Part shown: in pieces, positions 1 through 40,293 of the stretch
Layout of the letters: each line of letters starts with the position of its first letter
How positions within the stretch are numbered: the first letter of the stretch is position 1
Source: an uncultured Spirochaetaceae bacterium
GTDB lineage: Bacteria; Spirochaetota; Spirochaetia; Sphaerochaetales; Sphaerochaetaceae
Direction of reading: 5' to 3'
DNA: 40,293 bases
NCBI GenBank assembly: GCA_944389115.1
Contig: CALXLE010000118.1
Span: 1-40,293 of the forward strand
Notes under the pieces: model-generated
Told to the model about the DNA's origin: nothing
The model's database searches: none
Seen by the model: the letters and a program-made list of their open reading frames with translations, nothing else
Translations under genes and position numbers: made by a program

Positions 1-718
1 AGACAAGTGATGCATTCTTATCGAGATCCTCTCCGCAGAAACGGAAGACAGGCCACGAAGCGGATATCGCAGCAACAGCCTTGCCTGAGTAGTCTCTTAT
101 AGGTGAAGCGATGCAGACAATGTTCTCCTCATGCTCCTCCCTGTCAATAGCCCATCCTCTGCTGCGAATCTCATGAAGCTCAGCCCTGAGCCCGGATTCA
201 TCAAGGGATTTCGGGGTGAATGGCTTGAGAGTATGGGTCGACAGATAGCCATCAAGCTCCTCTTCGCTCATTTCGGAGAGGAATACCTTGCCGATGGCTG
301 TACAGTAGAGGGGGATGATCTTCCCGACCCGGGAATACATCCTAAGCGTGTAGCTCGATTCCTCCTTGAGGACATATACAGCCTCGTCATCCTCAAGGAT
401 TCCCATATGGACAGTCTCTCCAAGTTTCTGTGATAGCTTCTTTGCGAAAGGTTTCGCCGTTGAGACAAGATCGATATGGGAAAGAGACCTCGACCCGACC
501 ATGAACATCTTAAGCGTAAGATGGTATTGATCAGCCGAGTCGCGGTATACATAGCCAAGCGAGATAAGAGAGGAGAGGAACCTCAGAAGCGTAGCTTTCG
601 GCAGAGCAGTCATTTTAGCCATGTTCTCAAGATTTATTGCTTCTGCCTTAGATAGCGTCTCTAGAATCAGCATGGTGCGCTCCACCGCGCTCATCCTATT
701 TTCATCATCCCTCTCCAT
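1..718 (-). CDS. IclR-family transcriptional regulator, C-terminus cut by window edge
   Basis: I translated this frame by hand; it stays open to the window edge and gives 239 residues. Residues about 10-60 form a winged helix-turn-helix, including the stretch AKMTALPKATLLRFLSSL. Residues about 75-239 match the IclR effector domain, with YCTAIGKVFLSE, GWAIDREEHEENIVCIASPI and AISASWPVFR. Only the last turns of the effector domain should be missing. It starts 16 bases after the uxaC stop on the same strand, so it is probably the last gene of the uxa operon and its local regulator; IclR proteins such as KdgR commonly sense hexuronate breakdown products. The ATG at 718 is used; an internal ATG at codon 9 is a weaker alternative. 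The family is certain, the ligand is inferred. Confidence 0.9.
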   Translation of the reverse strand, partial: MERDDENRMSAVERTMLILETLSKAEAINLENMAKMTALPKATLLRFLSSLISLGYVYRDSADQYHLTLKMFMVGSRSLSHIDLVSTAKPFAKKLSQKLGETVHMGILEDDEAVYVLKEESSYTLRMYSRVGKIIPLYCTAIGKVFLSEMSEEELDGYLSTHTLKPFTPKSLDESGLRAELHEIRSRGWAIDREEHEENIVCIASPIRDYSGKAVAAISASWPVFRFCGEDLDKNASLV

Positions 719-734
719 TCTCTCTTTTCCTCTC

Positions 735-2138
735 TTAGCCTTCGAAGTATTTCTGTGCGTTGTTGAACGATATGTTCCTTACCATCTCACCGAGGTTGTC
801 GATATCAGCAGGGAACTCTCCATTCTCTACCCAGTTTCCGATCACGTTGCAGAGTATGCGTCTGAAATACTCGTGGCGTGAGTAGGAGAGGAAGGATCTT
901 GAATCTGTGAGCATACCGATGAAAGCCGGGAGCACGCCAACATTTGCAAGAACCTTGATCTGCTCCTCCATTCCATCTTTGTGATCGCAGAACCACCATG
1001 CGGAGCCAAGCTGCATCTTTCCCTTGATTCCATCACCCTGATAGCATCCCATGAGAGTTGCGAGCGTATAGTAATCCTTAGGATTGAGGGTATAGAAGAT
1101 TGTCTTAGGTACTTCATCTGTCTCAGAGAGGGCACCAAAGAACATTGAGATGCCTTCTGCGAGCTCCTTGTCATGCGATGCATCGTAGCCTGTATCCGGC
1201 CCAAGAAGACGGAACATCGTCTTGTTGTTGTCCCTGATTGAGGCGAAGTGGCACTGGAATGCGACATTATTCTTTTTGTATGCACGGGCAAGAGCCGAAA
1301 GGACAAATGTCCTGTATGCATCTGCCTCTTCTGCTGTCACAGCGCTTCCATCCATCCTCTTCTGGAATACAGCATTGACCTTCGAAGCTTCCCAGAATGT
1401 ATGTGGGCAGGTAACAAGAGCATGATCGGATGCTCTGCAGCCCATCTCCACGAAGAACTCAAGTCTCTTCTCAAGAGCCTTGATGACATCTTCTGCGCTC
1501 TTGATTTCGATTCCGGCAGCTGCGCTGAGTTTTGCGATATACTCCGCGAAGTCTGGCTTCTCGATGTTCAGAGCCTTATCGGGGCGGTAGGAAGGAATGA
1601 CCTTTGCAGGGCACTTTCCATCTGCCTTGATGATCTTGTGGTACTTGAGATCATCAGCTGGATCATCCGTTGTTCCGACTGCGTATACCTTGAATTTCTT
1701 CATGATTCCGAAGACGGAGAGCTCTGGATTGGATTTGAACTGCTCATTAGCCTCGTCATAGATCTTCTTTGCATTCTTCCTGCAGAGGATATCATTGATG
1801 CCGAAGTATCTCTGGAGCTCGAGATGCGTCCAGTGATACAGCGGGTTGCCGATGAGATTCTCCATAGTCTCTGCCCATGCGAGGAACTTGTCATATGGAT
1901 CCGCATCGCCAGTGATGAGCTTCTCGTCAAAGCCGCATGCTCTCATCATTCTCCACTTATAGTGGTCGCCGCCAAGCCATGCATCGGTGATAGTTGTGAA
2001 CCTCTTGTCCGATGCAATCTGCTCTGGGATGAGATGGCAATGGTAATCGAATATCTGAGCATCTGCCGCATATTCATGATACAGAGTCTTCGCTGTTCCT
2101 GTTTCCAGAAGGAAATCCTTATCCATAAATGGTTTCAT
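735..2138 (-). CDS. uxaC: Glucuronate/galacturonate isomerase UxaC
   Basis: This enzyme interconverts D-glucuronate and D-fructuronate, and D-galacturonate and D-tagaturonate, in the cytoplasm, the first step of the Uxa hexuronate pathway. The 467-residue product has the usual UxaC length. The metal-binding DYHCHL motif lies at residues 31-36. Other family stretches are GDHYKWR, GNPLYHWTHLELQR, VGTTDDPADDL, ALNIEKPDF (standing where E. coli has AFNIEQ), GMLTDSRSFLSY and RHEYFRRILC. The start codon overlaps the uxaA stop (ATGA), which indicates translational coupling. An internal ATG at codon 5 is possible, but the first ATG follows an AAGGATGG-type ribosome site. Identification is by close recall of the E. 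coli protein. Confidence 0.97.
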   Translation of the reverse strand: MKPFMDKDFLLETGTAKTLYHEYAADAQIFDYHCHLIPEQIASDKRFTTITDAWLGGDHYKWRMMRACGFDEKLITGDADPYDKFLAWAETMENLIGNPLYHWTHLELQRYFGINDILCRKNAKKIYDEANEQFKSNPELSVFGIMKKFKVYAVGTTDDPADDLKYHKIIKADGKCPAKVIPSYRPDKALNIEKPDFAEYIAKLSAAAGIEIKSAEDVIKALEKRLEFFVEMGCRASDHALVTCPHTFWEASKVNAVFQKRMDGSAVTAEEADAYRTFVLSALARAYKKNNVAFQCHFASIRDNNKTMFRLLGPDTGYDASHDKELAEGISMFFGALSETDEVPKTIFYTLNPKDYYTLATLMGCYQGDGIKGKMQLGSAWWFCDHKDGMEEQIKVLANVGVLPAFIGMLTDSRSFLSYSRHEYFRRILCNVIGNWVENGEFPADIDNLGEMVRNISFNNAQKYFEG

Positions 2139-3649
2139 AGTACAACACCATCCTTGAATATCGAGATCTCGGAATAGCCGTTGATCTCGTTCTTCGTATG
2201 CTCTTCCCCATCAGCAACACTGATGATGAACTTGATAAGATCGTCCGTTACCTTCCCCGGATCCTCTGTAAGCATCGGAGATGCATCGAAGTCGATCCAG
2301 TCCTTCTTGTGAAGCGCCAGATTGTGGTTCGTGGCGATCTTCACTGTTGGTACAGGAGCACCGAGCGGAGTTCCACGTCCCGTTGTGAAGAGAATCATGT
2401 GGGCTCCCGCGGCTGTCATATCTGTTGTGGACACGATATCATTGCCTGGGCCAGAGAGCAGTGTAAGTCCGGGTTCAGAGACCCTGTCTCCATAGCCAAG
2501 GACCGATGTTACAGGAGCTCTTCCGCCTTTCTGAACACATCCGAGGCTCTTGTCCTCCAGCGTAGATATTCCGCCAGCTTTGTTGCCTGGTGAAGGATTC
2601 TCATACACAACCTGTCCATGGGCGGTGAAGTAGTGCTTGAAATCCTGGACCATCTTCACTGTCTTATTGAAGATTTCCTCTGTCACAGCCCTGTTCATAA
2701 GCATCTGCTCAGCTCCGAACATCTCCGGAACTTCAGTAAGGATGCCTGTTCCGCCCATTGCCGTGAGGGCATTGCAGAAATGACCTACGAGTGGATTTGC
2801 CGTAATGCCGGAAAGACCATCCGAGCCGCCGCATTTGAATCCAACGACAAGATTGGACATCGGAACCGATTCCCTTCTGTCTGCCTTCATCGTCTCTGCG
2901 ATCTCGCTCATGAGCTTCTTCGCATCGGCAATCTCATCCTCGGACTCCTGGGCTACAAGGAATTTCACCCTTGAGCTGTCAACAGGTCCGAGAAGCTCCT
3001 TGAAGGAATCCATCGTGTTGTTCTCGCATCCAAGGCCGAGCACAAGCACGCCACCGGCATTTGGATGATGTACGAGATCTGCGAGAATCTTCCTTGTGTT
3101 CTCGTGGTCTCCACCCATCTGCGAACAGCCGAACGGATGGATCCATGCATGAACTCCATCCTCGATTCCAAGCGTTTCATTTCCCCATGCTTCAAGCTTC
3201 TCAGCTATGCGGTTGACGCAGCCAACGGTGGGAACAATCCAGAGAGCATTGCGGATGCCTATCTTCCCGTTCTGCCTCTTGTATGCCTTGATCATAGGCA
3301 CATGATCCTTCCATCTTGCCCTGTCTACCTCGGCTTCTCTTATTGCCTCTTCGGCCTGAGCTCTATCATACGTATATTCAGCATCCTCAGAGAGCAAGGT
3401 GTGGATATTGAATGCATGGACATGCTGTCCCTTTCCTATATCCTCCTTGGCCGCACCGATAGGGTAGCCATACTTGATGATCTTCTCTTCCTTCTTTATA
3501 TCCGAGAGGGCAACCTTGTGCCCTCCGGGGATATCAGAGAAGATCGTGAATGTATCTCCATCGACAGTCACAACATCGCCCTTGAAGAGCGGCTCGAGAG
3601 CTACTGCAACATTATCGCGGGGATTGATTCTGATCAGTTTTCTTGCCAT
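2135..3649 (-). CDS. uxaA: Altronate dehydratase UxaA
   Basis: UxaA dehydrates D-altronate to 2-keto-3-deoxy-D-gluconate. The 504-residue protein has the two-part layout of the UxaA/GarD family. A small SAF-like N-terminal domain lies at residues about 1-90 and contains INPRDNVAVAL and DIPGGHKVAL. The large catalytic domain includes IHPFGCSQMGGD, LVLGLGCENN, GFKCGGSDGLSGITANP and the glycine-rich TTGRGTPLGAP. Conserved Cys and His residues in these motifs fit the iron-dependent enzyme. The gene lies three bases after uxaB and overlaps uxaC by four bases. It is a distant paralogue of garD at 13556-15064 in this same window; the flanking uxaB and uxaC genes favour altronate over galactarate as substrate. 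Confidence 0.95.
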   Translation of the reverse strand: MARKLIRINPRDNVAVALEPLFKGDVVTVDGDTFTIFSDIPGGHKVALSDIKKEEKIIKYGYPIGAAKEDIGKGQHVHAFNIHTLLSEDAEYTYDRAQAEEAIREAEVDRARWKDHVPMIKAYKRQNGKIGIRNALWIVPTVGCVNRIAEKLEAWGNETLGIEDGVHAWIHPFGCSQMGGDHENTRKILADLVHHPNAGGVLVLGLGCENNTMDSFKELLGPVDSSRVKFLVAQESEDEIADAKKLMSEIAETMKADRRESVPMSNLVVGFKCGGSDGLSGITANPLVGHFCNALTAMGGTGILTEVPEMFGAEQMLMNRAVTEEIFNKTVKMVQDFKHYFTAHGQVVYENPSPGNKAGGISTLEDKSLGCVQKGGRAPVTSVLGYGDRVSEPGLTLLSGPGNDIVSTTDMTAAGAHMILFTTGRGTPLGAPVPTVKIATNHNLALHKKDWIDFDASPMLTEDPGKVTDDLIKFIISVADGEEHTKNEINGYSEISIFKDGVVL

Positions 3650-3652
3650 AAA

Positions 3653-5131
3653 TCAGAGACTCCTGATGGTTTCTGTCATTCCCTTTGTCCAGATGGACTC
3701 GAGGTAGGAAGCTACCTTGTCCTCAAGACCTGCAACTGCAGTGAGATCCTCTCCCCACCATGCAGACTCGGAAAGAACAGCCTTTGCGATAGTTTTTCCC
3801 TTCTCTGCAGCGTCCTTGTAGGATGCCTTGTAGAGGGAAGCGAACTTCTCAAGGACCTCCGGGCTATCGCTGATAAGGTACTTTTCTCCATTCCTGTTTC
3901 CCTTGAGCGATGTTCCCTCATACTCTGTTCCTTCATAGAAGCTGATGAGAGCTGCAAGCGAGAATGAAAGGACTGTCGGCAGCTTGCCATTCTTCTTTAC
4001 ATAACCGAGAAGCGATGGAAGATCACGCGTCTTGAACTTCGATACGCTGTTGAGGGAGATTGAAAGAAGAAGGTGGACGATATACGGATTGGCGAATCTC
4101 TCGAGAACGTCTCCTGCATACTCCTCAAGCTGCTTCTTGTCGCCGTCCATCGATGGAATGATCTCCTCAAAAAGGCCTCTCTTCATCATTGGGAAGATTA
4201 GATCGGACTTGATGCATTCCTCGACTGTGTTGAGACCTGTCTGGTATGCTGCAAGAACGGACATTGTATGGGCGCCGTTGAGGATGCGGACCTTTCTTGT
4301 CCTGTAGAATGACATATCATCGGTCCAGATGACGTTTACGCCGGCAGCTGCTGTCGGAAGCTCGTCCTCATGTGTTTTTCCATGGCATTCGATGACCCAG
4401 AGAAGGAAGATCTCTGCGCTGTCGAGGAGGTTATCCTTGTATCCGAGCTTCTCGCAGATTGCATCTGCCTCAGCCCTCGGGTATCCCGGAACGATTCTGT
4501 CAACAAGGCTATTGCAGAAATCGCAGGCATTCTCGAGCCAGTCGATGAAGCCCTTCTCGAGACCCCACTCGTTGGAATACTGGAGAACGATCCTCTTGAG
4601 ATTGTCGCCATTCTTGTCGATGAGCTCGCATGGGATAGCTATGATTCCCTTGGATGCGTCACCGTTGAAGTGCTTGTATCTTCTGTAGAGGAAAGCTGCT
4701 ACCTTGCCAGGATATGAGACCTGCGGCCTATCCTCAAGCTTGTCGCCCTCATGGTATGCGATACCAGCCTCTGTTGTATTGGATATGATGAATCTGAGAT
4801 CGGGATTCTCTGCCTGTGCAATGAATGCATCATAATCCGAATAGGGGTTTATGCATCCCGCAACGCTGGTGATCTTCCTGAATTCCTCAACAGGCTTTCC
4901 GTTCTGTACGCCTCTGAGAACGGTCGTGTAGAGACCATTCTGCGTATTGATCATCTCTCCCATGCCGTTGGCGAGCGGCTGTACCATCATCACATCACCG
5001 TTGAAGCCACCCTTCTCATTGAGGATATCGATGATCCAGTCAACGAATGCCCTGAGGAAGTTTCCCTCACCGAACTGAAGTACCTTTACAGGGCGCTGAG
5101 GCTTCTGTACCGTTTCCATGATTGTCTTCAT
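3653..5131 (-). CDS. uxaB: Tagaturonate reductase UxaB (mannitol dehydrogenase family)
   Basis: UxaB reduces D-tagaturonate to D-altronate with NADH. The 492-residue product belongs to the long-chain mannitol dehydrogenase family. An N-terminal nucleotide-binding region has LQFGEGNFLRAFVDWIID at about residues 18-35, and ISNTTEAGI follows further on. The C-terminal domain has RTRKVRILNGAHTM, with the lysine, asparagine and histidine expected at the active site. An AGGAG ribosome site sits seven bases before the ATG at 5131. The ATG overlaps the stop of the upstream transporter gene (ATGA). Fructuronate reductase (UxuB) is the closest alternative, but the partner dehydratase looks like UxaA and no mannonate dehydratase is present, which favours the galacturonate branch. 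Confidence 0.92.
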   Translation of the reverse strand: MKTIMETVQKPQRPVKVLQFGEGNFLRAFVDWIIDILNEKGGFNGDVMMVQPLANGMGEMINTQNGLYTTVLRGVQNGKPVEEFRKITSVAGCINPYSDYDAFIAQAENPDLRFIISNTTEAGIAYHEGDKLEDRPQVSYPGKVAAFLYRRYKHFNGDASKGIIAIPCELIDKNGDNLKRIVLQYSNEWGLEKGFIDWLENACDFCNSLVDRIVPGYPRAEADAICEKLGYKDNLLDSAEIFLLWVIECHGKTHEDELPTAAAGVNVIWTDDMSFYRTRKVRILNGAHTMSVLAAYQTGLNTVEECIKSDLIFPMMKRGLFEEIIPSMDGDKKQLEEYAGDVLERFANPYIVHLLLSISLNSVSKFKTRDLPSLLGYVKKNGKLPTVLSFSLAALISFYEGTEYEGTSLKGNRNGEKYLISDSPEVLEKFASLYKASYKDAAEKGKTIAKAVLSESAWWGEDLTAVAGLEDKVASYLESIWTKGMTETIRSL

Positions 5132-6138
5132 ATGACGTCTCCTTTCCCTTGTGTGTTTTCCATTATATTCTTATCCGGCTTGTTTCCGAAAAGGAAATGC
5201 GCCGAGATTGCCGTTGTTGTCTGCTGCAGCACGATTCCAGAGATTATCGGAATCAGTGAGGCAGGAGGGAAGAACTGTATGGCGAGCACCATTGCTGCCG
5301 ATATATTCTTCATGCTTGATGCGAATGTGACTGAGACCGTATTTGCCTGATCCAGCCTGGCAAGCCTTGCGATGGTCCTCGATATGATGAATCCGAGAAC
5401 TGTGAAGCAGAATGCGGCAAGAGCCTGCGGGATGTATGCCACCGATGCCGATGCGATGAGGTCTTCTGCTATCTGGCTTGTGTTTATTATGACCACAAAG
5501 AGCAGCCCTATCTTCGTGAAGGGCTTGAGCACAGGTACCGCATGGTCCATGCAGTGCCCCTTTGTGATAGCATTTATGAGAATGCCTACAGCTGATGGAA
5601 TCACGACCATGTAAATAAGTGACAGCATCATTCCGGATGTATCGAATTCGATGTGCGATGATGCGAGGACCCTGACTGTAAGCGGAACGGAGATAGGAGC
5701 AAGCATTGTTCCAATCACTATCAGCGTCAGTGAAAGTGCATTGTTTCCGCTGTATATGCTTGACCATATACATCCTACGACCGCTGTCGGAATCGCATAG
5801 AGCAGGACGAATCCTGTTATGACATCTCCATTGCCATGGAAAAGCAGATTCGCCAGCCCCGTCATGATGCATGGCGTGATTATATATGTCGTCAGCAGGA
5901 AGATGAATATGGGTTTCGGCTTTCTGATTATTGCTCCGAAATCCTTCACAGTGACACCCATTCCGCTGACAAGCGTCAGGAATGCGAATAGCGGTGTCAC
6001 TAATGGCTTGCCATCTATGAAGACCTTCGCAGCGACAAGGCCGAGTATCACACCTGTTGGTGTGAGAAGCGGCATCATGCGCTCCAGCCATTTGTTCGCA
6101 GTTATGAGTTTCTGTTCGGCAGCTGAAAAACGGAACAT
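5128..6138 (-). CDS. BASS-family (bile acid:sodium symporter-like) transporter, candidate hexuronate importer
   Basis: This is a 336-residue integral membrane protein with about nine or ten hydrophobic segments. It has the glycine- and proline-rich pattern of the bile acid:Na+ symporter superfamily, for example LLTPTGVILGLVAAKVF near the start, LLYAIPTAVVGCIWSS in the middle, and VSVTFASSMKNISAAMVLA followed by SGIVLQQTTTA near the end. It is the first gene of the uxa operon and overlaps uxaB by four bases, so hexuronate uptake is a sensible inference, but the family normally carries bile acids, pantoate, pyruvate and other organic anions. The ATG at 6138 has no ribosome site and lies six bases from a -10 element, so it may be read from a leaderless message; the Met-Met pair near residue 21 is a fallback start. 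Confidence 0.85.
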   Translation of the reverse strand: MFRFSAAEQKLITANKWLERMMPLLTPTGVILGLVAAKVFIDGKPLVTPLFAFLTLVSGMGVTVKDFGAIIRKPKPIFIFLLTTYIITPCIMTGLANLLFHGNGDVITGFVLLYAIPTAVVGCIWSSIYSGNNALSLTLIVIGTMLAPISVPLTVRVLASSHIEFDTSGMMLSLIYMVVIPSAVGILINAITKGHCMDHAVPVLKPFTKIGLLFVVIINTSQIAEDLIASASVAYIPQALAAFCFTVLGFIISRTIARLARLDQANTVSVTFASSMKNISAAMVLAIQFFPPASLIPIISGIVLQQTTTAISAHFLFGNKPDKNIMENTQGKGDVI

Positions 6139-6144
6139 AGTTTC

Positions 6145-6172
6145 AGTTTAGTCCATTATGGCAATCTGTCAA
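6145..6172 (-). promoter_or_regulatory. Promoter of the uxa operon
   Basis: On the minus strand a perfect TTGACA (6172-6167) is followed after 16 bases by TAAACT (6150-6145, four of six consensus positions). Only six bases separate the -10 element from the ATG at 6138, so the predicted transcript would begin at or very near the start codon. No other candidate pair stands out in this short divergent interval. Confidence 0.6.
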
Positions 6173-6185
6173 ATATATTTGCCAT
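6158..6185. promoter_or_regulatory. Operator-like inverted repeats over the uxa -35 element
   Basis: Two nested symmetries are visible. ATGGCAA (6158-6164) and TTGCCAT (6179-6185) are inverted copies 14 bases apart. Inside lies a perfect 12-base palindrome, CAAATATATTTG (6170-6181), which covers part of the TTGACA. The position suits a repressor of the uxa operon, and either the divergent AraC-type regulator or the IclR regulator at 1-718 could bind. A related CAAAT...ATTTG palindrome covers the -35 of the galactarate operon at 11655-11674. Confidence 0.5.
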
Positions 6186-6220
6186 TCATAGAGGAATTTC
6201 GGCACAATAAAATCAGAAAA

Positions 6221-9142
6221 ATGGCAGAAAGAATAGGATTCATAACATCGAACATATATCAAGGGACAAGCATAGCGATGTGGAAGGCTTTATCGGAAGT
6301 ATTCCGGACGGCCCCCGGCTGCTCCCTCTTCATCCTTCCCGGAGGTCGGCTCAACGCAGCTGATGACAGTGAGAATATGCGTTCTATGATATACGATCTT
6401 GCCTGCAAAGGATCTCTTGATGGAATCATGATATGGGCATCCTCGCTGTCAGGCTTTGCAAGAAAAAGCGATATCGTGAGATTTGTCCGCGAGATTGCTG
6501 CGGATATACCTGCCGTTGTCATAGGAATGGATGCCGATGGAATTCCTTCGGTTACATTTGATGACTACAGCGGGATGAGAGCGCTTGTCAGCCATTTCAT
6601 AGAGGTACATGGAGAGAGGCGCATTGCGTTCCTCCGCGGTCCTGAGAACCACGGCGGAGCTGAGGAGAGATACAGAGCGTACTGTGATGCACTGTCCGTC
6701 CATGGTATAGCGGTTGATAACAGGCTTGTATCAGGGCCGCATGGATGGAATGATGGGGTTGGGGCAATCCGTGATCTTACCGATTCGGAAGCTCTCGTTC
6801 CCGGCAGGGATTTCACAGCCATGGTTGCGGCATCGGATCTCCTTCTTACATCAGCTGTCCTGCATCTTGAAAAGCAGGGGATAACAGTACCTGATGACCT
6901 GAGGATAGGCGGGTTCAACGATACAGATGATAATCAGAGGCTTTCCACCGGACTTACCACAGTGCGTCTGCCAGTGGCCAGGATCATATCAGTGGCATAC
7001 TCGATGCTGCGCGCCCTTATGGAAGGGAGGCCTGCAGCGAGCCAATGCATCAGGACAGAGCTTGTGATACGCAATTCCTGCGGATGTGTATCGGATAGGA
7101 TAGCGGGAGAGCCTGGAAATCATTATGAGGGAGTCCAGCGTATTCTTTCCTCCTGTGGCAACCGGAGCGATCTCCATGAGAGTATTTCCGCTTTCATCGC
7201 AGCATCCGGCGATGCCGATATCCTTGTTGATGCTGTCATGAAGCGCCCGGATGCGCTCATGCTCGGTCATGAGATCACAAGGGAATACAGAAGGACGGAG
7301 GCAGAGCTAAGGAGCAGAGTGCGCAATGAAAGCCGGATCCTTGATGTCTTCAAGACGGGCCTGCTTGCAGCAAGATCCTATGAAGCAATCCCTCCTATCA
7401 TGCAGAAGAGTTTTCCCGATATAGGGATAAGGAACTGCTTTCTTGTTCTTCATAAAGAAGGACGCTCTGTCATGAGAGCTGGGTTCTCAGGAGGTATGCT
7501 GTATTCCACACCATGTTCCTTCCCTGAGAACATGATGCTTTCGGAATCAATATGCAGTCAGCTTGAGCAAGGTGTGTATATAGTAGAGCCTCTGTTCTAT
7601 GGAAGATCGGAACTCGGCCATCTCGTCTTCTCGATGGAGGGCAATGGCAGTTATATCGCCGAGAATCTGCGCTCGTCCTTCTCTGCAGCAGTCAGAGGCA
7701 TAGAGCTCTTTGAGGAAGCTACCAGGATGAGGAATGAAGCGGAACGGAGCGAGAACGATGCCCAGATGTTCTATTCCAAGCTATCCCAGGGAGTACTTCA
7801 GCCTATATCGGAGATGAGAGGGCTTCTTCTCGCGCATGATATTGACAGGGAAAAGCTTGCGATGAAGCTTTCTGAGGCTGAGCATATACTCAGGCTGGCG
7901 CTTATGGAACGTGCAGGCTATTCCCCTGAGAAGAGACTCATACCATTCAGCCATATGGTCCCTGTGCTTGAATCCATCGGCTTCGGGCTAGATATCCCTA
8001 TGGATCTTCCCTCGTTCGAAATCGATAAGACAGCATTTGCCGAGATGATGCATCTGATAAGATCATGGGGAGACCAGATCAATGGCTATCTGGATGATAG
8101 AGGTCTCAGGCTTTCAATCAGCATAGGGGAGGAAGGGGAAGGCAGTCCGTCGCTTATTCTTGCGGAGCGTATAGCATTCTTCTCGTCTTATGGATTCGCG
8201 ATAGAAGGCAGAAGGCTTATCATATCCATTCCATATCCACAGCTTACTGATGGTTCATCGCCAGAAGGAAGATCTGGGATTCTCTTTCTTAGGGGTGATT
8301 CCCAAGATGATATTCCTGATGCGATAGCAGGCATTGCCTCTTTGGATAATCCGCATCCAATGACCATAGCGTGGCGCTATGGCGATGTGCCTTCATCGCT
8401 CATAGAAGGATATAAGGATTCATGCATGGCTTGCTTTTCGCTTGGTAAGGAAGCTGCATCGCTTGAATCGGTATTGTTCCCAGAGAATCTTATCCTTGTC
8501 TATGGGGATATTGAGCTACCATCAGCAATTTCTGGCAGGGCTATCAGGATACGCTCCAGGGAGGAGTCACTGAAGGCAGGAACTGTCTCGGCCGTAATCC
8601 TCTCTGGTGTGGATGTGCAGGATGTTCTCTGGTTCAGGTCCGAAGCGGCTTTTGCCTCCGTACCTATCATATATATAAAAGATAGATTCCAGATGGAGGA
8701 GACCGAGGCCTTTTCCACTGCACCTTCAATGCTGATGCTGAATCCATCAGTTTTTGCTTCTTCTGACGCGGTGAAGCGGCTTTCCGGGGTAATCAATGGC
8801 GATGATATGCTTCCTGCGTTCACAGCCTCCCCGGTCAGAAGAGCCATAGCATATATGAACGGGAAATCCGGATCAGTGATATCCCGCTGGCAGATTGCTG
8901 AGGCTGCTGGCGTGAATGAGGACTATCTTACACGCATATTCCATAGGGAAATCGGAATCTCGCCATGGGAATATCTCTGTCTTTACCGTGTCCATGCTGC
9001 AAAGGTACTTCTCTCTTCAACAGCACTTCCTGTCCGGGATATAGCCGCAGAGACTGGATTCCAGGATCCTGCATATTTCTCTAGGGTCTTCAGGAAGATT
9101 GCTGGGATGTCTCCTGGGGATTTCAGAAAGCTCCATGAATAG
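6221..9142 (+). CDS. Large sugar-sensing regulator: LacI-like binding domain, GAF-like and degenerate kinase/receiver-like regions, AraC HTH
   Basis: A cytoplasmic transcription factor of 973 residues. Residues about 3-290 resemble the periplasmic-binding-protein fold of LacI/XylR-type sensors (ERIGFITSNIYQGTS at the start, HGERRIAFLRGP, DDLRIGGFND, ending RNSCGC). A GAF-like segment follows at about 365-500. Then comes KLSQGVLQPISEMRGLLLA, which resembles a histidine-kinase dimerisation helix without its histidine, and a receiver-like strand pattern (VSAVILSGV ... SVPIIYIKDRF) without an obvious acceptor aspartate. The last 100 residues are a typical AraC DNA-binding domain (WQIAEAAGVNEDYLTRIF and DIAAETGFQDPAYFSRVF). 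The ATG at 6158 would add 21 residues but lies inside the operator region; the ATG at 6221 starts exactly at the binding domain, so I chose it although neither start has a strong ribosome site. It is divergent from the uxa operon and upstream of GH105, so control of pectin use is likely. Confidence 0.85.
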   Translation: MAERIGFITSNIYQGTSIAMWKALSEVFRTAPGCSLFILPGGRLNAADDSENMRSMIYDLACKGSLDGIMIWASSLSGFARKSDIVRFVREIAADIPAVVIGMDADGIPSVTFDDYSGMRALVSHFIEVHGERRIAFLRGPENHGGAEERYRAYCDALSVHGIAVDNRLVSGPHGWNDGVGAIRDLTDSEALVPGRDFTAMVAASDLLLTSAVLHLEKQGITVPDDLRIGGFNDTDDNQRLSTGLTTVRLPVARIISVAYSMLRALMEGRPAASQCIRTELVIRNSCGCVSDRIAGEPGNHYEGVQRILSSCGNRSDLHESISAFIAASGDADILVDAVMKRPDALMLGHEITREYRRTEAELRSRVRNESRILDVFKTGLLAARSYEAIPPIMQKSFPDIGIRNCFLVLHKEGRSVMRAGFSGGMLYSTPCSFPENMMLSESICSQLEQGVYIVEPLFYGRSELGHLVFSMEGNGSYIAENLRSSFSAAVRGIELFEEATRMRNEAERSENDAQMFYSKLSQGVLQPISEMRGLLLAHDIDREKLAMKLSEAEHILRLALMERAGYSPEKRLIPFSHMVPVLESIGFGLDIPMDLPSFEIDKTAFAEMMHLIRSWGDQINGYLDDRGLRLSISIGEEGEGSPSLILAERIAFFSSYGFAIEGRRLIISIPYPQLTDGSSPEGRSGILFLRGDSQDDIPDAIAGIASLDNPHPMTIAWRYGDVPSSLIEGYKDSCMACFSLGKEAASLESVLFPENLILVYGDIELPSAISGRAIRIRSREESLKAGTVSAVILSGVDVQDVLWFRSEAAFASVPIIYIKDRFQMEETEAFSTAPSMLMLNPSVFASSDAVKRLSGVINGDDMLPAFTASPVRRAIAYMNGKSGSVISRWQIAEAAGVNEDYLTRIFHREIGISPWEYLCLYRVHAAKVLLSSTALPVRDIAAETGFQDPAYFSRVFRKIAGMSPGDFRKLHE

Positions 9143-9156
9143 AGCCTCAGGAGGTC

Positions 9157-9170
9157 TTTCATGCATGAAA
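9157..9170. promoter_or_regulatory. 14-base perfect palindrome, operator candidate
   Basis: TTTCATGCATGAAA is a perfect palindrome ending five bases before the TTGACA of the next promoter. Its position fits an activator or repressor site controlling the GH105 gene. The binding protein is unknown. Confidence 0.45.
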
Positions 9171-9175
9171 TATGT

Positions 9176-9203
9176 TTGACAGATGAAGCATAAGAAAGAT
9201 AAT
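9176..9203 (+). promoter_or_regulatory. Promoter of the GH105 gene
   Basis: TTGACA (9176-9181) and GATAAT (9198-9203, five of six consensus positions) are separated by 16 bases. Transcription would start near 9210, leaving a leader of about 134 bases before the ATG at 9344. Confidence 0.6.
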
Positions 9204-9210
9204 GTAAAGA

Positions 9211-9343
9211 GTACTTAGGCAGGGGGTCTGCAGGCAGTATCCATCAGGTTCTCCCGTTCCCTGCAATGGCAAGCTCCATATCTGGATGCGGTCCTGGACC
9301 GTTCCTTGGATATTGCCATATAGAGATAAAAAAGGAGTAGGCA
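9211..9343 (+). promoter_or_regulatory. Structured 5' leader upstream of the GH105 gene
   Basis: The interval contains no convincing small gene. It holds GCAGGG/CCCTGC inverted repeats (about 9220-9264). A nested fold follows: GGCAA (9268-9272) with TTGCC (9313-9317), TATC (9279-9282) with GATA (9309-9312), and an inner CGGTC-CTG-GACCG hairpin (9289-9301). The strong ribosome site AAAGGAG lies at 9331-9337, just after this fold. It resembles no riboswitch family I know. Confidence 0.35.
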
Positions 9344-10543
9344 ATGGTTTTCGATCTCTATTTCAAGCAGTATACAAAGTGGTTCGCTTCATATGACAGG
9401 AACACGTGGAATTACGAGGATGCCTGTGTGATTATAGGCCTCAGGGAGCTTTATTCTGCCACAGGCGATAAAGTCTGGTGGGATGCCATAAAGGCTTTCT
9501 ACAGCAGATATATCAATGAAGATGGCACTATCAGGCTCTATGATGAGTCGGAGTACAATCTTGACAGGATTCCAGGAGGAAGGGCTCTTTTCGATCTGCT
9601 GAAGGAAACAGGGGAGGAGAAGTACAGAAAGGCCATCGAGGCGCTTGCTGGTCAGATGAAGAGACAGCCAAGGGCCAAGTGCGGCAGCTTCTGGCACAAG
9701 AACATCTATCCGAACCAGATTTGGCTCGATGGGCTCTATATGGGTCTTCCGTTCTATATGCTCTATGCAAATCTAACAGGTGATGCATCAATCTATGATG
9801 ATGTCGTCAGGCAGTTCAGAAATGCCAGGGAGCATATCTTCGATGAGGAGAAGAAGATTTACTACCACGCCTGGGATGAGAGCCGCTCGATCTTCTGGTG
9901 CGATAAGGAGACAGGACTTTCAGCCAATTTCTGGTCCAGGGCCCTTGGATGGTATCTCATGGCACTCGCTGATGTATATGAGTACATGCCGGAGGACAGG
10001 AAGGAGGACCGTGAGACGATTGCCAGCATCTGGAAGGAAGCCATGGATGGAATGCTGCTTTACCAGGATAAGGAGAGCGGTATGTTCTATCAGCTTACGG
10101 CACTGGGAAAGACTGTCGAGGGAAATTATCTTGAGACGAGTTCTTCTATGATGGTCGCATACAGTCTCTTCAAGGGAGCTCTTCTCGGGGTCTTCAAGGA
10201 TGAGCATTATATCGATGCTGCAATATCCGCTCTTATGGGAACAGCTATACAGAAGTTTACTTTCGTCAATGGAAAGCTCTCCCTTGGCGGTATGTGCAAG
10301 GGGGCCGGTCTTGGTCCAGATGGAAACTTCAAGAGGGATGGCAGCGTTGCATATTACCTTGCAGAAGAGGTCGTTGCCGATGAGCAGAAGGGTACAGGCG
10401 TCTCAATGCTTGCCTACGCTGAGTATATAAAGGCGGCAAAGGCGGGGCTTATTCCCGATTCGTTCCCGCATGTGGAGCTGTTCAAGCGCAATTACGATCC
10501 GATCCTTCCTACGGATCCTGGATTCAAAGCCACGATGAATTGA
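9344..10543 (+). CDS. GH105 unsaturated rhamnogalacturonyl/galacturonyl hydrolase
   Basis: This enzyme removes the 4,5-unsaturated uronic acid left on pectin oligosaccharides by lyases. The 399-residue product shows the alpha/alpha-barrel pattern of YteR/YesR proteins. QIWLDGLYMGLPFYM carries the probable catalytic aspartate at residue 129. Other family stretches are GSFWHKNIYPNQ, YYHAWDESRS and FWSRALGWYLMAL. There is no signal peptide, so it acts in the cytoplasm on imported oligosaccharides. The product, 5-keto-4-deoxyuronate, would join the KDG pool that the neighbouring uxa operon also feeds. AAAGGAG lies six bases before the ATG. It has its own promoter and a terminator directly behind it, so it is probably monocistronic. 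Confidence 0.93.
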   Translation: MVFDLYFKQYTKWFASYDRNTWNYEDACVIIGLRELYSATGDKVWWDAIKAFYSRYINEDGTIRLYDESEYNLDRIPGGRALFDLLKETGEEKYRKAIEALAGQMKRQPRAKCGSFWHKNIYPNQIWLDGLYMGLPFYMLYANLTGDASIYDDVVRQFRNAREHIFDEEKKIYYHAWDESRSIFWCDKETGLSANFWSRALGWYLMALADVYEYMPEDRKEDRETIASIWKEAMDGMLLYQDKESGMFYQLTALGKTVEGNYLETSSSMMVAYSLFKGALLGVFKDEHYIDAAISALMGTAIQKFTFVNGKLSLGGMCKGAGLGPDGNFKRDGSVAYYLAEEVVADEQKGTGVSMLAYAEYIKAAKAGLIPDSFPHVELFKRNYDPILPTDPGFKATMN

Positions 10544-10548
10544 CATAT

Positions 10549-10570
10549 GGCCGCTCCGGCGGCCTATTTT
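10549..10570 (+). terminator. Intrinsic terminator after the GH105 gene
   Basis: GGCCGC (10549-10554), loop TCCG and GCGGCC (10559-10564) form a six-pair GC stem, followed by TATTTT. It lies six bases after the GH105 stop codon. Confidence 0.75.
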
Positions 10571-10605
10571 CTAAGGTAAAATTTCAAGCTTTGGGAGTAA
10601 ATACT

Positions 10606-11649
10606 ATGAAGGCAGTTTACATTGTTGAGCCTGGAAAGGTGGAGATCAGGGATATCCCTGCTCCTGTGAGGAAGAAGGGTGAGGCTCTTCTCCGCATTCT
10701 TCGTGTTGGCATCTGCGGCAGCGATCTTGGATCATACCGTGGTACATTTGCATATTTTGATTATCCACGCATCCCTGGACATGAGTTCAGTGCTGAAATC
10801 GTTGAGATTGATGATAATGATCTCGGATTCAAGCCTGGCATGATCGTTACGGCCAATCCATATTTCAACTGCGGGGAATGCTATAGCTGCAAGCGCGGAC
10901 ATGTGAATGCTTGCATGGATAACCGCACGATGGGTTGTCAGATGGATGGTGCACTCTGCGAGTACATCACGATGCCGATTGAGCGCCTTGTCGATGGAAG
11001 AGGCCTCACGCCTGATCAGCTTGCTGTTATCGAGCCTATGTGCATTGGGTATCATGGGATGGTCAGGGCTGGAATCAGACCGGGAGAGAACGTCCTTATC
11101 TTTGGAGGTGGGACGATAGGTGTCATGGCCGGTATATCTGCAAAATCCATGGGCGCCAATGTCTATATCTCCGATATAATCCCGGAGAAGCTTAAGCGTG
11201 ATGTTGAGATGTTCGGTTTTTCGGGGTCAATCTGCAATACATCCCCAGAGGCCCTTATGGAAGGAGTGGAGCGCATAACCGGATCTACCATGGTCCATGG
11301 AAAGAAGCAGATCAATGGATTCGATGTCACGGCAGAGGCTGTAGGCCTTCCTCAGACGTTCCAGAATGCCATTGATTCCGTCGCATTCGGTGGACGTGTA
11401 GCTCTCATAGGTGTCAGCAAGAAGAACCTCGATTTCAATTTCACTCTCATACAGAAGAAGGAAATAGATATCTATGGTAGCAGGAATGCCATGAAGAAGG
11501 ACTTCGAGGACCTTGTCGACCGTGTCGTGACAGGGAAAATCGATGTATCGAACATTGTATCTGCAAAGTACAGCTTCGATGATTCTGCAAAGGCATTTGA
11601 GGCGTTCTCAAGCAACCATGAGCTACTAAAAGTCTTGATTTCCCTGTAA
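10606..11649 (+). CDS. Zinc-dependent medium-chain dehydrogenase, sugar-acid or polyol type
   Basis: A 347-residue NAD(P)-dependent alcohol dehydrogenase of the sorbitol/threonine dehydrogenase superfamily. Catalytic zinc ligands are Cys37 in GICGSD and the His59-Glu60 pair in IPGHEF. Structural zinc cysteines are at 89, 92, 95 and 103 in NCGECYSCKRGHVNAC. The Rossmann motif is FGGGTIGVMAG. I moved the start from a longer open frame to the ATG at 10606, because GGGAG lies just upstream and the protein then begins MKAVYIVEPGKVEI, as relatives do. Its neighbours suggest a sugar acid such as L-galactonate (LgoD-like, feeding tagaturonate to UxaB), but the sequence alone does not fix the substrate. 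The terminator in front separates it from GH105. Confidence 0.88.
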   Translation: MKAVYIVEPGKVEIRDIPAPVRKKGEALLRILRVGICGSDLGSYRGTFAYFDYPRIPGHEFSAEIVEIDDNDLGFKPGMIVTANPYFNCGECYSCKRGHVNACMDNRTMGCQMDGALCEYITMPIERLVDGRGLTPDQLAVIEPMCIGYHGMVRAGIRPGENVLIFGGGTIGVMAGISAKSMGANVYISDIIPEKLKRDVEMFGFSGSICNTSPEALMEGVERITGSTMVHGKKQINGFDVTAEAVGLPQTFQNAIDSVAFGGRVALIGVSKKNLDFNFTLIQKKEIDIYGSRNAMKKDFEDLVDRVVTGKIDVSNIVSAKYSFDDSAKAFEAFSSNHELLKVLISL

Positions 11650-11654
11650 ATTTT

Positions 11655-11701
11655 TCAAATTGTATTTGACAAATGCGTATAACGTCTTAGGATTATATAA
11701 T
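11655..11701 (+). promoter_or_regulatory. Promoter/operator region of the galactarate operon
   Basis: TCAAAT-TGT-ATTTGA (11655-11669) is a 15-base inverted repeat, and ATTTG-A-CAAAT (11664-11674) overlaps it. Both cover TTGACA (11666-11671). A consensus TATAAT lies at 11696-11701, but the spacing of 24 bases is too long for a normal promoter; GATTAT at 11691-11696 gives 19. The -10 assignment is therefore uncertain, while the operator symmetry is clear. The IclR protein at 15078-15863 is the natural candidate to bind. Confidence 0.5.
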
Positions 11702-11727
11702 AAGAATTGAAAAACTAAGGGGAGACT

Positions 11728-12627
11728 ATGGATAAAAGCTTTTTCTCTGGAATCGTCCCGCCGATAGCGGTTCCTATTGATTCTGAGGAGCGCCTTGATG
11801 AGGCAAGACTCAGGAAGCATATCGATTTCATGATCGATGGCGGAGTCAGCGGCATACTTGCTTTTGGCTCGAATGGCGAGTTCTATATGCAGGACGAGGA
11901 TGAGCAGGAGGAGATTCTTTCTGTCATCATGGATCAGGTCAACGGCCGTGTCCCTGTGTATATGGGAATCGGAGAGATAAGGACAAAGAAGTGCATCAAG
12001 CTCGCACACATGGGCATGAAGCACGGAGTGAAGGCTATATCCATCCTTCAGCCAATGTTCCTCAAGCCGTCTGCTGATGAGCTCTATACGCATTTTGCGA
12101 CCATTGCAGACAGCATAGAGGGAACTCCGATGATTCTCTATAACAATCCTGGACGTACCGGCTATGGTATTCCGCAGGATGTTGTTGAGCGTCTTGTGCA
12201 TGAGAAGGAGAATGTCATCGGAATGAAGGACAGCTCTGGTGATATAACACAGACGGAGGAGTTCATCAGACGTAATCGCGATGTCGGATTCCGCGTCATG
12301 TGCGGAAAGGATACGCTGATTTTCGCAGGTCTTTCTGTCGGTGCGATAGGAGCTGTCTGCTGCACAGCGAATTTCCTGCCGGAGCTTGTCTGCTCGATAT
12401 ACGACAAGTTCATGGCTGGCGATCTGAAGGGAGCTCTTGAGGCTCAGTTCATCCTAAACCCGATAAGGCTGCAGATGGATAAGTCATCGTTCCCTGTTGC
12501 TACAAAGGATCTGGCGAATATACTCGGGCATGAGGTCGGAAGGCCTTATCTTCCGTCGAAGCCATCTCCGGAAGGACAGCAGGAAGCACTGAGGGACGTT
12601 CTCAGGAAATACGGATATCTCAAGTAA
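11728..12627 (+). CDS. DapA-superfamily keto-acid aldolase, probably 5-keto-4-deoxyglucarate or KDG aldolase
   Basis: A 299-residue TIM-barrel class I aldolase/lyase. Lys167 in GMKDSS is the Schiff-base lysine, Tyr138 in LYNNPGRTG is the catalytic tyrosine, and GSNGEF (47-52) replaces the GTTGE of dihydrodipicolinate synthase, so lysine synthesis is unlikely. It is followed after 24 bases by garR and then garD. GarD makes 5-keto-4-deoxyglucarate and GarR reduces tartronate semialdehyde; the missing middle step is a cleavage into pyruvate and tartronate semialdehyde, done by GarL (an HpcH/HpaI-family enzyme) in E. coli. I infer that this protein does that step here. Aldol cleavage of KDG and dehydration by a KDG-dehydratase-type relative are alternatives. 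GGGGAG precedes the ATG. Confidence 0.85.
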   Translation: MDKSFFSGIVPPIAVPIDSEERLDEARLRKHIDFMIDGGVSGILAFGSNGEFYMQDEDEQEEILSVIMDQVNGRVPVYMGIGEIRTKKCIKLAHMGMKHGVKAISILQPMFLKPSADELYTHFATIADSIEGTPMILYNNPGRTGYGIPQDVVERLVHEKENVIGMKDSSGDITQTEEFIRRNRDVGFRVMCGKDTLIFAGLSVGAIGAVCCTANFLPELVCSIYDKFMAGDLKGALEAQFILNPIRLQMDKSSFPVATKDLANILGHEVGRPYLPSKPSPEGQQEALRDVLRKYGYLK

Positions 12628-12651
12628 TAAAGGAAATCAGGAGGAAGTAGT

Positions 12652-13536
12652 ATGAAGATCGGTTTTATTGGTCTTGGCATTATGGGCCGCCCGATGGCAA
12701 AGAACCTTATCAAGGCAGGCCATGAGCTTGTTGTCTGTGATCTCAACAAGGATGCGGTCGCAGATCTCGTAGCATGCGGAGCAAAGGCTGCAGAGAATGG
12801 CGCAGCAGTTGCATCTGAGTGCGATCAGGCTATCACAATGGTCCAGAACAGCCCGCAGGTAAGAAGCGCTGTTCTTGGCAAAGGCGGCATCATCGAGACA
12901 GCAAAGGCAGGCTTTACTCTTATCGATATGTCATCAATCGATCCGGTTGAGAGCAAGAAGATCGGCGAAGAGCTCAAAGCTAAGGGCTGTGACATGCTTG
13001 ATGCACCTGTATCGGGTGGAGAGCCTAAGGCTATTGATGGTACTCTCTCTGTCATGGTCGGTGGTGAGAAGGCTACATTCGACAAGTATCTTCCTGTCCT
13101 CAAGTCAATGGCTGGTTCCGTGACCTATGTCGGTGCTCTTGGCGCTGGCAATATCGCAAAGCTTGCGAACCAGATTGTTGTTGCATGCAATATCGCAGCA
13201 GTGGCAGAGGCTCTTACATTCAGCAAGAAGGTCGGAGCTGATCCTGAGCTTGTGTATCAGGCTATCAGGGGTGGACTCGCTGGCTCAACGGTAATGGATG
13301 CAAAGGCTCCTATGATGATTGCTGGAAACTACAAGCCAGGATTCAGGATCGAGCTCCATATCAAGGATCTGACAAATGCTCTCAATGCCGCACATGCTGT
13401 CAACGTTCCTGTTCCTCTTACAGGTGAGGTCATGGAGATGATGCAGTCACTTAAGGCATATGGTTTTGAGAAGGAAGATCACAGTGCCCTCGCAAGGTAC
13501 TATGAGAAGATCAGCGAAGTTTCCATAAAGAAGTGA
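12652..13536 (+). CDS. garR: Tartronate semialdehyde reductase GarR
   Basis: It reduces tartronate semialdehyde (2-hydroxy-3-oxopropanoate) to D-glycerate with NAD(P)H. The 294-residue protein matches E. coli GarR closely as I recall it: GFIGLGIMGRPMAKNL at the Rossmann fold, MLDAPVSGGEPKAIDGTLSV for the substrate loop, GNIAKLANQ with catalytic Lys170, AIRGGLAGSTVMDAKAP and the ending DHSALARYYEK. AGGAGGAA ahead of the ATG is one of the strongest ribosome sites in the window. GlxR and 3-hydroxyisobutyrate dehydrogenase are relatives, but the similarity to GarR and the adjacent garD make GarR the best call. Confidence 0.93.
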   Translation: MKIGFIGLGIMGRPMAKNLIKAGHELVVCDLNKDAVADLVACGAKAAENGAAVASECDQAITMVQNSPQVRSAVLGKGGIIETAKAGFTLIDMSSIDPVESKKIGEELKAKGCDMLDAPVSGGEPKAIDGTLSVMVGGEKATFDKYLPVLKSMAGSVTYVGALGAGNIAKLANQIVVACNIAAVAEALTFSKKVGADPELVYQAIRGGLAGSTVMDAKAPMMIAGNYKPGFRIELHIKDLTNALNAAHAVNVPVPLTGEVMEMMQSLKAYGFEKEDHSALARYYEKISEVSIKK

Positions 13537-13555
13537 TTTTACAGGGGGAAGGAGA

Positions 13556-15064
13556 ATGAGACTCATCAGGATATCCTCAGAGGATAATGTCGCGATTGCT
13601 GTAACGGCCATAGAGAAAGGCAGTGTCATCGACGGATTCGGTTTCTCCGTGCTTTCCGATGTTCCGCAGGGGCATAAGGTAGCTCTTGAAGACATGAGGA
13701 AAGGTGATAAAGTCATCCGCTATGGCGTTGAGCTCGGTACTGTCAACAGGGATGTTCAGAAAGGTGAGTGGATCAATGAGAAGATGATCGATCTTCCTCT
13801 TTCCCCGGCTCTTTCATCTCTTCGTCCTGGCAGCAAAGGCGTTGTCTACCCGAATCCGCCTGAAAGGAAGACCTTTCTTGGTTATGATAACGGCGATGGG
13901 CGCTATGCTGGGACGAGAAATCTCCTTGGCATTGCTACGACCGTGCAGTGCACAGCCGGCGTGCTGAGGATTGCTGCGGAGAAGATCCGCAAGGAGATTC
14001 TCCCGAAGTATCCGAATGTTGATGGAGTCTCCGCTCTTATCCATCCATATGGATGCGGTGTCGCTATCAATGCAACCGATGCTTACATTCCAATCAGGAA
14101 TGTCTCGAATCTCATCCACCATCCGAATTTCGGCGGAGAACTCATGGTTGTCGGCCTCGGATGCGAGAAGCTTACGTTCGACCGCGTTCTCGCTCCGGAT
14201 GAGATAAATGACAATAATGTGCTTGTCCTTCAGAAGTGCCATGGTTTTGCCGATATGGTCGCTTCTATCTGCCGCATGGCGGAGAAGAAGCTCCAGCGTC
14301 TGAATGAAAGAAGGCGCACAGAGCTTCCTCTCGATAAGCTCATTGTCGGAACGCAGTGCGGCGGGTCCGATGCTTTCAGCGGCATCAGCGCGAATCCTTC
14401 AATCGGAAGGGCATTCGATATGCTTGCTGCAAATGGTGCTACAGTGATGTTCTCCGAGGTCACAGAGGTCCGTGACGGCGTGCATTTCCTTGCAGACCGC
14501 TGTTCCTCCGAGGAGGTTGTCGAGAAGCTGAAGAAGGAAATCGGCTGGTATGATGAATATCTTGCCAAGGGCGGTGCTGACAGAAGCGCGAATCCGACTC
14601 CGGGCAATAAAGCCGGTGGACTGAGCAATATCGTCGAGAAGGCGATGGGGTCGATTGCCAAGAGCGGACATTCGCCTATCGTAGAGGTAATAGGACCAGG
14701 AGAGCTCCCGACTAAGCATGGTCTCATATTCGCGGCAACGCCAGCCAGCGATATTGTATGCGGGCCTACACAGCTTGCATCTGGCATAACGCTGCAGGTA
14801 TTCAGTACTGGCCGCGGTACGCCGTATTCGCTCGCAGAGATACCTGTAATGAAGATATCCACTCATTCAGAGCTTTTCGAGATGTGGCCTGATCTCTTCG
14901 ATGTCGATGCCGGTGGCATAGTCACAGGCACGAAGTCCATTGATGATGTAGGACGTGATCTCTACAATATGATTCTTGATGTTGCAAGCGGGAAGAAGAG
15001 CAAGGCGGAGGCCCTTGGCCTGTATAATGATCTGGTCATTGACAATCCTGCGCCTATAACCTGA
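13556..15064 (+). CDS. garD: Galactarate dehydratase GarD
   Basis: GarD dehydrates D-galactarate to 5-keto-4-deoxy-D-glucarate. The 502 residues match GarD from end to end: an N-terminal SAF-like domain (SEDNVAIAV, DVPQGHKVAL), then NLLGIATTVQCTAGV, HPYGCGVAINA, VVGLGCEKL, GTQCGGSDAFSGISANPS, SEVTEVRDGVHFL, RSANPTPGNKAGGLSN, FSTGRGTPYSLAEIPV and the terminal NPAPIT. Conserved cysteines suit the metal-dependent enzyme. A GGGGGAAGGAG purine run precedes the ATG. It lies 19 bases after garR and 13 bases before the IclR gene. Altronate dehydratase (UxaA) is the nearest paralogue and is encoded separately at 2135-3649. Confidence 0.95.
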   Translation: MRLIRISSEDNVAIAVTAIEKGSVIDGFGFSVLSDVPQGHKVALEDMRKGDKVIRYGVELGTVNRDVQKGEWINEKMIDLPLSPALSSLRPGSKGVVYPNPPERKTFLGYDNGDGRYAGTRNLLGIATTVQCTAGVLRIAAEKIRKEILPKYPNVDGVSALIHPYGCGVAINATDAYIPIRNVSNLIHHPNFGGELMVVGLGCEKLTFDRVLAPDEINDNNVLVLQKCHGFADMVASICRMAEKKLQRLNERRRTELPLDKLIVGTQCGGSDAFSGISANPSIGRAFDMLAANGATVMFSEVTEVRDGVHFLADRCSSEEVVEKLKKEIGWYDEYLAKGGADRSANPTPGNKAGGLSNIVEKAMGSIAKSGHSPIVEVIGPGELPTKHGLIFAATPASDIVCGPTQLASGITLQVFSTGRGTPYSLAEIPVMKISTHSELFEMWPDLFDVDAGGIVTGTKSIDDVGRDLYNMILDVASGKKSKAEALGLYNDLVIDNPAPIT

Positions 15065-15077
15065 TACGTGGTGGAAT

Positions 15078-15863
15078 ATGGCAGAGAACGGAGATAAGTA
15101 CACTATAAATGCAGTCGGCAGAAGCTTCAGGATACTGGATTACATAGGATCCCTTCCTGGACCTGTGTCCATCCAGGATGTGGCGGCGGAGCTTGGCTGC
15201 AACAGCAATATGGCGTTCAGGCTTCTCAGAAGTCTGGAGGATACAGGCTATGTCCAGAAGGATTCAAGAACCGGTCTGTATTCCCTGTCGCTGAAGGTCC
15301 TCAAACTTTCGCGCAAGGCACTCCAGTCCCTTGAGATACGCAAATATGCAATGCCATGCCTTGAGCTGCTGTGGGCACAGTTTCCGAAGGCAAATGTCAA
15401 TCTTGCCCTCCGTGATGGCGATGACATTCTGATGGTTGATCGTATCGATGCAAATCAGGTCCCTCGTACATATTTCACGCCAGGGAAGATTGTTCCTTTC
15501 CATTGCTCCGGTGTTGGCAAGGTGCTTGTATCAGCGCTTCCCGATGATGAGATACTGGCGATGATTGAAAGGGCAGGGGGTCTTAAGGCGTTCACTCCTG
15601 ATACGATAACGGATCCTGATGTATTCCTTGCTGAGGTTGCAAAGGTAAGACTTGAGGGTGTCGGGCGTGACCGCAATGAGTACATTCCGAATGATAACTG
15701 CTCTGCTGTTCCGATCATTGGCGCTGATGGTGCTATTGCTGGCGCTATATCCACTAGTGCTCTTGAATCTGGCATGAGCGCAGAAGAGATCGAGAATACG
15801 ATTCCGGAGCTCAAGAAGACCGCAAGCCGCATAAGCGGTATGCTTGGCTACATCACAGTCTGA
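15078..15863 (+). CDS. IclR-family regulator of the galactarate operon
   Basis: A full-length 261-residue IclR protein. The N-terminal winged helix-turn-helix has ISIQDV-type spacing and the recognition region ELGCNSNMAFRLLRSLEDTGY. The effector domain has VPFHCSGVGKVLVSALPDD, RDRNEYIPNDNCSAVPI and GAISTSALESGMS. It is the last gene of the aldolase-garR-garD unit, 13 bases after garD, so it most likely controls this operon in response to a pathway intermediate. The palindromes at 11655-11674 are its probable targets. It is not a close copy of the other IclR protein at the left edge. Confidence 0.92.
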   Translation: MAENGDKYTINAVGRSFRILDYIGSLPGPVSIQDVAAELGCNSNMAFRLLRSLEDTGYVQKDSRTGLYSLSLKVLKLSRKALQSLEIRKYAMPCLELLWAQFPKANVNLALRDGDDILMVDRIDANQVPRTYFTPGKIVPFHCSGVGKVLVSALPDDEILAMIERAGGLKAFTPDTITDPDVFLAEVAKVRLEGVGRDRNEYIPNDNCSAVPIIGADGAIAGAISTSALESGMSAEEIENTIPELKKTASRISGMLGYITV

Positions 15864-15891
15864 TTGAATATATTAAGCCATGTGAAGAAGA

Positions 15892-15917
15892 CGGATGGTT
15901 TCCCATCCGCCTTAGTT
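15892..15917. terminator. Terminator between convergent regulator and GH43 genes
   Basis: CGGATGG (15892-15898), loop TTTC and CCATCCG (15903-15909) form a seven-pair stem followed on the plus strand by CCTTAGTTTT. The minus strand has a pyrimidine-rich CTTCTTC tail, so it may serve the GH43 gene as well. Confidence 0.65.
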
Positions 15918-15920
15918 TTC

Positions 15921-17465
15921 TCATTCAACTTCGTATCTGAAATAGCTGTATACAGCGCAGTTTTTGCTTTCCTTGCCATTCGATGTTCCGTACATGCCGA
16001 ACATCACTCCGGTGAAGCCCCCCTGCATGATTGAGAGCCTGGAGCCATCGAGGACAGGGCCGAAAGGTTTGTATTCCTTATCCTCTGGCATCTTATACCA
16101 TGCCTGATAGTCCAGTCCTCTGCAAGTGAAGCGAAGGCAGAGATGGTCTTTGCATTCCATCTCTTCGATCTTCTCCCCAGCATATGAGAGTCTGAGGATC
16201 CGCTTTCCTTCTGTCTCTGATATTGCAAGGGTATAGTGCCTGTCCTGATTCAGAAGCACCGCAAGTCCGGCTTCCTCTCCCTCTGCTGGATTGAATTCAA
16301 CCTCTGTTTCCGCCATAAAGATTTTCTCTGTCTGCCTGACTCCTGCGAATGCCACAGGATGGGGATCTTTCAGAGAAAAGCGGTTTATATGCAAGGAGAG
16401 TTTTCCTCCGCTTAGCGTGTAGGCGGGACAGGAAGAAGTCCGCAAAGTCTCGAAGGACAGAGGAAGACTGCCCGGGAATGATGTAAATGTATCCGGTCTC
16501 TGGATAATTTCCATCCTTGATTCTACAGGTGATTCATATGTGCTCTCGACCTTTCCTGTCTCGGGGGCGAATACAGGCCATCCTTCTTCCCATATCACAG
16601 GTACAATGAAGGTCTCCCTCCCAATATTTCTCAGCATTGGATCCTCATAGGGCCGTACTCCGAGAACGGAGCTCCACCAGGATCCATCGGGAAGCTGTAT
16701 GAGATCGGCGTGTCCTATGCTGTTGAATTCGCTGCCTCTCCTCATCATCCTATGCGTCAGGACAGGATTTCTGGGATCTGGTTCATATGGTCCCATTATC
16801 TCTGTGCTTCTGAATGCGCTTACAGCATGGTTGTGCGATGTGCCGCCCTCTGCGATGATAAGGTAGAAGTATCCATCATTATAAAAGAGATGAGGACCTT
16901 CAGGACATGCGGCCCCGCGTACAGCTCCGTCCTTGAGCAGTATCACACGCTCTCCGATAAGCTTTCCTTCATCAAGATCTATCCTGCTTATCCATATCCA
17001 GCGGCTTCTGTCAGAGGGATTCTCTGGATGGGGTCTCATATTCCCGAGGCAGTATGCTTCGCCGTTATGGAAGAAGAGGGCTGGGTCTATTCCCTCAGCT
17101 TCCTTTATATATTGTTTCTTCCAGGGCCCTCTGGGATCCTTGGCGCTCATGAGTATGCATTCATTCTCGCGATAGTTGTCATTCTTCACGAGCGTGGTGA
17201 TCATATAGAATGTATCATCATCCTCCCTGTATCTGATAGTCGGAGCATAGATGCCCTTTGTTGCTCTGGATGTAGACAGGTCTATATCAGATGGATCCGT
17301 GATGCAGAATCCAATCTGCTCCCATTGAGCAAGGTTCGTCGAATGATAAATCGGTACCGCCGGAAAGTATTCGAATGTTGATGTAACGATATAGAAATCA
17401 TTGCCCTTTCTGCAGATTGATGGATCAGGATTGAAACCTCTTAAAATAGGGTTGTTTATCGTCAT
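15921..17465 (-). CDS. GH43 glycosidase (beta-xylosidase/arabinofuranosidase type)
   Basis: A 514-residue inverting glycosidase. The five-bladed propeller begins NPILRGFNPDPS with catalytic base Asp14. Asp127 in EGIDPALFF is the pKa modulator, and Glu189 in AACPEGPHLF is the general acid. These positions agree with XynB-type GH43 enzymes. Residues about 320-514 fit the lectin-like C-terminal domain of that subfamily. There is no signal peptide, so it works in the cytoplasm on imported oligosaccharides. It is divergent from the sugar ABC transporter genes and shares a regulatory interval with them. AAGGAG precedes the ATG. The choice between xylosidase and arabinofuranosidase, and the linkage, cannot be read from sequence alone. 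Confidence 0.92.
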   Translation of the reverse strand: MTINNPILRGFNPDPSICRKGNDFYIVTSTFEYFPAVPIYHSTNLAQWEQIGFCITDPSDIDLSTSRATKGIYAPTIRYREDDDTFYMITTLVKNDNYRENECILMSAKDPRGPWKKQYIKEAEGIDPALFFHNGEAYCLGNMRPHPENPSDRSRWIWISRIDLDEGKLIGERVILLKDGAVRGAACPEGPHLFYNDGYFYLIIAEGGTSHNHAVSAFRSTEIMGPYEPDPRNPVLTHRMMRRGSEFNSIGHADLIQLPDGSWWSSVLGVRPYEDPMLRNIGRETFIVPVIWEEGWPVFAPETGKVESTYESPVESRMEIIQRPDTFTSFPGSLPLSFETLRTSSCPAYTLSGGKLSLHINRFSLKDPHPVAFAGVRQTEKIFMAETEVEFNPAEGEEAGLAVLLNQDRHYTLAISETEGKRILRLSYAGEKIEEMECKDHLCLRFTCRGLDYQAWYKMPEDKEYKPFGPVLDGSRLSIMQGGFTGVMFGMYGTSNGKESKNCAVYSYFRYEVE

Positions 17466-17487
17466 TACAGACTCCTTTTCTTTCTGG

Positions 17488-17515
17488 ATTATATTCTATA
17501 AGAGGTTTTTAGCAA
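17488..17515 (-). promoter_or_regulatory. Promoter of the GH43 gene
   Basis: On the minus strand TTGCTA (17515-17510) and a perfect TATAAT (17493-17488) are separated by 16 bases, 22 bases before the ATG at 17465. Confidence 0.6.
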
Positions 17516-17522
17516 TAAAAAA

Positions 17523-17577
17523 TCTAATTGAATTATAATATATTCAACAGGCATTTGAAAAATATAATTCAATTATA
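17523..17577. repeat. Array of three inverted-repeat operator candidates
   Basis: TAATTGAATTATA (17525-17537) and its exact reverse complement (17563-17575) are each near-palindromic, with centres at 17530 and 17570. Between them TTCAA (17543-17547) and TTGAA (17555-17559) form a third symmetric site centred at 17551. The centres are 21 and 19 bases apart, close to two helical turns each. The array lies between the divergent GH43 and transporter promoters, a typical place for a shared activator. Confidence 0.5.
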
Positions 17578-17586
17578 AAAATTTCC

Positions 17587-17621
17587 TTGACAAAATGAAT
17601 TTGTGAGTTAGCATTTAATAA
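17587..17621 (+). promoter_or_regulatory. Probable promoter of the sugar ABC transporter operon
   Basis: TTGACA (17587-17592) is clear. Possible -10 elements TTTAAT (17614-17619) and TAATAA (17616-17621) are 21 and 23 bases away, longer than usual, so an activator may be needed or the true -10 is a weaker match. Confidence 0.4.
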
Positions 17622-17631
17622 AAGAAAGAGA

Positions 17632-17643
17632 GTGCTCGAGCAC
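17632..17643. promoter_or_regulatory. GTGCTCGAGCAC palindrome in the transporter leader
   Basis: A perfect 12-base palindrome with a central CG step, the arrangement seen in many LacI-family operators. It lies downstream of the expected transcription start, where a repressor would block the transporter genes. No gene for a LacI-type DNA-binding domain is present in the window. Confidence 0.45.
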
Positions 17644-17689
17644 ATTGCTTGAAAAAATATTTCATCTCGGGCCTGAAAAGGAGAAAAAC

Positions 17690-18988
17690 ATGAAAAGGAG
17701 ACTCTTTACAATAGTATTGTCTGTTCTTCTTGTTGCTTCCGTTTTCGCAGGTGGCTCTTCTGAGAGCACATCATCTGAGAGCGGAGAGACTGTGCTCACT
17801 GTCCTTACGACAGCAGTCACACAGGAACCGGAAGGAACTCTTGCGAAGGAGTATATAGCTGAATTCGAAGCGCAGCATCCTGGTGTACATATTGAATGCA
17901 CAGGTGTTCCTATGAACTCTGCTCTTCAGAGAATCACAACGCTTGCTGCATCCGGAGCTCTTCCTGATCTTTTCGTAAATGTAGAGAATATCATCGGAAC
18001 GCTTAATGAGATGGGAATCTGCGAGGATCTCACTCCTTATCTCTCTGAAGAGGAGAAGAGCAATATCGTCGATGCTGTAAGAGAGTCCTGCACAATCGAT
18101 GGAAAGATTATCGCTTATCCATGGTATTCTGCTCCAAATGCCCTTATCTTCCGCACAGACTGGTTCGAGGAGCTTGGAATTGAGCCTCCTACAACGCTTG
18201 AAGAGATGGCTGCTGCAGCCCAGAAGCTCACAAGAGATACAAATGGCGATGGAACAATCGATACATACGGCTTTGGTCTTATTGGAACGAACGATGACTC
18301 CGGCGCTACGAGATTCGTTATGATTATGAGAAGCTTCGGCGCACGTGAGCTTTATTTCGAGGATGGAGAATGGAAGACCGATGTAGGTTCTCCTGAGAGT
18401 ATCCAGGCATTCCAGTACTTCGCTGATCTCAAAAACAAGTATGGTGTTGTTCCTCCTGGGGCCATTGAGAACAGCTTCAATGAGAACGTCAACCTCATGG
18501 CTATGGAGCAGATTGGTATGCTGATTGCAGGATCCAACTCAGTAGGAAAGATCTTCAATGCAAATCCTGACCTCCGCGGTAAGATTGGCAGCGTCCAGAT
18601 GCCTTCGGCTGTAACGACCTATACTCCGGTCTCAATGCTCGGCTGGTCTCTCAACCCTGAGTCGAAGAACAAGGATCTTGCAATTGAGTTCGTGAAGTTC
18701 ATGTCCAATAAAGAGAACTCAATCAAGTGGGTTGAGACAACTGGAAGGCTTCCTGTCATGAAGGATGCTATCGCAGAGTCCGATTATCTTGCTGATCCTC
18801 TCTTCGATGGATTCATCGCTGGTGTTGAGAACATGGTTCAGGCTCCTAATGCTCCATTCTATGCTGAGGTCAAGACAGAGCTTGGAAGGACATATCAGAA
18901 GCTTCTTCTCGATCCAACACTTGATGTAGCGGCAGAGGTAAAGGCCTGCGGCGAGGCAATTCAGAACATCATCGATAACAACACCTGA
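17690..18988 (+). CDS. ABC transporter sugar-binding protein (family 1)
   Basis: A 432-residue extracellular solute-binding protein. Residues 1-20 form a signal peptide (basic MKRR, hydrophobic core, cleavage expected after FA before GGSSES). There is no lipobox cysteine, so it should be a soluble periplasmic protein. The mature part has the usual layout of sugar-binding proteins (FEAQHPGVHIE, GALPDLFVN, YPWYSAPNALIFRTDWFEELGI, and LAIEFVKFM near the end). I moved the start from a longer frame to the ATG at 17690, which is preceded by AAAAGGAG. Permease genes follow after a GC hairpin. The ligand is probably an oligosaccharide released from hemicellulose or pectin, given the divergent GH43 gene. 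Confidence 0.93.
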   Translation: MKRRLFTIVLSVLLVASVFAGGSSESTSSESGETVLTVLTTAVTQEPEGTLAKEYIAEFEAQHPGVHIECTGVPMNSALQRITTLAASGALPDLFVNVENIIGTLNEMGICEDLTPYLSEEEKSNIVDAVRESCTIDGKIIAYPWYSAPNALIFRTDWFEELGIEPPTTLEEMAAAAQKLTRDTNGDGTIDTYGFGLIGTNDDSGATRFVMIMRSFGARELYFEDGEWKTDVGSPESIQAFQYFADLKNKYGVVPPGAIENSFNENVNLMAMEQIGMLIAGSNSVGKIFNANPDLRGKIGSVQMPSAVTTYTPVSMLGWSLNPESKNKDLAIEFVKFMSNKENSIKWVETTGRLPVMKDAIAESDYLADPLFDGFIAGVENMVQAPNAPFYAEVKTELGRTYQKLLLDPTLDVAAEVKACGEAIQNIIDNNT

Positions 18989-19010
18989 TAGGTGGAATCG
19001 GATTGCATTC

Positions 19011-19031
19011 CCAGCCCCGATCCGGGGCTGG
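19011..19031 (+). terminator. Intercistronic GC hairpin after the binding-protein gene
   Basis: CCAGCCCCG and CGGGGCTGG form a perfect nine-pair stem with an ATC loop. No T-run follows, so it more likely protects or attenuates the message than fully stops transcription. Such hairpins let the binding protein be made in excess over the permeases. Confidence 0.55.
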
Positions 19032-19065
19032 ATTGCATATTGGCTCTCTTAAGGAGAAAAACACT

Positions 19066-19968
19066 GTGGCTAAAGACAGGAAAGTAATCAGACATAAAGG
19101 GGATTTATTCCAGAGCAGGGCAGGGTACGCTTTCATATCACCGGCATTCCTTGTTCTCGTGCTGATGGTCGTCTATCCTCTTATATATGGTATCGTGATC
19201 AGCTTCTTCGATACCAATCTTGTGAATAAGTTCGATTTCGTAGGACTTAAGTACTATGGGAGATTGATCAAGGATGCTTCCTTCTATGCATCGCTCGGAC
19301 GGACTGTGATGTTCACATTCTTCACGGTTCTTGGAAGGACGATTCTTGCTGTGTTGTTCGCAAACATCCTTGTCATGGACAATCTTCCGTATAAGAAGGT
19401 TTTCAGGGCAATCCTCGTGCTTCCATGGTTCTTCCCGGATGTCGTTGTGGGTATGCTCTGGAGATGGCTGTACAATGCCAATTACGGACTTTTTAATTTC
19501 ATCCTCAGATCCCTGCATATAATCGATGCCCCGATTGAATGGCTCAGCAATACCGATACGGTAATGTGGGCTGTCATTCTCGTAAGTATCTGGAAGGGCT
19601 TCCCATTCATGATGGTTATGCTTCTTGCAGCATTGCAGACAATCTCAAAGGATCTCTATGAGGCTGCAGAGCTTGATGGCTGTGGTGTTATCCAGCGCTT
19701 CCTGCATGTTACTCTTCCTGGCATTATGCCGGTTCTATCAACGACGCTCATGCTTGAGATCATGTGGTGCTTCAAGCACTTCACTCTCATCTGGAACCTC
19801 ACGAAGGGAGGTCCTGTTGATGCGACAAGGGTAGTAAGCATAGATATCTACCGCACAGGTTTTGATTATATGAGATTTGGCGAGTCATCAACCCGCGCAG
19901 TATTCGTATTCATAATAATCATCATTCTGACTCTTCTTCAGAAGAAAATGAAAAGGAGTGATGTATAA
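19066..19968 (+). CDS. Sugar ABC transporter permease (MalF/UgpA type)
   Basis: An inner-membrane permease of about 300 residues with six predicted membrane helices, beginning GYAFISPAFLVLVLMVVYPL. The EAA loop that contacts the ATPase is EAAELDGCGVIQRFLHVTLP. I chose the GTG at 19066, because AAGGAG lies nine bases upstream and the upstream alternative (a TTG at 19003) would run through the intercistronic hairpin. It overlaps the second permease gene by one base. It works with the binding protein at 17690-18988. No ATPase gene is linked, so the system must borrow one. Confidence 0.92.
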   Translation: MAKDRKVIRHKGDLFQSRAGYAFISPAFLVLVLMVVYPLIYGIVISFFDTNLVNKFDFVGLKYYGRLIKDASFYASLGRTVMFTFFTVLGRTILAVLFANILVMDNLPYKKVFRAILVLPWFFPDVVVGMLWRWLYNANYGLFNFILRSLHIIDAPIEWLSNTDTVMWAVILVSIWKGFPFMMVMLLAALQTISKDLYEAAELDGCGVIQRFLHVTLPGIMPVLSTTLMLEIMWCFKHFTLIWNLTKGGPVDATRVVSIDIYRTGFDYMRFGESSTRAVFVFIIIIILTLLQKKMKRSDV

Positions 19969-20798
19969 TGAGCAGGCGTAAAAGATTCCCCGTATTAGCA
20001 TTGATCATCGTCATTCTTGGCTGTCTCATGGTCCTTGTTCCTGTCTACTGGATGATTATCACATCCTTCAAGGAAGCTCCGGAGACATTCCGGAATCCTC
20101 CTACTCTCTGGCCGACCAAGTTTACGCTTGATGCCTATAAGAAGGTCCTGGATGTATATTCGTTCGGAAGCTTCTTCGGCAACAGCCTTGTAGTTGTAGT
20201 GCTGTCAACATTGCTTACGATTCTTGTATCGACAATGGCTGGCTTCGGCGCATCAAGATTCAAATTCAAGGGAAAGGGCGCGTTCCTGGGCTTTGTCCTT
20301 GTTACCCAGATGTTCCCATCGGTAATCATGCTTATCCCGTACTTCAGGATACTGAGGCTGTATGGTCTCATAAATACGCACCTTGGTCTGATTATCGTAT
20401 ATATATCCTTCCAGGTACCGCTCTGCACATGGCTGATGTACAGCTATTTCGAGACAATCCCGAAGGATCTTGATGCCGCCGCAGCTATCGATGGCCTTAA
20501 TCAGTGGGGTATATTCAGGAAAATCGCACTTCCGCTTTCCCTTCCAGGTCTGGCTTCGACAAGCATCTATGCATTCATCAACAGCTGGAATGAGTTCCAG
20601 TTCGCAATGGTTCTCACCACTACTGATGATATGAAGACGGTATCTGTAGGTCTTGGTCAGATGATCGATGATACGATGATCAACTGGAATGATATGATGG
20701 CTGCTAGCATCCTTGCCAGCATACCTCTTATCCTGGTCTTCCTTTTCTGCCAGAACCTGTTCTTCTCCGGCCTTACCGCTGGTGGTGTGAAGCAGTAA
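19968..20798 (+). CDS. Sugar ABC transporter permease (MalG/UgpE type)
   Basis: A 276-residue permease with six predicted membrane helices. It starts with a basic stretch and the first helix LALIIVILGCLMVLVPVYWM, followed by the family motif TSFKEAPETF. The cytoplasmic coupling loop is LDAAAAIDGLNQWGIFRKIA, in which the first E of EAA is replaced by D. The C-terminal end FFSGLTAGGVKQ is typical of MalG-type subunits. The ATG at 19968 overlaps the stop of the first permease (TAATG), with GGAGTGATG just upstream, so the two subunits are translationally coupled. Confidence 0.93.
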   Translation: MSRRKRFPVLALIIVILGCLMVLVPVYWMIITSFKEAPETFRNPPTLWPTKFTLDAYKKVLDVYSFGSFFGNSLVVVVLSTLLTILVSTMAGFGASRFKFKGKGAFLGFVLVTQMFPSVIMLIPYFRILRLYGLINTHLGLIIVYISFQVPLCTWLMYSYFETIPKDLDAAAAIDGLNQWGIFRKIALPLSLPGLASTSIYAFINSWNEFQFAMVLTTTDDMKTVSVGLGQMIDDTMINWNDMMAASILASIPLILVFLFCQNLFFSGLTAGGVKQ

Positions 20799-20819
20799 TA
20801 GCAGATAAGTATCTGATTC

Positions 20820-20845
20820 AATGCTCTCCGGATCCGGGGAGCATT
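20820..20845 (+). terminator. Long hairpin before the dehydratase gene
   Basis: A 26-base near-perfect palindrome with twelve potential pairs per side (one T:G), followed by TTCTTAT. It is either a leaky terminator or an RNA-processing site between the permease and dehydratase genes. The ribosome site of the next gene follows closely. Confidence 0.55.
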
Positions 20846-20865
20846 CTTATAATGGAGGAAATCAT

Positions 20866-21981
20866 ATGAAAATAACCGAAGTACGTGCATACATGCACTA
20901 TTCGGTATGGAGGAATATCACATTCGTAAGGGTCGATACCGATGAAGGTATATCGGGTATAGGGGAAGCGACGATAAGGAACAAGGAGACAGCTGTCAAG
21001 GCCGCTATAGAGAATCATCTGAAGCCAATGCTCATCGGAATGTCTCCGTTTGATATCGAGAAATTCTTCCATACGGCATTCATACGCGATGCCTGGAGGA
21101 ATGGTGCTGTATTCAACACTGCAATCTCAGGAATCGAGATTGCCATGTGGGATATAATCGGGCAGAAGCTTGGTCAGCCTGTGTACAATCTTCTTGGGGG
21201 CAAGCTCAGGGACAGCATCCCTGTCTATGCGAATTCCTGGTTTGATGGCGCAAAGACCCCAGAGGATTTCGCTGAGGCTGCGGTAAATGTTGTTGCAAAG
21301 GGATTCAAGGCAATCAAATGGGATCCCTTGAAGACACTTCCGGCTGATGCTCCGGAGATGAAGCGTGTTGATGCTGGCATAAAGTGCCTTGAAGCGGTAA
21401 GGAAAGCTGTTGGAGATGATATAGAGCTCTTCATCGAGCTTCATGGCTCTCTATCATATGATGGAGCACTGCGCTATGCGAGGCTTTCCGGGAAATACAA
21501 CCCAGGTTTCATAGAAGAACCTATGCACCCTGATGACTTCACTGGCTACAGAAAGCTTGCGGTGAAGTCCGATGTTCCCATAGCTGCAGGTGAGAGGTAT
21601 TTCACTAGATTCTCTCATAGAGCATTGAATGAGGAGGGCTTCTATTCCATCGTCCAGCCGGATCTCACCCATTGCGGAGGAATCCTTGAGACGAGGAAGA
21701 TTGCTGCAGCAGCAGAGACCTACGGCCTTAAGTTCGCACCGCACAACAGCAGCGGACCTGTCGCGACAATGGCCAGTACGATGGTTGATGCGCTAGCTCC
21801 GAACTTCTTCTATCAGGAATTCTCCGTTGAGAACTTTGACCTGTCCAATAAGTTCTTCAGGCAAGGACTCGATTATAGCGAAGGATATCTCCATCTCTCC
21901 GATGAACGTCCCGGTATTGGGCTTGTCCCGGACTGGGAGGCAATCGCAGAAGAGGATTACAGGCATATACAGACATTCTAA
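20866..21981 (+). CDS. Enolase-superfamily acid-sugar dehydratase, galactonate dehydratase-like
   Basis: A 371-residue mandelate racemase/muconate lactonising enzyme relative. Metal ligands appear as Glu191 in FIELHG, Glu217 in FIEEP and Glu243 in AAGERY. His193 in ELHG and His293 in FAPHNSSGP sit where galactonate dehydratase has its catalytic pair. The arrangement E-x-H, then EEP, then GER and APH is that of GalD/DgoD-type enzymes, which dehydrate D-galactonate to 2-keto-3-deoxygalactonate. GGAGGAAATC precedes the ATG at 20866; a longer frame begins inside the hairpin and is rejected. It is probably cotranscribed with the transporter, so the imported sugar may be galactose-rich or oxidised to an aldonate. 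The exact aldonate cannot be fixed. Confidence 0.87.
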   Translation: MKITEVRAYMHYSVWRNITFVRVDTDEGISGIGEATIRNKETAVKAAIENHLKPMLIGMSPFDIEKFFHTAFIRDAWRNGAVFNTAISGIEIAMWDIIGQKLGQPVYNLLGGKLRDSIPVYANSWFDGAKTPEDFAEAAVNVVAKGFKAIKWDPLKTLPADAPEMKRVDAGIKCLEAVRKAVGDDIELFIELHGSLSYDGALRYARLSGKYNPGFIEEPMHPDDFTGYRKLAVKSDVPIAAGERYFTRFSHRALNEEGFYSIVQPDLTHCGGILETRKIAAAAETYGLKFAPHNSSGPVATMASTMVDALAPNFFYQEFSVENFDLSNKFFRQGLDYSEGYLHLSDERPGIGLVPDWEAIAEEDYRHIQTF

Positions 21982-21989
21982 TATTCCGG

Positions 21990-22017
21990 TCCTGCCTGCT
22001 GGGCAGGATCATTGTTT
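21990..22017 (+). terminator. Terminator after the dehydratase gene
   Basis: TCCTGCC (21990-21996), loop TGCTG and GGCAGGA (22002-22008) form a seven-pair stem, followed by TCATTGTTT. It ends the transporter operon nine bases after the stop codon. The T-rich tail is weak. Confidence 0.6.
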
Positions 22018-22321
22018 CCGCACCCATATCGTGTATGGATTATCATTCATGTACAGTTTATGAATGTATATATGGCTTCCTGTGCGGTTTCTGAGGAATC
22101 CTGATCCGGGGTGATGCATAGAGTATCCATCCTTCTCAGGATTCCTGCTGCTTCTCTTCTGTAGGTCTGTTCCGTATTTCTATATCAGTTTTTCTATGGG
22201 ATATGAATAGAATTTTTCCTAGCTATATCCAGTACATGGCCCATTATGATTGGTGCAACGGGCCGCATATTATTATTTCCTTGCTATATAAAATATTAAC
22301 CTAAGAAATCAATAAATTTGT
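22018..22321. other. Intergenic region with an 11-base inverted repeat, no gene seen
   Basis: No frame here has a credible start with a ribosome site. AGGAATCCTGA (22094-22104) and its exact reverse complement (22136-22146) flank a 31-base loop. ATTCAT/ATGAAT and GGCCC/GGGCC pairs are also present. The right half is AT-rich and leads into the next promoter. I recognise no riboswitch or known RNA. Confidence 0.4.
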
Positions 22322-22350
22322 TTGACAGCTCAATACTCTCTCTGTAGAAT
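22322..22350 (+). promoter_or_regulatory. Promoter of the nucleoside uptake operon
   Basis: TTGACA (22322-22327) and TAGAAT (22345-22350, five of six consensus positions) are separated by exactly 17 bases, the best canonical promoter in the window. Transcription would begin near 22357, leaving a leader of only about 29 bases, too short for a purine riboswitch. Confidence 0.75.
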
Positions 22351-22358
22351 CATAGTAG

Positions 22359-22371
22359 CGATTTGAAATCG
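22359..22371. promoter_or_regulatory. CGATTT-G-AAATCG palindrome at the start of the leader
   Basis: A 13-base inverted repeat lies directly after the predicted transcription start and overlaps the upstream edge of the ribosome site. It could be a repressor operator or a short RNA hairpin controlling translation. Confidence 0.45.
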
Positions 22372-22385
22372 GAAGGAGAGTCTTG

Positions 22386-23438
22386 ATGCTGAAGAAAATC
22401 TTTACGGTGATGCTTGTTGCATGCCTTTGTTTTTCCATTTATGCCGGAGGCAGTCAGGAATCTGACAGCCTGATGCTCGGAATGGTAACTGATTCCGGGA
22501 CAATCGATGACCGTTCATTCAACCAGGGGACGTATGAAGGTGTGAAGAAGGCAGCTGATGAGCTGGGTCTCGCATGCACATATCTCAGACCGGCTGGAAC
22601 GACTACGACTGATTATCTTACAGCGATCTCCGATCTCTATGATCAGGGATATAGATTCATTGCATGCCCTGGATATCTCTTTGCGGATGCTGTGTCCCAG
22701 GCACAGGAGATGTATCCTGATCTGATGCTTATCATCATCGATGATGCACTCGTTGCGGGAATAGGCGAGAATACGGTTGCCATCACATTCAAGGAAGAGG
22801 AGTCAGGCTTCATGGCAGGTCTTGCAACAGCGCTCAAGCTTCAGGATGGTGAAGTAGGATTCGTGGGAGGGCTTGAGATTCCAGCAGTCCAGAAGTTCAA
22901 CTGGGGATTCCAGCAGGGTGTACAGTATGCTAATGACAATTTCGGAACTTCAATAGACATGAACCCAAGCAACTTCGTGTATCAGGGATCATTTGCAGAT
23001 CTTGCAGGTGGACAGCAGCTTGCTGTTGCCATGTATGATAACGGAGTTGATGCAATCTTCGCAGCAGCTGGCGGTACAGGCGTTGGTGTTATAAACGAAG
23101 CGAAGAACAGAAGGCTTTCCGGCGAGGATGTCTGGGCTGTCGGTGTTGATGTTGATCAGTACTCCGTTGGCGATATGGGAAATGGAGAGTCCTGCATACT
23201 CACATCGGCTATGAAGGATGTTACAGGCGTTGCTTATGATCAGGCAATGGCGGCTGCCAATGGCACATTCGAGGGAGGCGTCCATCTTGTGCTTGGTGTT
23301 GCTGATGGAAGAGCGGGAATACCTGCATCCAATCCTAATCTCACACCTGAGATCGAGGCAGAGGTCGCTGACGTCGCGAAGCTTATCGCTGATGGAAGCA
23401 TTGTCGTGCAGGATACTGCGGATGGTCTTATAAAGTAA
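22386..23438 (+). CDS. BMP-family nucleoside-binding protein (PnrA-like)
   Basis: A 350-residue basic membrane protein (BMP) family binding protein. Family stretches include MVTDSGTIDDRSFNQGTYEG, AISDLYDQGYRFIACPG, AVAMYDNGVDAIFAAAGGTG and NEAKNRRLSGEDVWAVGVDVDQY. In spirochaetes the relative PnrA (TmpC) binds purine nucleosides, and here the permease genes and a purine nucleoside phosphorylase follow. The signal peptide is ambiguous: LVAC at residues 10-13 fits a lipobox but gives a short hydrophobic core, while YA-GGSQES at about residue 20 fits signal peptidase I and matches the sugar-binding protein in this window. AAGGAGAG precedes the ATG; the TTG one codon earlier is less likely. Confidence 0.92.
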   Translation: MLKKIFTVMLVACLCFSIYAGGSQESDSLMLGMVTDSGTIDDRSFNQGTYEGVKKAADELGLACTYLRPAGTTTTDYLTAISDLYDQGYRFIACPGYLFADAVSQAQEMYPDLMLIIIDDALVAGIGENTVAITFKEEESGFMAGLATALKLQDGEVGFVGGLEIPAVQKFNWGFQQGVQYANDNFGTSIDMNPSNFVYQGSFADLAGGQQLAVAMYDNGVDAIFAAAGGTGVGVINEAKNRRLSGEDVWAVGVDVDQYSVGDMGNGESCILTSAMKDVTGVAYDQAMAAANGTFEGGVHLVLGVADGRAGIPASNPNLTPEIEAEVADVAKLIADGSIVVQDTADGLIK

Positions 23439-23457
23439 TGGATTCAATCCTAGATAT

Positions 23458-23484
23458 GGCCGCCAGGTAACGGCGGCCTTCTTT
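23458..23484 (+). terminator. Hairpin after the BMP-family gene
   Basis: GGCCGCC (23458-23464), loop AGGTAAC and GGCGGCC (23472-23478) form a seven-pair GC stem followed by TTCTTT. It is a partial terminator or message-stabilising hairpin between the binding-protein and ATPase genes. Confidence 0.65.
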
Positions 23485-23508
23485 CGATTCATTCAGAGGA
23501 AAGTCCAG

Positions 23509-25029
23509 TTGGAATATGTTATTGAGATGATCGGTATCCGGAAGGAGTTTCCGGGGATTGTTGCCAATGATGATATAACCCTTCAGGTCCGTGAAGGGGA
23601 GATTCATGCGATACTCGGCGAGAATGGGGCGGGTAAATCAACATTGATGAGCATTCTCTTCGGACTGTACCATGCTGACCGCGGCACGATAAGGATCAGG
23701 GGAAGGGAAGTAAGCATAAAGAACCCCAATGATGCATTTACCCTAGGTATAGGCATGGTCCATCAGCATTTCCAGCTGGTCCATAACTTCACTGTTTCGG
23801 AGAATATCATCCTGGGGAAGGAAGGCGGATTCGTATATGACATCCGCAAGGCATCTGAAAGGATAAAGGCGATATCTGAGCGTTATGGACTCTCGATAGA
23901 GCCTGATATGGTGATTGAGGATATAACCGTTGGAATGCAGCAGCGTGTTGAGATCCTCAAGATGCTATACCGTGATGCCGATATTCTTATATTCGATGAG
24001 CCGACGGCAGTCCTTACTCCGCAGGAGATTGATGAGCTTATGCAGATAATGAGAAACCTTGCAGCAGAGGGCAAGTCCATAATTCTCATCACCCACAAGC
24101 TCGAAGAGATCAAGGCTGTTGCTGACCGGTGCACAATCATCAGGAGAGGAAAGCTTATAGGTGTTGTCGATGTAAAAGAAGCAACACCTGCCGAGATGGC
24201 GGCGATGATGGTCGGACGGCCAGTATCCTTCAAAGTTGAAAAGGCTCCCGCTGCCATTGGGGAACCCATTCTTGAGATAAGGAATCTCTCTGTGATGAGT
24301 GCACGGCACGTCCTTGGCGTAAAGGACTTCAGTCTGAGTGTTCATAGAGGCGAAATAGTCGGAATCGCCGGTGTTGATGGCAATGGCCAGTCTGAGCTTA
24401 TCGAGGCCATCACAGGCTTAAGGCGAGTAGAGTCAGGTTCCATACTCTTCAAAGGACAGGATATTGCAGGAATATCGATCAGGAAGCGTAATGAGCTCGG
24501 CATGGGGCATATCCCAGAGGACAGGCAGAAGCGAGGTCTGATACTTGGCGCCTCCCTTTCCGACAATATGGTAATCAAGGAGTTCTACAAAGAAGGTTTC
24601 AGTCATTATGGTATCCTTGATTATCCCCGTATCCAGGATTATGCGGAGGAGATCATAGAGAAGTTCGATGTGAGATCTGGAGAGGGGGCGGATTCGCTTG
24701 CCGGCAAGCTGTCGGGAGGCAATCAGCAGAAGGCGATAATCGGCAGGGAGATAGAGAGCAATCCTGATCTTCTCATAGCTGTTCAGCCGACGAGAGGGCT
24801 TGATGTAGGAGCTATCGAATTCATCCATTCGCAGCTTGTGAAGGAACGGGATAACGGAAAGGCAGTCCTGCTTGTCTCTTTCGAACTCGATGAGATATTC
24901 AATCTGTCTGACCGTATAGCTGTAATCAATGCAGGGCGCCTGATTGATGTCGTGGATACAGATGATACCGATGTGAATGCGGTTGGGCTTATGATGGCAG
25001 GCATAAAGGCAACAGGAGGTGATGCGTGA
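23509..25029 (+). CDS. Nucleoside ABC transporter ATPase with two fused ATP-binding domains (NupA/YufO-like)
   Basis: A 506-residue double ATPase of the sugar/nucleoside (BMP-linked) type. Domain 1 has Walker A GENGAGKST, Q-loop region GMVHQHFQLV, signature-like ITVGMQQRVEI and Walker B ILIFDEPTAVL. Domain 2 has a degenerate Walker A GVDGNGQSE, signature LSGGNQQK and a Walker B-like strand LLIAVQPTRGLD with no acidic pair, as is usual for this family. The start is TTG at 23509 with GAGGA eight bases upstream; no ATG gives a full domain 1. The gene overlaps the first permease gene by four bases. It powers nucleoside import with the binding protein and two permeases. Confidence 0.94.
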   Translation: MEYVIEMIGIRKEFPGIVANDDITLQVREGEIHAILGENGAGKSTLMSILFGLYHADRGTIRIRGREVSIKNPNDAFTLGIGMVHQHFQLVHNFTVSENIILGKEGGFVYDIRKASERIKAISERYGLSIEPDMVIEDITVGMQQRVEILKMLYRDADILIFDEPTAVLTPQEIDELMQIMRNLAAEGKSIILITHKLEEIKAVADRCTIIRRGKLIGVVDVKEATPAEMAAMMVGRPVSFKVEKAPAAIGEPILEIRNLSVMSARHVLGVKDFSLSVHRGEIVGIAGVDGNGQSELIEAITGLRRVESGSILFKGQDIAGISIRKRNELGMGHIPEDRQKRGLILGASLSDNMVIKEFYKEGFSHYGILDYPRIQDYAEEIIEKFDVRSGEGADSLAGKLSGGNQQKAIIGREIESNPDLLIAVQPTRGLDVGAIEFIHSQLVKERDNGKAVLLVSFELDEIFNLSDRIAVINAGRLIDVVDTDDTDVNAVGLMMAGIKATGGDA

Positions 25030-26228
25030 GAAAGTCAGCAGGAACCCTTGAGGCAAGGAAGGCTTCTCCTCTTCTTGTATCGCTTTCTGCGGTATTCCTC
25101 GGAATAATAGCGGGAAGCATCTTCATCATCTTTATCGGCAAGAACCCGTTTGATGGTTTTGAAAAGATCCTCTTCGGAGCGCTTTCGAGCCGCAGACGTA
25201 TCGGAAATACGCTTGGAATGTCGACACAGCTGATTCTCATAGGTCTTTCCGTTGCGTTCGCCTTCAAAACAGGGCTCTTCAATATCGGGGCATCGGGACA
25301 GATGCTTGTGGGCGGCATAACAGGTTCCATCCTTGCTTATTACCTTCCGATGGATATGCCGAGGGTAGTGTATCTTCCTATTATCATAATAGCGGCTGCT
25401 GCCGCGGGAGGTTTCTGGGGATTCATCTCCGGGCTGCTTAAAGCTAAGTTCAATGTCCATGAGGTTGTCTCCACGATAATGCTCAACTGGATTGCCTACT
25501 GGATGGTCTACGATTTCATCCCGCGTTTCATAATCGATCCGACAATTTCCGTGAAGTCGAAGCCGATTCCGCTAGAGCATACGCTCAGGGCCGAGTGGCT
25601 CAGAAACATTACCGGATTCTCTACGCTCAACTATGGTTTCTTCATCGCGATTGCAATGGCAGTCATTGTCTGGTTCATACTGAAGAAGACGACATTGGGA
25701 TTCAGCCTGAAGTCAGTGGGCTCAAACAGATTCTGCGCAGAATATGCAGGTATAAATGTATCAGGATCCATCATGGTCTCAATGGCAATTGCCGGAGCGC
25801 TTTCCGGCCTGGCCGGCCTTACATATTACTGCGGATACTCAGAGATAATGGAGATGGGTAAGATGCCGAATGAGGGCTTTGATGGCATTGCTGTGGCGCT
25901 TCTTGGAAACTGTTCTCCGCTTGGTGTCTTCTTCTCCGCAATCTTCTTTGGCATCCTTAAGATGGGAAGGGGTTCTCTGGCTGCAACGGGCATTCCCACA
26001 GAAATCGCTGATACAATCATAGCCACCGTGATATATTTCACTGCGACCAATGTCCTTCTTTCCGCATTCTGGAACGAACGGTTCAGACAGAGCTTCGAGA
26101 AGAAGGAAGAGGCCGCGAGCGCGGCTATGAAGGCGAATGGCGATGCCCGATCCATATCGGAGCTCAGCAGGAAGGAATTCGAGAGTCTTTCAAAGGCTGG
26201 AAGGCATCTTCCAAAGGAGGGCAGGTGA
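25026..26228 (+). CDS. Nucleoside ABC transporter permease 1 (YufP-like)
   Basis: A 400-residue inner-membrane permease of the BPD_transp_2 family. Family stretches are LFNIGASGQMLVGG, KAKFNVHEVVSTIMLNWIAY, GLSGLAGLTYY-type helices, and FDGIAVALLGNCSPLG near the coupling region. The GTG at 25026 overlaps the ATPase stop (GTGA), and AGGAGGT ends five bases before it, so translation is coupled. The hydrophilic tail of about 45 residues (FEKKEEAASAAMKANGD onward) is charged and probably cytoplasmic. It pairs with the permease encoded next. Confidence 0.93.
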   Translation: MRKSAGTLEARKASPLLVSLSAVFLGIIAGSIFIIFIGKNPFDGFEKILFGALSSRRRIGNTLGMSTQLILIGLSVAFAFKTGLFNIGASGQMLVGGITGSILAYYLPMDMPRVVYLPIIIIAAAAAGGFWGFISGLLKAKFNVHEVVSTIMLNWIAYWMVYDFIPRFIIDPTISVKSKPIPLEHTLRAEWLRNITGFSTLNYGFFIAIAMAVIVWFILKKTTLGFSLKSVGSNRFCAEYAGINVSGSIMVSMAIAGALSGLAGLTYYCGYSEIMEMGKMPNEGFDGIAVALLGNCSPLGVFFSAIFFGILKMGRGSLAATGIPTEIADTIIATVIYFTATNVLLSAFWNERFRQSFEKKEEAASAAMKANGDARSISELSRKEFESLSKAGRHLPKEGR

Positions 26229-27181
26229 TGGAATTCTGGAGTGTTTTATCAAGTATAATACCTTCGGCCATAGCTTATACTATGCCGCTTCTCATGGGAG
26301 CTCTTGGAGGTCTGTATTCAGAGCGTTCCGGTGTTACGAATCTCTGTATTGAAGGCCTGATGCTCTTTGGATGCTTCACTTCTGCCGCGGTCATCGTCAA
26401 GCTTCAGGCAATCCCCGGCTTTTTCTATACGCTTGCGCTTGTCATAGGCATAATCGCTGCAATGGCTGCTTCTGCTCTGCTTTCTCTTTTGCATGCGTTC
26501 GCATCTATAAATCTCAAGTCGAATCAGGTTATATCGGGAACGGCAATCAATATGCTCTCTACGGCGGTATCGCTGTTTCTTGCACAGACGATAACAGGAA
26601 GCGGGAATATAACGATAGTCAGGGGAGTCATAAGGAGCAATATACCATTGCTGTCAGAGATCCCTTTGGTAGGCCAGCTCCTGTTCTCCAGGACATACTG
26701 GACGACGTGGATCTGTCTTTCGCTATGGCTTTTCTCCTGGTTCCTGCTATACCGGACGTCATTTGGACTGCGGCTCAGAGCCTGTGGTGAGCATCCGTCT
26801 GCTGTAGCCTCCGCTGGTGTGAATGTGCACCGGATGAGATATATTGGTGTAATCGCCTCCGGATTGCTTTCCGGACTTGGCGGAGCCTGTATCCTCGTAA
26901 CCTACGCTGGTGAATATAATGCTGGGAGCGGAATAAACGGTCTGGGCTTCCTTGCGATTGCTGCGCTGATATTCGGACAGTGGAAGCCTCTTGGCATACT
27001 TGGCTCGACATTCTTCTTCGGGCTGTGTATGACAATTGCGAATATGGGGAAGGTATTCCCCGTATTCCAGGGTATCCCCGCAGGTTATCTTGGGATGTTC
27101 CCGTATGCGGCTACGCTTATCGCACTGATACTCTCGAGCAGGAAGAGCTCTGCTCCTCTTGCCTCCGGAGAACCATTCTGA
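26228..27181 (+). CDS. Nucleoside ABC transporter permease 2 (YufQ-like)
   Basis: A 317-residue permease of the same family as the preceding gene but shorter, as usual for the second subunit. It starts MEFWSVLSSIIPSAIAYTMP. Family stretches are GALGGLYSERSGVTNLCIEG, GINGLGFLAIAALIFGQWKP and GLRLRACGEHPSAVASAGV. The ATG at 26228 overlaps the previous stop (TGATG), with AGGAGG upstream. A GTG one codon earlier could also start. The two permeases form the membrane channel of the BMP-dependent nucleoside importer. Confidence 0.93.
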   Translation: MEFWSVLSSIIPSAIAYTMPLLMGALGGLYSERSGVTNLCIEGLMLFGCFTSAAVIVKLQAIPGFFYTLALVIGIIAAMAASALLSLLHAFASINLKSNQVISGTAINMLSTAVSLFLAQTITGSGNITIVRGVIRSNIPLLSEIPLVGQLLFSRTYWTTWICLSLWLFSWFLLYRTSFGLRLRACGEHPSAVASAGVNVHRMRYIGVIASGLLSGLGGACILVTYAGEYNAGSGINGLGFLAIAALIFGQWKPLGILGSTFFFGLCMTIANMGKVFPVFQGIPAGYLGMFPYAATLIALILSSRKSSAPLASGEPF

Positions 27182-27192
27182 TGGAGGATAGT

Positions 27193-28026
27193 ATGGATCT
27201 TATGGATATGCTTAATGAGTCAGCTGATTATATCAGAAGCAGAGCTGGCAATGACAGGATCGATGTCGCGATAGTCCTCGGCTCGGGACTTGGGGATATG
27301 GCCGATGAGATCGAGGATGCGATCGCTATTGATTACCACGATATCCCTCATTTCCCGGTATCGACTGTTCCTGGGCATAAAGGACGGCTTGTCATCGGCA
27401 GGCTTGAGGGCCACCGTGTAATGTGCATGCAGGGCCGCTTCCATTACTACGAAGGCTATTCTATGGCTGAAGTGGTATATCCTGTGAGAGTGATGAAGGT
27501 TATGGGCATAGATTCCTTGTTTCTCACCAATGCTGCAGGCTGTGTCAACAAAGGCTGGAATCCTGGTGACCTCATGATCATAAAGGATCATATAAAGCTT
27601 ATTGCTGACAGTCCACTCCGAGGAGCGAATCCCGATGCGCTTGGCCCTCGCTTCTTTGATATGACAAGAGCATATGATAAAGCTCTTATCGAAACGACCG
27701 AAAAGATTGCTGCAGAGCTGGGGATAAATATCAGGAAAGGGGTCTATATGCTTTTCACCGGTCCTGCTTTCGAGACTCCTGCCGAGATAGGGTTCGCCCG
27801 CATAGCCGGTGCCGATGCTGTGGGAATGTCCACTGTGCCGGAGGCTATTGCAGCTTCTCACATGGGTATGCATACGCTCGGCATAAGCTGTCTTACGAAC
27901 ATGGCTGCGGGGATTCTTGATCAGCCTCTGAATCATGAGGAGGTGCTGGAGACAGGGGAAAGAGTGAAGAAGGACTTCTCCGCTCTTGTGCGCGGTGTTA
28001 TAAAAGCCTGGCCGGTGTTTTTCTGA
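27193..28026 (+). CDS. punA: Purine nucleoside phosphorylase (trimeric, inosine/guanosine type)
   Basis: It cleaves purine nucleosides with phosphate to the base and ribose 1-phosphate, the first salvage step after import. The 277-residue protein matches the trimeric family: VLGSGLGDMADEIED for phosphate binding, VPGHKGRLVIG, MQGRFHYYEGY, FLTNAAGCVN, GPAFETPAEIGFAR and GADAVGMSTVPEAIAASHMG. A much longer frame opens upstream inside the permease gene and is rejected. The ATG at 27193 has GGAGG five bases before it; the ATG at 27181, overlapping the permease stop, is an alternative adding four residues. Linkage to the importer strongly suggests that the imported ligands are purine nucleosides. 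Confidence 0.95.
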   Translation: MDLMDMLNESADYIRSRAGNDRIDVAIVLGSGLGDMADEIEDAIAIDYHDIPHFPVSTVPGHKGRLVIGRLEGHRVMCMQGRFHYYEGYSMAEVVYPVRVMKVMGIDSLFLTNAAGCVNKGWNPGDLMIIKDHIKLIADSPLRGANPDALGPRFFDMTRAYDKALIETTEKIAAELGINIRKGVYMLFTGPAFETPAEIGFARIAGADAVGMSTVPEAIAASHMGMHTLGISCLTNMAAGILDQPLNHEEVLETGERVKKDFSALVRGVIKAWPVFF

Positions 28027-28931
28027 TGAAGATTTCAGTGCGTATTGTCATTGATTATGCGTATATCATACTGGGGTCTGCAATCACGGCATTTGCCGTT
28101 GCGATATTCCTTAATCCTGCAAAGCTGGCTCCTGGCGGGGTATCTGGTATTGCGACAATACTATTCCATCTCTTTGGATGGAGCCTCGGAACGGTCATAT
28201 TCTGCCTGACTGTGCCTGTCTTCCTGCTTGGGGTGAGGTTATTTGGCAAGCAGTATGGTTTCCGTACGCTTCTTGGATCTTTGCTTCTCTCCCTTTTTAC
28301 ATCGATGTGGATCCTGATACTGGGAGAGAATGGTATACTGGATTACTCCAAGGATATGTCAGTAATGCTGTCAGCTCTGTATGGAGGTGTTCTTTCCGGT
28401 GTAGGGATGGGGCTTGTGATGAAATCGGGGTCGAATACAGGAGGGACGGATATCATAGCGCAGATCATTGCACGTTACACTCCGCTCTCACTGGGAACCT
28501 CTCTTTTCATCGTCGATGGTGTGATAATCGCGGTCTCTGCACTCTTTTTCGGCATAGAGAATGCTCTCTTCGCAATTCTTGTTGCATATATCACAACGAT
28601 TGTAATCAACAAGATTGTCCTGTCCATGGGAACAAGCTATGCGAAGACAGTCTTCATTGTTTCCGATAATTATCATGAGATAGGGCAGTTCATCATCAAT
28701 GAGATGGAACGTGGCGCTACGCTTCTGGATGCAAAGGGATTTTATTCCAATAAATCGCGTCCTATGCTTATGACCGTCATACCGAACCAGGAGATTGCGA
28801 AGCTGACAAGAGCTGTGCATGAATCAGATCCCAGGGCATTCATGGTGATAAGCGAGACCTATCATGTCCTCGGTGAAGGCTATACTCCCATTGAGCATAT
28901 CGCTGATGCAAGCGATGTGACACAGCATTGA
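28026..28931 (+). CDS. YitT-family membrane protein (DUF161/DUF2179)
   Basis: A 301-residue protein with five predicted membrane helices in residues about 1-200. They include LNPAKLAPGGVSGIATILF and MKSGSNTGGTDIIAQII, which are hallmark YitT stretches. A soluble DUF2179 domain follows at about 215-295 (VSDNYHEIGQFIINEMERGATLLDAKG-type pattern and MTVIPNQEIAKLTR). The biochemical role of YitT proteins is unknown. The ATG overlaps the phosphorylase stop (TGATG), so its expression is tied to nucleoside salvage, which is a useful hint to a transport or sensing role. There is no strong terminator behind it. Confidence 0.9.
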   Translation: MKISVRIVIDYAYIILGSAITAFAVAIFLNPAKLAPGGVSGIATILFHLFGWSLGTVIFCLTVPVFLLGVRLFGKQYGFRTLLGSLLLSLFTSMWILILGENGILDYSKDMSVMLSALYGGVLSGVGMGLVMKSGSNTGGTDIIAQIIARYTPLSLGTSLFIVDGVIIAVSALFFGIENALFAILVAYITTIVINKIVLSMGTSYAKTVFIVSDNYHEIGQFIINEMERGATLLDAKGFYSNKSRPMLMTVIPNQEIAKLTRAVHESDPRAFMVISETYHVLGEGYTPIEHIADASDVTQH

Positions 28932-29024
28932 TTGCAGATTTATCCCGTGACTGTGATGAATCTTCACACCTGAAGAAGGTAGTTTACTTTCTTTCATAGA
29001 ATTAATATATTTGCCTTGGAATCC

Positions 29025-29717
29025 ATGAAGCTCTTGTGTATTTCTGATGCGACGGATACTTTGATCTACTCTTCGATAGCACCTGAATTGTACAGGGATG
29101 TGGATTTCGTCATCTCAGCCGGCGACCTTCCTCTTAGGTACTATGATTACATCCAGACGATGCTCAGGAAGGATGTGTATTACGTGTATGGCAATCATAA
29201 TCTTGAGGATTTCGGGAGGATGATGAAGGGGGCTTCGGATAGCTTCATCTATGCAGGCGGACATGACGCGCATGATATGCCGATATTCGGAGGGCATTTC
29301 CTCGACGGCAAATGCATCTATGACAAGAGACGCAATCTCATCATTGCAGGCCTTGGCGGATCGATGCTTTACAACTATGGCGATAGCCAGTATTCGGAGA
29401 AGCAGATGCAATGGCGCATCAATAAGCTTGTTCCGAGACTGATATACAACAAAAAGAGGTTTGGAAGGGCGCTGGATATCCTCGTAACCCATGCTCCTCC
29501 TTTAGGGATGGGGGATGGAGAGGATCTCTGCCACCGTGGATTCAGCTGTTTTCTCTCATTCATGGAGAAGTATAAGCCAAAGTATCTTCTTCATGGGCAC
29601 GTTCATCTTGATGATATCAATGCACCGAGGGTCTCTGTCTTCGGTGATACGAAGGTCATCAATATCTATAAGAATTACATCCTTGAGGATGAAACGCTTG
29701 GAGTGAAAGATGTATAA
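29025..29717 (+). CDS. Metallophosphoesterase
   Basis: A calcineurin-like phosphoesterase of about 230 residues. Metal-binding motifs run in order: LLCISDATDTL (the usual D-x-H reads D-A-T), VISAGDLPL, YVYGNHN, ILVTHAPP and LLHGHVHLDD. The missing first histidine also occurs in some family branches. No signal peptide is present, so the protein is cytoplasmic. I chose the ATG at 29025; a TTG three codons earlier is possible and neither has a good ribosome site. It overlaps the ParB-like gene by eight bases, so the two are coupled. The substrate is unknown; phosphodiesters of nucleotides are a common target of this family. Confidence 0.85.
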   Translation: MKLLCISDATDTLIYSSIAPELYRDVDFVISAGDLPLRYYDYIQTMLRKDVYYVYGNHNLEDFGRMMKGASDSFIYAGGHDAHDMPIFGGHFLDGKCIYDKRRNLIIAGLGGSMLYNYGDSQYSEKQMQWRINKLVPRLIYNKKRFGRALDILVTHAPPLGMGDGEDLCHRGFSCFLSFMEKYKPKYLLHGHVHLDDINAPRVSVFGDTKVINIYKNYILEDETLGVKDV

Positions 29718-30615
29718 CAACAGAGCAGCCGTGGATGACTTCGTCAGAGCAAGGAATAAAGCAAGGATGCAGGGGATTCTTTCTGCCCTGCACTGGAAGA
29801 GCAACGATCTTATGTCACTCTACGAAGTAACCTCGATAATCAAGCCGAAGTCTGAGACATATATGGGGATGAAGACCATCCCTGTCGATAAGATAATCGG
29901 GTCGGAAGGGCGTTATCATGATTTCTCGTCAGCATTCTTCCCGAAGCGCGAGCAGCTTAAGTCGAGATGGTGCAGCATCGATAGTGCGATGCTGAATGAT
30001 GTGATTCTGCCTCCTATATCCGTATACAGCCTTGGCGGATACTATTTTGTGAGGGACGGAAATCATAGGGTATCTGTTGCGAAGTCGCAGGGAGTGGAAT
30101 TCATTGATGCAGAGGTCGTTGAACTTGATTCAGAGATCCCGCTCTCTCCTGGCATGAGTATGCGTGAGCTGAGACGCAAGGTAGTCGGATATGAGCGCGA
30201 TATGTTCATATCGCAGTATAAGCCATCATATCTGCCAATGGGCGATATAGTGTTCACAACTCCCGGTGCATATCCGGAGATGGTGAACCATATCCTTGTT
30301 CATAAGTACTACATCAACCAGAATATCGACCATGAGATATCATTCGAGGAAGCGGCTAAGAGCTGGTATGACAATGTTTACTTCCCGATAGTCCGTGAGA
30401 TCCGCAAGGAGCATCTCCTCGCAGCATTCCCTGGCCAGAGCGAGGGCGATATGTATATGTGGATCGTCAGAAAGTGGGATGAGTACAAGCACCAGAATAA
30501 GGATATGACTGCGGAGGAGGCAGTCCAGAAGATAAGCAGAGAGACGGCGAAGGATGTCTTCCACCGTCTCCTCAGATATTCGAAATACTATATCTCCCGC
30601 CTATCACAGGGCTGA
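29710..30615 (+). CDS. ParB/sulfiredoxin-fold-like protein of unknown function
   Basis: A 301-residue soluble protein. Residues about 55-145 resemble a ParB N-terminal domain: IPVDKIIGSEGRYHDF, then LPPISVYSLGGYYFVRDGNH and RVSVAKSQGVEFIDAEVVEL, matching the pattern 'parameter, hub, DGxHR, A' of the CTP-binding/ParB-like fold. The C-terminal half is rich in Trp, Tyr and Lys and helical (AKSWYDNVYFPIVREIRKE, DMYMWIVRKWDEYK). No partner ParA gene or parS-like repeat is seen, so chromosome partitioning is unlikely. The gene starts inside the end of the phosphoesterase gene, and its last 12 bases overlap the end of the convergent flavodoxin gene. The function is unknown. Confidence 0.7.
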   Translation: MYNNRAAVDDFVRARNKARMQGILSALHWKSNDLMSLYEVTSIIKPKSETYMGMKTIPVDKIIGSEGRYHDFSSAFFPKREQLKSRWCSIDSAMLNDVILPPISVYSLGGYYFVRDGNHRVSVAKSQGVEFIDAEVVELDSEIPLSPGMSMRELRRKVVGYERDMFISQYKPSYLPMGDIVFTTPGAYPEMVNHILVHKYYINQNIDHEISFEEAAKSWYDNVYFPIVREIRKEHLLAAFPGQSEGDMYMWIVRKWDEYKHQNKDMTAEEAVQKISRETAKDVFHRLLRYSKYYISRLSQG

Positions 30616-31143
30616 GATGATCATTGCAAGATGCTCTGCCGTCATGTCTATATCATCGGATGGACGGTTGGGCATCAGCTCTCCTTCCTTATGCACATAT
30701 GGATTGAATGGTATATTTATAAGTCCCATCATCCTGCTCCAGTTATAGAGGCAGAGAGCGGCTTTCTCTCCATCCTCTATCGATACTGATGACGATGAGA
30801 AGGAGTAGAAGTACTTGTCCTTTAGAGTGCCTGACTTGTAAAGAGGCCATGTCGAATCTATGAAGGCCTTCATCTCTGCAGTCGGCATGCCGAAGCGGGA
30901 TGGGGTGCCTAGGATTATCACATCGGCTTTCTCAAGCTTCCTGTTGTTCGCTTCCGGCAGCGCAATGATCTCCTCGTAATATTCATTGACTTCGGTTCTT
31001 TCATTTGCCTCTATATGCAGGTCTGAGTCGGTAACCCTGTATAGCCTTGCATCGATGCCGCGTTCTATGAGCTTTTCCCTGAAGGTCTCTGAGATAAGAT
31101 AGAGATTCCCGGAGATGGAGTGGATTATTATATTCGCTCTCAT
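30604..31143 (-). CDS. Flavodoxin-like NAD(P)H-dependent oxidoreductase
   Basis: A 179-residue flavodoxin-fold protein. The FMN phosphate loop is HSISGNLYLISETF near the start. VIILGTPSRFGMPTAEMKAF is the second flavin-contacting loop, as in WrbA-type quinone reductases. The longer frame upstream lacks support; the ATG at 31143 follows AAGGAGGAAGC, one of the best ribosome sites here. It would use FMN to reduce quinones or related acceptors in the cytoplasm, though the quinone-specific residues cannot be judged. Its 3' end overlaps the end of the convergent ParB-like gene by 12 bases. Confidence 0.82.
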   Translation of the reverse strand: MRANIIIHSISGNLYLISETFREKLIERGIDARLYRVTDSDLHIEANERTEVNEYYEEIIALPEANNRKLEKADVIILGTPSRFGMPTAEMKAFIDSTWPLYKSGTLKDKYFYSFSSSSVSIEDGEKAALCLYNWSRMMGLINIPFNPYVHKEGELMPNRPSDDIDMTAEHLAMIISAL

Positions 31144-31196
31144 TGCTTCCTCCTTGAATCGATTATATCTCAGCAATCCCCGCAGAGGGAAAATAA

Positions 31197-31973
31197 TCAG
31201 CAGAAAGCTGTGAAGATGCCGTCTTTCTCCGCTACGGACACTTTTCTCTCATAGAGATCCGAGAGAACGTCGGATCTGATGAGATCTTCTTTCTTCCCAT
31301 CTGCGGCAAGCTTCCCGTTTTTCATAAGAATTACACGGTTTATCGATGGAAGTATCTCGGACAGTTCATGCGTTACCATTACGATGGTCCTATTTCCTGT
31401 TGCATAGCTTTCAATCGTGCCTCTGAGATCTGCACGTGATGGAAAGTCCAGCCCAGACGATGCCTCATCGAGAAGAAGGATATCCGGCTCGGTGATTGCG
31501 GCTCTGGCAAGCAGTACTCTCCGCTTCTCGCCCGTTGAAAGCGTGTTCATTGTTCTGTCCTTCTTCATTAGCATACCGGTCTTCGCAAGTTCCCTGTCCG
31601 CTTTTTCCCAGTCCTCATCCTTCACCGCATGATGGAAATCAAAGCCAAGGGAGGAGTATAGGCCCGATGCTACGATTTCTCTAGCAGGGTAGGACGATAT
31701 GTAGAACTCATCCTGAGATGGCGATACGAGGCTTATGCGCATCTTCAGGTCCTGTATCATCCAGCGCTCTTCCCCTAGGATGGATGATCTGTATTCATCA
31801 CGAGCCAAAGGATAAGTTCTCCTTGCTATGACATCGATCAGAGTTGATTTGCCAGCTCCGTTTGGACCGATTATGGCAATATGCTCTCCCATGTCAGCAT
31901 GAAGGGAGACATCCTCGAGAATGTATTTGCCATCCCTTCTTACTGAGGCGTGTTCGATTGTGAATGCTTCCAT
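31197..31973 (-). CDS. Stand-alone ABC ATPase (ModF/YlmA-like, COG1119 type)
   Basis: A 258-residue single ATP-binding domain: Walker A IIGPNGAGKST, Q-loop ISLVSPSQDEF, signature LSTGEKRRVLLARA, Walker B ILLLDEASSGLD and switch TIVMVTHEL. No permease or binding protein is adjacent. The family includes YlmA and ModF-like proteins whose transport role is unclear. The long upstream extension of the frame overlaps the divergent deaminase and is rejected. The ATG at 31973 has no ribosome site but lies six bases from a TATCAT -10 element, suggesting a leaderless message. It could also be the missing ATPase for another transporter, but its class does not fit the sugar permeases here. Confidence 0.85.
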   Translation of the reverse strand: MEAFTIEHASVRRDGKYILEDVSLHADMGEHIAIIGPNGAGKSTLIDVIARRTYPLARDEYRSSILGEERWMIQDLKMRISLVSPSQDEFYISSYPAREIVASGLYSSLGFDFHHAVKDEDWEKADRELAKTGMLMKKDRTMNTLSTGEKRRVLLARAAITEPDILLLDEASSGLDFPSRADLRGTIESYATGNRTIVMVTHELSEILPSINRVILMKNGKLAADGKKEDLIRSDVLSDLYERKVSVAEKDGIFTAFC

Positions 31974-31979
31974 GTCTGA

Positions 31980-32009
31980 ATGATATTGCGAATTGGTACA
32001 TGATACAAT
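31980..32009. promoter_or_regulatory. Overlapping divergent promoters with leaderless geometry
   Basis: On the minus strand TATCAT (31985-31980, five of six consensus) lies six bases before the ATG of the ABC ATPase gene. On the plus strand TGATACAAT (32001-32009, an extended -10) lies six bases before the ATG of the deaminase gene. The -35 elements are weak (TTGTAT at 32008-32003 for the leftward gene). Only 42 bases separate the two start codons, and neither gene has a ribosome site. Confidence 0.55.
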
Positions 32010-32015
32010 TGAGTC

Positions 32016-32396
32016 ATGGAAATAATCAGAGACGAACTTATAGCTGCTGCGGAGTCTGTCTACGGAACGAGGCGGCTTACGGATGATTCGGAATGTGGAA
32101 GCGTTGCTGCTGCACTGATTACCGATAAGGGGAATATATACAGAGGTATCTGTCTTGATACTCCATGCTCGCTCGGTTTCTGCGCAGAGCAGGCTGCAAT
32201 AGCCTCGATGCTCACAGCCGGAGAGAACCGCATAGAAGCGATTGTTGCTGTAACGGAAGATGGTTGTATACTCCCTCCTTGCGGTAGGTGCAGGGAATTG
32301 ATGTATCAGGTGAATCATGAGAATATCAGCACACAGATTTTCCTTGAGGAAGGCAGTGCAACGCTGCGAGATCTTCTCCCACATGTGTGGAACTAA
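32016..32396 (+). CDS. Cytidine deaminase-family protein
   Basis: A 126-residue zinc deaminase. Zinc ligands are Cys56 with catalytic Glu58 in FCAEQAA, and Cys89 and Cys92 in PPCGRCREL. The length is typical for tetrameric cytidine deaminase and for blasticidin-S deaminase-like relatives; CAEQ in place of CAER makes the substrate less certain. The fit with the nucleoside importer at 22386-27181 suggests cytidine/deoxycytidine salvage. The ATG is apparently leaderless (see the promoter entry). It shares its promoter region with the ABC ATPase gene, which points the other way. Confidence 0.9.
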
Positions 32397-32509
32397 ATCA
32401 GCAATACGTACAATGATAGTAAAAAATAAGCATATATGTATAAGTTTGAAGCAAAGAAAAATTTAACATTTTATTTGCATTCCTTCATAACCTGTGAGAC
32501 AATTAATTT

Positions 32510-32605
32510 ATCCGGAAGGATGATTGATCCAGCACCTTCACGGATTCTCAGTAGAATGGGAACAAGGAGGTTTGCCACTGGTGCTCAGCCAGTGGTGATT
32601 TTTTT
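32510..32605 (+). ncRNA. Candidate small RNA with its own promoter and terminator
   Basis: TTGCAT (32475-32480) and an extended -10 TGA-GACAAT (32495-32503) are 17 bases apart and would start transcription near 32510. The next 96 bases hold ATCC-GGAA-GGAT (32510-32521), an alternative GGAT-GATTG-ATCC (32518-32530), ATTCT-CAGT-AGAAT (32544-32557), and a strong terminator CCACTGG-N7-CCAGTGG (32575-32595) followed by seven T (32599-32605). No plus-strand gene follows for 2.4 kb, so this is not a leader of a nearby gene. It lacks the SRP RNA, 6S and tmRNA signatures I know. It could alternatively be the long 3' end of the deaminase transcript. Confidence 0.45.
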
Positions 32606-32653
32606 GAATCAGTTCAGAAATTTGTGAGGTTCCTGGGATTTATATACCAGAAG

Positions 32654-32717
32654 AGGCTTACGGCTATCGAACATGATATGGGGAAATCTGTCTCGGTGTA
32701 AGTGCAGCCGTAAGCTT
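32654..32717. repeat. Long imperfect hairpin in the intergenic region
   Basis: GCTTACGGCT (32656-32665) and AGCCGTAAGC (32706-32715) are exact inverted copies; a G:T and an A:T pair extend the stem to 12. The 40-base loop holds a second stem (ACA-GAT with ATC-TGT, 32671-32691). No T-run follows on either strand, so it is not a plain terminator. Confidence 0.5.
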
Positions 32718-32975
32718 ATAGTCTTAAATAATATCATTGGTTCCATTCGACCAACTTAGAGCTTGGTGTAAAGCGGCATGGCTGAGTATTCCATTCATAT
32801 CGAGATTATAGCCTGCCTGAAAGACAGTGCTTTCCGGGATTTCCAAGTACAGCGTAATCGAGCATCAGTCATCCATCCCATTTCTAAGAATATATTCATA
32901 TTAAACCTGTTCTAAACTTAATGACCATTGCTATTAATTCTCTTCGCAGTTGGGTAATTTTCAGCCATTTCAGTT
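32718..32975. other. Intergenic remainder before the YolD gene, no confident gene
   Basis: TTGGT-N8-ACCAA-N8-TTGGT (32737-32767) can form two mutually exclusive hairpins. Two short frames overlap in opposite directions: a plus-strand ATG frame starting at 32779 of 46 codons, and a minus-strand open stretch from 32864 down to 32724 of 46 codons. Neither has a ribosome site, and I recognise neither product. The stretch may contain decayed coding sequence. Confidence 0.35.
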
Positions 32976-33368
32976 TCATGGGATTTCCTCGACCGAGGAT
33001 ATAGTATCGATAGGGATAGGCCCGCTATTTCCTATCCTTATCGTCCTTGCTTCGCCGTCGATGCTGCATATGGTTCCTGTTTCTGAGATATATCGTCCTT
33101 TGTAGTCCGCGTCACGGCTGAAATAGCTTATTTTTATATTCAAATGATTCTCGAGCGCCATCCTGAGTTTCTCGTTTATTTCTTTCGCACTGCCTTCTTC
33201 CCTTGTGATTATCCCAGGTAATTCCTCCTGTACCTTCCGTATTGCTTCCTCATAGCCATTAAGGGCCGCGAAAGGGGAGAACTGGGCAGCACGCTCGGAC
33301 ATGGACATGTGATTGTGCTTGCATGACAAATGGTGAGGAAGATTGATTATATCGCTGTAGTCATTCAT
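32976..33368 (-). CDS. YolD-like protein
   Basis: A 130-residue small protein with the YolD-family signature: HHLSCKHNHMSMSERAAQFS followed by PFAALNGYEEAI. In Firmicutes YolD-like genes sit beside UvrX/YqjW-type Y-family polymerases on chromosomes, plasmids and prophages, and are thought to act as their accessory subunits. That arrangement is kept here: the ATG overlaps the polymerase stop by four bases (33365-33368). The C-terminal half (residues about 70-130) is beta-rich, with ISYFSRDADYKGRYISETGT. The family call is firm; the molecular role is inferred from its neighbour. Confidence 0.88.
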   Translation of the reverse strand: MNDYSDIINLPHHLSCKHNHMSMSERAAQFSPFAALNGYEEAIRKVQEELPGIITREEGSAKEINEKLRMALENHLNIKISYFSRDADYKGRYISETGTICSIDGEARTIRIGNSGPIPIDTISSVEEIP

Positions 33369-34852
33369 GCCTTATGACCTCCTATCTGGATGTTTCTGTC
33401 CCTTGCTGTAGCGCCTTCCTCGAAGCTCATGCCGCGGAGTATGGCATTCTTTCCGAACTTTCTTTTGATATCGAGAAGGGCGTCCTGCACCTTCTTCTCC
33501 TTGTCTTCCCTTATTTCCTCGTCGCTGCTTTCCTCTGCAAAGAGGTCGGGAGTTATGCTCTTCACCTCATCTGAGTCCTCATTGTGCGTGTTATTAGCTG
33601 TTATTGTGATCCTGCGTACAAGGAGGGACTTATCAACAGTCCTGTCGAAGATATCCATAGCAGCCTTTATGATCGCAGAGGAGGATGCGGTGTAATGGCT
33701 GAGCATGCATGCACCCTGAGCATGCTTGGGCACAGTCCTCCCGTAATGATCGACCTTCACCTGTCCTTTATAATTCCCTTCGCTTATATTCGCGATATCA
33801 TAACCTATGTACAGGACTATCTGGCTGGCTACAAGCTTCTTCTCCCTGAGATCGAGCGATAGCTGGTCTGCCATCTCCTTTACGACAAGCCGCGCCTTAT
33901 CTGCGGAATATGGGCAGTGAAGCACTTGCCCAGAGCTTATGCTGCTCGATGATGGTTTGTAGGCCTTTATATCTTTTATTGTACAAGGTTCCCAGCCCCA
34001 TGCATGATCTATCAGAAGCTCTGCATTCACTCCGAAGAGCTTGTATAACAGATCCTCGTTGTAGTAGTCCTCCTCTTTCCCTATTGAGCACCGGGCTATA
34101 TCCCCCATTGTGAACAGTCGTTTCTCCTCAAGCTTTCTGGCGTATCCATGCCCGACTCTCCAGAAATCCGTAAGTGGACGATGGTCCCATAGCTTATGTC
34201 TGTAGCTCATTTCATCGAGTTCTGCTATTCTTACGCCATTTTCATCGGCTTTCACGTGCTTCGCCATGATATCCATCGCGACTTTGGCTAGATAGAGATT
34301 TGTCCCGATTCCTGCTGCCGCGGTTATGCCTGTAGTATCCAGCACATCCAGAATCATCTTCCTTGCAAGCTCGTCCGGCGTCATGCCATATGATGACAGA
34401 TAGCTTGTGACATCCATGAAGACCTCATCGATAGAATATACGTGTATGTCCTCGGGTGCGACGTATCTGAGATATGTACGATAGATACGGGTACTGTAAT
34501 CTATATACATGGCCATCCGTGGTGGTGCTGCTATATAGCTGATGCTGAGGTCTGGTCTCTTCCGGAGTTCAGATGCGGACCATGAGTCTCCTGAGAAGCG
34601 ATGTCCTGGAGCTTTCCTTATGCGTCCAGAATTGCAGGCATCAACAGCTTCCTCAACCTCGAACAGCCTGCATCTGCCAGGGATGCCGATGGCTTTCATA
34701 GAAGGGGAGACTGCAAGGCAGATTGTCTTTTCGCTTCTTTCCCGGTCTGCCACCACGAGGTTCGTATCCAGAGGATCCAGCCCTCGTTCCCTGCATTCCA
34801 CAGAGGCATAGAATGATTTCAGATCGATTGCTATGTAGACTCTGTTCTCCAT
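33365..34852 (-). CDS. Y-family DNA polymerase (UvrX/UmuC-like)
   Basis: A 495-residue translesion polymerase. The catalytic palm has AIDLKSFYASVECRERG with Asp10, and HVYSIDEVFMDVTSYL with the second acidic pair. CLAVSPSMKAIGIPGRCRLFEV is the finger segment. GIGTNLYLAKVAMDIMAKH leads into the thumb, and the little-finger domain follows from about residue 300. The ending FGKNAILRGMSFEEGATARD, with RNIQIGGHKA, is the signature of the Firmicutes UvrX/YqjW group rather than of DinB. It would copy damaged templates when induced. It is coupled to the YolD gene. The pair looks horizontally acquired from clostridia or bacilli. No LexA box was found at its promoter. Confidence 0.93.
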   Translation of the reverse strand: MENRVYIAIDLKSFYASVECRERGLDPLDTNLVVADRERSEKTICLAVSPSMKAIGIPGRCRLFEVEEAVDACNSGRIRKAPGHRFSGDSWSASELRKRPDLSISYIAAPPRMAMYIDYSTRIYRTYLRYVAPEDIHVYSIDEVFMDVTSYLSSYGMTPDELARKMILDVLDTTGITAAAGIGTNLYLAKVAMDIMAKHVKADENGVRIAELDEMSYRHKLWDHRPLTDFWRVGHGYARKLEEKRLFTMGDIARCSIGKEEDYYNEDLLYKLFGVNAELLIDHAWGWEPCTIKDIKAYKPSSSSISSGQVLHCPYSADKARLVVKEMADQLSLDLREKKLVASQIVLYIGYDIANISEGNYKGQVKVDHYGRTVPKHAQGACMLSHYTASSSAIIKAAMDIFDRTVDKSLLVRRITITANNTHNEDSDEVKSITPDLFAEESSDEEIREDKEKKVQDALLDIKRKFGKNAILRGMSFEEGATARDRNIQIGGHKA

Positions 34853-34875
34853 TTTTCTCTATGTATCCCTGGAAA

Positions 34876-34904
34876 ATTATATGGGCAATCCGATCCACGG
34901 ACAA
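34876..34904 (-). promoter_or_regulatory. Promoter of the polymerase/YolD operon
   Basis: On the minus strand TTGTCC (34904-34899) and a perfect TATAAT (34881-34876) are exactly 17 bases apart, 24 bases before the ATG at 34852. No GAAC-N4-GTTC or CTGT-N8-ACAG damage box is visible. Confidence 0.65.
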
Positions 34905-35024
34905 TCATTCTTTCCCTGCATGGAAGGTCTGCATTGTGCAGAGTAAGTGTAGAAATGGATAACCTATTCCACATTCCGCATGCTTTGTGTAACAATCAGC
35001 TTAGTTGAAGGTTAAATATTCTGT

Positions 35025-35879
35025 ATGGTGCGCATTCTTCTTGTATTCATATCTGCTATTGCCATCCTTCTGCCGTCATGTACAACGACAGGTAGCAATG
35101 TCTTCTCTTCCGGCAACCGGAAGGCGGATATAGTCGAGGCTCTCTCAACAGAGACGCCGGATGATGGGAAGATGAATCTTGCGCTCGAGCTGCCTTTTGC
35201 CGATACCGTAAGGAATACTCCTGTGCAGACCCAGCCTGCAGCTGAGGAGGAAGCAGCTCCAGTCCAGACTGAAGAGGCAGCAGATGCAGCAGCTCCTGTC
35301 CAGGAAACGGCACCTGATGCTATGGAAGCTGCGGAGCTGGATAATTCGGAAACAATGCCGGAAGAGACAGCGGCAGTAGAAAGTATCACAGTGCCAGAGG
35401 AGATTGTTGAGGCTCCTGCCAACGAGGTAGTGCAGGAGGAGGTAGCCATTCCGGAGCCAACTGTATCAGAGACACAGACTGATAGTACTGCAGTGATTCA
35501 GCAGGAAGAACCGGTAACGGAGGATGTTGTGATCCCTCTCTCTGATGTAGTTGAAACTAATCCCTCAGAGACTACGGCGCCATCCGTACAGCCTGTCACG
35601 CCTTCGATGCCTCCTGCAATGAACAGGCTTATCGTCGATGCGATGATAGCATCGGTCGTCATAGTGATAATGTTCACCGTTGCAACTGCGATAAGAAGTG
35701 CATATAAGATGCCTTTGTCCTATCTCCTTTCGGCAATAATAGCGGTTCTTATCTCATTCCTGCCTTTCGTGATCTGCATCATCATAGGTGGAATGTCCAA
35801 CGTATGGTGGTCGTATTTCCTGCTTCTCCTGTCGTTCTTCATATTCCGTTCTGGAAGGGGACGGAGAGATTCTCGATAG
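35025..35879 (+). CDS. Acidic Pro/Ala/Glu/Val-rich lipoprotein with three C-terminal membrane helices
   Basis: A 284-residue protein I do not recognise. Residues 1-19 form a lipoprotein signal ending LLPSC, so Cys19 should be lipidated. Residues about 45-200 are low-complexity, acidic and repetitive (runs of EE, VQ, PV and TA), probably a disordered spacer. Residues about 202-275 contain three hydrophobic segments (VDAMIASVVIVIMFTVATAI, LLSAIIAVLISFLPFVICII, WWSYFLLLLSFFIF), followed by a basic tail RSGRGRRDSR. A lipid anchor at one end and membrane helices at the other is unusual. The last 41 bases overlap the end of the convergent ROK gene. No clear ribosome site precedes the ATG. Confidence 0.75.
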   Translation: MVRILLVFISAIAILLPSCTTTGSNVFSSGNRKADIVEALSTETPDDGKMNLALELPFADTVRNTPVQTQPAAEEEAAPVQTEEAADAAAPVQETAPDAMEAAELDNSETMPEETAAVESITVPEEIVEAPANEVVQEEVAIPEPTVSETQTDSTAVIQQEEPVTEDVVIPLSDVVETNPSETTAPSVQPVTPSMPPAMNRLIVDAMIASVVIVIMFTVATAIRSAYKMPLSYLLSAIIAVLISFLPFVICIIIGGMSNVWWSYFLLLLSFFIFRSGRGRRDSR

Positions 35880-36915
35880 CCTTAAGCCTCAATAAGAGCT
35901 CTGTGTTGTAGAAGAATGTATCAAGGGCTTTGAGCGCAGCGCCTTCCCTTGCTCCATTCTCTCCGGCAGAAGACCTGTATATGATCATATTCTCTCTTCC
36001 TGGTGGAAGAAGGGATGAGACCAGAGTCTGAAGATATGCGTACATCGCATCTGGCATGGCTGCCATTCTGCCTGTTATTATCACAGAGGAAGCGGAAAGC
36101 GCCTGTGCAGCTTCTGACAGAGCCGCTGCCATAGGCCTGAGCATTACCTTGATCATTTCGTGGTATTCTCTATTGCCGAATAGTGTCCTGTAGCTGTCTG
36201 CCCCAGTCCGGGAGAGTATCACCTGACCGGAGGAAACGGCTTCGAGGCAGCCCTTGCCTCCGCAGCTGCAGTCACCATCCCTCTGTGCCCTGATATGCGG
36301 TAAATCAGGAAGCGGGATCATCATCCCGTTCTTCCTGATTGTCGCTGCGATGGTGTCGGACCATGATATGAAAAGGAATGATTCAAGATCTCCAAGTCTT
36401 GCAACCTCTGCCTCTGCCTCCGCTTCTGCCCGTGAAATGCAGACGGAAGGAAAGGGAAGCTCAATCCTGGTATTGTAGTCTGATGCGATTGCCGCACCAT
36501 AGATGACAGCATCGCCCGCACTCATCTTTCTTATGAGCTTCTGGATATCATCCTGGAAAGATTCTCCCTTGGGAAGCCTTTCATATCGCAGTATCCTTCC
36601 ATGAAGATCAGAGACGGCAACAGAGAATGCCTTCCGGCCTTCCTCGATGGAGAATACACGACCGGCCTTGCTGTTTATGGAAAGAAGGGTTCCGGGACGG
36701 CCTTGGGCTGTCTGTTCTCTTCCTGTTTCCTCAATCAGTCCTTCTTTGATCATCTTGTCGCAGATCTCGCCGATTGAGACCTTATTGATATCAAGACGGC
36801 GGGACAGCTCCGCCTTTGAGCATGTTCCCTTCCTCAGTTCCGAGAGAACCTTCAGCCTGTTGATTCTCCTTGCGTTGTCAGGTCTTGAGAAATCCATACT
36901 GAGATGATAAGCCAT
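35839..36915 (-). CDS. ROK-family transcriptional regulator (NagC/XylR type)
   Basis: A 358-residue repressor-type ROK protein. Residues about 10-75 form a winged helix-turn-helix (CSKAELSRRLDINKVSIGEI, followed by EETGREQTAQGRPGTLL). The ROK fold follows, with the zinc-binding CSCGGKGCLEA intact. The usual phosphate-binding D-x-G near its start reads SIEEG, and the N-D-A-N catalytic region is absent, so it is not a sugar kinase. It should bind DNA and a sugar or amino sugar. It is divergent from htpG and may control itself through the inverted repeat at 36933-36945. An ATG at 36897 would shorten it by six residues. Confidence 0.9.
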   Translation of the reverse strand: MAYHLSMDFSRPDNARRINRLKVLSELRKGTCSKAELSRRLDINKVSIGEICDKMIKEGLIEETGREQTAQGRPGTLLSINSKAGRVFSIEEGRKAFSVAVSDLHGRILRYERLPKGESFQDDIQKLIRKMSAGDAVIYGAAIASDYNTRIELPFPSVCISRAEAEAEAEVARLGDLESFLFISWSDTIAATIRKNGMMIPLPDLPHIRAQRDGDCSCGGKGCLEAVSSGQVILSRTGADSYRTLFGNREYHEMIKVMLRPMAAALSEAAQALSASSVIITGRMAAMPDAMYAYLQTLVSSLLPPGRENMIIYRSSAGENGAREGAALKALDTFFYNTELLLRLKAIENLSVPFQNGI

Positions 36916-36932
36916 CCTTACTTCCCGGGCAA

Positions 36933-36945
36933 TGGTGTTTCACCA
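36933..36945. promoter_or_regulatory. TGGTG-TTT-CACCA inverted repeat between ROK and htpG genes
   Basis: A 13-base symmetric site lies 17 bases upstream of the ROK start codon. It is a candidate ROK operator. No CIRCE element (TTAGCACTC-N9-GAGTGCTAA) is present for htpG. Confidence 0.35.
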
Positions 36946-37001
36946 ATAGTTGCCGTTTTGACGTACTGTTAGTATTTTTTCTTCTGTTGAGAGGAGAAAA
37001 T

Positions 37002-38879
37002 ATGTCCAGCAGAAAATTCAAGACAGAGGTCGCAGACCTTCTGCACCTCATAATACATTCGCTCTATTCAAATAAGGAGATATTCCTCCGTGAGCTTATC
37101 TCCAATGCATCCGATGCTATCGATAAGCTCAGGTATCTTTCCCTTACCGATGAGAAGCTGAAAGGCTTCTCCTTTGAGCCGAGGATCGATATCTCATTCA
37201 CAGAGGAGGGGGAGAGAACCCTGACAATCAGCGATAACGGCATTGGAATGGATGAGGATGATCTGAACAACAATCTTGGAACAATCGCATCATCCGGCAC
37301 AAGGAAGTTCCTTGCTTCCCTTACAGATGAACAGAAGAAGGATTCCAATCTGATCGGACAGTTCGGTGTCGGATTCTATTCTGCATTCATGGTTGCAAAG
37401 CATATCACTGTGATAAGCCGCAAAGCTGGTGATGATAAAGCATGGAAGTGGGAATCCGATGGCGAGAGTTCATATACAGTTGAGGAAGCTCAGAGAGACG
37501 AGCAGGGCTCTACAATCATACTCAGGCTTAACAGCGAGGGTGAGGAGTATGCCAACAGATGGGAACTCCAGAATCTCATCAAGAAGTATTCCGATAATAT
37601 CGCTTATCCGATATTCCTTTCCTATGATCAGGTCCATTATGACAATGACAAGAAGGATGCGGAAGGCAATCCAGCCAAGACTACTGAGCATAAGAGGGAG
37701 CAGGTCAACACCGCATCGGCTCTCTGGAAGAGATCCAAGAGCAGCATAAAGGACGAGGATTACAAGGAGTTCTATAAGAATACCTTCTATGACAGCGATG
37801 ATCCGCTCTTCTATGTCCATACGCAGGCCGAGGGCGCTCAGGAGTACACAACACTGTTCTATATTCCTGCGAAGGCTCCGTTTGATATGTACTATGCTGA
37901 TTATCGTCCCGGTGTGAAGCTCTATGTGAAGAGAGTGTATATCACGGATGATGACAAGGATCTCCTTCCATCCTATCTTCGTTTCGTCAGAGGAATAATC
38001 GATAGCGAGGATCTTCCGCTCAATGTATCTAGGGAGATCCTGCAGGAGAACAGAGTGATGGCATCCATCAGAAGCGCTTCTGTAAAGAAGCTTCTGTCTG
38101 AGTTCAGGAAGCTCTCTGAGAACAATCCGGATCTCTATGAGAAGTTCATCAGCCAGTACAACAGGCCTCTGAAGGAAGGTCTTTATTCCGATTATGCAAA
38201 CAGGGAGACGCTCCTTGAGCTTGTCCGTTATAAGAGCAGTGCAGAAGATGGTTATGTATCCCTCAAGAAATACAAAGAGAGAATGAAGGATGGCCAGAAG
38301 GCAATCTACTATATCTCTGGAGGCAGGGAGGATGTCCTTAAGGCTTCTCCGCTCGTAGCCGCATACAAGGAGAAGGGATATGAAGTTCTGATCATGTCCG
38401 ATGATATCGATGATATCGTTACAGCCACTATCGGCAAGTATGATGATATCCCGCTCAAGGCAATAAACAAGCAGGGAGCACTTGATGATCTGAAGAGCGA
38501 TGAGGATAAGAAGAAGGAAGAGGAGAAGAAGCCTGTTGCGGATAAGATAAAGAAAGCTCTTGGCGAAAGGGTCCGCGATGTCGTGGTTTCCTCAAGGCTT
38601 ACCGATTCTCCTGCTGCGGTCATCATGGGTGATGATGATCCTTCGGTGCAGATGCAGCGGCTTATGAAGCAGATGGGGGCTGGTGATATGCCTGAGATAA
38701 AGCCTCTTCTCGAGATCAATCCTGATTCTCCTGTGATAAGGAAGATTGAGAGCTCGGATGATGATGACTATGTCTCGGCAGCAAGCTCAGTCATACTCGA
38801 TCAGGCTCTGCTTCAGGAAGGAGTGATGCCCTCCGATCCTGCTGCTTTTGCCAGGAATCTCACAAAGCTTCTTTCCTGA
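37002..38879 (+). CDS. htpG: Chaperone HtpG (Hsp90)
   Basis: The bacterial Hsp90, an ATP-dependent cytoplasmic dimer that remodels client proteins with DnaK. The 625 residues have family length. The N-terminal GHKL ATPase domain has FLRELISNASDAIDKLRYLS, SDNGIGMDEDDL and LIGQFGVGFYSAFMVA. The middle domain has PLFYVHTQAEG and LYVKRVYITDD, then FVRGIIDSEDLPLNVSREIL. The C-terminal part (ERVRDVVVSSRLTDSPAA, then a hydrophobic dimerisation end) lacks MEEVD, as expected for bacteria. A run of KKKEEEKKP near residue 505 is a charged linker. GAGAGGAGA lies just before the ATG at 37002; the TTG at 36987 is rejected. A strong terminator follows. Confidence 0.98.
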   Translation: MSSRKFKTEVADLLHLIIHSLYSNKEIFLRELISNASDAIDKLRYLSLTDEKLKGFSFEPRIDISFTEEGERTLTISDNGIGMDEDDLNNNLGTIASSGTRKFLASLTDEQKKDSNLIGQFGVGFYSAFMVAKHITVISRKAGDDKAWKWESDGESSYTVEEAQRDEQGSTIILRLNSEGEEYANRWELQNLIKKYSDNIAYPIFLSYDQVHYDNDKKDAEGNPAKTTEHKREQVNTASALWKRSKSSIKDEDYKEFYKNTFYDSDDPLFYVHTQAEGAQEYTTLFYIPAKAPFDMYYADYRPGVKLYVKRVYITDDDKDLLPSYLRFVRGIIDSEDLPLNVSREILQENRVMASIRSASVKKLLSEFRKLSENNPDLYEKFISQYNRPLKEGLYSDYANRETLLELVRYKSSAEDGYVSLKKYKERMKDGQKAIYYISGGREDVLKASPLVAAYKEKGYEVLIMSDDIDDIVTATIGKYDDIPLKAINKQGALDDLKSDEDKKKEEEKKPVADKIKKALGERVRDVVVSSRLTDSPAAVIMGDDDPSVQMQRLMKQMGAGDMPEIKPLLEINPDSPVIRKIESSDDDDYVSAASSVILDQALLQEGVMPSDPAAFARNLTKLLS

Positions 38880-38903
38880 AGCGATTGATTCTGATAGCAT
38901 CGG

Positions 38904-38930
38904 TGGACGGCAGCGATGCCGTCCATTTTT
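38904..38930 (+). terminator. Intrinsic terminator after htpG
   Basis: A nine-pair GC-rich stem (38904-38912 with 38917-38925), loop GCGA, and TTTTT at 38926-38930. The AAGGAG of the next gene starts at 38931, so its ribosome site sits directly on the terminator tail. Read-through or a promoter inside htpG must supply the mscS transcript. Confidence 0.8.
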
Positions 38931-38941
38931 AAGGAGTTCCT

Positions 38942-39814
38942 ATGCTTTTACTTGAAGCCGCTGCTACAGCAGCAGATGATGTCGCAGAGCTGACGGAGAT
39001 GGTGACGGATATATCCAACGGTGTACACCTTCATCCGCTGCTTATATCCCTCATACTTTCCGCTATTACGGTTGCCATTGCAAGGATAATCGCGGCGATA
39101 ATACGGCGTACGCTGTTCAGCGTATCCAGAAGAGTCCCGAAATTCACGCTCCTGATGGCAGGGCTGGTCTCGAAGATCATATCGTTCATAATATGGGTTA
39201 TCACAGCAGTTGTGATTCTCGGATTCTTCGGTGTCGATCTTACCCCTGTGCTTGCAGGTCTTGGAATCACTGGTGTTGTTCTAGGCTTTGCTCTCCAGGA
39301 ATCGATAGCTTCTCTTTTCAGTGGAATCATGATTGCGATAAATAATCCGTTCCGTGTTGGTGACTGGGTCGATATAGGTGATGTGTCAGGGACTGTCACT
39401 TCGATGGATATAATGTGCGTCACCCTTACTTCCGGAGACAATAAGAAGATCACAATGAACAACAAGAATGTCTGGGGCAGCACTATAGTGAACTACTCAT
39501 ATATCGATAAGCGCCGCCTCGATATGACCGTCTCTGTTGATTACTCCACCGATACGGATAAGGCAAAAAACATCATCCGTGCGCTGATAATGAGCTATCC
39601 GGAGATCCTTCCAGATCCCGCGCCGGTGGTCGAGATAAACAACTATGGTGCCTCTTCTATAGATATCATTGTCCGTCCATATGTTCTTCCCTCCGATTAC
39701 TGGAAGGTTTATTGGAGATTCAATGCCGAGGTTCTCAAGACACTGAGATCAAACGGTATGGATATGCCATTCAACCAGCTTGTTGTCCATCTCGATGGCG
39801 GAGATAAGAACTGA
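38942..39814 (+). CDS. mscS: MscS-family small-conductance mechanosensitive channel
   Basis: A 290-residue membrane channel that releases solutes when hypo-osmotic shock stretches the membrane. Three N-terminal helices span residues about 30-130. The pore-lining TM3 is rich in Gly and Ala (VLAGLGITGVVLGFALQESI). It is followed by the MscS beta-domain signature NNPFRVGDWVDIGDVSGTV and the cytoplasmic vestibule (KKITMNNKNVWGSTIVNYSY, then DIIVRPYVLPSDYW). The length matches E. coli MscS. AAGGAG lies five bases before the ATG. It overlaps the DUF554 gene by one base. Confidence 0.95.
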   Translation: MLLLEAAATAADDVAELTEMVTDISNGVHLHPLLISLILSAITVAIARIIAAIIRRTLFSVSRRVPKFTLLMAGLVSKIISFIIWVITAVVILGFFGVDLTPVLAGLGITGVVLGFALQESIASLFSGIMIAINNPFRVGDWVDIGDVSGTVTSMDIMCVTLTSGDNKKITMNNKNVWGSTIVNYSYIDKRRLDMTVSVDYSTDTDKAKNIIRALIMSYPEILPDPAPVVEINNYGASSIDIIVRPYVLPSDYWKVYWRFNAEVLKTLRSNGMDMPFNQLVVHLDGGDKN

Positions 39815-40293
39815 TGCTTTTTGCGGGAGCCGTTGCCAATGGTCTTGCTGTAGCTGCAGGAGCGGTAGCAGGATGCCTTTTAAGGAAAGGTATCCCTGAC
39901 CGCATAAGCGGCTATCTTTCCGATGGGACGGCGCTTGTCGTGCTCTATGTTGGGATAAGCGGGGCAGTGAAGGGGGAGAATGTAATAGCTATCATCCTTT
40001 CATTTGTCCTCAGCGTCCTGGCAATGACTTTGCTTACGGAGAATCCTGCATCGCACGCGATAGGCCGATGTCTGGCATCCTCCCTTTCCTCAGTGACCGG
40101 CCGCAGTTCGGGCATGGCTGGTTTTGTGAACTCAACTCTCTTCGTCTGTGCTGGTGCTATGGGGAAAATAGGATCGCTTGAGAGCGGAATACTCGGCAAC
40201 AATGATATCCTCTACTCGAAATCTGTAATCGACTTTGTCGCTGTGATGATAATAGCCTCCGTCTCAGGTGTAAGTTCCGTCTTAGCGGCAGTC
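39814..40293 (+). CDS. DUF554 (YdfK-like) membrane protein, C-terminus cut by window edge
   Basis: I translated this frame by hand; it stays open for 160 codons to the window edge. The protein starts MLFAGAVANGLAVAAGAVAG. Hydrophobic helices alternate with short loops, and FVNSTLFVCAGAMGKIGSLE followed by SGILGNNDILYSKSVIDFVA matches the conserved DUF554 core (typically 'vGamailGsi..Gl.gd...l..Ks.lDg'). Family members are about 230 residues, so roughly 70 are missing. The function is unknown. The ATG overlaps the mscS stop (TGATG), implying coupled translation with the channel. Confidence 0.85.
   Translation, partial: MLFAGAVANGLAVAAGAVAGCLLRKGIPDRISGYLSDGTALVVLYVGISGAVKGENVIAIILSFVLSVLAMTLLTENPASHAIGRCLASSLSSVTGRSSGMAGFVNSTLFVCAGAMGKIGSLESGILGNNDILYSKSVIDFVAVMIIASVSGVSSVLAAV

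Follow-up and report, generated by a model that had tools for sequence, protein, structure and literature searches.

A spirochaete LacI/AraC-type regulator with degenerate histidine kinase and receiver domains, encoded among uronate catabolism genes

Bacteroides hybrid two-component systems (HTCS) join a sensor, HisKA, HATPase, receiver and AraC output domain in one chain, sense glycans and control polysaccharide genes, and an inhibitory receiver-AraC contact restrains their DNA binding (PMC11253607). ChiS of Vibrio cholerae, a noncanonical hybrid sensor kinase, binds DNA to regulate carbohydrate genes (PMC10208484), and the one-component regulator XylR of E. coli (PDB 4fe7; ~390 aa) combines a cytoplasmic LacI/PBP-type sugar-binding domain with an AraC domain in one chain. 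Folds of signalling proteins may also be kept after catalysis is lost, as in the pseudo-histidine kinase DivL and the pseudo-receivers FrzS and NblR. The acceptor His is reported to be missing in 0.9% of HisKA domains and the acceptor Asp in 2.0% of receivers, and the abstract of the same review calls the switching mechanisms of bacterial pseudo-receivers a mystery (PMC12632262).

The window analysed here is a stretch of 40,293 nucleotides (contig CALXLE010000118.1 of assembly GCA_944389115.1) from an uncultured Spirochaetaceae bacterium, and it encodes a protein of 973 aa (Table 1) that shares features with each of these systems. At fold level a single chain combines sensor, kinase, receiver and DNA-binding modules, as in HTCS, but HTCS have membrane sensors and a working kinase and receiver, whereas this protein has a LacI-type sensor without a membrane segment and has lost the phosphotransfer residues. 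XylR has the same two end domains and one-component character without a kinase- or receiver-derived middle, and ChiS is likewise hybrid-kinase-like but is membrane-embedded and has a different DNA-binding domain. Unlike DivL, FrzS and NblR, a dead kinase and a dead receiver are found here in one chain with a sensor and a DNA-binding domain. Our survey of the openly licensed literature found no description of a degenerate LacI/pseudo-kinase/AraC family, nor a published name for the intact LacI-sensor hybrid kinases (L091/L092 type) described below.

Table 1. Positions of the regulator, its domains and the neighbouring genes and promoter elements in the window.
Feature	Position	Strand	Support
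Whole gene, 973 aa: LacI-type / GAF-like / pseudo-HisKA / pseudo-HATPase / pseudo-receiver(s) / AraC	6221..9142	+	
LacI/Peripla_BP_3-type ligand-binding domain, residues 1-290	6221..7090	+	Pfam 1.4e-21; LacI-type PDB matches
Invariant Cys287-Gly288-Cys289 (RxSCGC), end of LacI-type domain	7079..7087	+	40/40 sequences
GAF-like domain, residues 345-500	7253..7720	+	Profile-profile 27-54%, controls <=0.9%
Pseudo-HisKA, residues 501-575; H-box remnant FYSKLSQGVLQPI; Gln523 (7787-7789) in the place of the histidine	7721..7945	+	
Pseudo-HATPase, residues 590-676; N-box, G1 and G2 lost; Asp602 and Pro673 invariant	7988..8248	+	
First receiver-like stretch, residues 679-745, weak	8255..8455	+	3.7% vs receivers; 41% vs second stretch
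Pseudo-receiver, residues 757-862; Ser795 (8603-8605) in the place of Asp, Pro842 in the place of Lys	8489..8806	+	
AraC-type DNA-binding domain, residues 892-970	8894..9130	+	Pfam HTH_18 2.2e-23
Divergent promoter region: conserved palindrome TGAAACTATGTTCC (6132-6145, minus strand) and TGTCAAATATATTTGC element	6132..6186		
uxaC, glucuronate isomerase, probable target	735..2138	-	PRK02925 3.6e-176
UxaA/GarD-type altronate or galactarate dehydratase, probable target	2135..3649	-	GD_AH_C 1.6e-97
uxaB, tagaturonate reductase, probable target	3653..5131	-	PRK03643 7.9e-193
SBF-family transporter, divergent from regulator	5128..6138	-	Pfam 2.9e-24
GH88-family unsaturated uronyl hydrolase, downstream, probable target	9344..10543	+	Pfam 9.6e-82

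The reading frame contains no internal stop and is open upstream as far as an ATG at 6158, and the alignment of relatives begins at the 6221 start. Pfam analysis identified the two ends that the preliminary description had read as LacI-like and AraC, with the Peripla_BP_3 match covering residues 125-287, and the protein thus has the anatomy of a one-component regulator, a ligand-binding and a DNA-binding domain in one protein, and by its C-terminal HTH_18 domain belongs with the AraC/XylS family. The LacI helix-turn-helix was absent from the N-terminus in the Pfam search, and the protein begins inside the sugar-binding domain. The middle of ~570 residues gave no Pfam match for the single sequence, even at E 10, and NCBIfam and PDB searches with the single sequence matched at the two ends only. 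The CxC motif at the end of the LacI-type domain occurs in nearly all of the 94 relatives regardless of output domain, is missing from three ordinary LacI-type proteins of the same genome, and is possibly a metal or redox site.

The middle was examined through profiles built from ~60 relatives. A profile of residues 500-678, built from sequences without the acceptor His, matched histidine kinases in the PDB (5c93, E=5e-10; 4u7n, 7e-10; 4i5s, 3e-9), with DivL and RetS among the matches. Profile-profile comparison (hhalign) of the HisKA and HATPase parts with genuine kinases, aligned from this genome and from relatives, gave a probability of 99.5% (E=9e-23, 187 columns), in comparison to <=0.5% for unrelated control profiles (receivers, LacI-type and AraC domains) against the kinases; as the E-values of hhalign pairs cover a single comparison, the weight of this result and of the profile-profile results below rests on the controls. 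Individually, 8 of 40 members matched Pfam HisKA (best 3e-5). In the MAFFT alignment, the F-x-A-x-x-S-H-E-L-R-T-P-L of working kinases is replaced by a clear H-box remnant, F(Y/F)A-x-V-S-E-x-L-R-x-P-L, LPYPxLSG comes after what is left of the G2 box, and strands like those of receivers can be seen. The place of the histidine is taken by E (35), D (8), S (8), Q (3), A (2) and others in the 61 degenerate sequences and by H in none, the H-box proline is kept in 58 of them, the N-box Asn, G1 motif and G2 glycines no longer form recognisable motifs, and Asp602 and Pro673 do not vary among 40 sequences.

These data describe a pseudo-histidine kinase, with histidine-kinase homology and no acceptor His, that lacks the acceptor histidine and the ATP-binding N, G1 and G2 boxes of HTCS. 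The kinase helix without its histidine and the ATPase-like remnant, both proposed in the preliminary description, were recovered by the profile-profile comparisons with controls, and intact hybrids of the same domain order in the same class bear them out; the HisKA, HATPase and receiver folds were matched with their key residues lost. Misalignment of intact acceptor residues had been named as one case against this assignment; BLASTP of the protein with the intact hybrid L091 aligned residues 321-538 directly through the H-box (E=3e-10) as well as residues 781-970 (E=3e-31), so the catalytic positions were not misaligned. The motif loss may be compatible with nucleotide binding in a remodelled pocket.

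Residues 748-866 matched genuine receivers with a probability of 92.4% (E=5e-7; controls <0.5%) in profile-profile comparison, and the PDB matches of this profile were mostly receivers, albeit weak (best E=0.045). The place of the acceptor Asp is occupied by Asp in 9 of the 61 degenerate sequences, and that of the acidic pair is Gly762/Asp763 here. The stretch is thus a pseudo-receiver, with receiver homology and without the acceptor Asp, acidic pair or Lys of HTCS receivers; a receiver-like fold lacking the aspartate had been suggested from the first reading of the sequence. Asp798 was considered as a shifted acceptor and rejected, since it varies among relatives and neither the acidic pair nor the Lys survives; phosphorylation at another residue, for example Asp798, may still be compatible with loss of the known motifs. 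The structure prediction proposed earlier for the middle was of mixed value. The full-length AlphaFold model, built from two input sequences, reached a pLDDT of 34 and did not bear on the folds, while a model of the second receiver alone (pLDDT 58, pTM 0.56) aligned mostly to CheY/PhoB/DivK-type receivers at a Z of ~5 (VIA-align), which is below the level of a secure fold match and supportive only; Foldseek with this fragment model returned no significant match. The weaker first receiver-like stretch has an equivalent position in intact hybrids.

The GAF part of the earlier reading fared less well. Residues 345-500 matched GAF profiles at 27%, rising to 54% when more relatives were included, in comparison to <=0.9% for controls, but with no Pfam match and one short weak PDB match only, and a GAF identity is plausible from the profiles. 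The GAF-like domain is common to relatives with kinase, GGDEF or MCP outputs. The LacI-type and GAF-like module in spirochaetes was also found fused to HisKA/HisKA_3, SpoIIE phosphatase and receiver+Hpt outputs, and relatives with such varied outputs include L090, L094, L100, L101, L103, L105, L107 and L110.

Relatives of the protein are widespread in its own family, where 106 of 139 genomes possess a match at E 1e-30 or better and 105 of 139 possess the kinase-like part, in single copy in all but one. The nearest named relative (L010, uncultured Spirochaetaceae bacterium) is 90% identical. Across the phylum sample, 84 of 393 genomes reach E 1e-40 or better against the family profile, some of them sharing the sensor part only, and a scan of viral contigs found no further sequences. 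Two proteins from a different family of the same class, L091 (1258 aa) and L092 (1226 aa), are intact hybrids with Pfam matches to Peripla_BP_3, HisKA (L091, 2.7e-12), HATPase_c (2.4e-26), Response_reg (5.2e-12) and HTH_18. Both keep SHELRTPL, NLLENARR, DTGSGI and GIGLGL together with the receiver Asp (VLDLGLPG in L091), and they retain the H, N, G1, G2, Asp and Lys that the 973 aa protein lacks. Profiles of the dead family matched L091 in the order LacI, GAF-like, kinase (4e-22), first receiver-like (4e-5), second receiver (2e-3) and AraC, and L091 and L092 share the order LacI, GAF-like, HisKA, HATPase, receiver-like, receiver, AraC with our protein. An intermediate (L154) has SEEFRHP in the H-box and a partly kept G2 box. 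Three shorter relatives (L053:1410-3644, L054:1382-3607 and L157) keep the LacI-type and GAF-like parts and lack the kinase-like part, and L053 and L054 retain receiver-like and AraC domains as well.

The occurrence of intact hybrids, degenerate forms and kinase-less relatives indicates that live, dead and deleted forms coexist. In trees of the LacI-type domain, with or without the AraC domain, live forms were nested among dead ones with three changes, at least two of them on well-supported branches, although long branches and possible domain shuffling blur the root and the number and direction of changes. A single loss of kinase activity was considered, but intact and dead forms do not make up two clades in these trees, and the pattern fits repeated loss or domain shuffling. 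This can be interpreted, tentatively and at somewhat short of even chances, as a phylum-wide family of two-component systems reverting to one-component regulators, perhaps repeatedly, in which phosphotransfer was lost, selection kept the folds as an allosteric conduit, the kinase was then deleted in some lineages and the uronate targets stayed constant. Both acceptors are lost in one chain here, with live relatives at hand, and the family offers a natural live/dead/deleted series for asking how kinase and receiver folds signal without phosphate.

The dead form is under purifying selection. In comparison with L010, dN/dS was 0.10 for the whole gene, 0.12 for the kinase-like part, 0.15 for the receivers and 0.057 for the GAF-like part, and frames are open in nearly all relatives; a pseudogene was rejected on these two grounds. 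The regulator had a dN of 0.050 and a dS of 0.49, in comparison to 0.002-0.012 and 0.16-0.26 for UxaA/B/C and the transporter. At the amino-acid level it diverges ~4-30x faster than the neighbouring Uxa enzymes and transporter (735-6138), and its sugar-binding domain shares in this.

The regulator is flanked by uronate genes, and the genes downstream of it encode GH88, a dehydrogenase, a DHDPS-family aldolase, tartronate-semialdehyde reductase, galactarate dehydratase and an IclR regulator. Among the loci of 37 relatives, uxa genes were found in 25, GH88 in 28 and either in 36, and GH88 lies near both intact hybrids. Across the 139 family genomes, 102 possess both the regulator and GH88, 3 the regulator only, 9 GH88 only and 25 neither (Fisher 6e-17, uncorrected for kinship), with corresponding values for UxaC of 102, 3, 22 and 12 (Fisher 2e-6, likewise uncorrected). 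The dead state is family-wide and linked to uronate genes, which, like the second and weaker receiver-like stretch, goes beyond the preliminary description. Because of this linkage and co-occurrence with uxa and GH88, a sugar acid derived from pectin or uronate is the most likely ligand, and the gene is likely a regulator of pectin-sugar use in spirochaetes. Two different altronate/galactarate-dehydratase paralogues lie within 13 kb, one at 2135-3649 with uxaB/uxaC and one at 13556-15064 with tartronate-semialdehyde reductase, which suggests parallel uronate and aldarate pathways.

With live-looking relatives and pectin-sugar gene neighbours, the protein looks like a two-component system reverted to a single-protein switch. 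We consider it likely that a hybrid two-component regulator was stripped of phosphotransfer and now acts as a one-component switch for galacturonate/pectin catabolism, and the catalytic-residue loss is consistent with regulation by ligand without phosphotransfer. A uronate-related ligand would bind the cytoplasmic LacI-type domain, and the change would be relayed via the GAF-like domain and the retained, presumably dimeric pseudo-kinase helices to the pseudo-receiver, which would free the AraC domain or position it on the DNA of the divergent uxa promoter, the DNA site and the direction of control both being putative. The AraC domain would probably act at the GH88 operon too. A receiver-AraC contact checking DNA binding is a plausible feature in common with Bacteroides HTCS, and could be worked by ligand instead of phosphate.

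Alternatively, and as the preliminary description also raised in proposing two ligands, the protein may be a two-input switch, with a sugar acid at the LacI-type domain and a further small molecule at the GAF-like or pseudo-ATPase domain; the middle would then itself be a sensor and not just conduct the signal. Within the middle, the GAF-like region shows the strongest conservation and is common to relatives with other outputs, and the pseudo-receivers of ShkA and CikA bind small ligands (PMC12632262), but the GAF assignment is weak, no conserved binding-site signature was identified, and the kinase-like and receiver-like parts vary strongly among relatives, and we regard a second input as unlikely. 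A continuing place in a phosphorelay, with a separate kinase phosphorylating the pseudo-receiver or the pseudo-kinase modulating a different two-component system in trans in the manner of DivL and RetS, appears quite improbable for a protein that carries its own DNA-binding domain, does not conserve the acceptor Asp, acidic pair or Lys of its pseudo-receiver, and has metabolic genes and one IclR regulator as its ten nearest genes, even though the genome has 10 receiver and 13 HATPase_c matches and DivL and RetS appear among the profile matches.

That the middle is a decaying, functionless relic, and that the LacI-type and AraC domains alone matter, would accord with the kinase-deleted relatives (L053, L054 and L157) and with divergence much faster than that of the neighbouring enzymes. 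Open frames in nearly all relatives, dN/dS of ~0.12-0.15 in the dead parts and the invariant Asp602 and Pro673 make such decay highly improbable. Hardly credible is a middle of unrelated folds whose likeness arose by chance, since the profile tests with controls, the BLASTP match to an intact hybrid through the H-box and a domain order identical to that of intact hybrids stand against the empty single-sequence Pfam search of this region and the low pLDDT of the full-length model.

The divergent promoter, where the proposed one-component uronate switch would act, holds elements that are identical or nearly so at 4 close loci and recognisable at several others, with a single match in the window. 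A TGTCAAA element in this region reads as a -35-like TTTGACA for the uxa side. The palindrome TGAAACTATGTTCC resembles KdgR/IclR-type operators and may be a site for the IclR regulator, not for the 973 aa protein; together, the IclR-family neighbour and the KdgR-like palindrome suggest a further regulator at the uxa promoter. IclR-family genes were found near the regulator in many loci.

What the first reader, a model, noticed from the sequence alone, without database searches (positions are those of the whole stretch)
32475..32605. Candidate orphan small RNA with promoter, stacked hairpins and a strong terminator
An extended -10 promoter, about 96 bases with three short hairpins (including mutually exclusive ATCC/GGAT/ATCC pairing), and a stem plus seven T with no downstream plus-strand gene. 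It matches no RNA family I can name.
Basis: partly seen in the sequence, partly recalled or inferred. Interest (0 to 1): 0.5.

Follow-up and report, generated by a model that had tools for sequence, protein, structure and literature searches.

The report
Conserved small RNA of gut spirochaetes
The stretch is a small RNA gene not found in the RNA family catalogue, kept with its own promoter, folds and terminator across much of a family of spirochaete bacteria, and its most constant part is the six-letter word (AGGAGG) that ribosomes use to find messages, which suggests that it talks to the ribosome.

Summary
Observation confirmed and strengthened. Window 32475-32605 is a free-standing small RNA gene: extended -10 promoter with 17-nt spacer, hairpin 1, hairpin 2, linker AAGGAGGU, terminator with T7. 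Covariance models find it in 46 of 48 genus genomes at E<=0.01 and, by my tally, in 89 of 139 genomes and 9 of 22 genera of the family at E<=1e-4. Compensatory changes support the stems in two clades. Neighbouring genes change; the next called ORF downstream is on the opposite strand in 18 of 30 loci. So it is unlikely to be a deaminase 3' UTR or a leader. No Rfam family matches. CsrA was not found in 53 family genomes, nor Hfq in 36 genus genomes. Best guess: a Shine-Dalgarno mimic that engages 30S subunits (0.38); antisense or protein binding remain open. No expression data.

The parts
32475..32480 (+). -35 element TTGCAT
   Evidence: Read; in 58 upstream regions aligned on the -10, TT is invariant and TTG present in 45 of 58 at this spacing, 17 nt from the -10 hexamer.
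32495..32503 (+). extended -10, TGA GACAAT
   Evidence: the pattern [TC]G.[GA]A.AAT was found upstream of all 59 distinct copies that passed the script's terminator filter (where it was the anchor); L091, which did not pass that filter, departs from it by one base (by eye).
32510..32605 (+). small RNA, about 96 nt, start predicted from the -10
   Evidence: CM matches at G000:C118:32501-32605 and 32500-32603.
32510..32545 (+). hairpin 1, apical loop UGAUUGAUCCAGCA
   Evidence: MFE fold; 7 of 9 pairs have double-sided changes in A1, 88.9% of cells paired; loop lost or replaced in several relatives.
32546..32561 (+). hairpin 2, UCUCA/UGGGA
   Evidence: Fold; 99.2% of cells paired in A1; 5 of 8 pairs of its main helix change on both sides in A4.
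32564..32571 (+). linker AAGGAGGU with AGGAGG (32565-32570); Shine-Dalgarno-like, without a conserved start codon
   Evidence: AGGAGG in 80 of 80 distinct copies; complement ACCUCCUU at 26 places in 8 of 13 genomes, two of them checked as 16S rRNA; start-like triplets 4-12 nt after it in 24 of 80 copies only.
32572..32598 (+). intrinsic terminator stem-loop
   Evidence: GC/AU exchange at one pair in 7 of 24 sequences of A1.
32599..32605 (+). T7 tail of the terminator

Best explanation
A free-standing, sigma-70-type, intrinsically terminated small RNA gene, inherited mostly vertically in one spirochaete family (existence as a conserved RNA gene: about 0.95; shown by comparative genomics, expression inferred). 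Proposed mechanism (inferred, 0.38): hairpin 2 and the terminator flank AAGGAGGU, a Shine-Dalgarno mimic without a conserved start codon; it pairs with the anti-Shine-Dalgarno end of 16S rRNA and so occupies, tethers to or competes for 30S subunits, tuning translation when its promoter is on. Shown: promoter, stems, constancy of AGGAGG, exact complement in 16S rRNA of relatives, no CsrA detected. Not shown: expression, that the linker is open in the folded RNA, ribosome binding, any effect on translation.
For: 46 of 48 genus genomes and, by my tally, 89 of 139 family genomes at E<=1e-4. Covariation in two clades. AGGAGG in 80 of 80 distinct copies, although hairpin 1 is rebuilt or loses its loop in some lineages. 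Duplex of the linker with GGAUCACCUCCUUUCU of -11.4 to -16.1 kcal/mol. Anti-Shine-Dalgarno in 8 of 13 family genomes, confirmed as 16S in two. No conserved start codon: 56 of 80 copies have no ATG, GTG or TTG 4-12 nt after AGGAGG, and ATG there occurs in 2. The complement GGCA(N)ACCTCCTT occurs nowhere else in the own genome, and across the genus at 43 non-self sites against 39 for the reversed control pattern (my tally), so no sign of a conserved long mRNA partner. CsrA 0 of 36 and 0 of 17.
Against: Predicted openness of AGGAGG is only moderate: median unpaired probability 0.51 without the U tail and 0.26 with it, against 0.40 for all positions, because it can wobble-pair with the U run. The conserved UU and RCC beyond AGGAGG are not explained by 16S pairing, and one lineage (L088) has AGGAGGA. 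16S is constant, so covariation cannot test the pairing. Of the 80 copies, 59 were picked by a script that required the motif; 21 were model hits not picked for it. Not counted: L095, the weakest first-model match, which lacks AGGAGG and looks like a terminator-only match, and L020 and L090, cut by contig ends.
Confidence: 0.38

Rival explanations
1. A trans-acting antisense small RNA: the G-rich linker AAGGAGGUU(G) is a seed that pairs with C/U-rich leaders of a few mRNAs, blocking them or freeing a Shine-Dalgarno that such a leader masks.
For: Hairpin - seed - terminator layout is typical of bacterial base-pairing RNAs (recalled). Conservation runs past AGGAGG into UURCC, longer than 16S pairing needs.
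Against: No non-self GGCA(N)ACCTCCTT in the own genome and background numbers across the genus; shorter matches were not tested, and the gene context of the 43 non-self sites was not examined. Hfq not detected in 36 genus genomes (among 60), though a divergent Hfq could be missed.
Confidence: 0.31
2. A protein-binding RNA or sponge: hairpin 2 plus GGA-containing linker, or the hairpin 1 loop, is recognised by an unknown RNA-binding protein.
For: GAACAAGGAGGU resembles the CsrA consensus (recalled); the hairpin 1 loop, roughly UGAUNNNNCCNGCA, is kept in much of the genus.
Against: CsrA not found in 36 genus genomes nor in 17 RNA-bearing genomes of 8 other genera; 3 of 14 control genomes ring. 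The hairpin 1 loop is lost in several lineages.
Confidence: 0.17
3. The AGGAGG serves termination or stability only (it can pair with the U tail), and the working part is the hairpin 1 loop or the act of transcription.
For: Consensus folds pair GGAGG with the U run.
Against: Mostly G-U pairs are a poor reason for a constant hexamer; an A tract would do better (inference). The loop is not universal.
Confidence: 0.08
4. Plain 3' UTR and terminator of the cytidine deaminase gene, or a leader/attenuator of a downstream gene.
For: The deaminase gene ends 78 nt before the -35 on the same strand in the window, and a deaminase gene is the nearest upstream ORF in four close relatives.
Against: Own conserved promoter; other upstream genes on either strand elsewhere; the next called ORF downstream is on the minus strand in 18 of 30 loci; in the window two minus-strand genes follow. 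In some other relatives a plus-strand ORF does follow within about 150 nt, so a local leader role there is not excluded.
Confidence: 0.05

Closest known systems
Rfam families (release 15)
   Same: Small structured bacterial RNA with terminator.
   Different: No match at gathering score in the window or in 12 loci from 8 genera; best weak hit anti-hemB RF02837, 14.1 bits against a cut-off of 49.5.
CsrB/RsmZ-type CsrA-titrating RNAs (recalled)
   Same: GGA in a single strand beside hairpins.
   Different: One constant linker site, not many; no CsrA gene found in 53 family genomes.
Hfq-dependent seed-terminator small RNAs (recalled)
   Same: Hairpins, short linker, terminator with U tail.
   Different: Hfq not detected in the genus; the linker is itself a Shine-Dalgarno word.
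Anti-SD-motif small RNAs such as the alphaproteobacterial CCUCCUCCC loops (recalled)
   Same: Motif of the Shine-Dalgarno pairing system.
   Different: Opposite sense: here the RNA carries the Shine-Dalgarno, not its complement.
6S RNA and SRP RNA (recalled)
   Same: Stable standalone RNAs; GGAA in hairpin 1 of this species resembles an SRP loop.
   Different: About 96 nt with three short hairpins, no long bulged hairpin; GGAA not in one conserved loop; no Rfam match.

Membership tests
Intergenic bacterial small RNA | own promoter | tested here: met
   -35 TT at fixed spacing from the -10 anchor in 58 of 58; by sequence only
Intergenic bacterial small RNA | intrinsic terminator | tested here: met
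   by sequence only
Intergenic bacterial small RNA | conserved structure with compensatory changes | tested here: met
Intergenic bacterial small RNA | transcript detected | not testable with these tools
   no RNA-seq held
CsrA-titrating RNA | CsrA present in the organism | tested here: not met
   0 of 36, 0 of 17; own genome about 89% complete
Hfq-dependent small RNA | Hfq present | tested here: not met
   0 of 60, of which 36 of the genus and 24 of other families, PF17209; divergent forms not excluded; other genera of this family not tested
cis-regulatory leader | conserved co-directional downstream gene | tested here: not met
   next called ORF on the minus strand in 18 of 30 loci; varying ORFs
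Any Rfam 15 family | score at or above gathering cut-off | tested here: not met
   permissive scan
Shine-Dalgarno mimic acting on 30S | perfect complement of the organism's anti-Shine-Dalgarno | tested here: met
   rests on relatives, since the own draft genome gave no 16S 3' end
Shine-Dalgarno mimic acting on 30S | no start codon at working distance | tested here: inconclusive
   none conserved, but a start-like triplet 4-12 nt downstream in 24 of 80, the window included
Shine-Dalgarno mimic acting on 30S | motif single-stranded | tested here: inconclusive
Shine-Dalgarno mimic acting on 30S | association with 30S subunits | not testable with these tools
   needs fractionation

The most novel reading that the evidence does not exclude
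A core small RNA of a bacterial family that presents a perfect Shine-Dalgarno without a conserved start codon and thereby titrates or parks 30S subunits: a ribosome-directed regulator in bacteria in which CsrA, and in the genus also Hfq, was not detected.
Probability: 0.33. Interest if true: 0.8.

Novelty: new member of a known kind. Interest (0 to 1): 0.52.

Why it matters
It is a well-supported RNA family outside Rfam, in a group for which two searches of the held open-access library showed no small-RNA work. CsrA was not found in 53 genomes of the family, nor Hfq in 36 of the genus. Its most constant part is the ribosome's own recognition word. If it binds 30S subunits, it would be a direct RNA handle on translation initiation that can be tested in a cultured relative.

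Tried and rejected
Rejected: CsrA sponge; deaminase 3' UTR and conserved downstream leader; known Rfam family; a long hidden ORF (the 63-aa frame over the region spans the promoter, and copies vary from 85 to 121 nt by steps that are not multiples of three); the opposite strand as the transcript (promoter and U run lie on +, and conserved G-U pairs of hairpin 2 and the terminator, would be A-C mismatches on -); phage origin (0 stretches in viral contigs for one pattern); the ATCC/GGAT/ATCC switch (not conserved); a loop-1 to terminator-arm pairing CCAGC/GCUGG (possible in A1, but the loop lacks CCAGC in A5).

Led nowhere: papers. (5 papers listed, none relevant by listing; 0 papers), seen as listings with starts of abstracts. 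Of PMC8632094 and PMC11109978 I saw only the passages; no motif of this kind in those passages, and their supplements were not seen. The pattern allowed too short a spacer before the T run and missed the window's own sub-clade; its counts (35 of 139; 29 of 394) are not used for prevalence. Its two hits outside the family (L193, L194) look like chance by sequence and fold. Of the new second-model matches I fetched and read 20; the others were not read.

Full report
What is there. Window 32475-32605 holds -35 TTGCAT, 17 nt, extended -10 GACAAT, a start predicted near 32510, hairpin 1 (32510-32545), hairpin 2 (32546-32561), linker AAGGAGGT (32564-32571), and a terminator with T7 (32572-32605). 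The fold is better than 200 of 200 shuffles (z -3.3); without the terminator it is only mildly better (12 of 200 as good). A consensus promoter scan did not flag the site, and one terminator was found where shuffles give 2.9. The window alone would have left it undecided.

Homologues. Blastn with 32395-32640 against 100 relatives gave strong hits within the genus; 25 of the 37 loci then held carry GGGRACRAGGAGG, and 24 of these (L020 is cut by its contig end) form alignment A1. A covariance model from A1 found 46 of 48 genus genomes at E<=0.01 and 58 of 139 family genomes at E<=0.1. A second model from 43 of the 60 copies then collected found 115 of 139 at E<=0.5. The weak end of that list includes terminator-only matches, so I use E<=1e-4: by my tally 89 of 139 genomes in 9 of 22 genera, training copies included. 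Absence elsewhere in the family may be divergence. That the family is GTDB's Sphaerochaetaceae is my recall; NCBI files Ornithospirochaeta and Bullifex under Spirochaetaceae. One pattern over the genomes of 84,980 species gave 50 stretches, all titled as spirochaetes. The same pattern gave 0 in viral contigs.

Structure. On A1, 95.1% of cells pair, 11 of 24 pairs change on both sides, and no shuffle of 500 reaches any of the five measures; sliding partners by 1-3 columns drops pairing to 32-54%. In the separate clade of A4 (11 sequences), 93.8% pair and 11 of 28 pairs change on both sides; further pair types are reached by 27 of 500 shuffles, the other four measures by 0 or 1. The A4 structure was written from one of its rows, which favours it in the sliding control. 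RNAalifold on the 43-sequence alignment gives a hairpin at the place of hairpin 2 and the terminator, though the structure kept for model R2 has only 8 terminator pairs. Hairpin 1 is variable: its loop, roughly UGAUNNNNCCNGCA, is shared by much of the genus but lost in some lineages.

The constant part. AGGAGG, between hairpin 2 and the terminator, is present in 80 of 80 distinct copies. Of these, 59 were picked by a script that required the motif, and 21 were model hits not picked for it. No start codon is conserved after it: 24 of 80 copies, the window included, have a GTG, TTG or ATG 4-12 nt downstream, at differing places, and 72 of 80 have a start-like triplet 0-1 nt after it, too close to serve (the judgement on spacing is general knowledge). 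The 16S 3' end ACCUCCUU, its complement, was found in 8 of 13 genomes at 26 places; the five without a hit, the own genome among them, are drafts. Two of the places were checked and are 16S rRNA. Against a simple reading, the computed openness of the hexamer is moderate and depends on the U tail (0.51 without, 0.26 with, mean of all positions 0.40).

Promoter and neighbours. With the -10 as anchor, -35 TT occurs at one spacing in 58 of 58 and TTG in 45 of 58. Upstream and downstream genes change (ORFs were called mechanically). In 22 of 30 loci a protein that by eye is the window's HtpG (HSP90) lies among the next three ORFs. In 18 of 30 the very next ORF is on the minus strand, in 15 of these of one family that by eye resembles the window's ROK gene (35839-36915, PF00480). 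The window keeps the order RNA - lipoprotein-like gene - ROK - HtpG, with a YolD-like gene (below Pfam's cut-off) and an impB/mucB-type polymerase gene on the minus strand between. The RNA stays in a neighbourhood but is not tied to one downstream frame.

What it does. CsrA was found in 0 of 36 genus genomes and 19 of 24 genomes of other families, and in 0 of 17 RNA-bearing genomes of 8 other genera of the family. Hfq was found in 0 of 60, 36 of them of the genus and 24 of other families; the other genera of this family were not tested. The own genome has no other site GGCA(N)ACCTCCTT, and the genus has 43 non-self sites against 39 for the reversed control (my tally; their gene context was not examined). 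Among the partners I could test, 16S rRNA is the one that matches the constant core. I therefore put a Shine-Dalgarno mimic first (0.38), an antisense RNA with a short G-rich seed second (0.31), and protein binding third (0.17).

Novelty. No Rfam 15 family matches the window at gathering score, nor 12 loci from 8 genera; permissive scanning gave only weak hits. Two searches of the held open-access library showed no paper on small RNAs of this group. It is a new RNA family of a known kind as far as these searches go; only the proposed way of working would be unusual.

Noticed in passing
window 32606-32930, minus strand: Frameshifted remnant of an ISL3-family transposase (relative in L031, PF01610; tblastn 42% over 76 aa) begins right after the T7 of the terminator. 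The same element end directly follows the terminator of the same RNA in genome G046 (L013); in 5 of 10 sequences printed (L001, L013, L282, L287, L288) a run of at least six T lies just before it, so the element may favour T runs.
   Followed up: partly
L013-L029, upstream of the promoter: A motif like GTTAA - about 7 nt - TGTGAAAA at a nearly fixed distance from the promoter, by eye in 14 of the 16 loci of this range shown: a candidate operator.
   Followed up: no
G002:C31:51113-51214 and G002:C71:5655-5757 (L065, L080): One draft genome holds two different copies of the RNA; either a duplication or a mixed bin.
   Followed up: no
family genomes: CsrA was found in 0 of 53 genomes of this family but in 19 of 24 genomes of other families of the class.
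   Followed up: yes
L224-L228, hairpin 2 loop: In one genus the apical loop of hairpin 2 contains GAGAGGAG or GGGAGGGA, a second G-rich Shine-Dalgarno-like word in the same RNA.
   Followed up: no
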